From assembly GCA_949372875.1 (NCBI GenBank), contig CASIAW010000008.1, forward strand, positions 1 to 64,000: DNA of 64,000 nucleotides, read 5' to 3'. This document shows, in pieces, positions 1-64,000 of the stretch. The notes under the pieces were generated by a model. It was not told the origin of the DNA. It did no database searches and was given only the letters and a program-made list of their open reading frames with translations. The number at the start of each line of letters is the position of its first letter. Position 1 is the first letter of the stretch. Both the position numbers and the translations under genes were made by a program. The DNA is from Candidatus Poseidoniaceae archaeon. GTDB lineage: Archaea > Thermoplasmatota > Poseidoniia > Poseidoniales > Poseidoniaceae.

Positions 1-830
1 GGAAACTATGTTGTTGAACATCCTGCAGGTTCAGGTAATTTGTATGTTCCACTTGAATCCGGAGGCGTTTCCATCGGTGGAGGAGAGCCAGGCGTTGATA
101 CACACTGGGTCCTTTGCGATGGACAAGAACCCTCAACTCCAGGAAATCCTTGTGCAGGCCTAACAGTTGTTGGCGTTTGGGATTCTTCAATGAACGTCAC
201 ATCCGGTGAAATCTACGAATATCCTCTTGATTCAGGAATGTTTTACCAAGTCAATGCTGGCGGTCCATTCTGGAGCGTAAGTGCCCCAGATATCGATATG
301 GACGTATGGTCACCAATCGACTGTCCATGTAAGGAAACTTGGTCGGCAAATGGAGAACCAGCATGGGTTGCAAATACTGCTTATCCAGGAAACTATGTTG
401 TCGAACATCCAGCAGGTTCTGGTAATTTGTACATACCTTTGGAATCATTAGGAGTAAGCACAGGCGCTGGTGAACCTGGCGTTGATACGCACTGGGTTCT
501 CTGTAATGGAAACGGCGCAAATCCAGGACCTTGTGAAGGAATTACTACATCAGGCGTTTGGAACAGTACAACTATGGTTTCAGTTGGTGATATTTACGAA
601 TCCCCAGTAGCCTCAGGAATGTATTACCAAGTGACTCAAGTTGATCCAAACGGCATGGTCTCAACTGCCCCTGGCGAGGACCAAGACTACGAATTTTGGA
701 CGCCATATTCTTGCCCTTGTAAAACAACTTGGGTGGCAAATGGACAACCTGTATGGGATGATACAATCTCTTTCTATTCTGGTAATTATATCGTCGAATG
801 GCCTGCAAATTCAGGAATGCTTTACCTCTC
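1..830 (+). repeat. Long in-frame repeats inside the surface protein
   Basis: The segment beginning GGAAACTATGTTGT at base 1 recurs at about base 389 with few changes, and a more diverged copy lies near base 778. The spacing of about 388 bases encodes one pair of carbohydrate-binding-like modules. The first two copies are much closer to one another at DNA level than to the third, consistent with a recent duplication inside the gene. Confidence 0.7.
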
Positions 831-1023
831 TGAAGCCGGTGGGATAACCGGTGCAGGAGAGCCAGGAATTGATGGCCATTGGATTCTTTGCGAAGAAAGT
901 CTCGATGTCGTTCCAGAACCAATTGAACCCGAAACTGATTCTCTCCCGAGCCTCAGCGTCGCTCTTACCTTGTTAGGCATACTCTGTGCCTCCGCATTTG
1001 TAGGTCGAACTCGAGTTGACTGA
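1..1023 (+). CDS. Secreted surface protein with CBM5/12-like repeats, 5' end outside window
   Basis: The reading frame is open from base 1, so the start lies upstream of the window. Three repeats are visible. Each has a tryptophan-rich segment, a short G-N-Y-V-V-E-like strand, an aromatic L-Y-I/V-P strand, and a P-G-V-D-T-H-W-V-L-C end; the Cys pairs (C-P-C-K-x-T-W) recur between units. The W...Y..G..V...Y pattern resembles the small chitin/cellulose-binding modules of CBM families 5/12, so binding of an extracellular polysaccharide is an inference. The protein ends with an acidic linker (P-E-P-I-E-P-E-T-D), the stretch S-L-P-S-L-S, a hydrophobic helix of about 17 residues and a basic tip R-T-R, which looks like a C-terminal sorting or anchoring signal. 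No catalytic domain is visible in this part. DNA repeats match: bases 1-50 and 389-438 are nearly identical. Confidence 0.7.
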   Translation, partial: GNYVVEHPAGSGNLYVPLESGGVSIGGGEPGVDTHWVLCDGQEPSTPGNPCAGLTVVGVWDSSMNVTSGEIYEYPLDSGMFYQVNAGGPFWSVSAPDIDMDVWSPIDCPCKETWSANGEPAWVANTAYPGNYVVEHPAGSGNLYIPLESLGVSTGAGEPGVDTHWVLCNGNGANPGPCEGITTSGVWNSTTMVSVGDIYESPVASGMYYQVTQVDPNGMVSTAPGEDQDYEFWTPYSCPCKTTWVANGQPVWDDTISFYSGNYIVEWPANSGMLYLSEAGGITGAGEPGIDGHWILCEESLDVVPEPIEPETDSLPSLSVALTLLGILCASAFVGRTRVD

Positions 1024-1066
1024 GATATCGAACAGATATTTCGTGTCAAATTGAAGGGTTGTAGTC

Positions 1067-3124
1067 TTGAAGGATGAACTGCTCCGCAAGAATATGGCCG
1101 ACCCAATCCGCACCGAGCCTATCGGTAATGTCGATGATGCCGAAGCGCTTGATCCGGCTCAACTCGGCTTCATGTGTGGTATTGAGGTTCACCAACAACT
1201 CGCAACAGGCAAACTTCATTCTCGCCAACCCGGAGTTCTTTATGATGTTACAATTGACACTGTTCCGGTGCAGTGGAGTCGATACAATCGCCGTTTGCGA
1301 GCAGCCCGTGGCGAAGGTGGAGCCGTTGATATTGCAGCGCGCTTTGAAACACGACGAAACCGTTCTTTCGTCTACGTCCAATCGCCGAATGCCGGTCTTA
1401 TCGAATTGGATGAGCAACCACCCCTACCGCACGACGAGGATGCCATTTCTATCGCATTAACCGTCTCCGCATTGCTTGAGGCAAAGCCCGTAACTCTTCT
1501 TCAAACAATGAGAAAAACAGTTGTCGATGGTTCAAACACCAGCGGCTTTCAACGTACTTCATTGGTCTCCATCGATGGGGTTTTGCAGACGGACACCGCA
1601 CCGGTCGGCATTGATGTTCTGTGCCTTGAAGAGGACAGTGCTCGTAAACTTGACACCGTCTCAACAGGCGATGGAGAACAAGTCATCTACAATCTTGACC
1701 GACTGGGATTGCCTTTGATTGAAATCGCAACAGCACCTGATGTCCTTACTCCAGAGCATGCAAAAGAAACTTCGATGGCACTTGGAAGATGCTTGCGCCA
1801 AACACGTCAAGTTCGAAGAGGGCTCGGTAGTATCCGGCAAGATCTCAATGTGTCGCTTGCATGTGGCGACCGTGTTGAAATCAAAGGTTGTCAAGATTTG
1901 TCATGGATTCCTCGAATTATTCGACTTGAAATGTCACGGCAATTACATTTCTATCGGCTCGCAAATGAATTACGAGACATTACCTCCTCCCCACCTCTTC
2001 CTCCAGACCGGAGAAGTGACGATTCCTCAATGGAAGCGGATGTTGCGAAAGCAGTTGCTGATTTTCTTCCACTCAGCTTGAAAGATGTGAGTGAATGCTT
2101 TTCTTCCTGTGAATCAAAAATGGTTCAGAATGGTTTGAGTTCGGGTTCGCTTATGCTTTCACTTCCACTCCCTGGACTTGCTGGAAAATTCGGCACGAAA
2201 TCATCAGACAAAGAAGGTGCACAAATGCCCCGTCTCGGCCGAGAATTGGCTGGTGCGGCTAAACTTGCTGGCGTCAAAGGGGTCTTCCATTCTGATGAAT
2301 TACCTGCCTATGGAATTGAAGAAGAACATGTTGAAGCGGTTCGCCACCAACTTTCTCTTCGTCCAAACGATGGTTTTGTTCTGTGCTTAGCACCCCAATG
2401 GCAAGCAGAACTCGCTCTTGAGAGCGTTCTTTCTCGAGCGAGAATGGCTTGGCACCGTATCCCACAAGAAGTTCGAAATGTCGTTATCAAGAAAGGCGCT
2501 CCTGATGATGGAACTACATCTCCAATGCGTCCACTTCCAGGCGGTGCCCGGATGTATCCGGAAACAGATGTACCCGTTTTTCCAATTACTTCTCAAAGAT
2601 GGCAACAAATCCTTGAAGCATTACCTATGACGGATGTTGAACGCAAGGAAAGAATTTCTCAATACGAAGTATCCGATGACCAAGCAAGCCAATTACTCGC
2701 ACGTGAACTCGATGATGTGTATGTTCTCTATGCATCTCAATTACCACACAAAGGCTGGGCAAGTGTTGTTTTGGAAAACGATCATGCTGACCCCGAACTT
2801 TGTGCCAACGTCATGGCAGTCAAGGAAGCGGGGCTCATCACTCGAGAATCGATGAATGAAGTCATTGAACACTTTAGAGGTCAATCTCCTACCAGTTCGC
2901 AGATTGCTGAGTATGGTGAAGCAAACGGACTCAAACCCGCCGATGAAGGAGATTTAGGCGCAGTTATCCAAGCCATCGTTGAAGAGCGTGCCGACTTTGT
3001 CAGAGAGCGAGGTATGGGCGCAATGGGCCCCTTGATGGGCGTTGTAATGCAAGCAGTTGGCGCTGCTGACGGTAAAGTCGTCAGCGCTCTACTCCGTGAA
3101 GCAATACAGAAAATTTCGGAGTGA
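1067..3124 (+). CDS. gatE: Glu-tRNA(Gln) amidotransferase subunit E
   Basis: GatE is the tRNA-binding and kinase-like subunit of the archaeal GatDE enzyme, which converts Glu-tRNA(Gln) to Gln-tRNA(Gln). The N-terminal G-I-E-V-H-Q-Q-L motif (about residue 38), the D-G-S-N-T-S-G-F-Q-R-T segment (about 152-162), C-L-E-E-D-S-A-R, and the I-R-Q-D-L-N-V-S motif belong to the GatB/GatE catalytic core. The C-terminal E-R-G-M-G-A-M-G-P-L-M-G signature (about 647) belongs to the YqeY-like tRNA-binding tail. The length of 685 residues is a little above the usual 620-640. The start is TTG 1067 with GAAGGG 8 bases upstream; ATG 1094 is an alternative. GatD, the obligate partner that supplies ammonia, is not in this window. 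The stop overlaps the next gene by four bases (GTGA). Confidence 0.96.
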   Translation: MKDELLRKNMADPIRTEPIGNVDDAEALDPAQLGFMCGIEVHQQLATGKLHSRQPGVLYDVTIDTVPVQWSRYNRRLRAARGEGGAVDIAARFETRRNRSFVYVQSPNAGLIELDEQPPLPHDEDAISIALTVSALLEAKPVTLLQTMRKTVVDGSNTSGFQRTSLVSIDGVLQTDTAPVGIDVLCLEEDSARKLDTVSTGDGEQVIYNLDRLGLPLIEIATAPDVLTPEHAKETSMALGRCLRQTRQVRRGLGSIRQDLNVSLACGDRVEIKGCQDLSWIPRIIRLEMSRQLHFYRLANELRDITSSPPLPPDRRSDDSSMEADVAKAVADFLPLSLKDVSECFSSCESKMVQNGLSSGSLMLSLPLPGLAGKFGTKSSDKEGAQMPRLGRELAGAAKLAGVKGVFHSDELPAYGIEEEHVEAVRHQLSLRPNDGFVLCLAPQWQAELALESVLSRARMAWHRIPQEVRNVVIKKGAPDDGTTSPMRPLPGGARMYPETDVPVFPITSQRWQQILEALPMTDVERKERISQYEVSDDQASQLLARELDDVYVLYASQLPHKGWASVVLENDHADPELCANVMAVKEAGLITRESMNEVIEHFRGQSPTSSQIAEYGEANGLKPADEGDLGAVIQAIVEERADFVRERGMGAMGPLMGVVMQAVGAADGKVVSALLREAIQKISE

Positions 3125-4809
3125 TTCACGTGTATCGGCGCTTCCTAGCGTTGCTGTTCATCAGCCTCTTCCTTCTGCCCCTCGCGACTGCTCAAGAGGA
3201 ATCGAATACTTGGGAAGTGAGCAATTCTCTGGCATGGGAGCATAATTTTGAATCTGGATTTATTTCGACGTCACCAATCTTTACCGGCGAACTGATACTT
3301 GTTCGAACTTCAGGCAACGGTGAGCCGGCAGTAACTGCTTTTGGAGTAAATGGGGAGATGGTTTGGCATCACTTTAACAACGCCTCAACCAATAATGATA
3401 TGTCTCCACTTCTCCATGTGTCGGCAGGTGAGGGTCCATGTGGCACTTGGCAGGAAATGGTTCTCGTTGGATGGAGCGATGGTCAAATACAAGCCCTCAA
3501 CCCTTCAAATGGAGATTTGATTTGGTCTATTCAATCAGAAGTCCGCGGCTGGGGTGTGACTGGAGAATTGGCTCTTGATGGTGAGTTTGTTCTCGTCCCT
3601 ACGCGTCAAGGTCTCGGAAAATACTGCTTAGCGGACGGCCAAGAGCAATGGTGGACACAAACCAACCTTGCTTGGAGAAATGGAGTGGCGGTTACAGAGA
3701 CGGGCTATTTTCTTGGTGATGAATACGGCAAACTATGGCACGTCGACAGAGCAGGTAGCGCTACAGGATATGCCCTACAACTCGGAAAGATTCGCCACGC
3801 ACCCCTTGTCACAGATGCCGGACTTGTCATCCATGCCCAAGCTGCTCAAGAGAGTACTGTGGCTGTTGTCAATGCCGCTAATGGGCTTGTGACTCAACAA
3901 TTTACTGCGGGCCCGTCTCCCGCAGTTCCAACATCCCGTGGACAGTTTGTAGTAACAGGTGACTCCTCTTCGATTCGAATATTCCAGTGTACATCAGTGT
4001 GTGAGCCGGTTGACGAAGTTCCATTCCATACCAACGGGGAAATGAACTGGTTTGAAAATGGAATGTTGCTTCTGCCATCGAATATTCCCGAATCCAAATG
4101 GGGCCTTTTTTCCTTTGATGGGCTTGATAATTTATCCTATACCGAACTTGACATTGGCCTCTATGGCTACGGTACATCTTCCGCTATGCAGTATGTTCAC
4201 GATGGAACAACATATACTGCATTTGGCAACGATCAATCTTTGTTACGGGTTTTTAGTGGATACAAAGCCGAAGAAACTTCTCTTGTTGATGAATTCGATT
4301 GGGGTGTTCAAGGACTTGTTTTCATCTTGTTTATCTTGATTGGCTCCTCTACAGTTCTCTTCCTTAACGGCAAGTTTGACTGGTTTTTACGAACTTCAAG
4401 TCTTTTTATCCTCATCATTTTCATTCTCCTTTTACCCAATCTTTCATCTCAATGGTCCAAGACCGTCGATGAGCAATTTCCTGTAGAGGCGATTCCCGAG
4501 CAATGGAATGAACAGTGGCCAGATACGTGGATGGGCACTCAAATCGTCATCATTGAACTCAATGGCGAGGAGCATGCAATCGGTGGAATTGTAGGGCATA
4601 GTGATGTGTATTCGCTGACCATGGATGCTTGTAATGAACTTGATTTTGAAGTGGCGAGTGAACCAACAGAACTGGGATATTACATCAAATCGATTCATGG
4701 CGTTGAAGCAAATGGATGGGAATTCTTTGTCGATGGTTCGAAAGGTATCGTTTCTGCAGATAATTCAGACATTCAGGCAACCTCGATTGTTCGCTGGACG
4801 CCGGTATAA
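3121..4809 (+). CDS. Secreted PQQ-type beta-propeller protein with two membrane helices
   Basis: The protein starts with a signal peptide (hydrophobic L-A-L-L-F-I-S-L-F-L-L-P-L-A-T-A, then Q-E-E). Residues about 25-390 carry blade-like repeats such as G-E-M-V-W-H-H, N-G-D-L-I-W-S-I and D-G-Q-E-Q-W-W, typical of PQQ/BamB-like propellers. Two transmembrane helices follow (about 396-417 and 420-442), and then a short C-terminal globular part of about 120 residues. Most of the protein should lie outside the cell. No catalytic residues or quinone-binding set could be assigned, so I regard it as a structural or binding propeller. It begins with GTG 3121, overlapping the gatE stop by four bases, so the two are probably co-transcribed although no functional link is evident. 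Confidence 0.75.
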   Translation: MIHVYRRFLALLFISLFLLPLATAQEESNTWEVSNSLAWEHNFESGFISTSPIFTGELILVRTSGNGEPAVTAFGVNGEMVWHHFNNASTNNDMSPLLHVSAGEGPCGTWQEMVLVGWSDGQIQALNPSNGDLIWSIQSEVRGWGVTGELALDGEFVLVPTRQGLGKYCLADGQEQWWTQTNLAWRNGVAVTETGYFLGDEYGKLWHVDRAGSATGYALQLGKIRHAPLVTDAGLVIHAQAAQESTVAVVNAANGLVTQQFTAGPSPAVPTSRGQFVVTGDSSSIRIFQCTSVCEPVDEVPFHTNGEMNWFENGMLLLPSNIPESKWGLFSFDGLDNLSYTELDIGLYGYGTSSAMQYVHDGTTYTAFGNDQSLLRVFSGYKAEETSLVDEFDWGVQGLVFILFILIGSSTVLFLNGKFDWFLRTSSLFILIIFILLLPNLSSQWSKTVDEQFPVEAIPEQWNEQWPDTWMGTQIVIIELNGEEHAIGGIVGHSDVYSLTMDACNELDFEVASEPTELGYYIKSIHGVEANGWEFFVDGSKGIVSADNSDIQATSIVRWTPV

Positions 4810-4850
4810 TCTAGGTAAGCCTCAAATCATCAGCCCCCTTGGGTCGAAAC

Positions 4851-5510
4851 ATGTTCCAAGCAATGGGAGTACACGGCCCCACTCTTTCACCACTCGCTGG
4901 TTTGTTGCTGGATGTCGTTTTGCTTGCCAGTGCGTTTCTCCTTTTGGCTAAACCCACCAAGCGACCTATTTACGATTCATTATTCATGATTACCCTGGTT
5001 CTTTCCGTCTCACTTCTCCGTGTCGTCATGCAACCTCTCCCCAATGTTCAGCCAGTCACGGTTGCTGCTCTCTTGGTCGGTGCCCAACTTGGCGCTCGCC
5101 GAGGTGCTGCATTCGCAGTTCTTGTCGCCATGATTTCAAACTTCTTTATCGGCGATGGGTGGTGGACCGTTTTCCAAGCAGCAGGTTGGGCAAGCATCGC
5201 TTTTGCCGGTTCCCGTCTTCATCTGGTTTCTTCGTCTGGACTTAATCTCGGGCGTGCATGCATGGCTTCTCTGGTTGCTGCTTTCTGGTTTGACTTCATC
5301 GTTTCATTCTCAATCATTAATGGAACGTTTGGCTTGAGCGAATTCATCATCTATCTCGGCCATGGCTTGCCTTTTGATTTCCTTCATGCGATTGGTAACT
5401 TGACCTTCATGGTCTGGCTCGGCACATGGTTCTACAATATTCTTGAAGAAGAACCAACGCTCGAAGAAATTGAATTTACGGTGGTGAACAGCCATGGTAT
5501 CGACGGTTGA
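4851..5510 (+). CDS. ECF-transporter S-component-like membrane protein
   Basis: This is a hydrophobic protein of 219 residues with about six membrane helices. The pattern P-N-V-Q-P-V-T-V-A-A-L-L-V-G-A-Q-L-G, then M-I-S-N-F-F-I-G-D-G-W-W-T-V-F-Q-A-A-G-W-A, is the shape seen in substrate-binding S components of energy-coupling-factor vitamin transporters: N-x-x-P at a helix start, then S-N-x-x-x-G-x-G-x-W and a Q-x-x-x-W helix. The substrate cannot be told from the sequence. The EcfA/EcfT energising subunits are not in this window. ATG 4851 is preferred over TTG 4839 (no clear Shine-Dalgarno for either). Its end overlaps the pth2 reading frame at 5494. Confidence 0.65.
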   Translation: MFQAMGVHGPTLSPLAGLLLDVVLLASAFLLLAKPTKRPIYDSLFMITLVLSVSLLRVVMQPLPNVQPVTVAALLVGAQLGARRGAAFAVLVAMISNFFIGDGWWTVFQAAGWASIAFAGSRLHLVSSSGLNLGRACMASLVAAFWFDFIVSFSIINGTFGLSEFIIYLGHGLPFDFLHAIGNLTFMVWLGTWFYNILEEEPTLEEIEFTVVNSHGIDG

Positions 5511-5862
5511 TGAGCCCTCGATGGTACTTATCGTCCGCCATGACTTGAAAATGTCAGCCGGTAAAGTCGCCGTTCAATGCTCACATGCAGCGGTGTCTTG
5601 TACTCTGAATGCTCGTAAAACCCACGCTCGTCTTGTAGAGCGATGGCGGAATGCAGGTGCTCGAAAAATTTGTCTACGTGCTGATGATTTAGCAACATTG
5701 CAGCGTCTTGCAGGCCAAGCTCAATCGGCTGGACTCGTTACACACCTGGTAAAAGATGCAGGCCATACGGAGGTTACTCCAGGGACGATTACAGTTCTCG
5801 GAATTGGCCCTGCTCCCCGCCGTGCAATCGATGCGCTCGTTTCTGAGTTGAAACCCTATTAG
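5494..5862 (+). CDS. pth2: Peptidyl-tRNA hydrolase, Pth2 family (copy 1)
   Basis: Pth2 releases peptides from prematurely dropped peptidyl-tRNA in archaea and eukaryotes. The whole protein of 122 residues is the Pth2 fold. It has R-H-D-L-K-M-S-A-G-K-V-A-V-Q-C-S-H-A at the N-terminus (the catalytic-site Lys and the Q-x-x-H-A helix) and K-D-A-G-H-T-E-V-T-P-G-T-I-T-V-L-G-I-G-P at the end (catalytic Asp and Thr). ATG 5521, beginning M-V-L-I-V-R-H-D, is an equally plausible start and would remove the overlap with the upstream membrane gene. A second, diverged pth2 follows 8 bases downstream. This copy keeps the canonical Asp in R-x-D-L-K and so looks like the housekeeping enzyme. Confidence 0.93.
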   Translation: MVSTVDEPSMVLIVRHDLKMSAGKVAVQCSHAAVSCTLNARKTHARLVERWRNAGARKICLRADDLATLQRLAGQAQSAGLVTHLVKDAGHTEVTPGTITVLGIGPAPRRAIDALVSELKPY

Positions 5863-5870
5863 GTGAGTAT

Positions 5871-6287
5871 ATGGGTTTTCGTTCCTTTTTACACCGGCTC
5901 ACAGCCCCTACTCCAATTGGAGAAAGACCTGATGGCGCCTGTAAAATGGTCTGTGTTGTAAATCATGGATTGAAAATGGGAAAAGGGAAAATCGCAGCCC
6001 AGGTCGGCCATGGAGCGGTCATGGCTACCATGAAAGCTGGGTCGGAGAAGCCAATGTATCTCGAGCAATGGTTTTCTACAGGACAGAAAAAAGTCTGCCT
6101 CAAAGGCCTTGATGCCGAACATCTCCTCGAACTTGAGAGACGAGCAATAGCAGTTGGCATTTCTACCACCCTGGTTCATGATGCAGGACATACTCAAATC
6201 CCAAGTGGCTCACTCACCGTACTGGCTCTCGGCCCGGATTTAGACACACTTCTCGAAGAGGTTACGGGCAATCTGAAATTACTCTAA
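5871..6287 (+). CDS. Peptidyl-tRNA hydrolase, Pth2 family (copy 2, diverged)
   Basis: A second Pth2 domain fills residues about 25-138. It has C-V-V-N-H-G-L-K-M-G-K-G-K-I-A-A-Q-V-G-H-G-A and H-D-A-G-H-T-Q-I-P-S-G-S-L-T-V-L-A-L-G-P, so the catalytic Lys, Asp and Thr positions are kept. It differs from copy 1 in having N-H-G-L where copy 1 has R-H-D-L. It also carries an N-terminal extension of about 25 residues (M-G-F-R-S-F-L-H-R-L-T-A-P) that is basic and amphipathic. GGTGA lies just before ATG 5871. The two copies share a frame-wise layout but not close sequence, so the duplication looks old. Activity on peptidyl-tRNA is likely but not shown. Confidence 0.88.
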   Translation: MGFRSFLHRLTAPTPIGERPDGACKMVCVVNHGLKMGKGKIAAQVGHGAVMATMKAGSEKPMYLEQWFSTGQKKVCLKGLDAEHLLELERRAIAVGISTTLVHDAGHTQIPSGSLTVLALGPDLDTLLEEVTGNLKLL

Positions 6288-6330
6288 GCGGCTCCATCGA
6301 TTTGATGAAGAGTGGCGTTTTGCCGGTAAC

Positions 6331-7371
6331 ATGCGTGACTATCCATCAGACCGCGTTGACCTACGTTCCGATACCGTAACTCAACCGACCCCATTAATGC
6401 GTGAGGCGATGAATAACGCTGCTGTTGGCGATGATGTGCTGGGGGATGACCCCACTGTTACGCAATTGGAACAGCGTCTAGCAGCCATGTGCGGCAAAGA
6501 AGCAGGTTTGTTTGTCCCTTCAGGAACTATGTCAAATGCTATTGCTTTACGTGCTCATACTTCGCCAGGTGACGAAATTATTACCGCCAAGAACAGCCAC
6601 ATTTACCTCTACGAAGGTGGAGGTTACGCAGCACTTTGTGGAGCATCGATTGCTTTGGTCGACGTTCATGGAGGTTTGATGAGGGTAGAAGACGTTGAAC
6701 AAGCGATACGTAAGCAAGCAGGCTCTCTCTCTCACTATCCAGACGGTTCATTGGTCTGTGTTGAAAACACTTCAAACAGAGGGGGCGGCGCTTGTTACCC
6801 ACAACAAACCCTTGACGAAATTGCAGCTCTTGCCAAAGCCAACGATTGTGCAACTCATATGGACGGTGCTCGAATCTTCAATGCCGCTATCGCCACCAAT
6901 ACTCCTGTCGACCGTATGGTTCGAGATTACGATTCGGTCTCGATTTGTTTTTCCAAAGGCCTTGGTGCCCCTGTAGGTTCGGTTCTTGTCGGTTCTTCAA
7001 AATTCATTGCTCGCGCCCATCGCTGGAGAAAGATGTTCGGAGGTGGAATGCGACAGGCAGGCATTCTTGCTGCAGCGTGCTTGTATGCTCTTGACCATAA
7101 CATCGAACGCCTTGAAGACGACCACCGAAGGACCATGGTATTAGCAGAAGCAATACAGGGTATCGATGGATTTGAAGTTGATATGCAAACAGTGGAGACC
7201 AACATGGTTTATTTCCAATCCGAAGTACCGGCAACTCAGGTGATGGAAAAACTCCAACGTTCGGGCATTGATGTCATGGATATTCAACCACATGCATGCC
7301 GAATCGTCGTACATTTACACATCACTGATGAAGATATCAATCGTATCGTTGATACATTTGAATCCATGTGA
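6331..7371 (+). CDS. ltaE: Low-specificity L-threonine aldolase (PLP-dependent)
   Basis: The enzyme cleaves L-threonine or L-allo-threonine to glycine and acetaldehyde. The N-terminal R-V-D-L-R-S-D-T-V-T-Q-P-T segment, G-D-D-V-L-G-D-D-P-T, the K-E-A-G-L-F-V-P-S-G-T-M-S-N cofactor loop, H-M-D-G-A-R and S-I-C-F-S-K-G-L-G-A-P (K209, the Schiff-base lysine) are the family signatures in the expected order. The length of 346 residues is normal. It follows the second pth2 by 43 bases and precedes the unknown 794-residue gene by 31 bases, all on one strand. Confidence 0.95.
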   Translation: MRDYPSDRVDLRSDTVTQPTPLMREAMNNAAVGDDVLGDDPTVTQLEQRLAAMCGKEAGLFVPSGTMSNAIALRAHTSPGDEIITAKNSHIYLYEGGGYAALCGASIALVDVHGGLMRVEDVEQAIRKQAGSLSHYPDGSLVCVENTSNRGGGACYPQQTLDEIAALAKANDCATHMDGARIFNAAIATNTPVDRMVRDYDSVSICFSKGLGAPVGSVLVGSSKFIARAHRWRKMFGGGMRQAGILAAACLYALDHNIERLEDDHRRTMVLAEAIQGIDGFEVDMQTVETNMVYFQSEVPATQVMEKLQRSGIDVMDIQPHACRIVVHLHITDEDINRIVDTFESM

Positions 7372-7402
7372 GAGTTATATATCCTCGAAAACCAATCAAG
7401 GT

Positions 7403-9787
7403 ATGACGAGGCATTCGCCCACGAGCATCTGTACGGTCTGTGACCATCAATCTTCAGTCAGCCCATGCCGTCTTTGTGCATCATTGATTGTGAACAAAAA
7501 GTCTTCGAAATGGGCGTATCAATATCCGCCTTCAACGCTTGAACAATCACTCAAACTCATCGGAGGGCCTAATCAAACCGCTCAACAGCGTTGGCGCAAC
7601 CTTGGAAAAAACATCTCGGAAATGGCGGATGTTCAATGGGCAAGATTATCCGACCCAAAACTGGATCCAGTTCTTTCATCGCCTTGTAGTACAGAAGAAT
7701 TGAAACAAATCATTCAACGAATCTCCGATGGTGTTCGATTGAATACTTTACAGCGGCTTCATCTTCTTGGAGGATTTCTTCTTCATGACGGCGTCCAGAT
7801 CTCCTTCATGGGCAGACGTCTCTTAGTTAATGGACGAACCATGCCTTCGGAAGTCCCTCTCGTTTCACTTCTCAATGTCCTTGCTTCGAAAACTCTTCGA
7901 GCAGGGTGGGATTTGACGAAATTATTCGTTACGTTTGGCTCTTTGAATATCACCAATATCGCTACGATTGACCGAAGAAACGCCCCCCGGCACCTCCGGC
8001 GACGCGGCATACGAAATTCAATACAGAAACCCGGTGCGTCAGCACTGTTCACCTGGATTCAATGGATGGCTGAAGAACACCTTACTCCTCCTGAGAATTA
8101 CTCTCTCAATCCCGTTGGAGTATGGGCGAGTGACATACGGCAACGCCTTGGAACACTGGATTTGTTGAAATTTGAAGAATCCATCGTCGATGCTTTCAAA
8201 AATCACCCTCAAGGTCTTGAAGGATTAAGCGGTTATCCTTGGCTTGAGCGATGGAACGGCTACAGGCAATCCTCCCAATACGGAGTGCAGCGAACCTGGC
8301 CGTTTGTCATCGTTGGCGATAAACTCAAGTTTCTTGTCCGTACAAAAAATAACGCCTCAAGAAAAACGAGTGTCCCCGATGACCCTTCAATATGGGCTTT
8401 TTTCCTTGCAAGTGCTCTTTCTCCAGTAACATCAAACGCCGGAGAACTTCTCTATGCACTGCAAGTAAACTGGACATGTCAAGAAGCAAAACGGCAAGAA
8501 GTCTCAGCACCGCTTCGCCGATCTATTCAGTTTTTGAGAGAGGTCATTGATGGAAATTCAGACCGCGTGTTCATTCACGAAGAACACATTTTGGTCATTG
8601 GTCGCGTTGGGCATTTTTACGATGTACGTATTGGCCGAGGCGCTCATAATGCTCCTTTCGTCATTGAATCAATAGAATCTCTCGAGTCTCGACGGACCCG
8701 TCCCATTTGCATTTACGATGGTCCATTCCATTCTACAGTTCCACTTGGAGACACGCTTGTCTCGGTCATCTTGGCACTTCTCGACGACATTAACACTTCA
8801 GCCCAGATTGACAGTTTACGGAATCACATTTCATTAGCGTCGCCTTTGGGATTCCCTCCAAAAGTGTCTGAGAAACATCTCCGATTCTTCAATCAAAACG
8901 ACCTTGAATTATTGAGAGACATTGTTTCAGATAACCATTCACTTGAAGGAAGTCAAGTTTCTTGGTTGCCGAGGAGTAAATCACATCCCCACTATGGAGA
9001 ACCGGAACGGCGAGGCAATCGAAATATGATGCACTTGTTTCGTAGGAACCTTGCTCAAAACCGGCGTATGCAGCACCATAATCCGGATGAAGATATGTTG
9101 AGGCAAACCTTCCGTACCGAGATGTTGGTTGAACACGCTCTCGCAGCGAATTCAGCTCTCCCTCACCCTCAATTCATTGAACTCTGGCATAAATCGTTTG
9201 AAGAAGTTCCGGTAGGGGCTCAAGGAGAACCACTTCCCAACCTCTATCACCAATTTCGCGGCAGGAACGACTGGATGTTCATTCGTAATTTTGGTCGTGA
9301 TCAAAACGACCATCCAATCGGAGATTTACGCAATGGAGAGCGAAGATATTGCGAGGTGTTTCCACGAATATGGGAGGCGCTCATGCGTCATCCAATTGGA
9401 GCGACTTTCAGAATGGGAGTGCTTGATGGCGGCACACTTAGCTTCGAAAACTGCCATCTAGCAGTTACTATTCGAACAGCGCAAGAGCGGAGAATCATAC
9501 GTCGATTTTCCGCTTTATTGGGCTATGAGGAACACGGTCGCCGAGAGAACAACATTGAATTCATTCGAAGAGACCACCCCCGCAATCAGGCTCGAAGAGA
9601 CCTCACATTATTGCTCAATCGTGCTCAAGGGACGCTCGGAGCGCGTGGTGCTCCACCATGGTGGTGGCATTATGCTGAGGTTTTACAAGCGCCTATTCAA
9701 GGGCCACCATATGAATTCCGATGGGAATTAGAACAGGATTTGAGAGACCAAAACCACCGGAATGGGCCGGATGATTACGTGGCTTGA
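7403..9787 (+). CDS. Unrecognised 794-residue protein with N-terminal zinc knuckle
   Basis: I do not recognise this protein. The frame is open further upstream inside ltaE, but ATG 7403 (31 bases after the ltaE stop) is the sensible start. It opens with C-T-V-C and C-R-L-C separated by eight residues, a good four-cysteine zinc site. The rest is soluble, rich in Arg, His and Trp, without signal peptide or membrane helix. Residues about 390-480 hold a compact alpha/beta-looking stretch (I-L-V-I-G-R-V-G-H-F-Y-D-V-R-I-G-R-G). A strongly basic segment E-P-E-R-R-G-N-R-N-M-M-H-L-F-R-R-N-L follows near 530, and the C-terminal part contains several W-x-x-F/H groups and P-P-W-W-W-H-Y. The zinc knuckle and basic patches suggest nucleic-acid contact, which is only an inference. 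Confidence 0.75.
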   Translation: MTRHSPTSICTVCDHQSSVSPCRLCASLIVNKKSSKWAYQYPPSTLEQSLKLIGGPNQTAQQRWRNLGKNISEMADVQWARLSDPKLDPVLSSPCSTEELKQIIQRISDGVRLNTLQRLHLLGGFLLHDGVQISFMGRRLLVNGRTMPSEVPLVSLLNVLASKTLRAGWDLTKLFVTFGSLNITNIATIDRRNAPRHLRRRGIRNSIQKPGASALFTWIQWMAEEHLTPPENYSLNPVGVWASDIRQRLGTLDLLKFEESIVDAFKNHPQGLEGLSGYPWLERWNGYRQSSQYGVQRTWPFVIVGDKLKFLVRTKNNASRKTSVPDDPSIWAFFLASALSPVTSNAGELLYALQVNWTCQEAKRQEVSAPLRRSIQFLREVIDGNSDRVFIHEEHILVIGRVGHFYDVRIGRGAHNAPFVIESIESLESRRTRPICIYDGPFHSTVPLGDTLVSVILALLDDINTSAQIDSLRNHISLASPLGFPPKVSEKHLRFFNQNDLELLRDIVSDNHSLEGSQVSWLPRSKSHPHYGEPERRGNRNMMHLFRRNLAQNRRMQHHNPDEDMLRQTFRTEMLVEHALAANSALPHPQFIELWHKSFEEVPVGAQGEPLPNLYHQFRGRNDWMFIRNFGRDQNDHPIGDLRNGERRYCEVFPRIWEALMRHPIGATFRMGVLDGGTLSFENCHLAVTIRTAQERRIIRRFSALLGYEEHGRRENNIEFIRRDHPRNQARRDLTLLLNRAQGTLGARGAPPWWWHYAEVLQAPIQGPPYEFRWELEQDLRDQNHRNGPDDYVA

Positions 9788-9789
9788 CA

Positions 9790-10737
9790 TCACTCTCTGC
9801 GAATCAATGCAGCACCAAGAACAACACACAGGCTGGCAAGGAGTGATGCAGCAGGCACTCGCTCCTCTTCAGGACTGGTTGTATCTGTAGGAGGGCTTAC
9901 TGGCTCGGGCTCTTCAGCAGGCATATTGAATTGATAGATGAGGTGAACAGACAGATCGTTTTCGTCATAAGCAGCAGGGAGTGTGATTTCGGAACTGCCT
10001 GAGCCAACGATTGCGTCTGAATGAAGTTCAATTTCACCCAGTTCAACAATGCCTCGGACCACATGAGGATAATCCCCAAGGCCATTTGTCCCTTCTCCGA
10101 AGTATGCAGAATACTCAACAATCCAGGCATAAGCAGAGAGCGTAACTCCTGTGGTCGTATTAATCGAATGATTCTCCAATTCCAAAGCCCATGATGCTAC
10201 GCCCGTGGTATTACTTGTTGAGTTCCATGAGAACATGGAGGTTCCATTCATGGAGTTACCTGTTCCAAATGTGTTAACAGACTGTGTCATTTCAGTGAAT
10301 TCAGTCTCGAGAGAGTCATAGTCGGTGACACTTCCTACCTTCATCAAAGAACCGTTCATGACCACTACAGGAGGTGCGCTAATACCGTATCTGTCATGGA
10401 AGCGTTGATCGATTTCAATGCTACCAAGCGGGTCTTGAGCTTCGTTAATGGCACGGTGGATGTGATATTGCTGAAGGTTGGTTTCATTTTCGATATTATC
10501 GAGGGCGTGCTCAACATCAACACAATTCGAACACCATGTTGCAGTATAGACTTCAACCACTGGAGGAAGTTCATTGAGGTTTGTTGTGGATGCCTCAGAG
10601 GCATTTACATCAAACGATTGGCCCCCAAAGAGCGCTCCCGTATTCTCGGGAGTAGATGTTGAAGGTGCAGCGACACTTACCGTGGAACTTAACGAAGTTA
10701 AAATTAAAATTCCGATGATGAGATTCGCTTTGCGCAT
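9790..10737 (-). CDS. Secreted, C-terminally anchored thioredoxin-like protein
   Basis: The protein has a signal peptide (L-I-I-G-I-L-I-L-T-S-L-S-S-T-V-S-V-A-A), a thioredoxin fold at about residues 55-155 with active-site W-C-S-N-C (C69 and C72) and the cis-proline loop S-A-P-P-V-V-V-M-N-G, then an Ig-like beta region, a proline/glutamate linker, and a C-terminal hydrophobic helix ending R-R-E. It should act outside the cell, reducing or exchanging disulfides of surface proteins. The C-terminal V-P-A-A-S plus helix plus Arg layout resembles the end of the surface protein at 1-1023. The start overlaps the end of the upstream tfb gene by 34 bases on the same strand. Confidence 0.8.
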   Translation of the reverse strand: MRKANLIIGILILTSLSSTVSVAAPSTSTPENTGALFGGQSFDVNASEASTTNLNELPPVVEVYTATWCSNCVDVEHALDNIENETNLQQYHIHRAINEAQDPLGSIEIDQRFHDRYGISAPPVVVMNGSLMKVGSVTDYDSLETEFTEMTQSVNTFGTGNSMNGTSMFSWNSTSNTTGVASWALELENHSINTTTGVTLSAYAWIVEYSAYFGEGTNGLGDYPHVVRGIVELGEIELHSDAIVGSGSSEITLPAAYDENDLSVHLIYQFNMPAEEPEPVSPPTDTTSPEEERVPAASLLASLCVVLGAALIRRE

Positions 10738-11909
10738 ACTCGACCCAGTCGGAACTTGGCTATCAAACCATTCTGCTCATGCGATTCATCAAGGAGTTCT
10801 CGACAACTGATTGACATGTCAAAAGCCCCGTTGTCGCGGAAAGTACCGGATTCGGACTCCTTCACCAATGCATCGTAGCGAGAACGAATGCCGCTACTGG
10901 TTAATCCAAACACGTCAGCGAGTAAGTCTGCAGCACCGGACTGGAGCCCGAATGTAGTCAGGCTTGCATAAGCGGCAACAGAGACCAACATCCGTTCTTC
11001 GATGTTGATGCTGAGGGCTTCACCAGTCCCTTCCTTGAGTAAGGCAAGGCGTGCTTCAGTTTCGTATAACACATCTTCAAAGTCAGCAGCCTCAAGATGG
11101 TCACCGAGCATATCGAAGACGTGCTCCATTGCTTGCACTACAGCATCCTCGCGGCGGTCGTTGGCGTTCTTGCGAGGTGGCATTGCAGCCCAACCCATTG
11201 TCACACGTGCCTTCCAATGGCTCATGATTCGGATTCGAGCGTTCATGATTTGTTTTGGAGTGATACCAGCTTGCTCCATTGTCGCTCGTCGGTCGAATTT
11301 AGGCATGAGGCCGATCTCACCGGCAAGTTCAACGATAGCAGCAGCAATAATAACGGCGTTTTGCTCGTCTGAACCACCTTTGATACCTTTCTTCTTGCGG
11401 CAAATGGACTGCTTCGGCATCCCCAATCGGGTGTTCATGGAATTATCTTGCTTCTTTCGAACCATCTCTTGCTCGCTAGACAAGGGCTTACAGGACATTT
11501 CAACAATCCATTCGAGGATGTGCAGAGCATGCCGACCGTACAATGTCTCGATGACTGACTTCACACGTCGGGCAAACGGATGAGGGTTTCGAACTGAACT
11601 TCGGTCAATCTTCTCGAGAAGGTAGTACTTACGTCGGTCTTTTACACCCGCAGAACCGAACTTCATCTTTGGCCCAGTGTGGCCCATTGAGCGATTACGG
11701 TCTACGTCATTTCGGACAGGGTGATAGTGTGCGTTTTCACCAAAAAGGATGCCACCGTTATCGTTTGCTGTGATTTCCTGGTCTTTGTGAACGAGGCCAC
11801 AGTCCAAGCACCAAACTTCGCCTTTATCTGGCACTTTCTTCAATTCCTTGCTGCAGCATTCGTCACACTGTGTTAGCTCTTGTTTTTTTGTTATCTTATC
11901 TTCTTGCAT
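10704..11909 (-). CDS. tfb: Divergent transcription initiation factor TFB
   Basis: TFB bridges TBP at the TATA box and RNA polymerase. An N-terminal zinc ribbon is formed by C15/C18 and C34/C37 (C-D-E-C ... W-C-L-D-C-G-L-V). A B-reader-like stretch follows (R-S-M-G-H-T-G-P-K at about 72-80), then two cyclin-like helical repeats. With 401 residues it is about 90 longer than typical TFB, and the cyclin repeats are diverged: the first is interrupted by a very basic segment (S-I-C-R-K-K-K-G-I-K-G-G). It may be an alternative, gene-set-specific TFB rather than the main one. ATG 11909 has GAAAGGAG 9 bases upstream. It is divergent from addB. Confidence 0.8.
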   Translation of the reverse strand: MQEDKITKKQELTQCDECCSKELKKVPDKGEVWCLDCGLVHKDQEITANDNGGILFGENAHYHPVRNDVDRNRSMGHTGPKMKFGSAGVKDRRKYYLLEKIDRSSVRNPHPFARRVKSVIETLYGRHALHILEWIVEMSCKPLSSEQEMVRKKQDNSMNTRLGMPKQSICRKKKGIKGGSDEQNAVIIAAAIVELAGEIGLMPKFDRRATMEQAGITPKQIMNARIRIMSHWKARVTMGWAAMPPRKNANDRREDAVVQAMEHVFDMLGDHLEAADFEDVLYETEARLALLKEGTGEALSINIEERMLVSVAAYASLTTFGLQSGAADLLADVFGLTSSGIRSRYDALVKESESGTFRDNGAFDMSISCRELLDESHEQNGLIAKFRLGRVCAKRISSSEF

Positions 11910-11918
11910 CTTAATTAA

Positions 11919-11926
11919 CTCCTTTC
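11919..11926 (-). promoter_or_regulatory. Shine-Dalgarno site of tfb
   Basis: On the minus strand the sequence GAAAGGAG lies 9 bases before ATG 11909. It fixes the tfb start and shows that this genome uses Shine-Dalgarno initiation for at least some leadered genes. Confidence 0.6.
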
Positions 11927-12040
11927 ATGTTGGTGGTTTGTGGGTGGCAAGTGGCGGCGGATGTGGACTTCTGGCGGATGCCAAATGTATCATTACAGCC
12001 GCTTTTTGCGGCCCAACATATGTATATGGTTGGCCCTATT

Positions 12041-12050
12041 ATTTAAATCC
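12041..12050 (-). promoter_or_regulatory. Candidate TATA box for tfb
   Basis: Read on the minus strand, ATTTAAATAA is preceded by GGTGG and followed by GC-rich sequence. With a start site about 25 bases downstream, the tfb leader would be roughly 105-110 bases, long for an archaeon. Confidence 0.4.
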
Positions 12051-12127
12051 ACCGGTTGTCAAGAGCATTTTTGCTTGAACATGAATGCTTCTTGTTTTGA
12101 CCCCACACCCTACATTCCTTTCGACAG

Positions 12128-12136
12128 TATATAAAG
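12128..12136 (+). promoter_or_regulatory. Candidate TATA box for addB-addA
   Basis: TATATAAAG followed by a purine-rich run (AAAGTAAAGAAAAA) is the best TATA match in this region. A start site near 12160 would leave a leader of about 105 bases before ATG 12266. Confidence 0.45.
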
Positions 12137-12265
12137 AAAGTAAAGAAAAACGCCACAGGGCCACATTTGAGCAGATATTTCGAATGAAACTCGAACTTTA
12201 CCCTAGGAATACACCGAGAGGCTTCAAGAAGAGTCGGCGGCTGTGGTTATGATGAGGCGAGGCAG

Positions 12266-15200
12266 ATGAAGGAGGAAAACGTTGCACGTATCACTCTCGA
12301 GGCGGTCGATGCAGGTGATAATCTTCCTTCTTGGTTCTTCCAAGCCCTTCAAAACGGTTCGGCCGAAAATATCTTGGTGATTCATCCGAACGAAGCCAGT
12401 CGAAATCAAACTTTGCTACGCTTAGCTCAAACCAACACTTCGATTGATACGACACACCATTTAACGACGGTTCGCTTTCTACAATTGTTAACGCTTGATC
12501 TTGAGATGCCGCCACTGCTTGGCGAGGATGCAGGAATGTTTTCTGTCATTCATGCGCACACAAAGGAGGCCGCCGAAAAAGGCGATTTGCCTTTACTTTT
12601 TTCCGCCGTTGAAGGACGTATTTGGTCGCCATATCAAACTGAACGTATACTTTCCTTACATCGGACTTTACATGAATTAAACAATCCATGGTCCTGGGAT
12701 GAAGACCCGGGGGCAAAAGAATTCGATGCACTCCTCTGTCAACTGGAAGATAAATTGGGCGGTACACACCCACATCATGCTTTTCAACGTGTCATCAAAT
12801 CTCTTGATTCGAGAAATGATGACCCCTTCACACTTAATGATGTACGCGGAATTATCGTGCTTGACTCTGCACCTGAATATTCCGAAATCGAACGTAGTTT
12901 CTACGGCGCTCTTTCCCAAAAACGCCCCATTCATCAACTTTGTACTGCAGGTTCGTTTAGACTCGGTTTTCACGGCGCATACTTGTTTGATGCTGAATGG
13001 GAATATGTAACATCTGAAAGTCTTCCTGCATGGGTTCCAATCCATGATGTGTGGACTCCACCGAAAAATATTCACTGGCGCTCAAGGCGAGCAGATGAAA
13101 AAGAAACATCACTTCACAGAATCACGGTTGAGCGGTGCGCTCATTCAATGGATGCTACGATTGAATTGCTGCATTCATATGGCGCCGAGGGCAAAGGTAG
13201 CGTCCTCATCATTGATGGTGCTGCAGATTCGAAACAAGAACAATGGCATTCACGCCTCCAAGAACTTGGCTACCAGTGTGGCATTGAACAAAAGAGCCTT
13301 GAAGAAATCCCGGCAGTTGCCGGTTTAGCACGAGCGATGAAACTTGGGAGTGGCATGGATGCTTGGTCCCTCGACCATCTCCGTGGGATATATGAACATC
13401 ATAGTTTACCGTTGAAGAACGGTGCGATTGAAGAACTCCAGCATCCTTCTGAAGAGTCTTGGAAGCCACGCCCACATTCGGATATTCTCGAAAACATATC
13501 GCGCTCGTTTCACGTACGAGGTGGGCATGGTTCGTTGTTGCGATGGCTTGCTACACTTTCACAAGCAACCCCACAACTTGGAGAAAATATTAATCGTGCA
13601 CGGCAGGCTTTGGAAGAAACTCAGTGGTGGTTGCATTGTGTTGCAGAAATTTGGGCACCACTGTTGGATAAGGAAACGCTTGCTCGCCTCTCTACTAAGC
13701 CACTCGGGTGCTCAACCCAGCAGCCTTTGCCTCTTCCACCCCGGCTACATTCAGGAGTTGAATGGCTTGATTCAATATATCGTCAAATCGACTGGGTCGA
13801 CCTTTCAAGCCGCACCGTACAGCATGATCGCTCCCTTGCAGGATTACAACTCGTAAAAGAATCTCATGATGCGACTCAAGCCTTACTGGAAAAAGCAGGT
13901 TACTCAATCCCCAAATCCGGCCATCAATTCATTGAATATTTCGACCACTTACTCGCGCACACCTCGTTACCACGATCTCGTGCACGAGGAAAAGGCATCC
14001 AAGTTTTGACTCCTGAACAGGCACAAGGGGTTGAGGCAGATTTGATTTTACTCGTAGGATTGGATGTCAACTCTTGGTCTATGAAAACCTCCAAGGTACC
14101 CTGGTTGGATGCACCTGCGCAGATTCATCTCGGACTCTACACCTCTGATATCGCAATTCGGCGAGGGAGGCATTTTTTGCGGCATCTTCTCAATGCTGCA
14201 CATGAAGTCGTCTTCTTTGATACCAGTGCGGAGGAGGGAGGTGGCCCAAGTGCACCGCTCTCTGAATGGTTAACAGAAACCCGAAAGGATGGTTCACTTG
14301 CCTCATTTCAAACGGCGCCATCTTTTCTTTCGGAAGAGGAGCACCAGAAAGGATATCTTCATCGAACCTGGCATTGGACTGCGGATGAACATGATAGAGA
14401 ATTGCTTTGGTTAACTCCTCGTCCTTTTACCATGACAATGGCCGATGGAAAAGCAAGAGGTGAACGTTCGGGTCATCGTGGTAGAGACGAACGTCAACGT
14501 CTCGGACTTGAATTACTCGACGGCGAGAACCCTTCAGGCTTGGTGCTTTCTCCAACCGCTCTAGCAATGGCGCATGAACTGCAGATTCAAACAGACCGAC
14601 ATCTGCGGCAACCAAGGATGAAAGATACACCAAACGGTGAATACTTTTCATGGGACAATCGAATCCATCTATTGAGTGTTGACGGCCTTGCTCTTCAACC
14701 TTCGTCAGCCCAAGTCAAAGTTGGTTCAAGTCAACAAGAGCAATGGCCACATCTTGGGATGAAAGCGAATCAAAATTCCAAGGGTCCTGCAATCGACCCG
14801 CGCCCACTCCCTGCTTTTGACATGGAAAGCTCGATACTGAACTCAACAATTGGTTTTGAATCCGAGGGGATCGAACGTAAAAATTGGTCACAAAGCCGCC
14901 TACAATCTTGGTTGAAATGCCCAAGAATGGCTTGGATGGAGAAGCAATTGAAAGCAGAATCTGAAGACGTGCAAAGTGAAGATGTCGATGCAAGGGCCCG
15001 CGGTACAATGATTCACGATGCTGAGGCAGCAATGCTTGATGCTCATGGAGTTACGACTGCCGCTGATGCAGTGACCAACCCACTCCCCCTTCACAAAGGA
15101 CCAATGAAAACGATTCCAGAGTTATGGGCCAGTGTTCTTTCATACCTCGAAAACGAAGTTCCATGGTTAGCTCGAAACGATGCGGTTGCCGTTCATCGAT

Positions 15201-16024
15201 GCAGAGAAATGCTTGGTATCACGCCAAATCAGTGGCGGGCCCATCTTGAAGGAGAGATCGATTTAGAGCCCAGTGGACGTTTAGGAAGAATGGTTTTAGC
15301 AGATATTGAGTTGACTGAATCTGCGCCTATGGCTTGTGAATGGATGCTTGGTGAAGGCAAGACCCCTCACGTCCAAATCACTGGTGAAGACGATCATGAA
15401 AAGCCGATACAATTCAATCTTTCAGGCAGAGTTGACCGTGTCGATGCGATTTATTTGACTGAAGAAAATGTGAAACAGGCAATCTCAGACGGCGTTCTTT
15501 CCAGTGAACGAAGTTCTAAACCGCTACCGTTTTTGTTTGAGAAAGCACATCCTGCAAACCGACTGGTGGTCATACGTGATTTGAAAACAGTCAATGGCCC
15601 GAAAGCCGATAAGAAAGGCAATCGCCATCGTAGAGGCCTGTTTGATGAAGTACAACTCGGCCTCTATGCACGTGCTTGGGAGCAAAGTCACCCCGGAGAT
15701 CGGGTAGTGGGCGCCGGTGTTACTGAAATCGGTGCATCAACAACGCATTATGTCGAACTTGACACTTCAATTCTCAAATATCTTGAAGGCAGTCAACTGG
15801 GAGAGAGAACCGCATATACTCAGACCCATCATCGAGCATTAGGCAGTGATTTTTCCGAACAAAATGGCTTTCGGGCATGGATTTCTGAACGAGTAAGAAC
15901 AGCTGGAAGGGCAATACATACTGCGCAACTAGGCCATGTAAACGCAACCCCCGGTGAACATTGCACATTCTGTAAAGTCCGGCAAATTTGCCCCTCAGCA
16001 TCCCTTGGAGGTGAACTTCAATGA
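12266..16024 (+). CDS. addB: AddB-like exonuclease subunit with iron-sulfur nuclease domain
   Basis: The protein of 1252 residues has the AddB plan: a degenerate N-terminal helicase-like half and a C-terminal RecB-type PD-(D/E)XK nuclease. There is no Walker A G-K-T/S in the N-terminal part, so it is not expected to be a motor. G-V-E-A-D-L-I-L-L-V-G-L matches the AddB/helicase late motif. The nuclease begins with S-R-L-Q-S-W-L-K-C-P (C885) and has G-R-V-D-R-V-D, I-R-D-L-K-T and Q-L-G-L-Y. It closes with C1233-x2-C1236-x5-C1242, the same cysteine spacing as the 4Fe-4S staple of bacterial AddB. It forms a two-gene unit with addA (ATGA overlap). ATG 12266 overlaps purine-rich AAGGAGG just inside the gene; the true upstream binding site is weak. 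Confidence 0.85.
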   Translation: MKEENVARITLEAVDAGDNLPSWFFQALQNGSAENILVIHPNEASRNQTLLRLAQTNTSIDTTHHLTTVRFLQLLTLDLEMPPLLGEDAGMFSVIHAHTKEAAEKGDLPLLFSAVEGRIWSPYQTERILSLHRTLHELNNPWSWDEDPGAKEFDALLCQLEDKLGGTHPHHAFQRVIKSLDSRNDDPFTLNDVRGIIVLDSAPEYSEIERSFYGALSQKRPIHQLCTAGSFRLGFHGAYLFDAEWEYVTSESLPAWVPIHDVWTPPKNIHWRSRRADEKETSLHRITVERCAHSMDATIELLHSYGAEGKGSVLIIDGAADSKQEQWHSRLQELGYQCGIEQKSLEEIPAVAGLARAMKLGSGMDAWSLDHLRGIYEHHSLPLKNGAIEELQHPSEESWKPRPHSDILENISRSFHVRGGHGSLLRWLATLSQATPQLGENINRARQALEETQWWLHCVAEIWAPLLDKETLARLSTKPLGCSTQQPLPLPPRLHSGVEWLDSIYRQIDWVDLSSRTVQHDRSLAGLQLVKESHDATQALLEKAGYSIPKSGHQFIEYFDHLLAHTSLPRSRARGKGIQVLTPEQAQGVEADLILLVGLDVNSWSMKTSKVPWLDAPAQIHLGLYTSDIAIRRGRHFLRHLLNAAHEVVFFDTSAEEGGGPSAPLSEWLTETRKDGSLASFQTAPSFLSEEEHQKGYLHRTWHWTADEHDRELLWLTPRPFTMTMADGKARGERSGHRGRDERQRLGLELLDGENPSGLVLSPTALAMAHELQIQTDRHLRQPRMKDTPNGEYFSWDNRIHLLSVDGLALQPSSAQVKVGSSQQEQWPHLGMKANQNSKGPAIDPRPLPAFDMESSILNSTIGFESEGIERKNWSQSRLQSWLKCPRMAWMEKQLKAESEDVQSEDVDARARGTMIHDAEAAMLDAHGVTTAADAVTNPLPLHKGPMKTIPELWASVLSYLENEVPWLARNDAVAVHRCREMLGITPNQWRAHLEGEIDLEPSGRLGRMVLADIELTESAPMACEWMLGEGKTPHVQITGEDDHEKPIQFNLSGRVDRVDAIYLTEENVKQAISDGVLSSERSSKPLPFLFEKAHPANRLVVIRDLKTVNGPKADKKGNRHRRGLFDEVQLGLYARAWEQSHPGDRVVGAGVTEIGASTTHYVELDTSILKYLEGSQLGERTAYTQTHHRALGSDFSEQNGFRAWISERVRTAGRAIHTAQLGHVNATPGEHCTFCKVRQICPSASLGGELQ

Positions 16025-19000
16025 TTCGTTTTAATCGAAGTCAACGGCTTGGTCTCGACCTTGACAAGCACATCGCGCTCGATGCTGGTGCGGGGACGGG
16101 TAAAACAACGGTTATGGCTGAACGATATGTCCAACACCTTCTTTCATCCGAGCAACGAGCAACCCATCTTCTCCCACATGGCCCACGCGAGAACACCAAA
16201 GGAAGTGGATTGTTACGTGCGCCTCCTCGTCAACGTACTGCACCAAATGAATGGCAAGGCCTCCTTCCAAGCGAAGTTGTTGCCATCACGTTCACCAAAA
16301 AAGCAGCGGCAGAACTCAAAGCTCGAATTCGCACCCGAGTTGGCCAAAGTCGAGCTTTCTCTTTAGAAAAAGACGATATCGACGGGATATATGACCCGCG
16401 TATCCAAGAGGGCGACATTGAGACATTGATGTCCGCACTTGACGAGGCCCCAATTTCCACCATTGACGCTTTCCTTTCACAACTTGTATCCCCACACCTT
16501 GACCTTGTAGCAGTTCATCCGAGCCGTGAACAAATTTCAGAAGAACGCTCACCTCTCTTGGTCAAAGAGACCTTGCATTCCGCATGGCGAATACGAACCA
16601 TTGACGATGCACATGAAGCGGGGGTTCGAGGGAATATCGGCGCTTTTATTGAGGCGAGGAACAGACTTGCAGTTCTTCTTGGAGGCCAAGAGCATTCTGC
16701 TGTTGTTCTTAGTGGAATGTTGGGCAAATCGCTGTTTGTTGAAGAAGCATATCACGCCATGCTTTCACGCTCTCAGTCCATCGGAGCCGATTGGTCGGGA
16801 GATGGACCGATCCCTCGCGAAGTGCTCATGGACATGTTCTTGGAACCTGTCCGGAATGATGTTGTAGAATTTGCTCAGCAAACCCAAACACTTCTCGCTC
16901 AATGGGTCGATGAGTATCAAACGTATTCCGCCCATTACATATTGCCTTGCGAAGCAAAAATAGGGTCGACCTTGACGAGATTTAATCATTTTACAGCTTT
17001 GGCGCGAGAGCCACTACCTACCGAACCAAGTGATTGCTTACAGTGGGTTTGGCACGTAGCTCTTGCTGCAACGACAACCAATCAGCTGAAAGACGACCAA
17101 CCAAATTATTTCCCTAAAGGAGGTTTACCACAGGCGCGATACTGTGCAGGCTGGCACCCCGGGCTCCTTGGTAAATCAGCCGCGAAAGGCCTTTCTGAAA
17201 CAGTGAAGGTTACAGTCCAAGAAGAAGCGATTAAGCATGCTGAAGCCTTACAAGAAAAACTCAATTCTCGACTTGGGCGTTTAGTGTGCTTATTGGGTAA
17301 GAGTGCCTTCCTACTCGACCCTACAAGTGATTTCCCCCACATGCCCGAAAATTGTGAATTACGGTACACTGAAGTGACTCCATCTTTCAGTGATCTTGCA
17401 CCCGAGGGGCGCCTCCGAATTTCACATGAATTACAAACAGATGTTCTCAATGACCTGCTCCTTGTCCACAGAGGCTGCCAAGATATTCTGACGTTAAGAA
17501 AAGCCCATGAGGCCGTGCACGACTATGATGACATCCAACGATTAGTAGCAGATTTACTTCTTGCACGATGCCCTGATATGGTCCGTCATGTCTATCCGTC
17601 CGCAGTTGTTCAGGCACTGGACTATCTTGGCGATGAGCCATGGTCTGATGCTCACATTTCTCGAGCAATGAGGATAGCAGGCGACGATCAGGCTTGTTTT
17701 GAAGACCTTCAACGTCGATTCTATACTCTTCAAACAATCCGTCGACAGTATAGGGCCTTTATCATCGATGAATACCAAGACACGAATCCCGCTCATTTCC
17801 GTCTTCTCGCTCGACTTTGGGGGCGCCGCCGCCTTGAGTCCGATGACCCTCAAGGTCCGCTTGGCCCTTGGGACCCAACAATTTGCATTGTTGGTGATAT
17901 GAAACAAAGTATCTACCGTTTCCGCCAAGCAGAAGTTACAGTCATGCGACGCACAGTGGCTGCAATTAAGCAAGCGAACCTCATTGAACAATCCGAGTCG
18001 CGTTTAAGTCACTTGCGAAGTGAAGGCAAAGCCCGGGACCCTCGACCCGTAGGGGCTGGTGAATCGTTTATCAGGGGAACAAAAATAGATGGAAATGCAG
18101 TCAAGTCAAAACTATGGGAGCATGTTAGTATAGCATTTGAAGATGGTGAAGATGCATTAAATCCAATTGATGATGTACGCCGGGAGCGAAGACAGCTTGG
18201 CCACATTGATTTGACCTCAAATCATCGTTCATTACATAATCTAATGCGAACGATGAATGGAATGTTTGACGATGTTTTTGATTCTCGACACTATGTTCTA
18301 CCTGGCGATTGGCATGCTGAGCCCCAACAACTCCGGCCTGCTCGGGCTTCCAAATTTAAAACTGAATTACCTCCGGGAACTCTCGAATGGCTTGTTCCGC
18401 TCCAAATCGGCGTTGAGGCTCCAGATTACAATCTTAAGAACGCGATTGATACGTTTGCAGATCCGAAAGCCAAACGCGCTCACTTGGAACATGAATTGAT
18501 TGCAGCTCGTTTACAAGCGCTTATCCAAAACCGGGAAACACAGGTTTGGGATGCAGAAAAGGACTCATATGCTCCATTACCGCATGATTCAAAACAGGTA
18601 AGGCCCGAAGACATCATCATTTTGGTTCACTCTCGAAAGCATATGCCGGATTTAATCCAACGATTACAATCCCGAGGAATCCCGGTTATGGCCGATCGGC
18701 AAGGCGCTCTGCTACAACGTCCAGTCGTTGCCCCCCTTGTCGCCTGCTTGGAACTTATCGCTTTCCCAAATTCGAGACACGCTGCTTTATCGCTCGCCCG
18801 TTCGCCAATACTTGGATTCAATGACTCACAAGCACATACTCTCCTTTCGTCATCAGAAGACACGACTTGGTGGGAGAAAATTCAACGCCATGCTCCAAAC
18901 AACTCCGTGAAGCGTTTAGCCTCTCACTTGAACAGTCTCGTACAACAAGGGGCTCTTCACGATGTATTTGACGCAGTACTGGATAGTTCGGATTTACTTG

Positions 19001-20985
19001 TTGCTTACCCCGATGACACCGCTCGTCAAAATGCGGAAGCATGGTGTGCTCTCGCATCATCTATTGGTCAAGAATTAGGGCATGAAGCTTCGGCTATTTT
19101 TAATCGAATGAAAGAATTGAGTGGACTTGGAAATAAAGGTCCATCTGCCATTACTACGCCTTCTGGGGGAGCAGTTCAAATCATGACTATTCACGGTGCT
19201 AAGGGGCTCCAAGCCCCTGTTGTTGTTGTCGCTGGCATCTTTCACGCAGGTAAGTCGGATGCATCCCTTGCAGTTCGAAATAATGTATTGGTTACGCCCC
19301 AAGTTGTCGCTGGCCGAATTAATCCTTGGAACTCTCGAGATCGGCCTGATGATGGACTTTGGGAATTTGCTAAACGCATGGACCATGCCCAACGACAAGC
19401 AGAAAGGCGTCGAGAGTTTTACGTGGCTTTGACAAGAGTTGAAGACCGTTTAATCGTTGTTGGCTCTCCAAGCGATACAGCAGTATTCAATGAGGAGAAT
19501 CATCATCTTGAATTCAAGTGCAAACCATCGATGAAAACAATGGGTGCGATGTGGATGGATGGTTTACGTAGTCTATCGCATTCCAATAATCAAGAAGGTT
19601 CGCCGTGGCTTCTTTCGGGTGATAAATTTACTGAACCACTTGTAGCTTACCAAGAAACCAAATTATCTTTGAATCCAAAGGCTTTGGCGGACGACTCACG
19701 ACTCGGTGGCGATGCAATCTCTTCTATCCGCATCTACCACTCCCCCGAATGCTTCCCAGGTTTAGAAATTCAAACACCATTGCAAAAGTGGCACACGCTC
19801 GAAACCCGTCTCCAATCTCTCCCGTCTCAATCCTCTGCAATACAACGAACGACACATGTGAGCGACATGATGCGGATGACAGCCCATGGCCTTGATACGA
19901 GTTTTATGTGTCCTCGAAGGCATTGGTTATCGGAAGTACGCGGCTGGAATCCCGAGCCGTTGAATCTATTTTCAAAATTGCACTCATCCCATTCTTCTGA
20001 ATCAAAATACCCTCCTGCAACTGTGTTTGGAACCCTGATGCATCGATTGGTCGAAATCGGATTACAAAATCCTGCTCAACTTAATTCACCACCAGCAGCC
20101 CCACTTCCTTCCGCTTGGGTCTATGATGGAAAAGATATGTTGGATGATGAAGATACAATTCAGCGCGTACTTGCTGAAGAAGGTATTGGGGTTGGTGCAA
20201 ACTCAGAACTCTTCCACTCTACTGCAGAACGATTATCGCATCTTGGTGGATTGGTTCGCCGAGGGCTGCTTGGACGATTTGCTGCCGGTGAAAGTCACTT
20301 CGGGTATTCTGTCGAGGGATTGAGGACTGAGTTGCCGTTCTATTTTAGTCACAAAGTGGCTTTAGATGGCGTGGTCCGTACAACTTTCTCTGTCGAAGGC
20401 ATGCGCCCACAATCTCTTGTCGATCACGTTGATGTGGTGTTTGATGGTCGTGCTGACCTTGTCCTTGCATTACGAGATGAACATGGGAAGGGATGTTTGC
20501 AAGTTGTTGATTTGAAAACAAAGGACTGCCGTGGGAAATTCAACCCATTCAATCCTGAACAAGGCAGCCGTTTGCAAAAATTCAACGGAGACCTCCTTTC
20601 ACCTTTCCCTTCAACCGCTGCAGAGCATTCGATATTGGATGAACATCGTTTGCAACTTACGCTGTATTCATTGGCTTTAGAAGTCATTGAACATCAAAAG
20701 CCCGAACATGAGCGTCGTCGAGTACTTCCTCCATCTTTGCTTATCGGCGCGTCAGGCCGAATGGTGCAATTATCAACCGAAGAATATTCAGAAGCCAAGA
20801 TTACTCTCGGGGAACATCTCCATTGGATGGCACACCTTGCCGCAACTCCTGACGCTCTTCAAGAGCCGAGCCGATTACCTATCGAGTCTGCACATATTTG
20901 CTCTCAATGTCCATTTTCACGTGGCGAGATACGACTTTGTGGGCCTGAAGGGGCAGAACTCGGTGTTGTTCAACCGAATGAATAA
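16021..20985 (+). CDS. addA: AddA-like UvrD-family helicase-nuclease with predicted iron-sulfur nuclease
   Basis: This 1654-residue protein is a superfamily 1A helicase fused to a RecB-type nuclease, for resecting double-strand DNA breaks. Helicase motifs appear in order: I (D-A-G-A-G-T-G-K-T-T, residues about 22-31), Ia (A-I-T-F-T-K-K-A-A-A-E-L), II (I-I-D-E-Y-Q-D-T-N), III (V-G-D-M-K-Q-S-I-Y-R-F-R), V (I-M-T-I-H-G-A-K-G-L-Q-A) and VI (E-F-Y-V-A-L-T-R-V-E). The nuclease has R-A-D (about 1478) and V-V-D-L-K-T-K-D (about 1497). Unlike typical Bacillus AddA, it also carries four cysteines framing the nuclease (C1296 and C1627-x2-C1630-x9-C1640), a layout like an iron-sulfur cluster. It starts at ATG 16021 inside the addB stop. 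An AdnAB-like arrangement is an alternative label. Confidence 0.88.
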   Translation: MIRFNRSQRLGLDLDKHIALDAGAGTGKTTVMAERYVQHLLSSEQRATHLLPHGPRENTKGSGLLRAPPRQRTAPNEWQGLLPSEVVAITFTKKAAAELKARIRTRVGQSRAFSLEKDDIDGIYDPRIQEGDIETLMSALDEAPISTIDAFLSQLVSPHLDLVAVHPSREQISEERSPLLVKETLHSAWRIRTIDDAHEAGVRGNIGAFIEARNRLAVLLGGQEHSAVVLSGMLGKSLFVEEAYHAMLSRSQSIGADWSGDGPIPREVLMDMFLEPVRNDVVEFAQQTQTLLAQWVDEYQTYSAHYILPCEAKIGSTLTRFNHFTALAREPLPTEPSDCLQWVWHVALAATTTNQLKDDQPNYFPKGGLPQARYCAGWHPGLLGKSAAKGLSETVKVTVQEEAIKHAEALQEKLNSRLGRLVCLLGKSAFLLDPTSDFPHMPENCELRYTEVTPSFSDLAPEGRLRISHELQTDVLNDLLLVHRGCQDILTLRKAHEAVHDYDDIQRLVADLLLARCPDMVRHVYPSAVVQALDYLGDEPWSDAHISRAMRIAGDDQACFEDLQRRFYTLQTIRRQYRAFIIDEYQDTNPAHFRLLARLWGRRRLESDDPQGPLGPWDPTICIVGDMKQSIYRFRQAEVTVMRRTVAAIKQANLIEQSESRLSHLRSEGKARDPRPVGAGESFIRGTKIDGNAVKSKLWEHVSIAFEDGEDALNPIDDVRRERRQLGHIDLTSNHRSLHNLMRTMNGMFDDVFDSRHYVLPGDWHAEPQQLRPARASKFKTELPPGTLEWLVPLQIGVEAPDYNLKNAIDTFADPKAKRAHLEHELIAARLQALIQNRETQVWDAEKDSYAPLPHDSKQVRPEDIIILVHSRKHMPDLIQRLQSRGIPVMADRQGALLQRPVVAPLVACLELIAFPNSRHAALSLARSPILGFNDSQAHTLLSSSEDTTWWEKIQRHAPNNSVKRLASHLNSLVQQGALHDVFDAVLDSSDLLVAYPDDTARQNAEAWCALASSIGQELGHEASAIFNRMKELSGLGNKGPSAITTPSGGAVQIMTIHGAKGLQAPVVVVAGIFHAGKSDASLAVRNNVLVTPQVVAGRINPWNSRDRPDDGLWEFAKRMDHAQRQAERRREFYVALTRVEDRLIVVGSPSDTAVFNEENHHLEFKCKPSMKTMGAMWMDGLRSLSHSNNQEGSPWLLSGDKFTEPLVAYQETKLSLNPKALADDSRLGGDAISSIRIYHSPECFPGLEIQTPLQKWHTLETRLQSLPSQSSAIQRTTHVSDMMRMTAHGLDTSFMCPRRHWLSEVRGWNPEPLNLFSKLHSSHSSESKYPPATVFGTLMHRLVEIGLQNPAQLNSPPAAPLPSAWVYDGKDMLDDEDTIQRVLAEEGIGVGANSELFHSTAERLSHLGGLVRRGLLGRFAAGESHFGYSVEGLRTELPFYFSHKVALDGVVRTTFSVEGMRPQSLVDHVDVVFDGRADLVLALRDEHGKGCLQVVDLKTKDCRGKFNPFNPEQGSRLQKFNGDLLSPFPSTAAEHSILDEHRLQLTLYSLALEVIEHQKPEHERRRVLPPSLLIGASGRMVQLSTEEYSEAKITLGEHLHWMAHLAATPDALQEPSRLPIESAHICSQCPFSRGEIRLCGPEGAELGVVQPNE

Positions 20986-20986
20986 T

Positions 20987-21604
20987 TCATTTTTTATTTC
21001 CGACAAGAACAAGAGTGCCGATAAAGGACTCCTTCTGCCCGACTTGATGGACTTCAACGTTGACGAAACCCGCTTCAAGCAGAGCGGTTTTCCACTGCTC
21101 GATACTCAGCGTAGTCATATGAACATTCAACGCTTCTGACCAAGATAAACTGTCTTCATTTTCAAGGTAGTGATCGACACCAGCGACCAATTGGCCTCCA
21201 CTCTTGAGCCAACCATCATGGAATTTCTTCAACATTGATGCAGGATCATGTAAGTAATAGAGAAACTCCATCGTGTGTATCAAATCAAACTGCTGATTAG
21301 GTTGCCATTCTGGTAGAGTAGCAAGGTAATATTCTCCTTGCGAATCGATAGCATTCGCCTTTTCAATCATACTCGGAGAGCCATCGACACCGACGACATG
21401 TCCACACATTGGGTCTTGAGCGATTTTACGGCAAACCCAACCGTTTCCACACCCGACATCAATTGCAGTGTAAGGGGTGTCTCGGGGAATACTCGCCAAC
21501 TCAAGCATGGCATGCACTGAACGCGCATGTCCTTTTTCCATTCCTACATCTTTTCCTTTATCGGCCCATTCACTGAATAATTCAGTCGCATCTCGTTGGC
21601 TCAT
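20987..21604 (-). CDS. Class I SAM-dependent methyltransferase
   Basis: The protein of 205 residues has the SAM-binding motif A-I-D-V-G-C-G-N-G-W-V (about 47-57), the acidic strand end V-V-G-V-D-G-S-P, and a post-motif F-D-L-I-H-T-M-E-F-L-Y-Y. Small-molecule or ubiquinone/UbiE-like acceptors use this fold, but the substrate cannot be told. The stop is one base from the addA stop on the opposite strand, and the run of T bases there is coding (Lys codons) for this gene. It is divergent from the proline iminopeptidase gene. Confidence 0.85.
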   Translation of the reverse strand: MSQRDATELFSEWADKGKDVGMEKGHARSVHAMLELASIPRDTPYTAIDVGCGNGWVCRKIAQDPMCGHVVGVDGSPSMIEKANAIDSQGEYYLATLPEWQPNQQFDLIHTMEFLYYLHDPASMLKKFHDGWLKSGGQLVAGVDHYLENEDSLSWSEALNVHMTTLSIEQWKTALLEAGFVNVEVHQVGQKESFIGTLVLVGNKK

Positions 21605-21681
21605 GATTCACTCCCAGCCGAAGCATTCCAAGAAGATGTTCATTACGAAAGGAACATGCATGGCCGACCTCTGGCCGATTC

Positions 21682-22644
21682 ATGCTTGATGTAACGACAA
21701 CACTCGAAGACGTCCTTTACTCGCCAATTGAACCCTATGATTCTGGTATGTTGAGCGTTTCTGAATTACATACCATTGCTTGGGAAAAGAGTGGCAATCC
21801 AGAGGGCATACCAGTTATCGTCATTCACGGTGGGCCAGGTGGCGGAGGTCAACCTTCATATCGGCAATATTTCGATCCGATGACATACAACATCATTCAA
21901 TTTGACCAACGCGGCTGTGGAAAATCAACTCCATACGCCGAATTAGTTGAAAACAACACACATGCATCTGTCCGAGATATTGAACAACTTCGTACTTTTT
22001 TTGGAATTGAGAAATGGCACGTCTTTGGGGGCTCATGGGGCTCTACTCTCGCATTAGTCTACGCCCAAGAGTTCCCCGACCGGGTTCAGAGTTTGATGCT
22101 TCGTGGTATTTTCATGTGCCGTAAAAGCGAACTGCAATGGTTCTATCAAGATGGAGCAAGCCACATATTCCCTGATGCGTTTGAAGCGTACCGAGAACAC
22201 ATTCCAAAGCAGGAACAAGGAGATCTCATCACCGCTTACCACGCTCGTTTGACGAGCGAAGATGTGAACACTCGCAGAGCAGCTGCGAAGGAATGGACTC
22301 GATGGGAAATGGCGACCAGCAGACTCTTCCCTGACGATTCCTATCTTGAAAAAGCAGAAGACCTCGATTTTGCAGTTGCTTTTGCACGCATCGAATGCCA
22401 CTACTTCATCAATGGAATTTTTCTCGAAGAAGCCCACATCCTCAACCATGTTAGAATAATTCAACATATCCCCACAACCATCGTCCAAGGCCGATACGAT
22501 GTCGTTTGTCCTGTTCGCAGTGCTTGGGAATTACATAAGGCCATGCCGAACAGTAGGCTCGCCATTGTCCCAGATGCAGGGCATTCAATGGGCGAGGTAA
22601 GTATTGCTCGTGAATTGGTCGCTTTAACTGACTCATTCCGGTGA
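21682..22644 (+). CDS. pip: Proline iminopeptidase (alpha/beta hydrolase, S33 family)
   Basis: The enzyme removes N-terminal proline from peptides in the cytoplasm. Family signatures are E-P-Y-D-S-G-M-L near the start, H-G-G-P-G-G-G (oxyanion region), F-D-Q-R-G-C-G-K-S, the nucleophile elbow G-G-S-W-G-S, a late V-Q-G-R-Y-D (catalytic Asp) and D-A-G-H-S (catalytic His). The length of 320 residues is standard. Together with the surface proteins around it, it fits a lifestyle based on peptide use. The start ATG 21682 matches the family N-terminus. Confidence 0.94.
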   Translation: MLDVTTTLEDVLYSPIEPYDSGMLSVSELHTIAWEKSGNPEGIPVIVIHGGPGGGGQPSYRQYFDPMTYNIIQFDQRGCGKSTPYAELVENNTHASVRDIEQLRTFFGIEKWHVFGGSWGSTLALVYAQEFPDRVQSLMLRGIFMCRKSELQWFYQDGASHIFPDAFEAYREHIPKQEQGDLITAYHARLTSEDVNTRRAAAKEWTRWEMATSRLFPDDSYLEKAEDLDFAVAFARIECHYFINGIFLEEAHILNHVRIIQHIPTTIVQGRYDVVCPVRSAWELHKAMPNSRLAIVPDAGHSMGEVSIARELVALTDSFR

Positions 22645-22724
22645 GTTATACCGTCTTCAATCCCGTTGTTTTGTCTGCGCTTTCAAGCGTCGGCTTGATA
22701 GGGTGGAGGTGTGTGGCTGTTCAT

Positions 22725-22738
22725 GGAGGCTTACCTCC
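22725..22738 (+). promoter_or_regulatory. Small hairpin before the coiled-coil gene
   Basis: GGAGG-CTTA-CCTCC is a perfect 5-base-pair stem 10 bases before ATG 22749. It lies in the gap after pip and could fold in the leader; the GGTGA closer to the ATG is the likelier ribosome site. Confidence 0.3.
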
Positions 22739-22748
22739 GGGTGAAACA

Positions 22749-23525
22749 ATGACCGAAGAAGGAACCATTCCCCCAGCCGACACAACCTCGACGGAAACCG
22801 TTGAAGATATGAAAGTCAAAATTGAAGTTCTCTATGAAGCATTTCAAGGAACTCAACAAGATTTAGACGATGCTCTTGCTACAATCGAAGTTCTTGAAAA
22901 AGAAATCATTGAAGGCGCTGTTGAAAAGGACTCATTACAGAGTCTACTTGATGAGAAAGACAACCGTGTTCGTGAACTTGAACTTCGCGCAGCAATGTCG
23001 AGTAAGACCGTCGAACGTCTCGAGCCTGAATTGGAAAAGATGGAAGAAAAGTACACTCGTGAAAAAGACCGTCTTGGAAAGGTTTACTCTATTGCAGAGG
23101 AACTTGACAATGACCTTCACCTCGCTGTTAAAGAAATGAAAGCACGTGATGACTGGTATGTCGATCACATGAAGATTTTTGAAGACCTCAATCAAGCCAT
23201 CAAGGTCCGCTATGAAATGATTGAACGAGCTATCGAAGCAGAGCGTAAGTCACAACACATGGCTCGCGCTTTCACCGAGCGCATCGAAGAGATGGTCGAA
23301 TCTCGTGCTGCGGAAATGACAATTGAAGAAGCAGAGACAATCTCCTCCTCTGAAGGCGAAGAACCAACTGAAGCCGTTGAAGAAAACGCTGCAGAAGAAG
23401 TGCTCGTTGAAGAACCGGCTGCTGAAGAACCGGCTGCTGAAGAAGCACCAGAAGAGAAAGCTACTACTGGAACGACCGCAGCTGCCACTTGGGCAGATGG
23501 CGAAGATCCTTGGGCTTCCGACTGA
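22749..23525 (+). CDS. Coiled-coil protein with acidic Ala/Glu-rich tail
   Basis: I do not recognise a named family. Residues about 20-190 (counted from ATG 22749) are a long charged coiled coil (L-D-D-A-L-A-T-I-E-V-L-E-K, M-E-E-K-Y-T-R-E-K-D-R-L). The last 60 residues are low-complexity and very acidic, with the direct repeat E-E-P-A-A. The frame extends back to GTG 22641, overlapping the pip stop, but ATG 22749 has GGTGA 5 bases before it and a cleaner N-terminus. It sits 9 bases before the decarboxylase gene, so the two are likely co-transcribed. A structural or scaffold role is an inference. Confidence 0.7.
   Translation: MTEEGTIPPADTTSTETVEDMKVKIEVLYEAFQGTQQDLDDALATIEVLEKEIIEGAVEKDSLQSLLDEKDNRVRELELRAAMSSKTVERLEPELEKMEEKYTREKDRLGKVYSIAEELDNDLHLAVKEMKARDDWYVDHMKIFEDLNQAIKVRYEMIERAIEAERKSQHMARAFTERIEEMVESRAAEMTIEEAETISSSEGEEPTEAVEENAAEEVLVEEPAAEEPAAEEAPEEKATTGTTAAATWADGEDPWASD
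23409..23438 (+). repeat. Two perfect 15-base tandem repeats
   Basis: GAAGAACCGGCTGCT occurs twice in a row (23409-23423 and 23424-23438), encoding E-E-P-A-A twice in the acidic tail. Such in-frame repeats commonly vary in number between strains. Confidence 0.9.
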
Positions 23526-23534
23526 GGTGATACC

Positions 23535-24386
23535 ATGTCAGGTTTGGCCCACGGCGGCCATGCTCCCGTCATCATTCCAATCCTCATGGGCGGTAGCGCT
23601 CTTATTATCGGCGCCACCATCAATTCGTTGTATGGTTTAATTCCATTTTTTGGAATCTTTTGTTTCATGCTTTCAGCCTTTTTTGCCAATTTTTGGAGAG
23701 ACCCTGACCGCCCAATCCCTCGGGATGAAGGGGTATTGGTAAGTCCTGCTGACGGCCATGTCATGTTTGTGCGCCGGGAGCGCGCTACTGGCCGCAGACC
23801 ATCAAAAGAGGAACTTGAATCTGGAGCATGCGAGTCGGATGATCTCACTGGGGATTGGTATCCTGAAGCCCTATCTTCCCCTCTTTTGTTTGAAACAGAG
23901 CAACGGTTTGAGCCGGTTGCCAAAGGTGATGAGTCTGAGCATGACGTTTTCCGAGTCGCTATTTTCATGTCGCCATTGGATGTTCACGTCAATCGAGCGC
24001 CGCTTGCTGGAACCTTACACCGCATGGAGCATCGAGCAGGAAAGGGTCTTCGCCGAGGCCCTTTCATTCCAGCATATAAGAAAGAAAGCCAGTATAATGA
24101 AAGGGTCCGTACTGTTTTCAAAAACGACAGCGATTTGTTTGTTGAAGTGACTCAAATTTCTGGAGCACTTGCTCGTACGATTATACCTTGGCTCCAGGTT
24201 GATTCTGAAGTTCGCCGGGGCCAGCGGTATGGAATGATTCGTCTTGGTTCCCGGGTTGATCTTCGCGCCCCAGCAGAACGCTTCCTTCCGAATGTCTGTT
24301 CAGCAGAAGAGAATAATTCAGCACATCCGAAAGGAGAATTTGTTCAAGCAGGTACTTCGATTTTATTCACTCCTGTTCTCAAATGA
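23535..24386 (+). CDS. asd: Archaetidylserine decarboxylase (PSD family)
   Basis: The enzyme decarboxylates archaetidylserine to archaetidylethanolamine in membrane lipid synthesis. Two membrane helices at the N-terminus (about 12-55) are followed by F-W-R-D-P-D-R-P-I-P, V-S-P-A-D-G-H-V, F-M-S-P-L-D-V-H-V-N-R-A-P, and N-E-R. Near the end R-L-G-S-R-V-D carries the G238-S239 bond expected to self-cleave and give the pyruvoyl cofactor. The length of 283 residues is between the short and long PSD types. It goes with the CDP-alcohol transferase at 62130 as lipid head-group genes, although far apart. Confidence 0.9.
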   Translation: MSGLAHGGHAPVIIPILMGGSALIIGATINSLYGLIPFFGIFCFMLSAFFANFWRDPDRPIPRDEGVLVSPADGHVMFVRRERATGRRPSKEELESGACESDDLTGDWYPEALSSPLLFETEQRFEPVAKGDESEHDVFRVAIFMSPLDVHVNRAPLAGTLHRMEHRAGKGLRRGPFIPAYKKESQYNERVRTVFKNDSDLFVEVTQISGALARTIIPWLQVDSEVRRGQRYGMIRLGSRVDLRAPAERFLPNVCSAEENNSAHPKGEFVQAGTSILFTPVLK

Positions 24387-24449
24387 ACTACGTTCTTTGT
24401 GCGGTGGTTTGAAACACCAAAGCCGAGCCACTTCACATAGGGGAACGTG

Positions 24450-25616
24450 ATGTCGGGGCCAAAATCGTTGACACTTGTTGGAGAGGGTAACAAGGGTGCC
24501 CGTATCCATGATTTAGTCAAGGCACCTGCAAATACACCCTGGGCTCGAGCCCGTCAACAGTCATGGGATGCAAGTGAGCCTGCGACCGTTTACTATACTC
24601 CTGAAACGCTTGCAGATGGGACGCCATGCAGTGCAGTAACCGTTATTTTGCGCACCAAAGGTTGCCATTGGTGGTGGTCGAGCGGTTGTACTTTTTGCGG
24701 ATATTTCAACGACACTCGCGATGATGTTACCAACGACGACCTTCACGCTCAATGGGCGTATGCAAAGGAGAAGTTTGAAAATTTCAAAGACCATGGTATG
24801 GTCAAAGTATACACCAGCGGCTCGTTGCTTGAAGATCGCGAAATCCCAGTCGAGTTTCAAGAAACTGTTTTGCGTGATTGCCATGACCTCGGCAAAGAAT
24901 TGATCGTAGAAAGTAGATGTGAGCAACTGACAGAAGAGAAACTTGCATGGGCATCACAACTGAACCAGAGTTTCGCCGTAGCTGTTGGACTTGAAGCATA
25001 TGACGATGAAGTCCTTCGCTTTCATGTAAACAAGGGCTTCACGACAAAGTCGTGGGACAGAGCGGTTGAAAACTTGAAAAAGTTCAATATTCGAATCAAG
25101 ACCTACCTCATGTTCAAACCCCCATTCATGAGCGAAGCAGATGCCCTGAATCATGGCGTTAAATGGATTGAAGACGTAGCCGGTCGGAGCGACGAGATAT
25201 CCGTTAATCCAATGAACATCCAACGAGGGACAATCATTGACCGCCTTCACCGAAACAACGAATATCGCCCACCATGGCTTTGGTCGCTGGTCGAGATGAT
25301 TCGTCGAGTCCACCCAACGATTCACCCGAATGGTGGTAAGAACGGAGATGCCGACCAAGTTTGCCGTCTCATCATCCATCCAACAGCCGGCGGCCGAGTA
25401 CGTGGCGCTCACAATTGCGGCTCATGTGATTCAGTTGTAGTTGCTGCAATTGAGAGGTATGCTGTTTCAGGGGAGCTTGAAGAATTTGATGGGCTCTCGT
25501 GCGAATGCGAATCTGCTTGGAAAGAAGAGATTCTTTTGGAGCAAACTCTTCCAGTGCCCCTAGGTATCTCAAAACACCGCAGAGGTAGTCTTCTCAATCG
25601 ACTTCGCTCGCCTTGA
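24450..25616 (+). CDS. raSEA: Archaeosine synthase radical SAM subunit (RaSEA)
   Basis: RaSEA is the radical SAM partner of ArcS that completes archaeosine (G+) at position 15 of archaeal tRNA. The cluster motif is C72-x7-C80-x2-C83 in G-C-H-W-W-W-S-S-G-C-T-F-C-G-Y, followed by V-K-V-Y-T-S-G-S-L-L-E and E-S-R-C-E-Q-L, typical of the Elp3-like TIGR01210 group. A second cysteine group near the end (C-G-S-C-D and S-C-E-C) may bind another metal. The length of 388 residues fits. GTG 24447 just before ATG 24450 is a possible start. The ArcS partner is not in this window. Confidence 0.85.
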   Translation: MSGPKSLTLVGEGNKGARIHDLVKAPANTPWARARQQSWDASEPATVYYTPETLADGTPCSAVTVILRTKGCHWWWSSGCTFCGYFNDTRDDVTNDDLHAQWAYAKEKFENFKDHGMVKVYTSGSLLEDREIPVEFQETVLRDCHDLGKELIVESRCEQLTEEKLAWASQLNQSFAVAVGLEAYDDEVLRFHVNKGFTTKSWDRAVENLKKFNIRIKTYLMFKPPFMSEADALNHGVKWIEDVAGRSDEISVNPMNIQRGTIIDRLHRNNEYRPPWLWSLVEMIRRVHPTIHPNGGKNGDADQVCRLIIHPTAGGRVRGAHNCGSCDSVVVAAIERYAVSGELEEFDGLSCECESAWKEEILLEQTLPVPLGISKHRRGSLLNRLRSP

Positions 25617-25690
25617 ATTAGCGCTTTCAATCCTTGAAAAGGCTCTCTGCAAGGAGTGAATCTTTATGACCGCACCACGATTGGGAGGAT

Positions 25691-25707
25691 TGACCCCTAT
25701 GGGGTCA
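25691..25707. promoter_or_regulatory. Palindrome with ACCCC-TAT-GGGGT core
   Basis: TGACCCCTATGGGGTCA is a perfect inverted repeat with 7-base arms and a 3-base centre. It lies 18 bases before ATG 25725 and about 26 bases after a TTTAT element at 25663-25667, so it would fall at or just after the transcription start. The same 13-base core pattern occurs at 62854-62866. It could be an operator for a dimeric regulator or a leader hairpin. Confidence 0.5.
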
Positions 25708-25724
25708 TCTAAGGGTGAACCACG

Positions 25725-25997
25725 ATGACCAATGAAACAACACTGCCAGATGTGACTGTCGGAACGGGCGAACCGTCGAGCAGTCGCGTTTTCCTGACGC
25801 TCTTCACCGTGGGTATCCTTGGTATCCTCGCTCTCTTCTCAAACGTATTCGGCTGGGATAACCTTCCTTTGCTCGGTGAACTCGTTCCTTTGATTGGAAA
25901 CCTCGGTGGTAGCGGAATCTGGTATTATTTGATTGGCATACTGGTAGGCGTAGGTGCGATTGTCGCATCTCTTCTCAGCGAGGTCATTGTAGACTAA
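25725..25997 (+). CDS. Small two-helix membrane protein
   Basis: The protein of 90 residues has a Thr/Pro-rich N-terminus, then two membrane helices (about 22-42 and 65-87). I do not recognise a family. It is 13 bases ahead of the CcoN-like gene, with the ribosome site of that gene between them, so they form a two-gene unit. By position it may be a small subunit of the same membrane complex, similar in size to CcoQ-type subunits, but no sequence evidence supports CcoQ. Confidence 0.65.
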   Translation: MTNETTLPDVTVGTGEPSSSRVFLTLFTVGILGILALFSNVFGWDNLPLLGELVPLIGNLGGSGIWYYLIGILVGVGAIVASLLSEVIVD

Positions 25998-26004
25998 GGA
26001 GGTG
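25996..26004 (+). promoter_or_regulatory. Strong Shine-Dalgarno of the CcoN-like gene
   Basis: AAGGAGGTG lies 6 bases before ATG 26011. It is the best ribosome site in this region and fixes the start of the long membrane protein. Confidence 0.7.
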
Positions 26005-26010
26005 TGATGT

Positions 26011-27978
26011 ATGGAAACCGTATTTATCGCAGCAGCACTCTTGATTGCTACTCTGGCTCTTGTATCGAACTACATGGTTCGTGGAATAGGCGGAATGGCA
26101 AGTTCTCTTAGCCAAGTTGGAATGTTCTTGTTAAACAAGGCACCAGCCGGACTGATTGACCTTTTCAACGACAAACCCGGAAGTGGCACCAAGACTTGGA
26201 TGCGCTTTGGAATGGGATGGTTCTTCATGGCATGTCTCAGCATGTTCCTCGGTATTTGGCACCGATACGACCCAACTGCACTCAATTCTCTTTCCAGTAT
26301 CGGATGGAGTTACGATGATGGTTCAATGTTGACTGATTACACAGCCATCTTCTTTTCTACTGCTATGAATTATCTTTTGATTGGTGCAGCATTGATTGCT
26401 ATCTCCCGCTCTTCCAAAGGTCGACTTGCTAGTGAAGCCAGCGCTTCAATGGTCGCATTTCTTCTCACAGCCTCAACTATTGTAATACTCCTCCTTCCAG
26501 CCATCTTTTCTTTCATCACTCTTGAAAATGAAGCCAATCTTTTGGAGACAATTCGGAACATCTCGCTCCTTCTTGTTGCCTCGATGCTTCACATTGCGCT
26601 TTTGATCAATGTCTTCATCACTCTTGGTGAACGAGAACACGATGACATCTCTCCAACAACATGGTTCCTCGTACTTGCTCTAGTCGCTAAGATTATGTCG
26701 ATGCTCATGGTTTTCTTTGGAGAACTCTTGGATTCGACTCAGATCGTTTGGATGGCAGAACGAGTGCTCCACGGATGGGTTCCACTTGCTTTGATTTTTG
26801 CTGCTGCACACCACATCATTCCTTTCACAGCTGGAAAACCAGTTTGGTCTGAATCGATGCAAAAAACGAGTATGCTGTTCCTTTTCCTCACCGTACCGCC
26901 ATTCTTCCTCTCCCCTGCTGGCGCTGGTGATTTTTTACAGAACATCGGTGCTATACTCATGACGCTCGGTCTCCTACCACTGCTTGCTGGTTCGTTCAAC
27001 ATGGTGGCTACAGCTGCATCAAATCCTGAACGTATCGTAAAGAGTCCTGGAGCATTTGCTGCAACATTAGCAATGATGCTTTTGCCAATTTATGCAATAG
27101 GTGGTTTCTTCACCGGAATGGATACTTTTACCGGAATGGATAAACTTGGTTCGATGGCTCATACAGTCGACACAGGATACCTCTACACCGTTGGAAGTTT
27201 GATGATGCTCGCAGTTATCTTCACCTCTTATCCTTTGGCTGCACGAAAGAAACTCGCAAAGGCCTCCAACGCACAACTTGCAGTTTGGCTTACATTGATT
27301 GGTGGCGTTGCCTCTACAATTTCTGCACTCATTGGTGATTTCACCGCGTATGCAGTTGCCAACTCCGGAGTAGAAGATGTCGTTGCATCCACAGAAGGAT
27401 TCTTCTTGGTTTCTGCAGCCACATTCTATCTGGTTACGGTTTCAAGTATCCTCGCAGCACTTTCCATGATTCATACCGGCCGTCCGAACAACGCAGCGTA
27501 TTCCGATATGTCTGTGAACAGCGATATTGACTCATACACTTTGGTTGAAGGCTCGACCACGATTCGAGTTTTGCTCGGCCGAGGCGTTGGTGTTGACACA
27601 ACTCTTCACATTGGAGAGGCCGAAGAGGACGAGGGTGGTTCATCAATCATCCAAGTTTCGGCCCAACTTCACAATGATGAAATTACAGAATTCCCAGTCC
27701 CTGAAGAACTGGTCATGCTGGCACAATTCCTCAAGCAGACCAAGCAATCAATTTTTGAATTCTTTAACACAATTGACTTGGATGGTTCTGGAGAAATAGA
27801 TGGATATGAATTCCAACAAGCCTTGTCGAAGTCGAATATTGCAAATCTTCCACCATGGGAAATGGAACGACTTGTTTCAGCAGTTGACCTTGATGGTGAT
27901 GGACGCTTGAACCTCCCTGAGTTGGACATCATGCTGGCCAAGATTCGCAATGAGATTCTTGAATCTGAGGAAGAGTGA
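26011..27978 (+). CDS. Heme-copper-oxidase-fold (CcoN-like) membrane protein lacking metal ligands, with C-terminal EF-hands
   Basis: This 655-residue protein has about twelve membrane helices, then a soluble tail. By eye it follows cbb3 oxidase subunit I: V-L-H-G-W-V-P (H254) aligns with the Y-G-H-N-A-V helix, and G-K-P-V-W-S-E-S-M with the R-P-V-Y-S-Y-R-L loop. The next helix has T-V-P-P-F-F-L-S-P (F298-F299) where the oxidase has G-P-H-H-L-H, so the copper-ligand pair is replaced. Where the oxidase has G-H-V-H-x-G-A-L this protein has Y-L-Y-T-V-G-S-L after H384. The helix II heme histidine appears as D-Y-T-A-I-F (Y110). Residues 589-600 (D-L-D-G-S-G-E-I-D-G-Y-E) and 626-637 (D-L-D-G-D-G-R-L-N-L-P-E) are two EF-hand calcium loops with most ligand positions kept. 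Function unknown; a calcium-responsive respiratory-fold paralogue is an inference. Confidence 0.7.
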   Translation: METVFIAAALLIATLALVSNYMVRGIGGMASSLSQVGMFLLNKAPAGLIDLFNDKPGSGTKTWMRFGMGWFFMACLSMFLGIWHRYDPTALNSLSSIGWSYDDGSMLTDYTAIFFSTAMNYLLIGAALIAISRSSKGRLASEASASMVAFLLTASTIVILLLPAIFSFITLENEANLLETIRNISLLLVASMLHIALLINVFITLGEREHDDISPTTWFLVLALVAKIMSMLMVFFGELLDSTQIVWMAERVLHGWVPLALIFAAAHHIIPFTAGKPVWSESMQKTSMLFLFLTVPPFFLSPAGAGDFLQNIGAILMTLGLLPLLAGSFNMVATAASNPERIVKSPGAFAATLAMMLLPIYAIGGFFTGMDTFTGMDKLGSMAHTVDTGYLYTVGSLMMLAVIFTSYPLAARKKLAKASNAQLAVWLTLIGGVASTISALIGDFTAYAVANSGVEDVVASTEGFFLVSAATFYLVTVSSILAALSMIHTGRPNNAAYSDMSVNSDIDSYTLVEGSTTIRVLLGRGVGVDTTLHIGEAEEDEGGSSIIQVSAQLHNDEITEFPVPEELVMLAQFLKQTKQSIFEFFNTIDLDGSGEIDGYEFQQALSKSNIANLPPWEMERLVSAVDLDGDGRLNLPELDIMLAKIRNEILESEEE

Positions 27979-28001
27979 CCACGCAACATGGCGGGAACAC
28001 T

Positions 28002-29285
28002 GTGAAAATCGGGTTGGTAGGAAAACCGAATGTCGGGAAATCAACATTCTTCAGTGCAGCAACCCTTGCGAAAGTTGATATTGCAAATTATCCATTCTGT
28101 ACGATTGAACCAAATGTAGGTGTGGCTTTTGTAGCTGCCCGAATCCAATGCCCTTGCAAAGATATTCGGCAACGCCTTGAATCTGAAGGACGGATTGAAC
28201 CAGTTTCTGTTGACGATTCACGCCAAGGAAGTTTGTGTGAACCGCGTACCGGTTCTTGTGTAGCACACCGCCGCCTTGTCCCCTGCTTTTTAGTTGATAT
28301 TGCAGGCCTTGTCCCAGGTGCCAGTGAAGGGCGCGGAAGAGGAAATGCTTTCCTCGCTGATTTAGCGAATTGTGATGCGCTCATACAGGTTGTTGATGCT
28401 GCAGGAACAACAGACCTTGAAGGCAATCCTCAAGGTGCCAACCAGACCAAAGAAGTGGCTCAGCAACGCCTTGTCGAAGAGATTGATTTCCTCGGTAAGG
28501 AATTAGATGCTTGGATTGCTGGCCTGTTGAGTGATGGCTGGACGCGTGGCGTCCGTAGAGTACAAGCCGAGGGTGAGAAAGGACTCGTGGCGTATATTCA
28601 TGAGCAACTCACTGGGCTTGGTTCTACTTCTCAATCCATCGCATCTTCTTTTGAAGCATTCAAAGCCGAACAGGAGAACCTTGGAAGTCCCTGGGATTGG
28701 GAATCTTCGACGATTGCTTCTCTTGCCTGCCACGTTCGTACAGCCCTCTTTCCTATTCATATTGCCGCAAATAAGTTTGACATCGCACCGTCGGAAGTGC
28801 TGCATGGAATTGCAACAAATGGTACGCTCATGCCCTGTATGGCCGATGTAGAATTGGCTCTCCGCCGTGCAGCCTCAGCCGAACTAATCGCCTATATCCC
28901 CGGCCAAGACAGCTTTGATTTCGTCAACGAATCAGCCCTTACAGAACCCCAGATGAAAGCACTGAACCACATGTTGGAACGACTTTCAAGCAATGGCGGT
29001 AGTGGAGTTTCAACTCTCATCGACACCGTCTTGTTCGATGAACTCGACCACATTGTCGTCTATCCCGTTCAAGATGAAACACATTGGACAGATGGCGATG
29101 GTAAAGTTCTACCAGATGCTTTTGTCGTTCCATCAGGAATCCAAGCGAAACTCCTTGCTTACAAAGTACACAGCGACTTAGGAGATGGATTTATCCGAGG
29201 CGTCGATGGAAGAACCCGGCGTGTTGTTGGCGCGGAACATGAGATGAGTGACGGAGATGTCCTCAAAATCCACGCTAAGTCGTGA
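28002..29285 (+). CDS. ychF: YchF/OLA1-type GTP/ATP-binding protein with TGS domain
   Basis: This is a translation-factor-class P-loop protein. G1 is G-K-P-N-V-G-K-S-T-F-F at the very start, G3 is V-D-I-A-G-L-V-P-G-A-S-E-G-R-G-R-G-N, and the G4 region is N-K-F-D. The final 70 residues form a TGS domain (V-H-S-D-L-G-D-G-F-I-R-G-V-D-G). The insertion between G1 and G3 with C-P-C is typical of the archaeal members. GTG 28002 matches the family N-terminus; GTG 27975, overlapping the upstream stop, is in frame and also possible. The length is 427 residues. Confidence 0.9.
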   Translation: MKIGLVGKPNVGKSTFFSAATLAKVDIANYPFCTIEPNVGVAFVAARIQCPCKDIRQRLESEGRIEPVSVDDSRQGSLCEPRTGSCVAHRRLVPCFLVDIAGLVPGASEGRGRGNAFLADLANCDALIQVVDAAGTTDLEGNPQGANQTKEVAQQRLVEEIDFLGKELDAWIAGLLSDGWTRGVRRVQAEGEKGLVAYIHEQLTGLGSTSQSIASSFEAFKAEQENLGSPWDWESSTIASLACHVRTALFPIHIAANKFDIAPSEVLHGIATNGTLMPCMADVELALRRAASAELIAYIPGQDSFDFVNESALTEPQMKALNHMLERLSSNGGSGVSTLIDTVLFDELDHIVVYPVQDETHWTDGDGKVLPDAFVVPSGIQAKLLAYKVHSDLGDGFIRGVDGRTRRVVGAEHEMSDGDVLKIHAKS

Positions 29286-29672
29286 TCAATGTCCATCTGG
29301 ACGTTCATAGGCAGGGGTAAGTCGAGCCATGTCACCTGAATATTGTCCACCGCGATAGATGAACCAAACAGGCGCTAGAAGCGTCAAGAGAATAAGAAGT
29401 GCAAGGAAATACCATCCCCACGGGTTGACGTCACTTAGAACCATAATCCAAAGTGTCCACAGGAGAGGGATATACATGAAAACACTGTATCGGCGAGCCA
29501 TGATTTGTAATCGAGCACTGCTCAGGGAATCATCATACATGTTCGCAGCATCTTCTTTTGACACCAGTCCCATTTCGACTCCGCATCGTACACAGACCTG
29601 AGACTTAGGACCATTTCCGTGAATGAACTGCTCCCGTGAATAGGTGCTTGAACAATGTCGGCATGTTGGCAT
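29286..29672 (-). CDS. Zinc-ribbon membrane protein
   Basis: The protein of 128 residues has two Cys pairs at the N-terminus (C-R-H-C and C-V-R-C, 21 residues apart), a small zinc ribbon in the cytoplasm. Two membrane helices follow (about 68-84 and 88-108) with W-T-L-W-I-M-V-L and W-Y-F-L-A-L-L-I-L-L. It ends with a short polar tail. No family name is known to me. It is the last gene of the leftward pab group, 37 bases after pabBA, with GGGAG before its ATG. Confidence 0.7.
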   Translation of the reverse strand: MPTCRHCSSTYSREQFIHGNGPKSQVCVRCGVEMGLVSKEDAANMYDDSLSSARLQIMARRYSVFMYIPLLWTLWIMVLSDVNPWGWYFLALLILLTLLAPVWFIYRGGQYSGDMARLTPAYERPDGH

Positions 29673-29709
29673 GGTACTCCCTCATAACTCCCCAATCGCG
29701 CACGATTCT

Positions 29710-31947
29710 TCAAGCATCCGCTTCAAGCATAAGGAAAAACTTGAGTAATTCGAGCCCATCTTTCGATCCTACTGACTCGGGGTGGAACTGAATTCCATGA
29801 ATTGGCAATGAAGGATGTTGGATTCCCATGACGGCTTTCGTTCCTTTTTCATGGGCAGTTTCAGTGAAAGGGCTTCGCTCTATTGAGGTAATACTCAATG
29901 AGTTGTAACGCGTGAAGGCTGATGGTGAGGACAAGGTGGAGAAAAGACCAGAACTTGTGTGTATACATTCACGTGGAGCCCCATGAACAGGGCCATTTGG
30001 TGAGCGCACAAGTTCCATTCCTGCAGCCACCCCCAGAGCTTGGTGACCGAGACAAATCCCGAGGGTAGGGGGAGTCATTTCACCTGAGAGGGCAATTTCG
30101 GCCAATCTCATGGTGAGTGGCGAATCAGTTGGAACACCAGGTCCTGGGCCCAGAACGACATGTGAAGGTTTGAAGCGAGCCATCAGGGCTTTGCACGCCT
30201 TGCGACTCCAGTCCCGATTTGCGACATCTTCTCGAGCCTTACATACGATAACGTCGTGACCTAATCCAGCAATAGCATGGGCTATATTGAGCGTGAATGA
30301 ATCAAGGTTGTCAACGAGTAAGACAGATCCTTGCGACGTGGTTTGTTCGGTAATAAATTCAACATTTCCTTGAAGCGGAGCTTTTGGAACTGCTTCAACT
30401 TCTAATTCGTGAATCGATAATTCACCTACCGGTAAGTCCTCATCTTCTCCATCAATCCAACCACAAGCTTTGCGAAGAGCTGCCGCTTTCCACTTTGCTT
30501 CTTCCACTTCGGTCTTGGGATGTGAGCCAATGGTAATACCGCCACCAGCTGCGACTTCCGCTAACCATTTCCCTCGAGTTTTCCGGGCAATTAATGTTCG
30601 AATCAAAATGTTCCAAGAACCGGCTCCTGTGGCGATATCAATCCAACCAATCGAACCCGTCCAAAAAGAACGAGGCCGCTGCTCCAACTCATCAATGGTA
30701 GCACATACCACGGTTCGAGGACATCCAGTTATACTTCCACCAGGGAAGACTGCTTGTAAAGCATCCATCCCGTTCGAATTGGCATTTAAAACTCCTGAAA
30801 GGTGTGAGACAAGGTGCTGAACTTGAGAATATGCTTCAACATCAAAACGTTCAACTTGAACACTACCAACTTCCGAAACGGTTGAGATATCATTTCGCAT
30901 CAAGTCAACAAGCATTCTGTGTTCAGCCCGTTCTTTTTCATCATGAATCAGATCCGAACGCAATATACTTTCTTGCTCAAAGGTAGAACCACGGGGGCGC
31001 GTACCTTTGATTGGAGAAGTAAACACTGAATCTCCATCGCATTTCAGCAAGGATTCTGGAGAAGAGCACACCAACGCAAAACCGAGGTCTGGCACGTTAA
31101 CATATGCTGAAAAAGGTGCGGGATTCTCCGTATTGAGGCGTTGGAAAATTTGGCGAGGATGTTCTTTGATCTCACCGCTCCACCACCTTCCAACATTCAC
31201 TTGATACATTTGTCCATTGCGAATACTTTCACATATGGCTTCAATTGCTTCTTCGTGTTCCTTGTCGGTCATCGAACTTCTTTCGACAGATTTTAATGGC
31301 TTTTCCAACGACGGCAATAAGGCATCGCAATCCATCTGTTGAGAGGTATTTTCAATCCACTTATCCCCGACTAACCCGTGGAATTTTATGTCTCCTGTAT
31401 GTTTTTCCTGAACGACAATTTTCTCCACAAGCCACAAGATCGTCAGCAATTCATCTTCTTCAGGTAAGTGTTGTAACTGAATTGGTTGCGTCCATTGAAC
31501 CATGTCATAAGCGAATGCTCCAGCCCAAAAAGGGCGTTGAGGTAACGCTTTTGCTGGCGTATTTTCAAATTCTTGAGAAGGGGTATGTGATTGAAGTTTT
31601 TCCAAAAGTTCGGAGAGAGATTTGGCGAAAATAGAAGTTGAATGATACCAACAGCCATGTTTCCACTCTTCGACTTGAGCCACAAAGTTTGGCTTTTCTT
31701 TTACTAATCGGACTTCCCCTTTGAGAGGACTGTGTCGTTCAGCTGGTGGACTTTCACTTCTTTTTGGTTGGCGAATCAACACTCTTTTTTGTGATGGGCC
31801 ACAGAGAATAGAGTACTGTGAAAGGTGGGATTCGGGTCCACCTGAATAGAGCAGCACTTCATCAGGTCCTCCATAGTGAACAGCCTTTTCGCCGATGAGT
31901 CCAATGCCACGCCAGTGTGCATGAAGCAAGAGAAGGTCTTGGCTCAT
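29710..31947 (-). CDS. pabBA: Fused aminodeoxychorismate synthase, PabB-PabA
   Basis: This 745-residue protein makes 4-amino-4-deoxychorismate from chorismate and glutamine. The N-terminal part (to about 490) is a chorismate-binding domain: S-P-I-K-G-T-R-P-R-G (about 312-321) with the Lys that marks PabB rather than the Ala of TrpE, then H-R-M-L-V-D-L-M-R-N-D and G-S-I-T-G-C-P. Residues about 550-745 are a class I glutamine amidotransferase: D-N-L-D-S-F-T, G-P-G-P-G, G-I-C-L-G-H-Q (nucleophile about C631) and F-H-P-E-S. The order, synthase first and amidotransferase second, is opposite to the plant and yeast fusions. It overlaps pabC by four bases (ATGA). Confidence 0.9.
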   Translation of the reverse strand: MSQDLLLLHAHWRGIGLIGEKAVHYGGPDEVLLYSGGPESHLSQYSILCGPSQKRVLIRQPKRSESPPAERHSPLKGEVRLVKEKPNFVAQVEEWKHGCWYHSTSIFAKSLSELLEKLQSHTPSQEFENTPAKALPQRPFWAGAFAYDMVQWTQPIQLQHLPEEDELLTILWLVEKIVVQEKHTGDIKFHGLVGDKWIENTSQQMDCDALLPSLEKPLKSVERSSMTDKEHEEAIEAICESIRNGQMYQVNVGRWWSGEIKEHPRQIFQRLNTENPAPFSAYVNVPDLGFALVCSSPESLLKCDGDSVFTSPIKGTRPRGSTFEQESILRSDLIHDEKERAEHRMLVDLMRNDISTVSEVGSVQVERFDVEAYSQVQHLVSHLSGVLNANSNGMDALQAVFPGGSITGCPRTVVCATIDELEQRPRSFWTGSIGWIDIATGAGSWNILIRTLIARKTRGKWLAEVAAGGGITIGSHPKTEVEEAKWKAAALRKACGWIDGEDEDLPVGELSIHELEVEAVPKAPLQGNVEFITEQTTSQGSVLLVDNLDSFTLNIAHAIAGLGHDVIVCKAREDVANRDWSRKACKALMARFKPSHVVLGPGPGVPTDSPLTMRLAEIALSGEMTPPTLGICLGHQALGVAAGMELVRSPNGPVHGAPRECIHTSSGLFSTLSSPSAFTRYNSLSITSIERSPFTETAHEKGTKAVMGIQHPSLPIHGIQFHPESVGSKDGLELLKFFLMLEADA

Positions 31948-32732
31948 TGACTTAACCTCACATCAAACCAGGTCGATTCCTTTTGGTAATGCGATTTGAG
32001 AAGAGATTGGCATAGATGGGTAAGAGCCACACCTTCACCAAGTATTTCTCCATCAAGAGAAAGTACTTTGCACGCTCCAATTCCACTACCAACAGCGACA
32101 ACTTCGGCAGCACGAGCAACCAGTCGCTCATTGAGTCGGCCGTATTGAATAGGTATACCTTCAACCCCGAGTTTATCGGCCAATACTTGGAGTGTGATAC
32201 TCGTTACACCACCTTCACTGGGTGATGCCACCCATGCTGTGCCATCTTCATCCAAGACAATCGGGGTCGCTCTATCTGCATCGACGATTGCAAAGTCATG
32301 GATATGGAAAGCGAGATCTGCTCCACGTTTTTGCGCTACGGCAAGCGTTTTTCGATAGGGGGCCCAATCCCCATGTTTCGTACCGTTGACTTTTGAAGAC
32401 CATCGAGGTGCAGGTTGGGACACTGCATCAATTTCTTCATTCCTAAATTCTAATGTACGGACATCGCATGAAATCTCTCCATCACGCGAACACTCAATGC
32501 GAACTAAAAGAGATGGCTCAAGTGAAGATATGCGTTGTGTTTTTTGGCCTTCTTCGACAAAAAAGTCGAGCAGTTGTTGCGAGATATTTGTTGGCAATTT
32601 AATCCGCAAAAGCTTGGCATGTTCGACAAGCCTTTGGTGATGGAGTTCCCAATCTGCTAATGCAAAACCACCATCCCATAAGGCCGTGGTGAACACAGCA
32701 TCTCGAGGGTTTTCGGTTTTCTCATCACCCAT
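31944..32732 (-). CDS. pabC: Aminodeoxychorismate lyase (PLP fold type IV)
   Basis: The protein of about 262 residues belongs to the branched-chain aminotransferase/PabC fold and releases p-aminobenzoate and pyruvate. The PLP lysine is in G-T-K-H-G-D-W-A-P-Y-R-K, and V-D-A-D-R-A-T-P-I-V-L-D-E-D-G stands at the usual E-G-x-x-x-N position, so that loop is diverged. R-L-N-E-R-L-V-A-R-A-A-E-V follows as expected. ATG 32732 has GAGG 7 bases upstream; GTG 32738 is an alternative. It starts within 10 bases of the giant surface gene stop and overlaps pabBA, whose enzyme supplies its substrate. Confidence 0.85.
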   Translation of the reverse strand: MGDEKTENPRDAVFTTALWDGGFALADWELHHQRLVEHAKLLRIKLPTNISQQLLDFFVEEGQKTQRISSLEPSLLVRIECSRDGEISCDVRTLEFRNEEIDAVSQPAPRWSSKVNGTKHGDWAPYRKTLAVAQKRGADLAFHIHDFAIVDADRATPIVLDEDGTAWVASPSEGGVTSITLQVLADKLGVEGIPIQYGRLNERLVARAAEVVAVGSGIGACKVLSLDGEILGEGVALTHLCQSLLKSHYQKESTWFDVRLSQ

Positions 32733-32741
32733 TGACACGCC

Positions 32742-35700
32742 TCAAAGCAAGTCATCCAAGAATGATGTATCAATGCTCGCTTGAGGAAGTTGTGGAGATG
32801 ATTGACCCGCAAGTTCGTTCATCAGTGCATTATTTTGCGCTGGTTGCATCACTGGTTGTGAGGACTGGTATGCAGGGCGCCCGTAGATGTCTTGATTCTC
32901 GATTCGTTGTGCTGCTGCATAGATGTCATTACTTTGTTCGAGGTTCGGAACAGCTTTACCGGGCATCGGTGGTGGAGCAGGGACACTGTCAGCCCCCCAT
33001 CCATCGTCTTGAATGCCCCAGGTTGCTTCCTGTAATTCGAGGGTTTGATCTCGTCGACGCTGTCCACCTCGTGATCGAACAATGGCAACCAGCAAGAGGA
33101 CTGCGATGAACAGCAGTCCAGCAGCGAGTAGATTTGGTGTAGTGAGAAGTGAGGAGAAATCATTCTCATCAACAGTATCTTGATTCCCATCACCATTTGC
33201 GTTTTCTTTACCAAACACGTCAAGCATTACAGCATCTACTTCTTCTCTTTCAAAGAGGTCATCAAACGGCGCAACTGCGATATACCATGCAGATGAGTTG
33301 AGCAGCGGGTCGTAATTATTTGGAGTAATGAGGAAGGAGTTCGATGCTTTCACTTCAGCAACAAAATCAGCATCGGAAACCGAAGCGAAGTTATTGTTTG
33401 AGATGTATACGCGGTATCCTCGTACGCTTGCATCGCTTGAATGACTCCATTCGACCAGGATGTTTGTTTCTGAGTTCCAAGACAATACAATGTCCTCAAT
33501 CTGGTCAAGGTACCCACCGAGACCATCAACACCATCGTCAACCGATTGTGCTGAAACACTGACTAAATTAATTTCTTGAGCGTTTCCAGCAGTATCTCGA
33601 ACAACAACTGCTGCCCAGATTTCTTGTCCAGCAATCACAGGAGTATCTCCAGCCACTACATCAATGGTAAGCGGTAATTCAGGCAAACGTGACAGAACTG
33701 CGATTGGCGTAGCAGGGCCCGTACTTCCCATGCCTATGGCATCGAATGCCCAGGTTGCTGCATACACTTCATAAGTTGCAACATCGCTTTCATCACTCAG
33801 TTCAAAGTCCAAGAGAAGCGCACTACCATCATCATTCGGACGGTCATACAATTCGAGAGCTGTGAGTGGAGCAGGCGCAATGACATCTTGTAAATTGTTG
33901 ATTGGAACGACAGTTGCTTGTGGCAGGTCGGTGAGGTAAACATTACCTGCAAGGTCGTGCACAGTAACAACGACAAACAGTTCAACGTCAGGTTGAATGA
34001 TTTGAGGCACAGCATCAACGATTGAATCTCCGCCATACAATGCTGTTGAAATCGATATTTCGATTGGGTTGTAATCTTCGTCAATCCATTGCTTGTTAAT
34101 CTTCAAACAGGCACATTTGGTTTCATCATCCCCAAACGCAGCCCAGGCTACAGAAAGGTCAGAGATTGGACGGTCAGCAGCCCATACGATATAGTGTGAG
34201 AAATCATCAGCATCGGAGATAGACCAGATGACATCAATGGCAGTTCCATCATCATCTGGGTGGTCAAATGCATTCACCGTGCCGACTCTGTCAGGGATTG
34301 AACCGCTTCCTGCAGTATTGCGAAGAGGGGTAACTTGGACGAGATCAACATCACCAAGATTTGCGTTCAACCAATCATCGTAAGCAACTACTCCGACATA
34401 GTATGCTTGACCATCTTGCAATGCAACACCATCAATACTGGTCACTGTGGTTGAAGTCTCGGCGCAATCATCAATGATTTTTGCTTGACTAAATTGGTCG
34501 CCTTCAACCGAAGCAGATAGAATCGATTCGCCATCAAAACTACCTGTCGATAATTGAATGAAGACAGCATAGAATGTGCAGTCTTCGGCCGGGTTTGCAT
34601 CCCATGATACGGTAATTCGTCCACCATCATCATCTGGCGTGTCAATTGCTTGGACGTTTTCCATCTTTGGTGGAGCAGTATTGTCGTTTAATCCACCCGT
34701 TGGGACAACAGGGCCAATGACGAGTGGATTCATGATATCTTCCTGCCCGGATTCATCGATACAGGTGAGGGCAAGCCAATAAGGCTGACCAGCATCTAGA
34801 GAGAGAACAGTCGTGTTCCCCTCTGTTTTATCGACTTCTGTTTCAGGTGTTAATCCTAAGACATCAGTCATTAGATTCGTTGAGGCATAAATCATGGTGC
34901 CTGCGAGGTCTACAGACGTACATCTCGCCCATTCAATTTCGAGGTCACCATCTAATCCTCCATCATGTGGCCCGGCATTTGCCCAAAGAGGAGACAAAGG
35001 AACCTCGTTCGTTGGAGAAGCTGGACCTTTGATTGGAGAGGGTGTTCCCAGATGACCGTCGTCGTATTCGACAACCACGACGGCATAGTAGAGTTCACCA
35101 TCAACAAGTGGAACTCCATTCGCCGTCGTCACCTCGCTGGAAAGGCGGCTGTGTAATGATATTGCCTTGTCGATTGTGCGCCCAGCTAGGTCATCAGCAG
35201 TGAGGGGCAAACCGCTTTGAGTGACAAATGGGCCTTCGCTAACATAAACCAAATAACGCGCAAAGTTTTCATCGTGAACAAGACTCCAATTCGCCACTAA
35301 TGCGCCTCCACCGTCGTCTGGTCGGTCGATTACGTCGGTCATTGTTACTGGTGTTTCAGTTCGGACATAATCGTAGATGAGTCGAACATGAATGGAGCCG
35401 TTTGAAGGAGAACGTAGTGTCATTCGCATAAACTGCGTTCCATTTACAATAACGCCGTTATCAACAGCGAGTTGCATTGTTGTTTCGAAATCAGGATTGT
35501 TGTTGAGTTCAATAGTTGCATTGTACTTGAGGCTCTTTGAATGGGCCCATGTTGCAGCATTATTCACTGGGGATGTGAATGCTAATGGAACAGTTTGGAA
35601 CATGATTCCATTGGTGCCTGTAACGCCTTGCGTAGGGTCAAGTGCAACCGTTGAGTCAAGGTCAGCCAGTGTAATACTCATGCCGGGACGCGTCATGTCT

Positions 35701-38700
35701 GTGATGTCTTGAGTGACGAGGTTGAACCCGACATTTAACGGATCAGCATATCGGACAGATACGCGTTCAATTTCGGTATATTGCGGATTGTTCTCGTATC
35801 CATACAAGCCTTCACCATCGGTGGTAAGCCAAATGTAATCTGAGGAAATGGTTCCGCCGGTGAGCAGCGGCATTGAAATCATCTTGAGATTTTGGTGAGA
35901 GTTTGTTCGCGCCTCTACTATTGAAACGCCGTTACCTCCGAAGACCAGAAGGTGGTCGCCATCGCTCACCATTTTTTCGACTGGCCATCCAAAGATTTGA
36001 TACGAGGGGATTCCGTTTTCAAAGAACGAAGAAGTGCTGTTCCAGTGCGTCATTGGGCCAATATCAGTCGCAATGTGGAGGCCCCAGTAATCGCTTGCAA
36101 TGGCGTCGATGTTATTGGATGGCAATTGATCAAATTCATGTCCAGTAATTACTCCAGAACTCAAATCAATTGTTGTGACAGCAGGTCGTTCATTTCCGGC
36201 ACCATCGTGCCCGATAAACAATGTTGAAGGGAGTAATGAAGAGGAATAGCTCGTGAGTGACATGGTTGAAGTCCCCATGAGGCCAGAGGCTGAGTTGTAG
36301 AGTGTTGTTGCATTGGTCGTTAGGTCCATTTCAACCAAACCACCAGTCGTAGCCATCCACAGAGAATTGCCGTCAACGAGGACATCTTCAACGACATTTG
36401 TTGGCAACCCATCTGTTGTAGTTAGTGGATTAATCCAGTCACCGGTGACATAATCCCAACGTCCTACACCGCCATTTGTTGCGATGTAGAGGATATCGGA
36501 AGTCGCAGCGAAATTGTTGACACCATTTGACGGTAATCCGCCGAGAAGTTTGCCGTTACCGTATCCAGTTTGTATGTCGTAGAGTTGCACACCTGGTGCA
36601 GAGCCGCCACTACCCATCAGCCCGAGAACGAGGGTTGTACCATCGAGCACCATTCCATCGAGGTAACCATGCAATCCGCCACTCAGTCGTGTGACAATAC
36701 CGGTCAGTGTATCGAGTTTATACAATCCAGTAGGCGATGAAGAAATATACAGGTCAGTTCCAATCAATTCCGTATCTTGTGCCTTGCTGTTTGCAGCCAT
36801 AGTCCAGCCATTCTGCCACAATATCGAGCCGTCAGTTTGCCGTTCTCCTTGAAGCAATCCTGCCCCACTGGACTGTCCTTGGCCCTGATTTGTACCCGCA
36901 GTGGTAACCCAAAGGTGAGTCGAGTTCCCATTCATTGTCGTCACTTGACCGCTCACGAGTCCAGGAAGAGTTGCAACGGTGTTTTGTCCGAGTGAATTGA
37001 TGGTCTCGACCTTACTAAATCCAGAGGAGCCACCTGCTTGGCCAACGAGCCATTCACTTCCCAGCCACTGGAACGAAGTCACAGATGAGCCTGCGCCATT
37101 GACGCTGGCTTGAGCATTCGAGTTTCCAGAGGTCGAAATAATGGTGAATCCTCCACCGATGATATTGTTGCCCGACAACCCGATTCCATGACCGAGGACA
37201 AGTTGCCCGTTTGCATAGCCGATAGCATCCCACCAAACACGGTCGCTTGGCAGCCCATTGGTGAAACTTGTAATTGGTGTGATCCATGACCCAGAAGAAT
37301 AACTGTACTTTTTGATGTCTGCTTCGTCTTCATAGAACGCGACATAAAGAGTATCCGTTGCATCGCAGGCAACGCCAGATACTTCACTATAACCTTCGTT
37401 CCAATCAGCGCCAGTAAAGGAGCCAATCATGGTACTGTTCGTCAAATCAAGACGGGCTACTCCGCCGTTGTTCGCATAGATTCCAATGTTGAGAACTCCG
37501 CCGCACAGAGCCATGGAAAGCGGGTAACCATTTGGCGTTCCGCTTTGCCCTAAATCAAACTGATTCCACGTAGTTCCATCCCAGTGAGACACAGCTCCGC
37601 CTTGGAATTGCCCGAAGCCACTGACATCGCCACCTCCAGTGACGAGGTTTGTTCCATCAGTCCATAATTCGTAAATTCTGCTGCCAGCATTGTTTGGAAG
37701 TCCGTTTCCTTCTTCCCACATTGTAAGCCACTGGTTCGAGGTTTCGTTGTATCGTGCTACGCCGTCTTCGGTTGCGAACAGAACTTCTCCATTAAATTCG
37801 AGGATTTCTCGGATTGGGAAATCAAAATCATTAGCATCCCATGTGCCCATTGTCGTACCGTTCGGAGCGATGAGTTCAAGGTTACTTTCGCCCCATGAGA
37901 CCCACATGTTTCCTGAGGAGGATTCGTATGCAGTTACTCTGTCGACCTGTCCAATTGGTAAGATGCTGGTATCCCACGAGCCGCTTGAAATATTCCATTG
38001 TGCGATACCGCCTGAACCATCGGTATTCCACCATTGTCCAGATGAGACGCTCACCATGAGTTTGCCATCAACGATGTTCATACCGTTTACATCGCCGCCG
38101 TTTTCATTCAGTTCGGCTCCTGCATCTAAGGAACTCAAACTCGCATAGTTTGCAATATCGATACGGAATACATTGTCGCTGCTCGTGCGGTCGTTGTAAT
38201 ACATGATGTTCCCATCGACAATCATGTCGTGAGGATTACCGTTGCCAGCAAACAAATTACTCGACTTTTCAATGTCATAGACTTCTGCTCCAGTTGTCGT
38301 GTTGAGCAGTTGGAAACCGTCATCACCGCCGATCCAGATTTGACCTGGGCTGATATCGGCAACCAAGCCAGTTACCTCTTCATTCCCACCATCTAAGACA
38401 TTGTCTTCAGTCCAAAGAGTAAGCCAGGCATTGTTCGGCATATCGTAGCGAGCAATACCTATTCCGTCAAGGCCGATGTAAGCGATGTCATCAATGACTT
38501 CTACGGGTGCGTTTTGAGTTTGTTCTCCAGCTTCCCATTCTCCAATGACTTCGTAAGGAGATGCAGTGATAATTCCAACTCCAGACGTCGTTCCTCCGAA
38601 GATGTAGCCGTAACTATCTGCTTCAACAGAGTAAGTGGCCCAGTTCGGCATGCCGTCGTATACGTTGAGGCATTCGTCGATTCCCAATGTGGCAATGCTA

Positions 38701-41042
38701 TACTTGCAAACGCCGATATTGGTTCCAGCATAGAGGCTACCGCCTGAGATACTTGAAACGGCAGCGAAGTCGTAAAACTGTTGAGGGCGCGTGTCCCAAG
38801 AAGAGCCTTGGCCGAAAGTCGTCATCTGGTTTCCGTCCCATCGCCTCGCTCCTTGTTGCGTTCCAATGTAGATGTTGAAACCGTCGGATTCAAGAGCGTA
38901 GATATTGTCACTGGGAAGAGAACTTGTTGCGCTACCTTGGCCAGCCGTGTTGCCAGCAGCTGTAAGCGGAATCATCAATTCACCTGTAGAGAGGTCTTTT
39001 CGTGCTACGCCATACCCGGGAATTCCAAAGTAAAGTATGTCGCCAGAAACGGCCACGGGAACATTATCTGCCCCGTTCACTCCAGTAGAAATCCACGGAG
39101 TTAACCAGGTGCCATTTGACAAATCATATCGAAGTACACCTTCGTCATCAGTAGCCAAATGAACGATGTTGCTAAACAATGCGAGGTCTACCGCAGCATC
39201 ATCATATTCGACCGTAGAAGGGGCTGCACTGGTGGTAAGGTCAACTGCAATCATCTGACCTTCTCCAGTAATTCCAACAGCGGTAGAGCCATCAGAATCC
39301 ACTCGGATAATATCATCATCGAGCAGTCCAGTATTCGAGGAATCCCACGTCTGAAGCAATGTTCCGTTTTTGTGCATTTGATGCAATCCGCTTTCTGATG
39401 CGATGAAAACATGTGAACCATCGTTCATCAGATGATTGACCGCTGTTCCAATGTAAACAGGTTGGAGCCAGCGAGAGGCTTGGGTATCAAATCGATTCAT
39501 GTAATCATCAGCAGCAACAAAGACCACACCGTCGAGTTCTGTAGCATCTTGCATTCCGGAAGAGGTTGGACCACTTCCGATTAAGAGGGAGCCCGTCAGA
39601 AGAGGCGTCGACCCTTGGATCAATTCCGCGAATGAGCCAAATCCGTTACCGAGTAACAGGAGTTCCGATGCAGGTGCCCTGACGCCGGCGGCAGGCCAGA
39701 CAATCAAGTCACGACCGTCACCTGTTAGGCCGAAGTTTGAAATCACTTCAGAACTAGAGAATACGCCGCTGGAAGTGTCATAGATATGCAATGTATCTCC
39801 ACTTAGAATAAACAAATCGCCGCCGGAGCGAGCCAATCCATTGATGGTGTTGCTCGTGAGCCAATTCCCGTCATTCCAAGTTGAAAGCCAAAAACCAGAA
39901 CTCCAATCGTATCGTGCCAATCCATTATCAGGAGAGGCGAGTAAGAGTTGATTTCCTGAAATCATCATCTCAGTAATTTCATCGGAGTGAAGGCTGTTTG
40001 CAGTTGACCAGGTTGAAAGCGCACTTCCGGAATTCAAATCCCATCTTACGACTCCTTCATCGTCAAAAGAAATGTAGAGAATATTGTTCACTTCTATCAT
40101 GTCTAAAGCCTCGCCAGATGTGGTTTTTGTCATTGGGAAGTTCCAACTCAATCCATCCCATTGCGCAACACCGTCTTGGTTTGCAGCATACACCTTTCCG
40201 TCAGATGCTATCAAGAATTGGTCAAGAGGCGGCAGATTCGTTGAAGGAAATGGAAGCCCCGTTTGTTCGCTTGTATCGTCAAGAGAAAAGGCGTGGAAAA
40301 GGCTGTCTGCTGTAAGGACATGAAGTAACCGATTAGTTGGGTCCATGACCAGATCCTTGATGTCCGAATCAAATTCAAGAATATCGATAACAACAGGGTC
40401 GTTGGAATAATCGAGGGTGAGAATTACATCATCAAGAGCAAGGTACATTCGTCCATCATCAGGGTGTATGGCATGTGTGACGACGTTGAGTTCTAATGGA
40501 GCGAGTGCCACCATAGGGTCGACTGGTGAGAGTGCCTCAATGACCAGTTCTGTAATTTCGGCATCCGAAGGAAGCGTCCAAGTTGCACCCGAATCGCTGT
40601 TCGGACTGAGTCTGCTAGAGTACGGATTCGGGCCAGTAAAACTGTCCTGTGAACCAAGCATCCCCAGCCCTCTCCAGTCGAGTAAATTAACGCCTATATC
40701 ACTCGCAACAAGCATCGGCTCTTCAATCATTAAACCATCACTTCCATTCACACGAATTTGGAAGGAAACGTTGGACAGGTCTGCGCCCGGGGCAAATTCT
40801 AAAGTCCAAGAAGCACTTGCTTGACCGCCGGTTATGGGGTCTGCTCCAACAGCATCTAATTGCACCCAGCCAGTGTCATTACTCCCTTCTTGCGGCCACA
40901 CGGTATCGCCGAAGGATTCGTGAGCAGATACGCCCGGTAATGTGAGCAATGGGGCTGCTGATGAAAGCAGCATGAGGATGACCAAAAGAAGCGCCCTTTG
41001 GGTGTCGCGAGGCAGGGCCGCAGTGTTCGCATTGGAGTTCAT
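32742..41042 (-). CDS. Giant surface protein: beta-propeller repeats, Fn3-like domains, membrane helix, cytoplasmic tail
   Basis: The protein has 2766 residues from ATG 41042 (TTG 41051 is an alternative). A signal peptide (R-A-L-L-L-V-I-L-M-L-L-S-S-A) is followed by an Ig-like part to about 180. A very long array of blade repeats then runs to about 1800, of the form I-Y-D/V-A-T-D-x-G-V-x-R-W/Y-D, typical of two-component-regulator propeller (Reg_prop) repeats. From about 1900 to 2560 there are several Fn3-like domains, each with D-x-P-D-D-D/N-G-x-x-I/L and Y-x-V/I-Y. A membrane helix lies at about 2637-2657, then R-S-R-G-G-Q-R-R-R and a 105-residue cytoplasmic tail with W-G-I-Q-D-D-G-W-G and P-A-P-P-P-M-P. 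It should bind partners outside the cell. The pab genes follow directly. Confidence 0.85.
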   Translation of the reverse strand: MNSNANTAALPRDTQRALLLVILMLLSSAAPLLTLPGVSAHESFGDTVWPQEGSNDTGWVQLDAVGADPITGGQASASWTLEFAPGADLSNVSFQIRVNGSDGLMIEEPMLVASDIGVNLLDWRGLGMLGSQDSFTGPNPYSSRLSPNSDSGATWTLPSDAEITELVIEALSPVDPMVALAPLELNVVTHAIHPDDGRMYLALDDVILTLDYSNDPVVIDILEFDSDIKDLVMDPTNRLLHVLTADSLFHAFSLDDTSEQTGLPFPSTNLPPLDQFLIASDGKVYAANQDGVAQWDGLSWNFPMTKTTSGEALDMIEVNNILYISFDDEGVVRWDLNSGSALSTWSTANSLHSDEITEMMISGNQLLLASPDNGLARYDWSSGFWLSTWNDGNWLTSNTINGLARSGGDLFILSGDTLHIYDTSSGVFSSSEVISNFGLTGDGRDLIVWPAAGVRAPASELLLLGNGFGSFAELIQGSTPLLTGSLLIGSGPTSSGMQDATELDGVVFVAADDYMNRFDTQASRWLQPVYIGTAVNHLMNDGSHVFIASESGLHQMHKNGTLLQTWDSSNTGLLDDDIIRVDSDGSTAVGITGEGQMIAVDLTTSAAPSTVEYDDAAVDLALFSNIVHLATDDEGVLRYDLSNGTWLTPWISTGVNGADNVPVAVSGDILYFGIPGYGVARKDLSTGELMIPLTAAGNTAGQGSATSSLPSDNIYALESDGFNIYIGTQQGARRWDGNQMTTFGQGSSWDTRPQQFYDFAAVSSISGGSLYAGTNIGVCKYSIATLGIDECLNVYDGMPNWATYSVEADSYGYIFGGTTSGVGIITASPYEVIGEWEAGEQTQNAPVEVIDDIAYIGLDGIGIARYDMPNNAWLTLWTEDNVLDGGNEEVTGLVADISPGQIWIGGDDGFQLLNTTTGAEVYDIEKSSNLFAGNGNPHDMIVDGNIMYYNDRTSSDNVFRIDIANYASLSSLDAGAELNENGGDVNGMNIVDGKLMVSVSSGQWWNTDGSGGIAQWNISSGSWDTSILPIGQVDRVTAYESSSGNMWVSWGESNLELIAPNGTTMGTWDANDFDFPIREILEFNGEVLFATEDGVARYNETSNQWLTMWEEGNGLPNNAGSRIYELWTDGTNLVTGGGDVSGFGQFQGGAVSHWDGTTWNQFDLGQSGTPNGYPLSMALCGGVLNIGIYANNGGVARLDLTNSTMIGSFTGADWNEGYSEVSGVACDATDTLYVAFYEDEADIKKYSYSSGSWITPITSFTNGLPSDRVWWDAIGYANGQLVLGHGIGLSGNNIIGGGFTIISTSGNSNAQASVNGAGSSVTSFQWLGSEWLVGQAGGSSGFSKVETINSLGQNTVATLPGLVSGQVTTMNGNSTHLWVTTAGTNQGQGQSSGAGLLQGERQTDGSILWQNGWTMAANSKAQDTELIGTDLYISSSPTGLYKLDTLTGIVTRLSGGLHGYLDGMVLDGTTLVLGLMGSGGSAPGVQLYDIQTGYGNGKLLGGLPSNGVNNFAATSDILYIATNGGVGRWDYVTGDWINPLTTTDGLPTNVVEDVLVDGNSLWMATTGGLVEMDLTTNATTLYNSASGLMGTSTMSLTSYSSSLLPSTLFIGHDGAGNERPAVTTIDLSSGVITGHEFDQLPSNNIDAIASDYWGLHIATDIGPMTHWNSTSSFFENGIPSYQIFGWPVEKMVSDGDHLLVFGGNGVSIVEARTNSHQNLKMISMPLLTGGTISSDYIWLTTDGEGLYGYENNPQYTEIERVSVRYADPLNVGFNLVTQDITDMTRPGMSITLADLDSTVALDPTQGVTGTNGIMFQTVPLAFTSPVNNAATWAHSKSLKYNATIELNNNPDFETTMQLAVDNGVIVNGTQFMRMTLRSPSNGSIHVRLIYDYVRTETPVTMTDVIDRPDDGGGALVANWSLVHDENFARYLVYVSEGPFVTQSGLPLTADDLAGRTIDKAISLHSRLSSEVTTANGVPLVDGELYYAVVVVEYDDGHLGTPSPIKGPASPTNEVPLSPLWANAGPHDGGLDGDLEIEWARCTSVDLAGTMIYASTNLMTDVLGLTPETEVDKTEGNTTVLSLDAGQPYWLALTCIDESGQEDIMNPLVIGPVVPTGGLNDNTAPPKMENVQAIDTPDDDGGRITVSWDANPAEDCTFYAVFIQLSTGSFDGESILSASVEGDQFSQAKIIDDCAETSTTVTSIDGVALQDGQAYYVGVVAYDDWLNANLGDVDLVQVTPLRNTAGSGSIPDRVGTVNAFDHPDDDGTAIDVIWSISDADDFSHYIVWAADRPISDLSVAWAAFGDDETKCACLKINKQWIDEDYNPIEISISTALYGGDSIVDAVPQIIQPDVELFVVVTVHDLAGNVYLTDLPQATVVPINNLQDVIAPAPLTALELYDRPNDDGSALLLDFELSDESDVATYEVYAATWAFDAIGMGSTGPATPIAVLSRLPELPLTIDVVAGDTPVIAGQEIWAAVVVRDTAGNAQEINLVSVSAQSVDDGVDGLGGYLDQIEDIVLSWNSETNILVEWSHSSDASVRGYRVYISNNNFASVSDADFVAEVKASNSFLITPNNYDPLLNSSAWYIAVAPFDDLFEREEVDAVMLDVFGKENANGDGNQDTVDENDFSSLLTTPNLLAAGLLFIAVLLLVAIVRSRGGQRRRDQTLELQEATWGIQDDGWGADSVPAPPPMPGKAVPNLEQSNDIYAAAQRIENQDIYGRPAYQSSQPVMQPAQNNALMNELAGQSSPQLPQASIDTSFLDDLL

Positions 41043-41051
41043 TGATTCCAA

Positions 41052-41279
41052 ACGGAGTTTTAGGGTATTTGAACGCGCCCCTCAATCGTGCGAAAACATA
41101 TCATGAATCTCACTTTTTCACAAAGGAAATCAAACCTTTTTCTTCTTGCCGGTTCACCCACTTACATCACAGAAGAACGGACCCGAATCTCCAGCGCAGG
41201 TATACAGACGGTCGCCTTCACCTCCCTCATTCACGCAACACTCAAACCTAAGACCTTCTTCGAAAGGTAGGGTGTACCA
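41052..41279. other. 228-base divergent gap between giant surface gene and maeB
   Basis: No gene is supported. For maeB, GGTAGGGTG at 41266-41274 is a fair ribosome site. For the giant gene on the minus strand, TTCAAATACCC near 41066-41076 is a weak TATA-like element. No repeat or RNA fold stands out. Confidence 0.4.
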
Positions 41280-43601
41280 ATGAATCTCAATAAAAAAGAG
41301 CGCTTACTTCGAAGAGAAGCGCTGGAATATCACGAGGCTGAGCCACGTGGAAAAATCAAGGTTGTGCCGACCAAACCCCACTCGACAGCGCACGAGCTTA
41401 GCCTAGCTTATTCTCCCGGTGTGGCTTACCCTTGCCTCGATATCGCCGAGCGCCCAGAAGATGCATACCGATACACCTCAAAAGGAAACTTAGTCGCAGT
41501 AATTTCAAACGGAACAGCAGTACTTGGCCTTGGTAATATCGGAGCACTTGCTAGCAAACCGGTGATGGAAGGAAAGGGCCTACTGCTCAAGACCTTTGCA
41601 GACATCGATGTCTTCGACATTGAAGTCGACACAGAAGATCCGGAATCCTTTATCGAAACGGTTGTCAACATATCAAAGACATTTGGCGGAATTAACCTCG
41701 AAGACATCAAAGCACCTGAATGCTTTGAAATCGAACGTCGGATCGCAGAATCAACAGACATCCCGGTCATGCACGATGATCAACACGGTACAGCAATTAT
41801 TTCTGCAGCTGCTTTGCTCAACGCTGTTGAACTTCAAGAAAAGAGCCTTGATGAAATCAAAGTCGTGGTCATCGGCGCAGGTGCAAGCGCAATTGCATGT
41901 GCAAATCACTACGTTGCAATAGGCGTGAACCGAGAAAATATTTCGATGGTTGACAGCAAAGGTATCGTGACGAAAGCCCGACTTGAGGCAGGTGAATTAA
42001 ATGAATACAAAGCACCGTTTGCACACGAAAGAGAAGCTGGTGATCTAGAGGAGGCTTTGCAAGGCGCAGATGTTATGCTTGGCCTTTCTCGTGGCGGCCT
42101 TGTCAGTAAAGAAATGGTTGCCAAGATGGCGGAAAACCCAATCATTTTCGCTCTTGCGAATCCTACTCCGGAAATCACTCCAGAAGAGATATTAGAAGTC
42201 CGCAGTGATGCGATTATTGCAACTGGCCGTTCTGACTATCCGAACCAAGTGAACAATGTTCTCGGGTTTCCATATATTTTCCGAGGCGCTCTCGATGTCC
42301 GTGCCAGGGACATCACCCAAGGAATGAAAATGGCCGCTACATATGCCCTTGCTGAACTTGCAAAAGAACCCGTTCCGGATTATATTTCCGCTGCATATGA
42401 TGGTGCAACGATGCAATATGGTCCAGAGTATATCATCCCTAAACCATTTGATCGTCGAGTCTTGATTTGGGAGGCATCAGCAGTTGCGCAAGCAGCAGTT
42501 GAAGAAGGAGTGGCAGCAGTTCAACCCGAGGATTTTTCAATCGTCCATTATCGAGAAGAATTAGAGGCAAGGCTCGGCCTTTCCTATTCTATTATGCGCC
42601 ACGTGATTAACCAAGTCCGAGGTAAAGGGAAGCGCATTGTATTCCCAGAAGGAGACAATGAAAAGGTTTTGCGGGCAGCAGCTCAGTTAGTCGAACAGAA
42701 AATTTGTTATCCAATTCTTCTTGGTCCAGTTGACCGTATTGAACGGATGATTGATGAACTTGGATTGCACTTTGAATACGAAGCGTTTGACCCTCGTAAA
42801 GACAAGCGGAGAAAGGGTATCTTTGCTGAAAACCTGATGGAAAAGAGAAGCCGAAAGGGTATGACGTATGCTGATGCCCATCGTTTACTCAAATCACGTC
42901 CTTATTTTGCGAGTCAAATGGTTATGAACGGCGATGCCGATGGTTTTGTGGGTGGTGTCAGTCGAAACTATGGCGATGTACTACGACCTACTCTTGAACT
43001 CATAGGCCCCGATGAAGATGCTCATTGCGTTGTTGGGTGCTATATGATGAATGTCAAAGGACGAACGATTTTCTTAGCCGATGCAACTGTGAATGTCTAT
43101 CCTGATAGTCGAACTCTTGCAGAAATTGCAGTTCAAACAGCTAAAGTCGCTCGACGATTCGGAGTCGCTCCTCGAGTTGCGATGCTCTCGTTTTCTAATT
43201 TCGGCTCAAGTCGAGCCCAGCGTTCAGAACGAATTGAAGACGCTATTGATTTTGCCCGAGAACTGGACCCTTCCCTGGTCATTGATGGTCCAATGCAAGC
43301 CGATACTGCATTGAATGGAAATGTTCAATCAGAGTATCCATTTATGGATTTCACCGGCCCAGCGAATGTATTGGTTCTTCCAAACCTCGCCGCTGCAAAC
43401 ATCGCTTACAAATTACTTGAAGAATTAGGGGATGCGGAAATGACCGGTCCTATCCTGGAGGGAATGGACAAACCAGTCCAACTTGTAGCTCGACAAGATG
43501 GAGTACGCCACATCGTCAATATGGCAGCAATCTGTGCTGCTGATGCAATCCGCCAAGATTCATACTGGGAGACGTTAGTCTCGCCGATTAAGGGCGAGTA
43601 A
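41280..43601 (+). CDS. maeB: NADP-dependent malic enzyme fused to phosphotransacetylase-like domain
   Basis: The protein of 773 residues converts malate to pyruvate and CO2 with NAD(P) reduction. The N-terminal malic part (to about 430) has A-Y-S-P-G-V-A-Y-P-C, N-G-T-A-V-L-G-L-G-N-I-G, M-H-D-D-Q-H-G-T-A and V-V-I-G-A-G-A-S-A-I-A. The C-terminal part (about 440-770) is a phosphate acetyltransferase-like domain (F-P-E-G-D-N-E-K-V-L-R-A, A-D-G-F-V-G-G, D-G-P-M-Q-A-D-T-A-L). In bacteria this domain is regulatory and binds acetyl-CoA rather than catalytic. The fused form is common in bacteria and rarer in archaea. Confidence 0.95.
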   Translation: MNLNKKERLLRREALEYHEAEPRGKIKVVPTKPHSTAHELSLAYSPGVAYPCLDIAERPEDAYRYTSKGNLVAVISNGTAVLGLGNIGALASKPVMEGKGLLLKTFADIDVFDIEVDTEDPESFIETVVNISKTFGGINLEDIKAPECFEIERRIAESTDIPVMHDDQHGTAIISAAALLNAVELQEKSLDEIKVVVIGAGASAIACANHYVAIGVNRENISMVDSKGIVTKARLEAGELNEYKAPFAHEREAGDLEEALQGADVMLGLSRGGLVSKEMVAKMAENPIIFALANPTPEITPEEILEVRSDAIIATGRSDYPNQVNNVLGFPYIFRGALDVRARDITQGMKMAATYALAELAKEPVPDYISAAYDGATMQYGPEYIIPKPFDRRVLIWEASAVAQAAVEEGVAAVQPEDFSIVHYREELEARLGLSYSIMRHVINQVRGKGKRIVFPEGDNEKVLRAAAQLVEQKICYPILLGPVDRIERMIDELGLHFEYEAFDPRKDKRRKGIFAENLMEKRSRKGMTYADAHRLLKSRPYFASQMVMNGDADGFVGGVSRNYGDVLRPTLELIGPDEDAHCVVGCYMMNVKGRTIFLADATVNVYPDSRTLAEIAVQTAKVARRFGVAPRVAMLSFSNFGSSRAQRSERIEDAIDFARELDPSLVIDGPMQADTALNGNVQSEYPFMDFTGPANVLVLPNLAAANIAYKLLEELGDAEMTGPILEGMDKPVQLVARQDGVRHIVNMAAICAADAIRQDSYWETLVSPIKGE

Positions 43602-44423
43602 TTCTTCCGTTTCTTGATAGAGAATTGTCGGTCGACGAGGGCGCCAAAATGCTCCCGTGACAAAACCCGCACACAATCCACCAAACAGGAGGTTGGCCCA
43701 GCCAGTAGTTGCGTAACTCCCCATGCCGCGTGCAATTGGGATGGCAAAGGAGGGGATGACCCCAAGCAAAACGGTCCAGAAGATTTCTCCGCGAATATTC
43801 GCTGCAAAGTCAGCATTATGCGGGACTCGAACAGGTTCGCCGTTACGAATTGGAGATATGACGAGTCGAATGACAATCTCGCTTAATTCCCGATCCATTG
43901 GCGCACTGGAGAGGGCGGTAACCCCCTCTTGTCTCGGATGAGTTTCAATCGCAGCTCGATGCATTGCCATTGGCCCCAGTCCTTCAAATGGGCGAGGTCT
44001 ACCATCCATCATCGCTCCTCGATAATTGTCGGAAACACCATCGGCCAATATTTCGATTTTACCAGGTTCTAAATCCAACTGCAACTGCTCATGGGCGCGT
44101 TTCCATTCACCTTCACTCGGGCAACGGACCTCCCATGCTTTGGTCGTATCAAGTCCGAGGCCAATTGGGTCTAGTCCACTGGTTAAATCCAAACAAATCT
44201 GTTCTATTCTTTCTCCATTTAAGAAGACCTCTTCCTGTTTTGTGTCCAGTAACATCTGTACTTGTGGTTGTGAAACAACCGCTTTCATAATTAGAAATCG
44301 AGGGCATTGAACTTCATGCCGTGGACGCTGACTACCATACATCCAACCCCCTTTTTCGGTGCCAAGAAACACGTGACCCGCATTAACAGATTCAAATTCA
44401 ATACCTCGATATTGAACAGACAA
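43575..44423 (-). CDS. Formylglycine-generating-enzyme-like domain with two C-terminal membrane helices
   Basis: The fold is recognised by F-L-G-T-E-K-G-G-W-M-Y-G-S-Q-R-P-R-H-E-V (the M-G-x-x-x-x-x-E-x-P-x-H-x-V opening), F-L-I-M-K-A-V-V-S-Q (the P-V-T-N strand), R-C-P-S-E-G-E-W-K-R-A (the R-L-P-T-E-A-E-W helix), and S-E-I-V-I-R-L-V at the G-F-R-L-V end. The cysteine region and R-G-G-S-W loop of active sulfatase-modifying enzymes are missing, so formylglycine activity is unlikely. Two membrane helices close the protein. TTG 44423 with GAGGGGTGA 4 bases upstream is the best start; GTG 44465 lies inside the upstream gene. It overlaps the maeB end on the other strand by 27 bases. Confidence 0.6.
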   Translation of the reverse strand: MSVQYRGIEFESVNAGHVFLGTEKGGWMYGSQRPRHEVQCPRFLIMKAVVSQPQVQMLLDTKQEEVFLNGERIEQICLDLTSGLDPIGLGLDTTKAWEVRCPSEGEWKRAHEQLQLDLEPGKIEILADGVSDNYRGAMMDGRPRPFEGLGPMAMHRAAIETHPRQEGVTALSSAPMDRELSEIVIRLVISPIRNGEPVRVPHNADFAANIRGEIFWTVLLGVIPSFAIPIARGMGSYATTGWANLLFGGLCAGFVTGAFWRPRRPTILYQETEELLALNRRD

Positions 44424-44427
44424 ATTT

Positions 44428-44436
44428 TCACCCCTC
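44428..44436 (-). promoter_or_regulatory. Shine-Dalgarno deciding the start of the FGE-like gene
   Basis: GAGGGGTGA on the minus strand sits 4 bases before TTG 44423 and includes the stop codon of the upstream gene, suggesting coupled translation. Confidence 0.5.
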
Positions 44437-45124
44437 AAATGGTTTTTTCCATACGCTGATACCACGCCATGCCGAGGTTGTGATCTTTTAATAATTCAAA
44501 TTGAGGGAATGGTGAAATGGAGCGCATGTAGCCGAATACTGAGAAGTCTACGAGGTCTGGACTTCCGCCTCCAAAGAATTCCTTTCCGCCATGAGCATCT
44601 GTGAATTCAGTCAGCAAGTCGTGCCAGAGTTGTTTTGGTTTCCGCCCGTCTTTTTTTACCCTTTTACGGGCAATGATGCCCCACATGATTGGAAAGCCTG
44701 CCCAGGCATACAACCGCTTAGCAAAGAAACCAAACTTTTCAATTTTAGAAATTCGAACAGTTGTTTGCAATGCCGAGCCAATACTCCCATAGAGTATCGG
44801 TATGGTTGCCTTCGACATTTTTGTGTCAGACCATTCCAGCCACTCTTCTTGACGCTTTGAATCACCAATATTTGCCAATTTACCGTCATTATAGGTCGCA
44901 TCAATGTGCTTGAGTAACGGCGTAGAATCAACGTGATATTCACCCTTTTTATCTGTAAAAACAGGAACTTTGCCCCAGTCGCCAGCAAAGCGAACCTCTT
45001 TCTTTATCTTCATTCCATTGACGCTTACAAAATCAACATCCAGTTTGAGATGCTCAATTAATCCACGGACCTTCCAACAAAAGGGACAGGTGTGGAGCAT
45101 GTGGAGGGTAGCCCTTTGACTCAC
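44435..45124 (-). CDS. Glutathione-S-transferase-fold protein, PGES-2-like
   Basis: The protein of 229 residues starts with a glutaredoxin-like domain (L-H-T-C-P-F-C-W-K-V-R) containing a C-P-F-C dithiol, the cis-proline strand G-K-V-P-V-F-T, and D-S-T-P-L-L. An all-helical GST C-terminal domain follows, with D-L-V-D-F-S-V-F-G-Y near the end. This plan is that of the membrane-associated prostaglandin E synthase 2 group rather than classical GSTs. Its natural substrate in archaea is unknown; thiol exchange or heme binding, as in PGES-2, are possible. The start is GTG 45124. It overlaps or abuts the FGE-like gene, with which it is likely co-transcribed. Confidence 0.75.
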   Translation of the reverse strand: MSQRATLHMLHTCPFCWKVRGLIEHLKLDVDFVSVNGMKIKKEVRFAGDWGKVPVFTDKKGEYHVDSTPLLKHIDATYNDGKLANIGDSKRQEEWLEWSDTKMSKATIPILYGSIGSALQTTVRISKIEKFGFFAKRLYAWAGFPIMWGIIARKRVKKDGRKPKQLWHDLLTEFTDAHGGKEFFGGGSPDLVDFSVFGYMRSISPFPQFELLKDHNLGMAWYQRMEKTI

Positions 45125-45150
45125 ATTTGTATGGGGCTGCTACTCCTTCT

Positions 45151-45486
45151 TCAATCCTCGTCATCATCCTCAGGTTTCCACCCGGGCTTCCAAAAATCCA
45201 GATTATCGAGCCAGGCCATCCATTCAGTATCATCGCAAGTGAGCAAGCGAAATGCCCGAGCATCTAACCCGCTTCGATTTACATCACTCAAGATTCCACC
45301 GCGAGCAGCATCACTCCATTCGACTTGCATTCTACGGATTTGTCTTCGAGCTTCTTCTGGGTTATCGAAATTTAATTCGCAAGCATCTCTCAAATCTGAA
45401 ATTAATATCCGATTATCTTTGAGCATGGGATCGCTTACTGGTGCTCGCTTCGTTTTCGCTTTTCGTCCAAACGGCCACCAACCCAT
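45151..45486 (-). CDS. Small unrecognised protein, W-W-P-F-G-R-K start
   Basis: The protein of 111 residues from ATG 45486 opens with M-G-W-W-P-F-G-R-K-A-K-T-K-R and is basic at first, then acidic (P-E-D-D-D-E-D at the end). The middle contains R-R-Q-I-R-R-M-Q-V-E-W and D-D-T-E-W-M-A-W-L-D. The frame extends to 45597, but this would overlap the divergent rlmH gene. No family is known to me. It is 26 bases ahead of the GST-like gene on the same strand. Confidence 0.55.
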   Translation of the reverse strand: MGWWPFGRKAKTKRAPVSDPMLKDNRILISDLRDACELNFDNPEEARRQIRRMQVEWSDAARGGILSDVNRSGLDARAFRLLTCDDTEWMAWLDNLDFWKPGWKPEDDDED

Positions 45487-45570
45487 GAATCCTAATCTAT
45501 GGCCCTTCCCTATGATATTTTGGACCGATGCGTATGAGGGCTTCATCAATAATGACGACTTGGCAAAACC

Positions 45571-46005
45571 ATGGCGAGGTTGACCGTTCACCTTCATGGC
45601 ACGCCGAAGGAGAAAGCGAATCGTGAACTCATCGAAATGTATTCAAAACGTATTCTTGCTCGCGGTATCCGAATCGAATTTCATTCTGATAAGTTGAGTT
45701 TGGGGGCATATGTGGCCCTCCTTCAAAAAAAGAAAGGACTCGTCGTTTACATGGATGAAGGGGGGGAGATTCTCGATTCGATTCAATTTTCTACTCGAGT
45801 TCAAGAATGGAGCATTGCCGGTGATGAAACGCATCTCGCTATTGGGCCTGCTCAAGGGTGGCCTTCAGCTGAAATCCCAAACCATGCGCCACGCCTCTCA
45901 CTTTCGAAAATGACTTTTCCTCATGAGTTGGCAAGTGTATTACTCGTTGAACAATTGTATAGGGCGACTGAAATCCTTCGAGGTTCCGCTTACCACAAGG
46001 CCTGA
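45571..46005 (+). CDS. rlmH: 23S rRNA (pseudouridine1915-N3)-methyltransferase, RlmH family
   Basis: RlmH is a SPOUT methyltransferase acting on helix 69 of large-subunit rRNA. The protein of 144 residues shows the SPOUT knot strands (L-A-I-G-P-A-Q-G-W) and the RlmH ending L-S-L-S-K-M-T-F-P-H-E-L then E-Q-L-Y-R-A-T-E-I and S-A-Y-H-K-A, nearly universal in the family. The length is slightly below the bacterial 155. RlmH is widespread in bacteria and patchy in archaea. Confidence 0.9.
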   Translation: MARLTVHLHGTPKEKANRELIEMYSKRILARGIRIEFHSDKLSLGAYVALLQKKKGLVVYMDEGGEILDSIQFSTRVQEWSIAGDETHLAIGPAQGWPSAEIPNHAPRLSLSKMTFPHELASVLLVEQLYRATEILRGSAYHKA

Positions 46006-46020
46006 GCAAAGGGTCAAAAA

Positions 46021-46824
46021 GTGCCGTTTCCTCGATTCAACTGGAGCGGAAATATGCTAGCATTCGAAACGAGCACTTTACAGTGGATTTTAATCTCCTT
46101 TGAAGCGATTGTTGGCCTCTTACTCTGCATCGGTTCGAAAAGTCAACCGTTCCCTCAACCTTCTCGGCGGTTCGGTTTGTTTATCCTTTCAACCGCTTTT
46201 CTCATTGCAGTGGGCCAACTAGCGCCTCAGCCTGTTACCGTTACCGGCCATTTGGTCTTACTAGCGGGTATTGGCTCATTCGGACTTCTCGCAGGTATTC
46301 ATCACTTGGTTCGTACTCGTAGAGAAGTACTTCTTGCCCCCTTCTCAGGGTTTTTCTTCTGCGCCGGAGTTGGTGGCCTCATGGTTCAAACGTGGAGCAA
46401 CTTGAACCAATTTGAACAATGGGCAGGTTTCTTTTCTCTCGTCATGCTTGGTGGCGGCCAAACATGGCTTGTATTCAGAGGCCTCTTGATTGGGCGCCTA
46501 CCGCTTGCTTGGAGTCAAGCCGGAATGGTTGCACTTCAACGAGGTCAAATCGGTGGCGAGAACGGGGCAATAGCGTGTTTTGAAAAAGGCTGGGATGCTG
46601 AAGAAGAACACCTCAATCCAATGGCATACCTTGCGCTTCATCGTATCCATTTATTCATTCAAGATGAGGAAACAGCTAATGAATGGTTGGAGTCTTTACT
46701 TTCAGTCGGAGGAGAAGACGGGGTTGCCGTTGAATGGATTGCGGCCATTCATGCCGCCCTTCTTCGTATCGACCCTTCCGCCTCCACTCTCCTTCCACCT
46801 CTCAATCAGTCTGAACAGGAATAA
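46021..46824 (+). CDS. Multi-spanning membrane protein with helical C-terminal domain
   Basis: The protein of 267 residues has about five or six membrane helices in the first 165 residues (I-L-I-S-F-E-A-I-V-G-L-L-L-C, L-F-I-L-S-T-A-F-L-I-A-V-G, and so on). A soluble part follows with helices resembling a TPR pair (Q-I-G-G-E-N-G-A-I-A-C-F-E-K-G-W). I do not recognise a family. GTG 46021 has AAAGGG upstream; ATG 46054 is an alternative. It follows rlmH by 15 bases. Confidence 0.6.
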   Translation: MPFPRFNWSGNMLAFETSTLQWILISFEAIVGLLLCIGSKSQPFPQPSRRFGLFILSTAFLIAVGQLAPQPVTVTGHLVLLAGIGSFGLLAGIHHLVRTRREVLLAPFSGFFFCAGVGGLMVQTWSNLNQFEQWAGFFSLVMLGGGQTWLVFRGLLIGRLPLAWSQAGMVALQRGQIGGENGAIACFEKGWDAEEEHLNPMAYLALHRIHLFIQDEETANEWLESLLSVGGEDGVAVEWIAAIHAALLRIDPSASTLLPPLNQSEQE

Positions 46825-46934
46825 GTCTTTTTCCGGAAGCACATTACGCTTTTATCGTCAAATAAAGGTAGAAGAATCATTTAGATTATGCAGGAATACA
46901 AAGAACTTAAGAGGTAGTAAAACAAATTATACAC
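46825..46934 (+). promoter_or_regulatory. 110-base gap with A/T-rich promoter-like sequence
   Basis: The gap contains T-rich sequence right after the upstream stop (46828-46832) and A/T-rich elements (TTTAGATTATG near 46880, AAATTATACAC just before ATG 46935). It likely holds the end of one transcript and the start of the next. No RNA gene is evident. Confidence 0.35.
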
Positions 46935-47216
46935 ATGGGAAACGAATTTGAGGAGAAAGATGACTGGAAGTTAGGCACAATTTGTTGGTTTGCAGTGGTT
47001 GTTTGGTTTTCCTCGAGCCTTCTTTCACAAGCAGCATACATGGCATTTTATGGCGTCCCTTACGATGCAGTTACCTTACTCAAACAATTCGGCCCCCTCT
47101 ATTATGCAGTAATGATTGTTGAACTCTTCATTTGGATCAGTCTTGGAACGCTTATCTTTCTTCGGTTTGCTCGCAAGGTTACTCCAGACTCCCAATCTCC
47201 AATGTCTTCGATATAA
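46935..47216 (+). CDS. Small two-helix membrane protein
   Basis: The protein of 93 residues has two membrane helices (about 12-35, with L-G-T-I-C-W-F-A-V-V-V-W-F, and 58-80). The polar N-terminus is short and acidic, and the C-terminus is basic then Ser/Pro-rich. No family is recognised. It has its own A/T-rich upstream gap and a T-run after its stop, so it is probably transcribed alone. Confidence 0.55.
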   Translation: MGNEFEEKDDWKLGTICWFAVVVWFSSSLLSQAAYMAFYGVPYDAVTLLKQFGPLYYAVMIVELFIWISLGTLIFLRFARKVTPDSQSPMSSI

Positions 47217-47227
47217 TCCGGCTACCG

Positions 47228-47235
47228 TTTTTTTT
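47228..47235 (+). terminator. T-run terminator after the small membrane gene
   Basis: Eight T bases begin 12 bases after the stop at 47216. Archaeal RNA polymerase stops at such T-runs without needing a hairpin. Confidence 0.4.
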
Positions 47236-47309
47236 CAAACCCCTTTAAATTGCCAAAAATCAAACATCTTCGCCGATGACTTGAAGGTCCTCCAAGTAAA
47301 GGGACACAT

Positions 47310-47795
47310 GTGAAAGAACATTCAGATGTTCCCTTTTTTTCAGGGCGACCCATGGAGGTCGGTTCGTTAGTTGACGGGGAGGAGGTCTTGCGCGAACTTC
47401 CTAAAGGAGCTCGCATTGTATCACTTGAGGAGGCGAGAAAGAACCTTCCCAAAGTAACTCGCATGCTTGCAGAATTGCAAGCGATGAGTGATGAAGCACA
47501 TGACCTTACAGAAGAATTAGAGGTCTTACTCGAATCACTCGACGCAGAAAGTGAGCACGTTGTAGAAGTCGCTGAACAATTAGCCCAACTTGTGACACAT
47601 TGGCAAAATGTAACCTCTCAGATTGAAGACACCGGTACACGCATTGCGTGCTTAGAACCTGGCAGATTAGAATGGTATGGGGTGGTTGACCAGCACCTCG
47701 CATTGTATTCTTGGCGTTTTGGCGAGGAAGACATTGAATGGTATCACCCGATAGATTCAACGTTCCTTGCCCGAAAACCCCTCATAGAAGCATAA
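47310..47795 (+). CDS. DUF2203-like coiled-coil protein
   Basis: The protein of 161 residues has the DUF2203 plan: S-L-E-E-A-R-K-N-L-P near residue 38, two long helices forming a coiled coil, then I-E-D-T-G-T-R-I-A and the late W-R-F-G-E-E-D-I-E-W-Y-H-P followed by A-R-K-P-L. The characteristic E-x-x-I-x-x-x-H and R-K-P-L ending is kept. The function of the family is unknown. A TTTAAA element near 47246-47251 may be its TATA box. Confidence 0.75.
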   Translation: MKEHSDVPFFSGRPMEVGSLVDGEEVLRELPKGARIVSLEEARKNLPKVTRMLAELQAMSDEAHDLTEELEVLLESLDAESEHVVEVAEQLAQLVTHWQNVTSQIEDTGTRIACLEPGRLEWYGVVDQHLALYSWRFGEEDIEWYHPIDSTFLARKPLIEA

Positions 47796-47819
47796 CTTCG
47801 CACGACTCGAGGCAGAGAC

Positions 47820-48515
47820 ATGGTACGAATCACGCGAGTCTATACAGGTACTGGAGATGAAGGAGAAACCTCGCTTGTCGACGGCTCACGGCGGCCTAAA
47901 TCTGATCCTCGTCTAGAAGCGGTCGGAACATGCGACGAACTGAATGCTCTTTTTGGAATGTGCCTCATGGAAATCCGACGTCTTCCAACACATAGTGACG
48001 GCGGAAGCAGTTCGACAGTGAAGCGAGTTCAATTTATCGCCAACCAAGTCATTCCACGGATTCAAAGCGAACTTTTTGACCTTGGTGCAGAATTAGCTTG
48101 CCCGCCAGCAGGATTGCCCAAGGGGATGGTTGTTTTGAATGAGAATCAGTCTTCTGCACTCGTGGATGAAATGGATGCCTGGCTTGAACAATTGGAGCCT
48201 TTAACGAGTTTTATTCTTCCATCTGGGCAAAGTCCAGAAGCCGTGATTCATCTTGCACGAACCGTCACTCGCCGACTTGAGCGCGTCGTTCTTCGTCTGT
48301 CTGAATTTGAAGGTGAAGGCTCAGTCCGCCCGCTTGTGCTCGTTTATCTTAACCGCCTCTCTGATTGGCTCTTTGTGTTTGGGCGTTGGGTTTGCTTGAG
48401 CCTTGGTAATGAGGAGTCTCTTTGGTTGCCCCTCGGCCATAGAGGGCCTGAAAGTGGCGTTGGAACGACCATTCGGAAACTGAGTGAAAACGATAGCGAC
48501 TTTGACCAATTTTGA
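47820..48515 (+). CDS. pduO: Cob(I)alamin adenosyltransferase, PduO type
   Basis: The enzyme transfers the adenosyl group of ATP to cob(I)alamin, giving adenosylcobalamin. The N-terminus has T-G-T-G-D-E-G-E-T-S-L-V-D-G (ATP loop), then V-G-T-C-D-E-L-N-A-L. The helix F-I-L-P-S-G-Q-S-P-E-A-V-I-H-L-A-R-T-V-T plus R-R-L-E-R marks the PduO family. The protein is 231 residues, a little longer than usual because of an insertion around residue 60 (S-D-G-G-S-S-S). The downstream NUDIX gene converges on it with one base between. Confidence 0.93.
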   Translation: MVRITRVYTGTGDEGETSLVDGSRRPKSDPRLEAVGTCDELNALFGMCLMEIRRLPTHSDGGSSSTVKRVQFIANQVIPRIQSELFDLGAELACPPAGLPKGMVVLNENQSSALVDEMDAWLEQLEPLTSFILPSGQSPEAVIHLARTVTRRLERVVLRLSEFEGEGSVRPLVLVYLNRLSDWLFVFGRWVCLSLGNEESLWLPLGHRGPESGVGTTIRKLSENDSDFDQF

Positions 48516-48516
48516 A

Positions 48517-48927
48517 TTAATCTTTGCCGATTGCCTTCATGTATTCGTGTGCTTTTGCGAGAACTCTTCTCGTCTCGTCATGAGTAAGTTGCTCCATTGC
48601 TTGTTCCCAATCGAGCCACATATGACCTTTATGCTCGTGTGAGAGTTTTACAGTAATTCGTTCTGTTTCTGCGATATACCAGAACACCTGTTTTGTTCGC
48701 TTTCGACCTTTATGTCTGTATGAATATTCACTTCGCTCCACAAATACATCTACAAATTCGATGTCATTGATGCCGGTTTCTTCTTCAAGTTCTCGAAGAA
48801 CTGTCGCATGGTGATCATCATCACTTTCCTCAATATGCCCCTTCGGGAAGTCCCAATGTCCTTGCGGATATTGCAGCAATAATACTGTCCCGTAATTCAC
48901 CAAGACGACGCCACACGAGGTCTCCAT
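48517..48927 (-). CDS. NUDIX hydrolase, diadenosine-tetraphosphatase-like
   Basis: The NUDIX box is complete: G-H-I-E-E-S-D-D-D-H-H-A-T-V-L-R-E-L, then E-E-E-T-G-I, preceded by Q-Y-P-Q-G-H-W-D-F-P-K. The P-Q-G-x-W-x-x-P-K-G-H order and length (136 residues) match bis(5'-nucleosyl)-tetraphosphatases of the archaeal and animal type. It should remove Ap4A or other nucleoside polyphosphates in the cytoplasm. Confidence 0.88.
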   Translation of the reverse strand: METSCGVVLVNYGTVLLLQYPQGHWDFPKGHIEESDDDHHATVLRELEEETGINDIEFVDVFVERSEYSYRHKGRKRTKQVFWYIAETERITVKLSHEHKGHMWLDWEQAMEQLTHDETRRVLAKAHEYMKAIGKD

Positions 48928-49015
48928 GGGTTTGGCAGAACGCCACTAGGTCAAGTCAATTGTGGCGAATTGGTCCCCGATAACCTTCTTGGCGAGCACA
49001 CACACGCATGGCGTA

Positions 49016-50014
49016 ATGGCACCTCCTTCAAGCGCATTGAAAAGAGCGGGTTTACCTGAATTTACTCGAATCATTGCCGATTCTGACCTTGACGGTTTAT
49101 GTGCAGCAGCAGTCCTCAAAGCCGCAAACCCCGATGCTGAAGTACATTTTGCTCATGCAGCTCTCGTCCGCTCTGGTGCTGTTGATTCACTCATCGATCG
49201 TTCTACAGCCATGGTCGATCTTCCTTTTCACCCTGAATGTGGCTGGTATTTAGATCACCATCAGACCAACCGCCCAAATATGGAGGAGGAAGCTAGGTTT
49301 GTGGCTGATGGAGGTACATGTCACTGGGAAGCAACACCATCAGCAGCGCGCCTTGCTTATGATGTTTTGAACCCGTATCTCGACATCTCTCATCTAGAGG
49401 AAATCATGCCTGTTGTCGACGCACTTGATTCAGGCCAAATAACCCGTCAAGAGTTTATTGAAGACGGCCCTATCCTTCAACTTGCTCGCTCTTTATCTCT
49501 CAGTGAATCCGAGCACATGCATTACGTTCTCACCTTACTTTCTGAGGGAGCTAGTCTAGACGAACTTCTTGCCAATCCTAAGATATCTCCGCATATAGAA
49601 CGGGCTTGCAATGAACGTAAAGCAGCGCAAAAAGTGGTCGAACAACACACACAAATCATTGACCGTTTAGCTGTTTGTAGAATGGATGAAAAAGGCGTTC
49701 GTTCAAACGGATATTTAGTAACTGCATGGGCCGGGGATAGGGCCGATGCCTGTTGCATTATACATGGTTATGCTGATGGCTCAATTGAGACTCCTCACCG
49801 CCCAGCCCTTTCAGCAAGTTTCTATGCCAATTCCTTTCTCGAAAATGGGCAAGGCCGTTACGATCTCTCTCGATTAGCCACTGCCATGGACCCCACAGGA
49901 GGGGGACATGCCAATGCTTGTGGTTGCCGAATCCAACCGCCAGGTATCGATGCGAATCTCGAAAAATGGCTTCAAATGTGGAGTAATCGAGATGAAGAAC
50001 TTGCTATTAGGTAA
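49016..50014 (+). CDS. DHH/DHHA1 family phosphoesterase
   Basis: The protein of about 332 residues has the DHH metal motifs: I-I-A-D-S-D-L-D-G-L-C-A-A (D-x-D), D-L-P-F-H-P, Y-L-D-H-H-Q-T-N (the D-H-H signature), and a C-terminal G-G-G-H-A-N-A-C-G-C of the DHHA1 part. Such enzymes hydrolyse short oligonucleotides, cyclic dinucleotide products or related substrates; which applies here is not clear. The frame goes back to GTG 48962, which would be divergent from the NUDIX gene by 34 bases; ATG 49016 has better family agreement. Confidence 0.85.
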   Translation: MAPPSSALKRAGLPEFTRIIADSDLDGLCAAAVLKAANPDAEVHFAHAALVRSGAVDSLIDRSTAMVDLPFHPECGWYLDHHQTNRPNMEEEARFVADGGTCHWEATPSAARLAYDVLNPYLDISHLEEIMPVVDALDSGQITRQEFIEDGPILQLARSLSLSESEHMHYVLTLLSEGASLDELLANPKISPHIERACNERKAAQKVVEQHTQIIDRLAVCRMDEKGVRSNGYLVTAWAGDRADACCIIHGYADGSIETPHRPALSASFYANSFLENGQGRYDLSRLATAMDPTGGGHANACGCRIQPPGIDANLEKWLQMWSNRDEELAIR

Positions 50015-50016
50015 AA

Positions 50017-50484
50017 TTACAAGACTGTAAAAATGTACAAGAATCCTAAGAAAGCGTGAAGAAATGCTAGGACGATGATAAGGTCAGCGGCTCGGCCATG
50101 TTTCATACTGTGGTGGGCAAATTTTTCGCCTCTGTTTCGTGCATCACGGGCACGCCTTCCCATTCGAGCCAGAATAAAAAGAAGAACAAATCCTACAGGC
50201 CCCATGAATCCATGAAGGCTTTGTGGGATCATTGAAGAAAGAATGCTTTCATTTTCTCTCCAGGCAATGAATGCCCGACTCATGAAAGCGACACTAATCA
50301 CCAGGAAAGCAGCCCAGATGAGTTTGTCACCATATTTCTCATGTTTAGCAAGTGCTTTTTTCCTTTCCTCGCCTTTGAATTCATAGCTTTTTTTCCTCCA
50401 CGAATACTGCCACCATATCCATACAAGTAGCCCTGAAGCGAGTAAAGGGTGAAGGAGTAAAACAACAATACGAACGATATCCAT
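50017..50484 (-). CDS. Four-helix membrane protein, DUF4079/b561-like
   Basis: The protein of 155 residues has four membrane helices. Histidines sit at helix positions: L-L-H-P-L-L in helix 1, K-H-E-K-Y-G before helix 2, S-L-H-G-F-M-G-P in helix 3 and A-F-L-H-A-F-L-G in helix 4. This matches cytochrome b561-like proteins of the DUF4079 type, which could hold one or two hemes. The identification is from pattern only. ATG 50484 has GAGGAG 5 bases upstream. The stop faces the DHH gene stop with two bases between. Confidence 0.55.
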   Translation of the reverse strand: MDIVRIVVLLLHPLLASGLLVWIWWQYSWRKKSYEFKGEERKKALAKHEKYGDKLIWAAFLVISVAFMSRAFIAWRENESILSSMIPQSLHGFMGPVGFVLLFILARMGRRARDARNRGEKFAHHSMKHGRAADLIIVLAFLHAFLGFLYIFTVL

Positions 50485-50626
50485 ACGACTCCTCGCTCAA
50501 GTCCAAGGGTTCTTTGTTCATGGATGTTCGCAGACATCTTGTCGAAATGGATACTTTTCAGTCCTAGGTGGCTCTGCCGGTGGGTTGAAGGAGGGTAGGT
50601 TGAGGCAACAAGAGAGGGGGGGCGTT
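50485..50626. other. 142-base divergent gap before the PIN gene
   Basis: The gap carries ribosome sites for both genes (GAGGAG on the minus strand; GAGAGGGGGG at 50612-50621 for ATG 50627 on the plus strand). No clear TATA element, repeat or RNA gene is visible. Confidence 0.35.
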
Positions 50627-53600
50627 ATGCAAGAGACACATATGGCAAGTTGCCTCGAAGTTGCTTTCAAAACCAACGCCTCTAAACCACGACGTCAATC
50701 CATCGTTGTCAAAACCGCCGATTGGCAATTATTGGAGAAACCTTGGCGCCCAATTCTTCTTCTCGCACTTGCAGAGACTGAACTTCCTGCAGCAGATGAA
50801 GATGAAAATGACTCGACTCCACGCCGCCGTCAATCGGGTGGACGAGGTCGAAACCGTCGTGGAGGAAGAGGCTCCTCTGGCCCTATGGATTTGCTTCCAT
50901 CTGCTCCAGAAATGCTTCAGCCCTCCGATTACAGCCCCGCATATCGTCTTGCGACGCTTCTTATTCACAAGCTTCTCAATAAAGACGAATGGGAAGAAGA
51001 ATGGGAAACTACCGAGAAGTCACTTCGTGAGACGTGCTTGGAAAAGGGCGTACACCCGGTTTGGATTCAACTCGCCCAGCACACAGCATTACTGGGCCAA
51101 TTTGCAGCCTTTCCGAAAGCCAAAGTGAGTAAGGCTAAGGCAGGTAAGAAAGTTAAACTCAATGTTGCTTTCATCAATCCTTTTGTTTCAGAAGACTTGA
51201 TTTTAGCCATTGAAGAAATTTCACCCTCGGTGACCGATGCTGCTTCTCAAGTTGCGCTCCGTAACATCATCTCTCAATTGTCTTCAGGGCGACAACTCCA
51301 ACCAGCAGAGGTTCTCCTCAAACTTGAAGGTCAAGCCTCTGCTTTGAGTGCATTGCTGGCATTAGCCTCAAATCAAGACCCCACAGAACCACTTGTTCGG
51401 CTGAAGGAGGTTGATGCAGATTTATCAGAACAATTGACAGACCTCCATGCCCTTCAACAAGGGCAAGTATCCAACTGGAAGAAATCAAGAACGGCGAAGG
51501 GAGATCATTCTTTGGCAGCAGCACGTCGACTCTTGGCCTGGCAAAATCCCCCCGGAGAGGCTGCTAAACTATCTTCCAAGCAACTTTCAGAAGGTCTCGA
51601 ATTACTTCGAGAACATACAACGAATTCAGTTCAGATTGAGAAAATCATGTGGTGGCGATTGAACGCACTTCACAAAGAAGGTAAACCCGAAGAAACAATT
51701 GAACTGCTCACGAGCCTCAAATTGGATCACAATACCGAACTCTCTAGTTTAGTACCGTTGCTTTCAGATCTTTCGGGCGAAATTATTGATCAGTGGCTGA
51801 TGGAGCAGATTCCAGTTTTGGACGATGGGGCCCTTGTTGCTCTCATTCAGATGAAGTCACTACCCTTACAAATCCGTTCTCTTGCTGCAAAGAATATTTC
51901 ACATGAATCAAGTGAGGCTTGGGAGAGCGTTTTCCCTCTCCTCATTGACATCTATACCCAGAGTATGGAGTTAAATCTCCTTGCCCAAATGATTACTTCC
52001 AACGATATTGTTCCACTTTCCCATCCATATGAAACATTACTCGTCTCACATCTACTTGATGCTGGAAGCGATAATGAACTTTGGATGAAGGTTCGAAATG
52101 CGCGTAGAACAGCTCTTTCAGAAGTACACAGCATGGATGCCCCCGACTCTTTCTCTTCAACTTCTGAAGCTTTGTTGATGCTGTTTGAAGGTGAAAATAT
52201 CGAAGATGAACGCCTTACTACAGTACTCGACAAACAAGGACTTCTCGCATTTGGCCCAGTTCGACAAGCTCTCCGTGATGGAGGAAGTGGAATTGCCTCA
52301 TCGACTCATCTTTCCAAACTTGAGCAAAGTATTGCTTCAGCGGACCTAACGGTTATGGAACGAGTTTTGTTTAATGTTGTCATCTCCACACTCCGACTTA
52401 ATCACGTGGGCTTGATGCTCCAACATGGTAATTCAGATGATGAAAATATTGAAACCCTCAATACGCTCTTAGGTAAGGAAATGATTCCAACAGGCATGAT
52501 TCACAGCGTACGTCACCTTGTTTTGGAACATGATATCGGCTTGCCTTCTCTTGTCCGCTGGTATCAAACCAACGATGCTTTATCACCGTGGCATACGCTT
52601 GCTCGAGCAGCCGTCTATGCTTCCAAGAAAGAAGAATTGAATGCAGCAAGAGACTATCGCAAAGCCGGTGATCATGAAGAATTCGATTACGAACACTCTC
52701 TGATGTTGTATAGAAAAGCCCTCATTCATTTGGCATTCGCTGAACAATGGCGAGAGGCAGTTGAACTTCTTGATGCCCAACCTGCTCTCAAGAGTGCTAT
52801 CACTCAAAGATTCCAGTTGTATCTGCGGGTATCCTATACTGCAAGGTCCAAAGACACAAACTCTGCAACACGCTTGTTGAAAGATTTCGTTAAAAGAACC
52901 AAGATGGAAACTGAGGAGAATGAAGAAGGCGAAATGGTAGAAGTCATGCGCGTTTATCACGCTGAAGATGATTTGGACATGCTCAAAACATACCCACATG
53001 AACACCCACGCCCTCTACCAACAGACCCGTTCTGCGGCCGAGTCACAGCGGCAACAAACTCTCTGCTCAAGAGTCGTCGAAGGCAGAAAAATACCTTTGA
53101 TACGCGCTTTAATCAGTTAATGCAATATGGTTCGCCTTCGACAGATGAAGTCTATTCCCTTGCCAGTGAGGCCGCTAAAGTACGACCTGTTGACGGTCTG
53201 ATGTTCCTTGAGCGCGCTCAAAACAGTGCACACTTCAATCAAAATGAAATTCGAAGTTTACAACAGGCCGAGTTATCCCTCTTCTCCATCAACAAATCTC
53301 AGATTCCAAATGCATCACGTCGCTATCTTCGAAATCTTTCATTGGTTCCTTTGGTAATTATTGATACAAATATCTTGGTCGATGCTTTGATTGATCGTAT
53401 CGCTAAGAAATTACATCTGGTTGGTGAGATAAGTCTTGACCTCCAAGGGCAAGGAAGTTTCCACAAAATTCTTCTCAGCAAGGCGAAAGATAAGAGATTA
53501 CAATTGTGGCTGCCCAATGTTGTCAAACAAGAATTGATTGGAATAGCATCAGGGCTTAACCACCTCAAGAGTCGTTTCGATGATGCTTTAGTTTCGCCCG

Positions 53601-54031
53601 ACTTGTTGGATAAAATTTTCAATGAAAAAACTCTCACTGCACTCGCAAATGAAGTTCTTGAGGATTACAATACTTGGCGGCCACTTGACCTTGAAATTGA
53701 GTCTGAGGCAAACTCGAGTGAAATCAAGGAATCGATTGAAACATTCCTTCTTGATTATTCTGATATTTATGAGGAAATAACGGCCATGAAGCGAACTCGT
53801 GGGGAACCTGCTCGAACCGTTCTCAATGGTAGAGACATCTACCCAGAATCTCCTGATCGCACTTTGATGAGTATTGCTGCTCAACTGGCTACTCAATCTC
53901 TGCAAGACCTTGGAACAGTTCTTATCGCCACACGAGACGGTGATTTCACGCTCGTAGCACGAGCATTTGAAGAACAATTTGGCTTTGGAATTGCCAAGAA
54001 CAGCCGTTCATTGAATGCGTGGCTCAAGTGA
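50627..54031 (+). CDS. PIN-domain ribonuclease-like protein with RGG patch and long helical array
   Basis: The protein has 1134 residues from ATG 50627 (GAGAGGGGGG upstream; TTG 50585 is in frame). Near residue 65 there is an acidic stretch, then R-R-R-Q-S-G-G-R-G-R-N-R-R-G-G-R-G, an RGG-like RNA-binding patch. Residues about 90-890 are alpha-helical with TPR-like pairs. The C-terminal domain (about 905-1134) is PIN: I-I-D-T-N-I-L-V-D (D913), V-K-Q-E-L-I (E969), P-D-R-T-L-M (D1077) and A-T-R-D-G-D-F (D1104, D1106), with a longer than usual insertion in the middle. All catalytic acids are kept. It is too large to be a toxin of a VapBC pair, and no antitoxin lies beside it. A role in RNA cleavage or rRNA maturation is an inference. 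Confidence 0.75.
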   Translation: MQETHMASCLEVAFKTNASKPRRQSIVVKTADWQLLEKPWRPILLLALAETELPAADEDENDSTPRRRQSGGRGRNRRGGRGSSGPMDLLPSAPEMLQPSDYSPAYRLATLLIHKLLNKDEWEEEWETTEKSLRETCLEKGVHPVWIQLAQHTALLGQFAAFPKAKVSKAKAGKKVKLNVAFINPFVSEDLILAIEEISPSVTDAASQVALRNIISQLSSGRQLQPAEVLLKLEGQASALSALLALASNQDPTEPLVRLKEVDADLSEQLTDLHALQQGQVSNWKKSRTAKGDHSLAAARRLLAWQNPPGEAAKLSSKQLSEGLELLREHTTNSVQIEKIMWWRLNALHKEGKPEETIELLTSLKLDHNTELSSLVPLLSDLSGEIIDQWLMEQIPVLDDGALVALIQMKSLPLQIRSLAAKNISHESSEAWESVFPLLIDIYTQSMELNLLAQMITSNDIVPLSHPYETLLVSHLLDAGSDNELWMKVRNARRTALSEVHSMDAPDSFSSTSEALLMLFEGENIEDERLTTVLDKQGLLAFGPVRQALRDGGSGIASSTHLSKLEQSIASADLTVMERVLFNVVISTLRLNHVGLMLQHGNSDDENIETLNTLLGKEMIPTGMIHSVRHLVLEHDIGLPSLVRWYQTNDALSPWHTLARAAVYASKKEELNAARDYRKAGDHEEFDYEHSLMLYRKALIHLAFAEQWREAVELLDAQPALKSAITQRFQLYLRVSYTARSKDTNSATRLLKDFVKRTKMETEENEEGEMVEVMRVYHAEDDLDMLKTYPHEHPRPLPTDPFCGRVTAATNSLLKSRRRQKNTFDTRFNQLMQYGSPSTDEVYSLASEAAKVRPVDGLMFLERAQNSAHFNQNEIRSLQQAELSLFSINKSQIPNASRRYLRNLSLVPLVIIDTNILVDALIDRIAKKLHLVGEISLDLQGQGSFHKILLSKAKDKRLQLWLPNVVKQELIGIASGLNHLKSRFDDALVSPDLLDKIFNEKTLTALANEVLEDYNTWRPLDLEIESEANSSEIKESIETFLLDYSDIYEEITAMKRTRGEPARTVLNGRDIYPESPDRTLMSIAAQLATQSLQDLGTVLIATRDGDFTLVARAFEEQFGFGIAKNSRSLNAWLK

Positions 54032-54033
54032 AC

Positions 54034-55281
54034 TCACATGTGTGCAATCATAGCATCGCCAAAGGCGCTGCATGAGAGAAGAGTTGCATCATCCATCAAC
54101 CGTTCAAAGTCATAGGTAACAGTTTTCGCAGAAATAGCGCCTTCCATACCTTTGACAATCAAATCTGCTGCTTCAATCCAGCCCATGTGGCGTAGCATCA
54201 TTTCTGCTGAGAGAATCAGGGAGCCTGGATTGACCTTGTTTTGTCCCGTATATTTTGGAGCAGTTCCGTGTGTTGCTTCGAAGATTGAAATGCCAGTATC
54301 ATAGTTGATGTTCGCGCCTGGTGCTATTCCTATCCCCCCGACCTGAGCAGCTAATGCGTCTGAAATGTAATCACCATTGAGGTTCATTGTAGTCAATACA
54401 GAGTATTCCGCTGGGCGGGTAATGATTTGCTGGAGCATTGCATCAGCAATGACGTCTTTAACGAGAATTGTTTTTCCAGTTTTTGGGTTTTCAAAAGTGC
54501 ACCATGGTCCACCATCAAGTTCAACAGCTCCAAACTCATCCTTGGCCAATGAATAGCCCCAATCTCGGAATCCACCTTCAGTGAACTTCATGATATTGCC
54601 CTTGTGAACAAGAGTAACGCTCTCTTTGTCGTTGTCAATAGCATATTGGTATGCAGCACGAACAATTCGCGCAGTACCTTCTTGTGAAATTGGCTTGATG
54701 CCAATACCGGAGGTGTTTGGGAATCGAATTTTGTCAACACCCATTTCATTTTGCAGGAAGTCAATGAGTTTCTTAACCCCTTCACTGCCAGCTTCCCATT
54801 CAATACCAGCGTAAACGTCTTCGCTGTTTTCTCGGAAAATAATCATGTCAACATCGCCGGGAGACTTGACTGGTGAGGGCGTTCCGTCATACCAGCGAAC
54901 AGGGCGAACACATGCATACAAGTCGAGTTTCTGTCTCAATGCAACATTCAGTGATCGAATTCCCCCGCCAACGGGCGTAGTCAAAGGTCCTTTAATGGAG
55001 ACTAACCCGTTGCGCATAGCATCCAGTGTTGCCTGTGGCAACCATTCGCCGGTTGCATTGAAGGCTTTTTCACCAGCAAGAACTTCAGACCAGACGATGT
55101 GCTTTTCTCCACTGTATGATTTGGATACAGCAGCATCAACGACCTTCATCATGACTGGAGAAATATCAATTCCAATACCATCGCCTTCAATGTAGTGAAT
55201 AATTGGGTCGTTAGGGACACTTAGTTTTCCGTCGTTCATTGTTACTGGAGTTCCTGCCATTGCAATCAAACAGACCCACAT
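54034..55281 (-). CDS. icd: Isocitrate dehydrogenase (NADP)
   Basis: This citric-acid-cycle enzyme oxidises isocitrate to 2-oxoglutarate. It has I-E-G-D-G-I-G near the N-terminus, [17 protein letters not shown] (the substrate serine loop), [31 protein letters not shown], and E-A-T-H-G-T-A-P. The length of 415 residues matches the bacterial-type NADP enzyme. ATG 55281 has GAAGGGG 4 bases upstream; ATG 55260 (M-A-G-T-P-V) is also possible. Confidence 0.96.
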
Positions 55282-55318
55282 GCATCCCCTTCAAGAATGA
55301 ACCGCCCCACGGACCTCT

Positions 55319-55702
55319 ATGCAAGGGCGAGTAGAGTGGACCGGTGGAAACGGTCTTTTGTGCACAAATTCGAACAATCAAAGTCTCGAATTGGATTGGG
55401 AAAATGGGCCTTCGCCAATGCAAGTAACCCTTCAAATGATTGGGGCTTGTTCGTTGGTTGACGTGGTTATTGGCCTCAAAGAACGTCCATTTACCAAAGT
55501 CTGGGTTGAACTTGACAGCACACGAGCAGAATCTTCACCACGAGTTTTCAAAACTGTAGAAATGATTTACCACGTTGAAGGAGACGTTCCAGAAAAGCTC
55601 CTCGAGCGAATTGTGGAAAAAAGCCATGAGAAACTCTGTAGTGTCTCGAACATGTTCATCGATGTATCAATAACATCAAGAGTCGTTGTTCACCGAGATT
55701 AA
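55319..55702 (+). CDS. OsmC-like protein
   Basis: The protein of 127 residues follows the OsmC family: G-P-S-P-M-Q-V-T-L-Q-M-I-G-A-C-S-L-V-D-V-V (first peroxidatic-type Cys) and K-L-C-S-V-S (second Cys) near the end, with V-F-K-T-V-E-M-I-Y-H-V-E-G in between. Such proteins reduce organic hydroperoxides using two cysteines. It diverges from icd with 37 bases between. Confidence 0.85.
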   Translation: MQGRVEWTGGNGLLCTNSNNQSLELDWENGPSPMQVTLQMIGACSLVDVVIGLKERPFTKVWVELDSTRAESSPRVFKTVEMIYHVEGDVPEKLLERIVEKSHEKLCSVSNMFIDVSITSRVVVHRD

Positions 55703-55708
55703 ATCCGG

Positions 55709-56377
55709 TTATACAGAGACAACATTGACTTTAGAAAGAGCACTCATGGCTTGAACCAGTAGTTCTCTCAATGCATTGTAGAGTGGGAGCCAAGACTGTG
55801 AGAGCGTCGATGGCGGAGATACGGGCAACACTCCGTCACCGGTAGCGAGAACAGTAGCAAATGGACGAACTTGACCGGTGCCGACCATGTCAATAATCAG
55901 AGAAAGGTGGTATGCTTCTCGTTCTTTGACAATCTTTGCAGACTCGATGTTAGCGATAGCTTCAGCCGGTAAGTCAGCGAGCCAGTTTTCACCTCGTTCA
56001 GCGCGAGATTGTAGTTCGTTCTTGACCAGAACCTCAAGAAGATCAGTGATGACTTCGTTGGAAAGGGGCTGAGCGGCTTCAAGGGGCGCTGAAATGTTCA
56101 ACGAATCATTCACAGATTCCACAGTTTCAGAGGTGAGGTCGAATGCACCATCTGGCTCGTCTTCGAGTGAGAAGAGTGAGTCAGCAGAGAGGGTTGACTC
56201 TCCATCGTCTTCCATGAAAGCAGCGAGTGGGTCGTTACTGGTGGTTGATAGCGGGGCTTGAATGTTGGAATGAACAGGGGCCGCTGTAGGCTGCGCTGCG
56301 CCCAGAATTGCGAACATGTCAATTTCTTCTTCGAAGTCATTTGATGCGTTTTCATCTACAGTATCCCATGGTCCCAT
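55709..56377 (-). CDS. Unrecognised acidic protein
   Basis: The protein of 222 residues has no signal peptide or membrane helix. The first 110 residues are acidic and disordered-looking (F-E-E-E-I-D-M-F, M-E-D-D-G-E-S-T). The last 110 are more compact, with P-L-S-N-E-V-I-T-D-L-L-E-V and a hydrophobic beta-like end. I do not recognise it. Its stop is 6 bases past the OsmC stop on the other strand. The leader has the small inverted repeat TACAC-TTCC-GTGTA (56381-56394) directly before its start. Confidence 0.6.
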   Translation of the reverse strand: MGPWDTVDENASNDFEEEIDMFAILGAAQPTAAPVHSNIQAPLSTTSNDPLAAFMEDDGESTLSADSLFSLEDEPDGAFDLTSETVESVNDSLNISAPLEAAQPLSNEVITDLLEVLVKNELQSRAERGENWLADLPAEAIANIESAKIVKEREAYHLSLIIDMVGTGQVRPFATVLATGDGVLPVSPPSTLSQSWLPLYNALRELLVQAMSALSKVNVVSV

Positions 56378-56506
56378 TCTTACACTTCCGTGTAGGAATT
56401 CAACCTTCTACTACATGAAAGAATGTTTTTTTCACGTGACACATCTTGTGCACAAAAAGCCGAAATATTATCAATAAATAAGTGCATGTGATAGGGAAAA
56501 GGTCAT

Positions 56507-57154
56507 ATGAGCCCTACCATGACTTCTCGGTGGGTAAAGATGAGGTTCAGTCGCCTTTCTGGGGTTTTCCTTTTGATTTTGTTTTCATCGCTCGGCTTGA
56601 CCGTGAGCCAAAGTTTTCCCACTGGTGTTGGAGAAAGCGCCAACAATGGGTGTTTATGTCACGGGGGCGCAGCAAACTCAACTGAGACTACGATACTCGG
56701 ATTACCAACAATTTTTGAGAGTAATGAAATCTTTAATTTGACTCTTCTCGTTGAAAGTAGTGTCCAACATTCCAATGAATCGCAAGGTGGTTTCCGCCTT
56801 TTAGTAAGCGGTGGTGAGATTCAATTCGCCAATTCAAGTCAGACTCAAGAACTGGAGAACGGATGGACTCACACAGCAGAAGGAAATACTGTCCGTTCAT
56901 GGAATTTCTCTTGGACTTCACCTTCAGATAATTCAACTGCAGTCGAATTCGTTGCTTATGGCAATGCAGTGAATGGGAATGAAAATTCGATGGGGGACAA
57001 GTGGGACGGATATGGGGTCACAGTACCTGGCTCGACTTATGCTGGTGAGTTGATTCAGCCGAATGTTGATCAGTCGTATTCGCTAACAGACTACTCAATC
57101 ATACTTGCAGGATTAATTGCCATCCTCGGATTCTTTTACGTTGTCGTAAAGTAA
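56507..57154 (+). CDS. Secreted choice-of-anchor V-like protein with C-terminal membrane helix
   Basis: The protein of 215 residues has an N-terminal signal helix (L-S-G-V-F-L-L-I-L-F-S-S-L-G-L-T-V), then G-V-G-E-S-A-N-N-G-C-L-C-H-G-G, the glycine- and cysteine-containing opening of the choice-of-anchor V domain, an Ig-like body to about 185 and one C-terminal membrane helix (I-I-L-A-G-L-I-A-I-L-G-F-F). C-L-C-H has only one residue between the cysteines and so is not a normal heme c site. An A/T-rich stretch near 56467-56480 may be the promoter. A surface role of unknown kind is likely. Confidence 0.6.
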   Translation: MSPTMTSRWVKMRFSRLSGVFLLILFSSLGLTVSQSFPTGVGESANNGCLCHGGAANSTETTILGLPTIFESNEIFNLTLLVESSVQHSNESQGGFRLLVSGGEIQFANSSQTQELENGWTHTAEGNTVRSWNFSWTSPSDNSTAVEFVAYGNAVNGNENSMGDKWDGYGVTVPGSTYAGELIQPNVDQSYSLTDYSIILAGLIAILGFFYVVVK

Positions 57155-58294
57155 TCAATTGACAAACTCAATTTGTTGGTTACGCAAGGCACGCAATTGT
57201 CTGTTTTCACTGGCGCCGTGTATCTGTTCACTCTTAACGCCGGTCAAGACAAGCATGACTCGAAGTTCTTCTTCCAATTCCTCTTTGACTGCAGCTCCCC
57301 ATATGATTTGAGCATGAGGTGAAATTTTATCTTTGATAATTTTAGCGCATTGCTCGGCCTCGCCGAGTGTAAGATTCGCCCCACCTACAACGTTGATGAG
57401 CGCTCCTCTTGCATCGGATGCATCGATATCAAGCAAGGGTGAATGCAAGGCTTCCATTGTCGCAGCCTCTGCCCGACCCGGTCCAGAAGCAGCACCTAAT
57501 CCAATCATTGCCACTCCACTTCCAAAGTTGATGACAGAGCGTAAATCTTCAAAGTCAAGATTGACCATGCCGTCAATAGTCAGTAATTCTGCTACCCCAG
57601 TTATCGAGCGAACAAGTAATTCATCTCCCACTCTGAAAGCACTGGAAATCGGTAAATCCTTCACGCCTTCAATCTCTAACAGCCGTTCATTTGGAATGAC
57701 GAGAATAGTATCGCAGTGTTCTCTCAATCGCTCGAGGCCCCATTCAGCATTTTGTTTACGAAGGGCTCCTTCGGATTGGAATGGATACGTCACGACGGCG
57801 ATGGTCATGGCTCCTTGTTGCTTTGCCAGACGTGCAATTTGACCAGCAGCTCCAGTTCCAGAGCCACCACCCATTCCAGCAGTAATAATCGCCAGTTGAG
57901 TGTCATTGGTGATTCTTCGAAGAACCAATTCTGATTCAAGCGCAGCAGCTTCGCCTTTTGTCGGGTCTCCTCCAGCCCCTCTTCCTCGGGCAGTCCTTCC
58001 AATCAATATTTTTTCTTCGATTGGTGACATGAGCAATGCTTGGGCATCGGTATTGATTGCATAACCTGTGACGTAAGAGTTCTCAAACAAACCCTCTTCA
58101 GAAAGTCGACCAATCGCATTACAACCAGCTCCTCCAACGCCATAGACTCGAATTCGAGGTTGCAGTGATTCCAACAATGCTTGAAGTTCGACTTCTGTTC
58201 CTTCTCCGAGAGGTGGAGCAGTTGCCGTCGGGGTTGAAATTTCAGATTCAGTGAGTTCCAATACACGTTCAATCAAGTGTCGCATGAGCGTCAT
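57155..58294 (-). CDS. ftsZ: Cell division GTPase FtsZ
   Basis: FtsZ polymerises at mid-cell in a GTP-dependent ring. Signatures in order: [32 protein letters not shown], the tubulin G-box [11 protein letters not shown] and P-N-E-R-L-L. The length of 379 residues fits. A short N-terminal extension with S-T-P-T-A-T-A-P-P precedes the domain. It follows radA on the same strand with a 78-base gap and converges with the gene at 56507. Confidence 0.96.
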
Positions 58295-58372
58295 GCTTAC
58301 CCAAGTGACCTTGAATGTGCCGCAACCATTGAGGGCGAAACAATCGGTTTTTGGGGGGTTTTCCCTACACCA

Positions 58373-59410
58373 TCAGTCACGAAGACCTTCTTGAGTAACT
58401 TGGTAAACGCACTCCCCATCAGGCAAGTTTGGAGAATCGACCAAACGGGCAATTCGTCGTCCACCCTTTGCTTTGCGAAGGTAAAGTCTGAATGTCGAAG
58501 CGTGAGCTAGTACGTGACCACCGATTGGCTTGGTTGGGTCGCCCCACATTGCATCAGGCTTGGAGTGAACTTGGTTGGTGACCAGAACAAGCGCATTGTT
58601 GATATCAGCGAGTTGCTTCAAATCTTTCAAATGCCGATTGAGTTTTTGTTGTCGGTTAGCAAGCATTGCTCGCCCGATAAATTCAGCTCGGAAATGGCTG
58701 GTAAGAGAATCAACAATAATCATCTTGACATTGAGGCCTTTACTCATTCGCTTGATCTCATCCACTAACAGCATCTGGTGTGCAGAGTTGTATGCGCGTG
58801 CAACGTGAATTCGGCTGAGTACTTGATCGGGGTCAAGTCCGTGTCCACGTGCCATTTGTGAGATTCTTTCCGGGCGGAACGTATCTTCAGTATCGATGTA
58901 AAAGACATCGCCATCAAAGCCCCCTTCCTCACTCGGGAGGGTGCAGTTTACAGCGAGTTGATGTCCGATTTGTGTTTTACCGCTACCAAATGCGCCGTAT
59001 ACTTCGACCAGAGCTTGTGTTTCGAATCCGCCACCGAGTAAGTCGTCAATGGATTCAACTTTTGAGGAGAGTTTGAGGACTTCACGCCGACGCTCGAGAA
59101 GTGCGTCACCTGAAATAAACCCACCAATGTTTGCCATCTTCTTGGCGCCACTGATAATTTTTGTTGCCACTGCTTCACCAAGTTCTGCTTGGTCGGCAAG
59201 GTCGCCAGGGGACATAACTGCAAGTGCAAGGAGTTCATCGAATCCAGCTTCACGGAGTTTTTCAGCAGTTGCTGGGCCAACACCAGGTAAGTCTTCAATG
59301 AGGGGTTCAGGTACGTCCTCTTCAGGTGGCATCAATACAGGTGCTTCCTCCTTAGGGTCTTCATTGTTTTCAATTTCTATTTTCGCTGCTTTCTTCGATT
59401 TGGCTGCCAT
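58373..59410 (-). CDS. radA: DNA repair and recombination protein RadA
   Basis: RadA is the archaeal RecA/Rad51-type strand-exchange ATPase. An acidic N-terminal tail leads to a helix-hairpin-helix DNA-binding domain ([12 protein letters not shown], about 43-54). The ATPase core has G-A-F-G-S-G-K-T-Q (Walker A), L-V-T-N-Q-V and the Walker B strand I-I-V-D-S-L-T-S. The length of 345 residues is standard. A TTTGATATACC element at 59446-59456 on the minus strand fits a TATA box with a leader of about 15 bases. Confidence 0.96.
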
Positions 59411-59445
59411 TTTTGTTCACTTCCAACCCCTACTGGTATGCCAAG

Positions 59446-59456
59446 GGTATATCAAA
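59446..59456 (-). promoter_or_regulatory. Candidate TATA box of radA
   Basis: On the minus strand TTTGATATACC is centred about 40 bases before ATG 59410, so initiation about 25 bases downstream gives a short leader, typical for archaea. Confidence 0.45.
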
Positions 59457-59547
59457 GGCAGAAAGAGGGCGCGGCTTCTCAAATGAGAGAGGGGGATTCT
59501 CTTGGTATCCTTGAAAGGGGCACTGCGAGGTATCTTTTCACTTTAAG

Positions 59548-59592
59548 TTCACTTTTTGTAAAACGGAAAGTGAAGATTTGTTGCTACAAATC
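59548..59592 (-). terminator. Two adjacent hairpins after the lipoprotein gene
   Basis: GATTTGT-TGCT-ACAAATC (59575-59592) begins at the stop codon on the minus strand, and TTCACTTT with AAAGTGAA (59548-59555 and 59567-59574, 11-base loop) follows. Both stems are perfect. They lie between the lipoprotein and radA genes and probably end the lipoprotein transcript or protect its 3' end. Confidence 0.45.
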
Positions 59593-60415
59593 AATCTTCA
59601 GGAGGCGCCGCAGCCATTGGATTTGGAGTACTTTCTTCCTCCTCATATGCGACGATGACGGTGTGGTCGACATCAACCCGCTCCTCACCAGTTCCCTCCG
59701 CCGAGATGTCAACTTCGAGTTTCCAAGTACCTGCTTCGATGAAGTTCTGGTTGTGCAACCAGTTTGCATCTTGTCCATCACCAACTTGTTCTGGAGGCGA
59801 CTCTGCTGCGATGACTTCGGTTGAGTTGAGCAGCCTCCACGTCACCGTTACAGATTGCCCACCTGTTCCGAAGAAATTCGGATTGTTTGTGACTGTTGAA
59901 TCAATTTTTATTTGGTTCGGTGCAGCACAATCACAATCTGGCGTTGTTTCGATGTTCATCGTGTTGGGGTTTGCAGTGTTCGTTTCGGTCCATGTGATTT
60001 GCTTATCTATTCGAATTGTGATGTTTTCGTAAATCTCGTTACCTTGGTCGTCTACTGCTCCAATAGCGGCATCAAATAATCCATGGGTGAGGTATGTGTA
60101 ACTGATTTCACCGTTTTCCGCTGCGGTATTTTCTATCATGCTGGAGCCATCACCCGGAATAAAGTAGAACGTAGCCATTTCACCAGCACTCGACTTTGTG
60201 TAGGAGAAATCAAACATGACATCAACGCCATTTTCAGAGACCTGTTGGTTGTTTTGAACGACTTCTTCGATGGTTCCCGATGTCGTCTCATAGTAAACGA
60301 CTAGATCAATAGCACTGCTTTGCCCTTCATCTTCCCCATCTGCGATGCAGCCTGCAAAAGCGGCACAAAAAAGCATGACACACATGAATGTCGGTATGGT
60401 CAAGTGGGCTCGCAT
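59591..60415 (-). CDS. Secreted lipoprotein-like protein with Ig-like domains
   Basis: The N-terminus M-R-A-H-L-T-I-P-T-F-M-C-V-M-L-F ends in A-F-A-G-C, a lipobox-like cleavage site, so the mature protein probably starts at that Cys with a lipid anchor. The remaining 250 residues are acidic beta-sandwich sequence with a PKD-like strand (Y-T-Y-L-T-H-G-L-F-D-A), a C-D-C pair and a second Ig-like half. The end is Pro/Glu/Ala-rich. No enzymatic signature is seen; it may bind a solute or another surface protein. Confidence 0.65.
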   Translation of the reverse strand: MRAHLTIPTFMCVMLFCAAFAGCIADGEDEGQSSAIDLVVYYETTSGTIEEVVQNNQQVSENGVDVMFDFSYTKSSAGEMATFYFIPGDGSSMIENTAAENGEISYTYLTHGLFDAAIGAVDDQGNEIYENITIRIDKQITWTETNTANPNTMNIETTPDCDCAAPNQIKIDSTVTNNPNFFGTGGQSVTVTWRLLNSTEVIAAESPPEQVGDGQDANWLHNQNFIEAGTWKLEVDISAEGTGEERVDVDHTVIVAYEEEESTPNPMAAAPPED

Positions 60416-60511
60416 GTGTCAAGACAAGCACTCCTTCTTCATCAATCCAGTGCCGTTAAACACTCTTTTATCTTCAAAACGGTGAAAAAACACTCTCAAG
60501 AGTTCGTCGCA

Positions 60512-60524
60512 GCACCATCGGTGC
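60512..60524. promoter_or_regulatory. Small hairpin upstream of the initiator tRNA
   Basis: GCACC-ATC-GGTGC is a perfect 5-base-pair inverted repeat 33 bases before the tRNA start. It lies in the 142-base gap that also must hold the promoters of the tRNA (plus) and lipoprotein (minus); a T-rich CTTTTATC lies at 60463-60470. Confidence 0.3.
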
Positions 60525-60557
60525 ATTGAAGAGTGGGATGAGTTCAGCCAAGGACAT

Positions 60558-60635
60558 AACGAGGTGGGGTAGTCTGGATATCCCGTCGGGCTCATAACCC
60601 GGAGATCGATGGTTCAAATCCATCTCTCGTTACCA
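60558..60635 (+). tRNA. Initiator tRNA-Met (CAT)
   Basis: The clover-leaf folds by eye: acceptor AACGAGG with TCTCGTT, discriminator A60632 followed by an encoded CCA, D arm GGG...CCC, anticodon stem TCGGG/CCCGG with loop CTCATAA, and T arm GATGG-TTCAAAT-CCATC. The A1:U72 pair and three consecutive G:C pairs (GGG/CCC) next to the anticodon loop are hallmarks of initiator tRNA. No intron is seen. It lies 3 bases from the stop of the next gene on the other strand. Confidence 0.95.
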
Positions 60636-60638
60636 AGC

Positions 60639-61388
60639 TCAATACTCATAGTAGTCATGCTGTGGTTTTAGCAGGTCCATTGCAGCCTCAAGTCGAGCGT
60701 TTGCAGCAGCCTCTCCGCGCTCAATGGCTCCCATTTCTTCCGAGATCCGTGTGATTTGTTGTTGACAGAGATTTGCTATTCCGATGTTTGATTCAACCGC
60801 TGATTGTAAAACGGTACGAACCTCAAGTGCTTCGACTTCTGGTAGATTCAGTGGTTGTAATAAAAACCGGCCATTGTAAAGAATTACGGGGCCTGCTGCT
60901 TGAACGGCTGATGTAAATCGAGTGACCAGTTTCTTGTCAAATCCAAGCAGTTGACATGCCTCCATTGCATTCGCTACATGACCGGGAGCGAGTCTTTCAC
61001 ACGCAGCAAAAGATTTTTTTGCCGCCCGAATTTTGCCTGCTTTAGCAAAGATTTTACCAGCTCGTCGATAATCTTCAGCAGGTGGTGTCATCTTTGCAAG
61101 TAATTCCGGTGCACCGGATTTGAGCATCCGAATCATTTTCTTCCGCTCCCGATGGAGAATTTTGACACTTCCAACCGCGCGCTTCGATTTGTCACGTGCA
61201 AAAAAAACGTCACAAAGAATACGTAAGCCTTTTACCAGCATGATTTGTGAATCTGCATTTCGTTTTTTTTGCGCCAAAAACATCTCGGTAAACTGGGTTG
61301 CCATAACCTCAGACATCTCCATTCTCCCGTCCTCGATATACCGCTCCAATTGGAGCAGCGTTTGAGCAGGATCATTCATTCCAAACAT
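60639..61388 (-). CDS. Unrecognised helical protein
   Basis: The protein of 249 residues is soluble and almost entirely helical. A basic middle region (R-E-R-K-K-M-I-R-M-L-K-S) is followed by TPR-like helices (Y-R-R-A-G-K-I-F-A-K-A-G-K-I-R-A-A-K-K) and a final coiled stretch. No named family is recognised. Its basic character would allow RNA or DNA binding, but no motif proves it. Confidence 0.6.
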   Translation of the reverse strand: MFGMNDPAQTLLQLERYIEDGRMEMSEVMATQFTEMFLAQKKRNADSQIMLVKGLRILCDVFFARDKSKRAVGSVKILHRERKKMIRMLKSGAPELLAKMTPPAEDYRRAGKIFAKAGKIRAAKKSFAACERLAPGHVANAMEACQLLGFDKKLVTRFTSAVQAAGPVILYNGRFLLQPLNLPEVEALEVRTVLQSAVESNIGIANLCQQQITRISEEMGAIERGEAAANARLEAAMDLLKPQHDYYEY

Positions 61389-61526
61389 GGCGACAAGTGA
61401 TGCAGAGGGGCTTGCCCTATGATGCCTTTGTTTCTTCCCACCCGTAACCGTTCATTCTCTTTTAGAAACAGTGTCCTCTTCTTTTTCTAGCCTTGGCGTT
61501 TAATTGGCTGAGGCCTTGGGAAGGGT

Positions 61527-62060
61527 ATGGCACGTCACGTTACTATCGCGGTTACAGGCACTCCTGGCACTGGAAAAACAGCTCTTTGTAAGGCCTTGAG
61601 TGGTTCTTATCACGTACTTACTTTGCAAGATTTAGCGGAGCAACATGAGTGCATAGGGGACATCGATAGTGCGGATGACTCAGCGCCTGTGGACATTCAC
61701 CTCTTGTCTGAAAAATGGCAATATGAAGGAAAAGAAACTTGTTTCATCGATGGCCACCTTTCCCACTTTCTGGATGTCGATGCAATCGTCGTACTGCGTT
61801 GCAATCCTTCCGAATTGGAAAAACGTTTAGCGAGCCGTGATTATTCTCCTGCAAAAGTTTCTGCTAATGTGGAGTGGGAGCTCATCGCTGGCACTTGGTC
61901 CGAACTTCTTGAATTTGAAATATCTGTGCCAGTTTTAGAACTGGACAGTACTTCGATGCCTGTCAAAGAACTTCAAACCCAAGTAGAATCTTGGGTTGAA
62001 AACAAATCCCCATCATTATCGCTCGAGGAATTGAGTTCGCAAGCGATTGACTGGATGTAA
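61527..62060 (+). CDS. AK6/Fap7-type adenylate kinase
   Basis: The protein of 177 residues begins with V-T-G-T-P-G-T-G-K-T-A-L-C, the P-loop form typical of AK6 (hCINAP/Fap7), and continues with F-I-D-G-H-L-S-H-F and V-L-R-C-N-P-S-E-L-E-K-R-L, with a lid R-D-Y. In eukaryotes and archaea this enzyme is an adenylate kinase/ATPase needed for small-subunit rRNA maturation. GGGAAGGG lies just before ATG 61527. Confidence 0.9.
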   Translation: MARHVTIAVTGTPGTGKTALCKALSGSYHVLTLQDLAEQHECIGDIDSADDSAPVDIHLLSEKWQYEGKETCFIDGHLSHFLDVDAIVVLRCNPSELEKRLASRDYSPAKVSANVEWELIAGTWSELLEFEISVPVLELDSTSMPVKELQTQVESWVENKSPSLSLEELSSQAIDWM

Positions 62061-62129
62061 GTCTACATTTTTCTTCTCTTTGCACCGCAACAACAAACAC
62101 CCCTCGGCTACGGCGAGAGAGTGAGAATC

Positions 62130-62837
62130 ATGGCATTAGAGAAACTACGCGATACGTGGGAAGGGGTATTGAATCCAATATTGGCCTCGCTTTCGGGTGT
62201 AAAACCTTCAACTGTGACATGGGTAGCACTCCCAATCGGTATACTCGGCGGATTAGCTGTATTGACTGCAGAAGATTCGACGCATGGAGCAAACATGTTG
62301 TTTGGTGGCGGTCTTCTTATTGTCATGGCCATGATTTTAGACGGTTTAGATGGCCCACTGGCTCGCAAGTATGGGAACGTTACTCGCTGGGGCGATTATC
62401 TGGATCACACCTTCGACCGATTACTGGATGCAGTCTGGATTCTCTGTATTGCAGGTTCGGTTTTCGTCGGTGATTTTGTTCTCGGATTAACCGCTGCATG
62501 GCTCACTCTTTTGGGATCGTACATGGGCACACAAGCTCAAGCAGTTGCTGGTTCCCGAAATTATCGTGGCTTCTCAAGAGCAGACCGAACGATTCTCTCT
62601 ATTGTTGCGATATTCTTGACGGGAATTTTCATTTATTCGGGGGTCGAAGATTTTGGCATGTTTCCAGGAGTTCTGGACCACATTCCAATCAACCCTTTGA
62701 GTATCATAGTTTTAATCTCTGCATTCGGCGGCTTGTGGACTTTCCTTGTCCGTTTTATGCAAGCGAAATCGGAAATCACACGGATTGACAAAGAGGACCC
62801 ACTTCCGCAACCAAATCAGGCTTCCGAAGATGAATAA
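62130..62837 (+). CDS. CDP-alcohol phosphatidyltransferase, archaetidylinositol-phosphate synthase-like
   Basis: A membrane enzyme of about 235 residues with six helices and the family motif D-G-L-D-G-P-L-A-R-K-Y-G-N...G-D-Y-L-D-H-T-F-D, meeting D-x2-D-G-x2-A-R-x8-G-x3-D-x3-D. It joins a CDP-activated archaeol to a polar head group. The archaeal subgroup nearest by motif makes archaetidylinositol phosphate, but serine or glycerol acceptors cannot be excluded. ATG 62130 is preferred; GTG 62121 is in frame. It follows AK6 by 69 bases. Confidence 0.88.
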   Translation: MALEKLRDTWEGVLNPILASLSGVKPSTVTWVALPIGILGGLAVLTAEDSTHGANMLFGGGLLIVMAMILDGLDGPLARKYGNVTRWGDYLDHTFDRLLDAVWILCIAGSVFVGDFVLGLTAAWLTLLGSYMGTQAQAVAGSRNYRGFSRADRTILSIVAIFLTGIFIYSGVEDFGMFPGVLDHIPINPLSIIVLISAFGGLWTFLVRFMQAKSEITRIDKEDPLPQPNQASEDE

Positions 62838-62852
62838 TTTTGCTTGTGCGGT

Positions 62853-62867
62853 CACCCCGTAGGGGTG
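62853..62867. promoter_or_regulatory. Palindrome with ACCCC-GTA-GGGGT core
   Basis: CACCCCGTAGGGGTG is a perfect inverted repeat, 6-base arms and 3-base centre, 67 bases before ATG 62934. An A/T-rich ATAATTT lies just upstream (62834-62840). The core ACCCC-NNN-GGGGT is the same as at 25693-25705, upstream of a membrane gene pair. Confidence 0.5.
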
Positions 62868-62933
62868 TGTTGAAACCCTTCTTTCTCCGACGAATATGCG
62901 ACATGCTCATAACCGTTGCATGTGACAAGTGAG

Positions 62934-64000
62934 ATGATGACAGACAAATTGCTCGGTACTGAAGGCAAGAGAAAAGCGATTTTCCTTGTGTTTTGCATGC
63001 TTCTTGCTTTGGCTCCACTCAGCCATGCATCCGCCGAAGATCTCGGTGAACCTGCAAATCTGCAGGCCCAAGACATCAATGCGATTTTTGATCCGACTTC
63101 GGAGACAACAACGGTCACGTGGAGAAACATTGACACCGACAGCTCAATCCTTTCAGGTCTCTTTGATGCAACCTACAATGTTTATCGTTCAGAAGAAAAT
63201 ATCTCGTCAGCGACCATAGGGGATTTGACTCCATTCCAGACAGGCATTATTGCCTGTTCAAATGCAGAGGTTGTCAATGATGTATTCAAGTGTCGGGGTA
63301 TAAATGGAACCGTTGCTCCTCATACAGCATCTTTCCTCGTGTCGCCTGGCGTTAATTCAAGTTTCTACTACGCCGTTACTACAACGCTTGGCGACGGTAC
63401 TGAATTGTTTGATTTGGATGAAAATGCTTCTGTGATTGCATCTCCAGTTGTTGAGCAAACAACAGCAGTTCGAACCCCCTACAACATCGTCGGCTCCTTT
63501 GATCCGGACACCAGCAACACCTCGTTACAATGGGTGAATTACAACGACTTTTTCCCAATCCTCCCCGAAACTGGTCCGAATGCATATTCCATCTATCTCT
63601 ACAGGACCTCTTACCCGGTGACTCGTGCGAATGGCGCCAACATGTTGGCGGTAGAATCTCCAGTTGCCATCCTGCCAGCAGGAACCTCCTCCCTGACTCT
63701 TGAAGTACCTGAAAGCACAGACAGAGATGCGTATTACTCCATCACTTATTTACTTCCGAACTGGGTTACTCCAGGTATGGATTACCAAGATGTTCGTTTC
63801 TTGTCCAACAACGCCATGTCGTCTCCTATCGGCGAAGATAACATGCCTCCAGCGGGTGTAAGTTCAATGTATGCTCAATTCCTTGCTAATCCTACATCGG
63901 GCGGTGGAACAACAACCGTCTCATGGAACGACGTACCCAATGAAGACGGCGAGTCATACCGCATCTACATGTCCGGTTCAGTTTTCAACACCATTCTTCG
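62934..64000 (+). CDS. Secreted Fn3-like surface protein, cut by window end
   Basis: The frame runs from ATG 62934 (ATG 62937 also possible) to the window end without a stop, 355 complete codons. A basic N-terminus and hydrophobic helix (A-I-F-L-V-F-C-M-L-L-A-L-A-P) end at S-H-A-S-A, a signal peptide. At least three Fn3-like units follow, each with T-V-T/S-W and Y-x-V/I-Y. They resemble those of the giant protein at 32742-41042. The rest of the protein lies beyond 64000. Confidence 0.75.
   Translation, partial: MMTDKLLGTEGKRKAIFLVFCMLLALAPLSHASAEDLGEPANLQAQDINAIFDPTSETTTVTWRNIDTDSSILSGLFDATYNVYRSEENISSATIGDLTPFQTGIIACSNAEVVNDVFKCRGINGTVAPHTASFLVSPGVNSSFYYAVTTTLGDGTELFDLDENASVIASPVVEQTTAVRTPYNIVGSFDPDTSNTSLQWVNYNDFFPILPETGPNAYSIYLYRTSYPVTRANGANMLAVESPVAILPAGTSSLTLEVPESTDRDAYYSITYLLPNWVTPGMDYQDVRFLSNNAMSSPIGEDNMPPAGVSSMYAQFLANPTSGGGTTTVSWNDVPNEDGESYRIYMSGSVFNTIL

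Follow-up and report, generated by a model that had tools for sequence, protein, structure and literature searches.

Introduction

The heme-copper oxidase family is described in an excerpt of PMC8361435 by six conserved histidines. Excerpts of PMC3084760 give a Tyr-II, a Ser and a Tyr as the alternative K-channel residues of the C-type enzymes, and report that one superfamily classifier threw out sequences without six histidines; surveys of the superfamily can therefore miss such proteins by design. The described system closest to the protein studied here is CcoN/FixN, subunit I of the cbb3 oxidases (3mk7, 9g6b and 6xkw). NorB, subunit I of nitric oxide reductase, has the same fold and, unlike the present protein, keeps the histidines. 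Calmodulin-type EF-hand pairs, to which the tail of the protein is comparable, consist of two canonical 12-residue loops.

For the archaea of Marine Group II (MGII; Poseidoniales), to which the window belongs, excerpts of PMC6336850 report a low-affinity oxidase alongside complexes I and II, the absence of a canonical bc1 complex and an inferred Na+-type c ring, and call the mixed H+/Na+ respiratory chain of these organisms unclear. Calcium-binding families were noted in modules of both Poseidoniales families in an excerpt of PMC9258230, which also places haloarchaeal fam02696 beside oxidase genes in Halobacteria, a family that we set beside the present one by description only. Among the matches listed in a search of the open-access literature, itself no proof of absence, there was no description of the protein, and the excerpt of PMC9723583 holds no mention of EF-hand, calcium or oxidase.

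The window analysed is a stretch of 64,000 nucleotides from contig 8 of a 2.16-Mb genome of the family Poseidoniaceae (f1). An earlier note on this DNA had read one of its genes as a cbb3 subunit I-like protein that has lost its heme and copper ligands and gained EF-hands. The features of the locus are as follows.

25725..25997, + strand: partner gene, 90 aa, two membrane helices judged by eye, 13 bases upstream of 26011
26011..27978, + strand: ligand-free oxidase-fold protein (pseudo-oxidase), 655 aa, ATG start
26182..27480, + strand: 12-helix heme-copper-oxidase (CcoN-like) core, residues 58-490, from the AlphaFold model, Foldseek and hhalign
26902..26907, + strand: F298-F299, aligned with the CuB histidine pair of CcoN (hhalign, H316 to F298 and H317 to F299)
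27532..27612, + strand: short segment past the last helix, conserved in proteins both with and without EF-hands, residues 508-534 (alignment)
27694..27954, + strand: EF-hand pair, residues 562-648, loops 589-600 and 626-637 (Pfam), predicted to be cytoplasmic

Relatives were drawn from f1 and from the sister family of the order Poseidoniales (f2), presumably the Thalassarchaeaceae. The genus of the window is denoted g1, another genus g2, and the group of the f2 genome G030 g18.

Fold of the 655-residue protein

As a single sequence, the 655-residue protein gave only EF-hand matches in Pfam, with none in the membrane part, and the best 60 of 333 PDB matches up to E 1 were calmodulin or calmodulin-containing entries. 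A profile was built from the membrane part of 44 relatives of both families, among which 12 columns were invariant, a pattern far above chance. Searched against the PDB up to E 10, this profile found three sequences, all of them cbb3 subunit I: 3mk7 (E 3.4e-9), 9g6b (4.9e-9) and 6xkw (2e-6). Comparison of 69 relatives by hhalign with a CcoN profile, made from FixN and nine relatives (annotated CcoN, one cbb3-type subunit and unannotated distant sequences, two of the target sequences being read as short pieces of 405 and 448 aa), gave a probability of 98.9 and E 1.8e-17 over 410 columns. As controls, the same 69-relative profile was run against single sequences and gave E 0.48 for NuoM, 0.29 for NuoL and 0.18 for AtpI.

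An AlphaFold2 model of residues 1-545, for which an alignment of 44 f1 sequences was supplied, reached a pLDDT of 80.8 and a pTM of 0.83. The seven top Foldseek matches were CcoN chains (E 9e-10 to 1.6e-8, TMt 0.73-0.77), led by 8smr, 9g6b and 3mk7 (TMt 0.75-0.76). These were followed by ba3, NOR and aa3 enzymes, including a weaker match to NorB (4xyd, E 1.2e-5), and the best 50 of 192 matches all belonged to the heme-copper superfamily by their titles. The 12-helix subunit I fold was recovered by profile, model, Foldseek and hhalign alike, and is that of heme-copper-oxidase subunit I of the cbb3 (CcoN) type. The earlier note had assigned this fold class and proposed a profile search and a structure prediction as its check; both placed CcoN first, and oxidase-type matches, rather than the unrelated transporter that the note had named as contrary evidence, stood on top. 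Past the last helix, R519, G525, D529 and T530 of the segment 508-534 hardly varied among 44 sequences drawn from the two families.

An unrelated transporter that resembles an oxidase by chance would fit the lack of a Pfam match for the membrane part of the single sequence, and the fact that the PF00115 (COX1) model matched only six of the 44 relatives, the window protein not among them. This explanation is hardly credible, since CcoN is the common outcome of three methods, the best COX1 match has E 4.2e-10, the NCBIfam cbb3 subunit I/II model matches two of the 44 (best E 0.002) and the control comparisons fail. No match to a known ion channel or transporter family emerged: outside the oxidases the best E values were 0.028 (Pfam) and 0.0041 (NCBIfam), from single members each, and by title no such entry occurred among the PDB matches of the 44-relative profile or the best 50 of 192 Foldseek matches.

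Loss of the heme and copper ligands

The ligand columns of CcoN were mapped through hhalign, and exact histidines were counted in the 69 relatives (49 f1, 20 f2). The column of the low-spin heme ligand in TM II corresponds to Y110 and holds His in 0/69, in agreement with the claim that helix II has no His. The CuB pair of TM VII falls exactly on F298 and F299, the two residues that had been proposed to replace it, with His in 0/69 at both columns. H254 is present, but lies three residues from the TM VI CuB column, which is R251 in the window protein and His in 13/69. One detail of the earlier reading differs: the stretch Y-L-Y-T-V-G-S-L, set against G-H-V-H-x-G-A-L, was placed four residues off, the second TM-X His column being T388 (His in 5/69). 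Starting from the shared P408 and counting backwards by eye, the HMMER alignment leads to T388 as well. In hhalign, gaps stand opposite the cross-link Tyr and the first of the two TM-X histidines; HMMER, which has no gap there, puts the TM-X pair on a non-His consensus. Within three columns on either side of the TM II, TM VI, two TM VII and second TM-X positions, His was found in 6, 19, 1, 2 and 5 of the 69 relatives, respectively. The start Met aside, no His, Met or Cys column of the membrane part was at least 80% conserved among the 69.

No alignable ligand column carries a conserved His, and the heme and copper ligands are lost, as had been claimed; conserved histidines at these positions, which the earlier note had named as evidence against its reading, did not arise in the hhalign mapping. 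With counts of 0, 13, 0, 0 and 5 of 69 and the first TM-X ligand unaligned, the 655-residue protein is by the six-histidine definition not a member of the superfamily, though it looks like a descendant. We regard it as nearly certain that it descends from a C-type (cbb3/CcoN-like) subunit I, with the 12-helix fold kept and the heme and copper ligands lost. Without these ligands it cannot reduce oxygen by the known mechanism, and it probably contains no heme.

Retention of heme or another cofactor through non-canonical residues would make use of H84 and H268, which are common in f1 (44/49 and 40/49), or of the scattered histidines in the TM-VI CuB and second TM-X columns. By the helix limits of the model, however, H84 and H268 are close to opposite sides of the membrane; they are outside the ligand columns and are not kept in f2 (0/20 and 4/20), and this alternative is very unlikely. 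Residues common in f2 only were a His at column 86 and a Met at column 121.

The likeness to CcoN comprises the fold, the register and shared Pro, Asn, Thr and Ser positions: P323, N330, T334, S280 and P408 agree with CcoN in every one of the 69 relatives, and P271 and P277 are mostly kept. A role of the invariant TM VIII Asn and Thr in cbb3 has reportedly been published; a literature search found no paper with N293, T297 or S244. Apart from the six histidines, the pseudo-oxidase differs from CcoN in the C-type K-channel Ser, the column of which (by our own mapping) holds I, L, V or M in 69/69, and in the unaligned cross-link Tyr. The K-channel Tyr-II also falls in a gap, and the C-type set of K-channel residues was not found. 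Two neighbouring TM-VI columns held Tyr in 42/49 f1 and 0/20 f2 sequences, and in 5/49 f1 and 15/20 f2 sequences. A retained K-channel was considered as proof of proton conduction and was rejected because of the replaced Ser.

Gene pair and distribution

The linkage to a 90-residue two-helix gene, already pointed out in the earlier note, was found throughout: the partner lay directly upstream on the same strand in 69/69 loci, with a gap of -79 to 200 bases. Of 80 named loci, 79 had it upstream, and in the remaining one only 60 bases precede the gene; it was present in 113/118 order genomes. The order radical SAM, partner, pseudo-oxidase occurred in all 43 sampled loci, from both families, and a GTPase (Pfam YGR210-like) came next in 42 of them, the contig ending there in the other (L057). 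The gene pair is conserved and, as it has the same gene order in both families, was most simply inherited from the ancestor of the order.

The membrane profile matched 80 of 292 genomes of the phylum, all in Poseidoniales (80/81 of the order, 0/211 of the others). In order of kinship, the misses were G020, the only one within the order, then six genomes of the same class and then the rest, 192 of them beyond the misses listed. A search with the whole protein matched 144 of 145 order genomes, at least one of them (G020) by the EF-hand alone.

The 90-residue partner had no confident relative in Pfam or the PDB. A decapitated CcoP was considered and rejected for now, FixP_N matching three of 30 partner members with a best E of 0.0011, below the Pfam cut-off; the member with that best value was matched better by DUF3185 (0.00056, again below the cut-off). 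Matches of the partner profile to CcoP, CcoO and CcoQ by hhalign (12.1, 9.2 and 14.6) were no better than those to 12 decoys and were also rejected; the top decoy score, 20.9, came from a stretch of the oxidase-like protein itself. The pseudo-oxidase differs from CcoN in having this partner and an EF-hand tail, with neither CcoO nor CcoP among the neighbours identified. These neighbours (radical SAM, partner, GTPase and others) included no respiratory or oxidase gene. Elsewhere in the window, 32742-41051 on the - strand holds an ORF of 2769 aa with, by eye, a signal-like start and many repeated stretches.

EF-hand tail and topology

Pfam identified EF-hand_1 (E 4e-9) and EF-hand_7 (E 1.1e-8) in the window protein, both above cut-off, with loops at exactly the positions that had been noticed, and the paired 12-residue loops of EF-hand proteins are present. 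When a canonical loop was defined by D, N or S at positions 1, 3 and 5 and Glu or Asp at 12, both loops were canonical in 50/50 aligned f1 copies from 49 loci (L057 has two pairs), and two loops were found in 80/80 named loci. In the divergent copies L056 and L068 the Pfam EF-hand scores were below or near the cut-off. No EF-hands were found in f2 (0/20). Conservation among relatives, which the earlier note had put forward as a check, thus held in f1 but did not extend to f2. The core function must accordingly work without EF-hands and needs no Ca2+, calcium sensing being an add-on.

Over 69 sequences, 530 Lys and Arg residues were counted in even loops and 66 in odd loops, and the same orientation was favoured in 69/69; helix limits were taken from the model, with helix VII extended by hand to 302. 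On this bias the C-terminus and the EF-hands are predicted to be cytoplasmic. The EF-hand pair is predicted to bind Ca2+.

Two pseudo-oxidases, L057:1-2335 (- strand) and L161:6001-8304, carry a duplicated EF-hand pair. A SAP-like C-terminal domain, odd for a membrane protein, was found above the Pfam cut-off in L056, L059, L064 and L068, and SAP-like ends scored below it in L020 and L036 of f2.

Copies of the EF domain on ATP synthase and complex I

The EF domain was searched in 69 order genomes. After the pseudo-oxidases, the next best copies sat in two energy-converting membrane proteins.

L075:2342-4687, - strand (own genome, contig 4): ATP synthase subunit I/a (AtpI) with EF-hands, g1; also L237-L239 and L249-L259
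L231:2982-5552, - strand, L232-L235 and L261-L268, with L275:144-2774: complex I NuoL with EF-hands, g2 plus G030

In g1 the copy lay in AtpI (frame 575-847 aa) in 13/13 genomes, and 15 g1 sequences from 15 genomes were collected; in G018 the V_ATPase_I match is in the same frame. Pfam, run on two of the g1 proteins, found V_ATPase_I together with EF-hands in both. The EF pair stands between the cytoplasmic and membrane parts of the subunit. In the genome of the window AtpI heads a gene run of c, E, C, F, A, B and D, in which I, C and E were named by Pfam and the others by eye. We know of no such EF-hand domain in other A-type ATP synthases.

In g2 the copy lay in NuoL (frame 847-872 aa) in 8/8 genomes, giving 13 sequences, and Pfam, run on three of these proteins, found Proton_antipo_M and _N with EF-hands in them. 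The EF-hand pair of g2 is placed in a His-rich loop. A divergent pair occurred at the same NuoL site in G030 of g18 (Pfam E 1.9e-5 to 3.9e-5, below the cut-off). The NuoL of the window's own genome (L279:359-2629, - strand) has no EF-hands; at the same site it carries a very His- and Asp-rich loop that is perhaps metal-binding.

The AtpI and NuoL domains were 45-70% identical to the EF domain of the window protein, and the Ca2+ loops were canonical in 15/15 AtpI and 13/13 NuoL copies. A selection of 24 genomes yielded a NuoL in 23 and an AtpI in 22. The NuoL match broke at the EF site in 7/7 g1 genomes and the AtpI match broke there in 4/4 g2 genomes, so that the two placements exclude each other in those genomes. 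Two g1 genomes, G083 and G087, had the EF domain in neither protein. The sharing of one EF domain by pseudo-oxidase, AtpI and NuoL is new here. Unlike calmodulin, the pair is fused to a membrane protein, and the nearest copies that the searches gave belong to AtpI and NuoL within the order.

For a tree of the domain, 78 copies were cut out, one (a duplicate or short row) being left off, and EF matches ending before query residue 95 (for example L198) were not included. In this tree (77 domains, 90 columns; arbitrary root, weak support) the NuoL and AtpI copies fell among those of the pseudo-oxidases, NuoL forming one group (54/11) and AtpI needing three changes; as to the direction of transfer, it is no more than suggestive. 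The omitted L198:3577-5481, on contig 1 of the window's genome, encodes a 634-aa protein that is zinc-ribbon-like (below the cut-off) and has two pairs of EF-hands. Other genomes also hold such more distant EF-hand matches, and the module is therefore not exclusive to energy proteins.

Function of the pseudo-oxidase

A calcium-sensing regulator, an ion channel or an assembly partner had been suggested in the earlier note as possible roles. The reading we favour, at a probability of about 0.4, is a cofactor-free pseudo-oxidase that serves as an accessory of the respiratory membrane and answers to cytoplasmic Ca2+. An oxidase subunit I ancestor would have kept its fold and lost its ligands, and with them oxygen reduction. 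The resulting protein, encoded beside its fixed two-helix partner, may dock to or tune an ion-translocating complex. In Poseidoniaceae the cytoplasmic EF pair would bind Ca2+ and alter contacts when Ca2+ rises; some genera carry close copies of the same domain on ATP synthase subunit a or on complex I NuoL. The partner complex and the regulatory action are surmised from the EF copies: as these are carried by two ion-translocating machines in the same membrane, we infer that the pseudo-oxidase belongs to that setting. The functional part, a non-catalytic accessory or regulatory subunit, is itself tentative and falls somewhat short of an even chance; it gives the best fit in view of the lost C-type K-channel Ser. 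Against it stand the lack of EF-hands in f2, the more distant copies of the module in other kinds of protein, the lack of a respiratory gene among the neighbours identified, the genomes G083 and G087, and the SAP-like tails of some relatives, which hint at another context.

An ion channel, antiporter or carrier, in which the emptied fold conducts H+ or Na+ and the EF pair acts as a gate, is unlikely on balance. Such a protein might form a bridge between the proton gradient and an ATP synthase of the sodium type. The other two close EF carriers are parts of ion-translocating machines, and N330 and T334, which are invariant, fall within a helix of the model. Moreover, the c subunit of the window's genome reads LPESIVI, a motif taken as Na+-type for MGIIa in an excerpt of PMC6336850, and Mrp Na+/H+ antiporters are apparently absent in Poseidoniales according to an excerpt of PMC9258230. 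However, the K-channel Ser is replaced by I, L, V or M throughout and the cross-link Tyr falls in a gap, while the nearly invariant K43, D50 and E142 are at or near the ends of model helices rather than in mid-membrane, as are the D/E at 87 and E/D at 455 present in most relatives; nor is channel function something that can be read from sequence. A broader picture, in which a redox-dead, ion-conducting former oxidase and its two-helix partner couple H+ and Na+ gradients, and the energy conversion of one family is Ca2+-responsive through the EF module shared by the pseudo-oxidase and, by genus, ATP synthase or complex I, is improbable.

A third possibility is that the protein serves the true cytochrome oxidase, or some other complex, as an assembly factor or scaffold, with Ca2+ in a structural role. 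A subunit I relative without ligands could keep assembly partners in place, and COX1 was also found above the Pfam cut-off in 57/60 order genomes. The COX1 of the window's genome (L001; 775 aa, with an N-terminal extension) belongs to the same superfamily by Pfam and to the same cell, and differs in keeping HPEVY, HH and HFHY. The pseudo-oxidase resembles the C type and not this COX1, which its 69-relative profile hardly detects (E 0.09) although the CcoN profile finds it at 8.4e-9; no oxidase gene was found among the neighbours identified, and a scaffold appears rather less probable than a channel. As compared with both, the accessory or regulatory reading remains preferred. A fold of oxygen reduction kept without cofactors across an abundant marine order would show that the fold has uses beyond redox chemistry. 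Through the shared EF-hand domain, the idea that calcium controls energy conversion in archaea becomes open to test.

A second, unusual oxidase was observed in G019 (L197:394-2070 and 2087-2632, - strand), where a PF00115 protein of 558 aa (E 5e-38) adjoins a gene that, by eye, is like that of a CuA subunit II.
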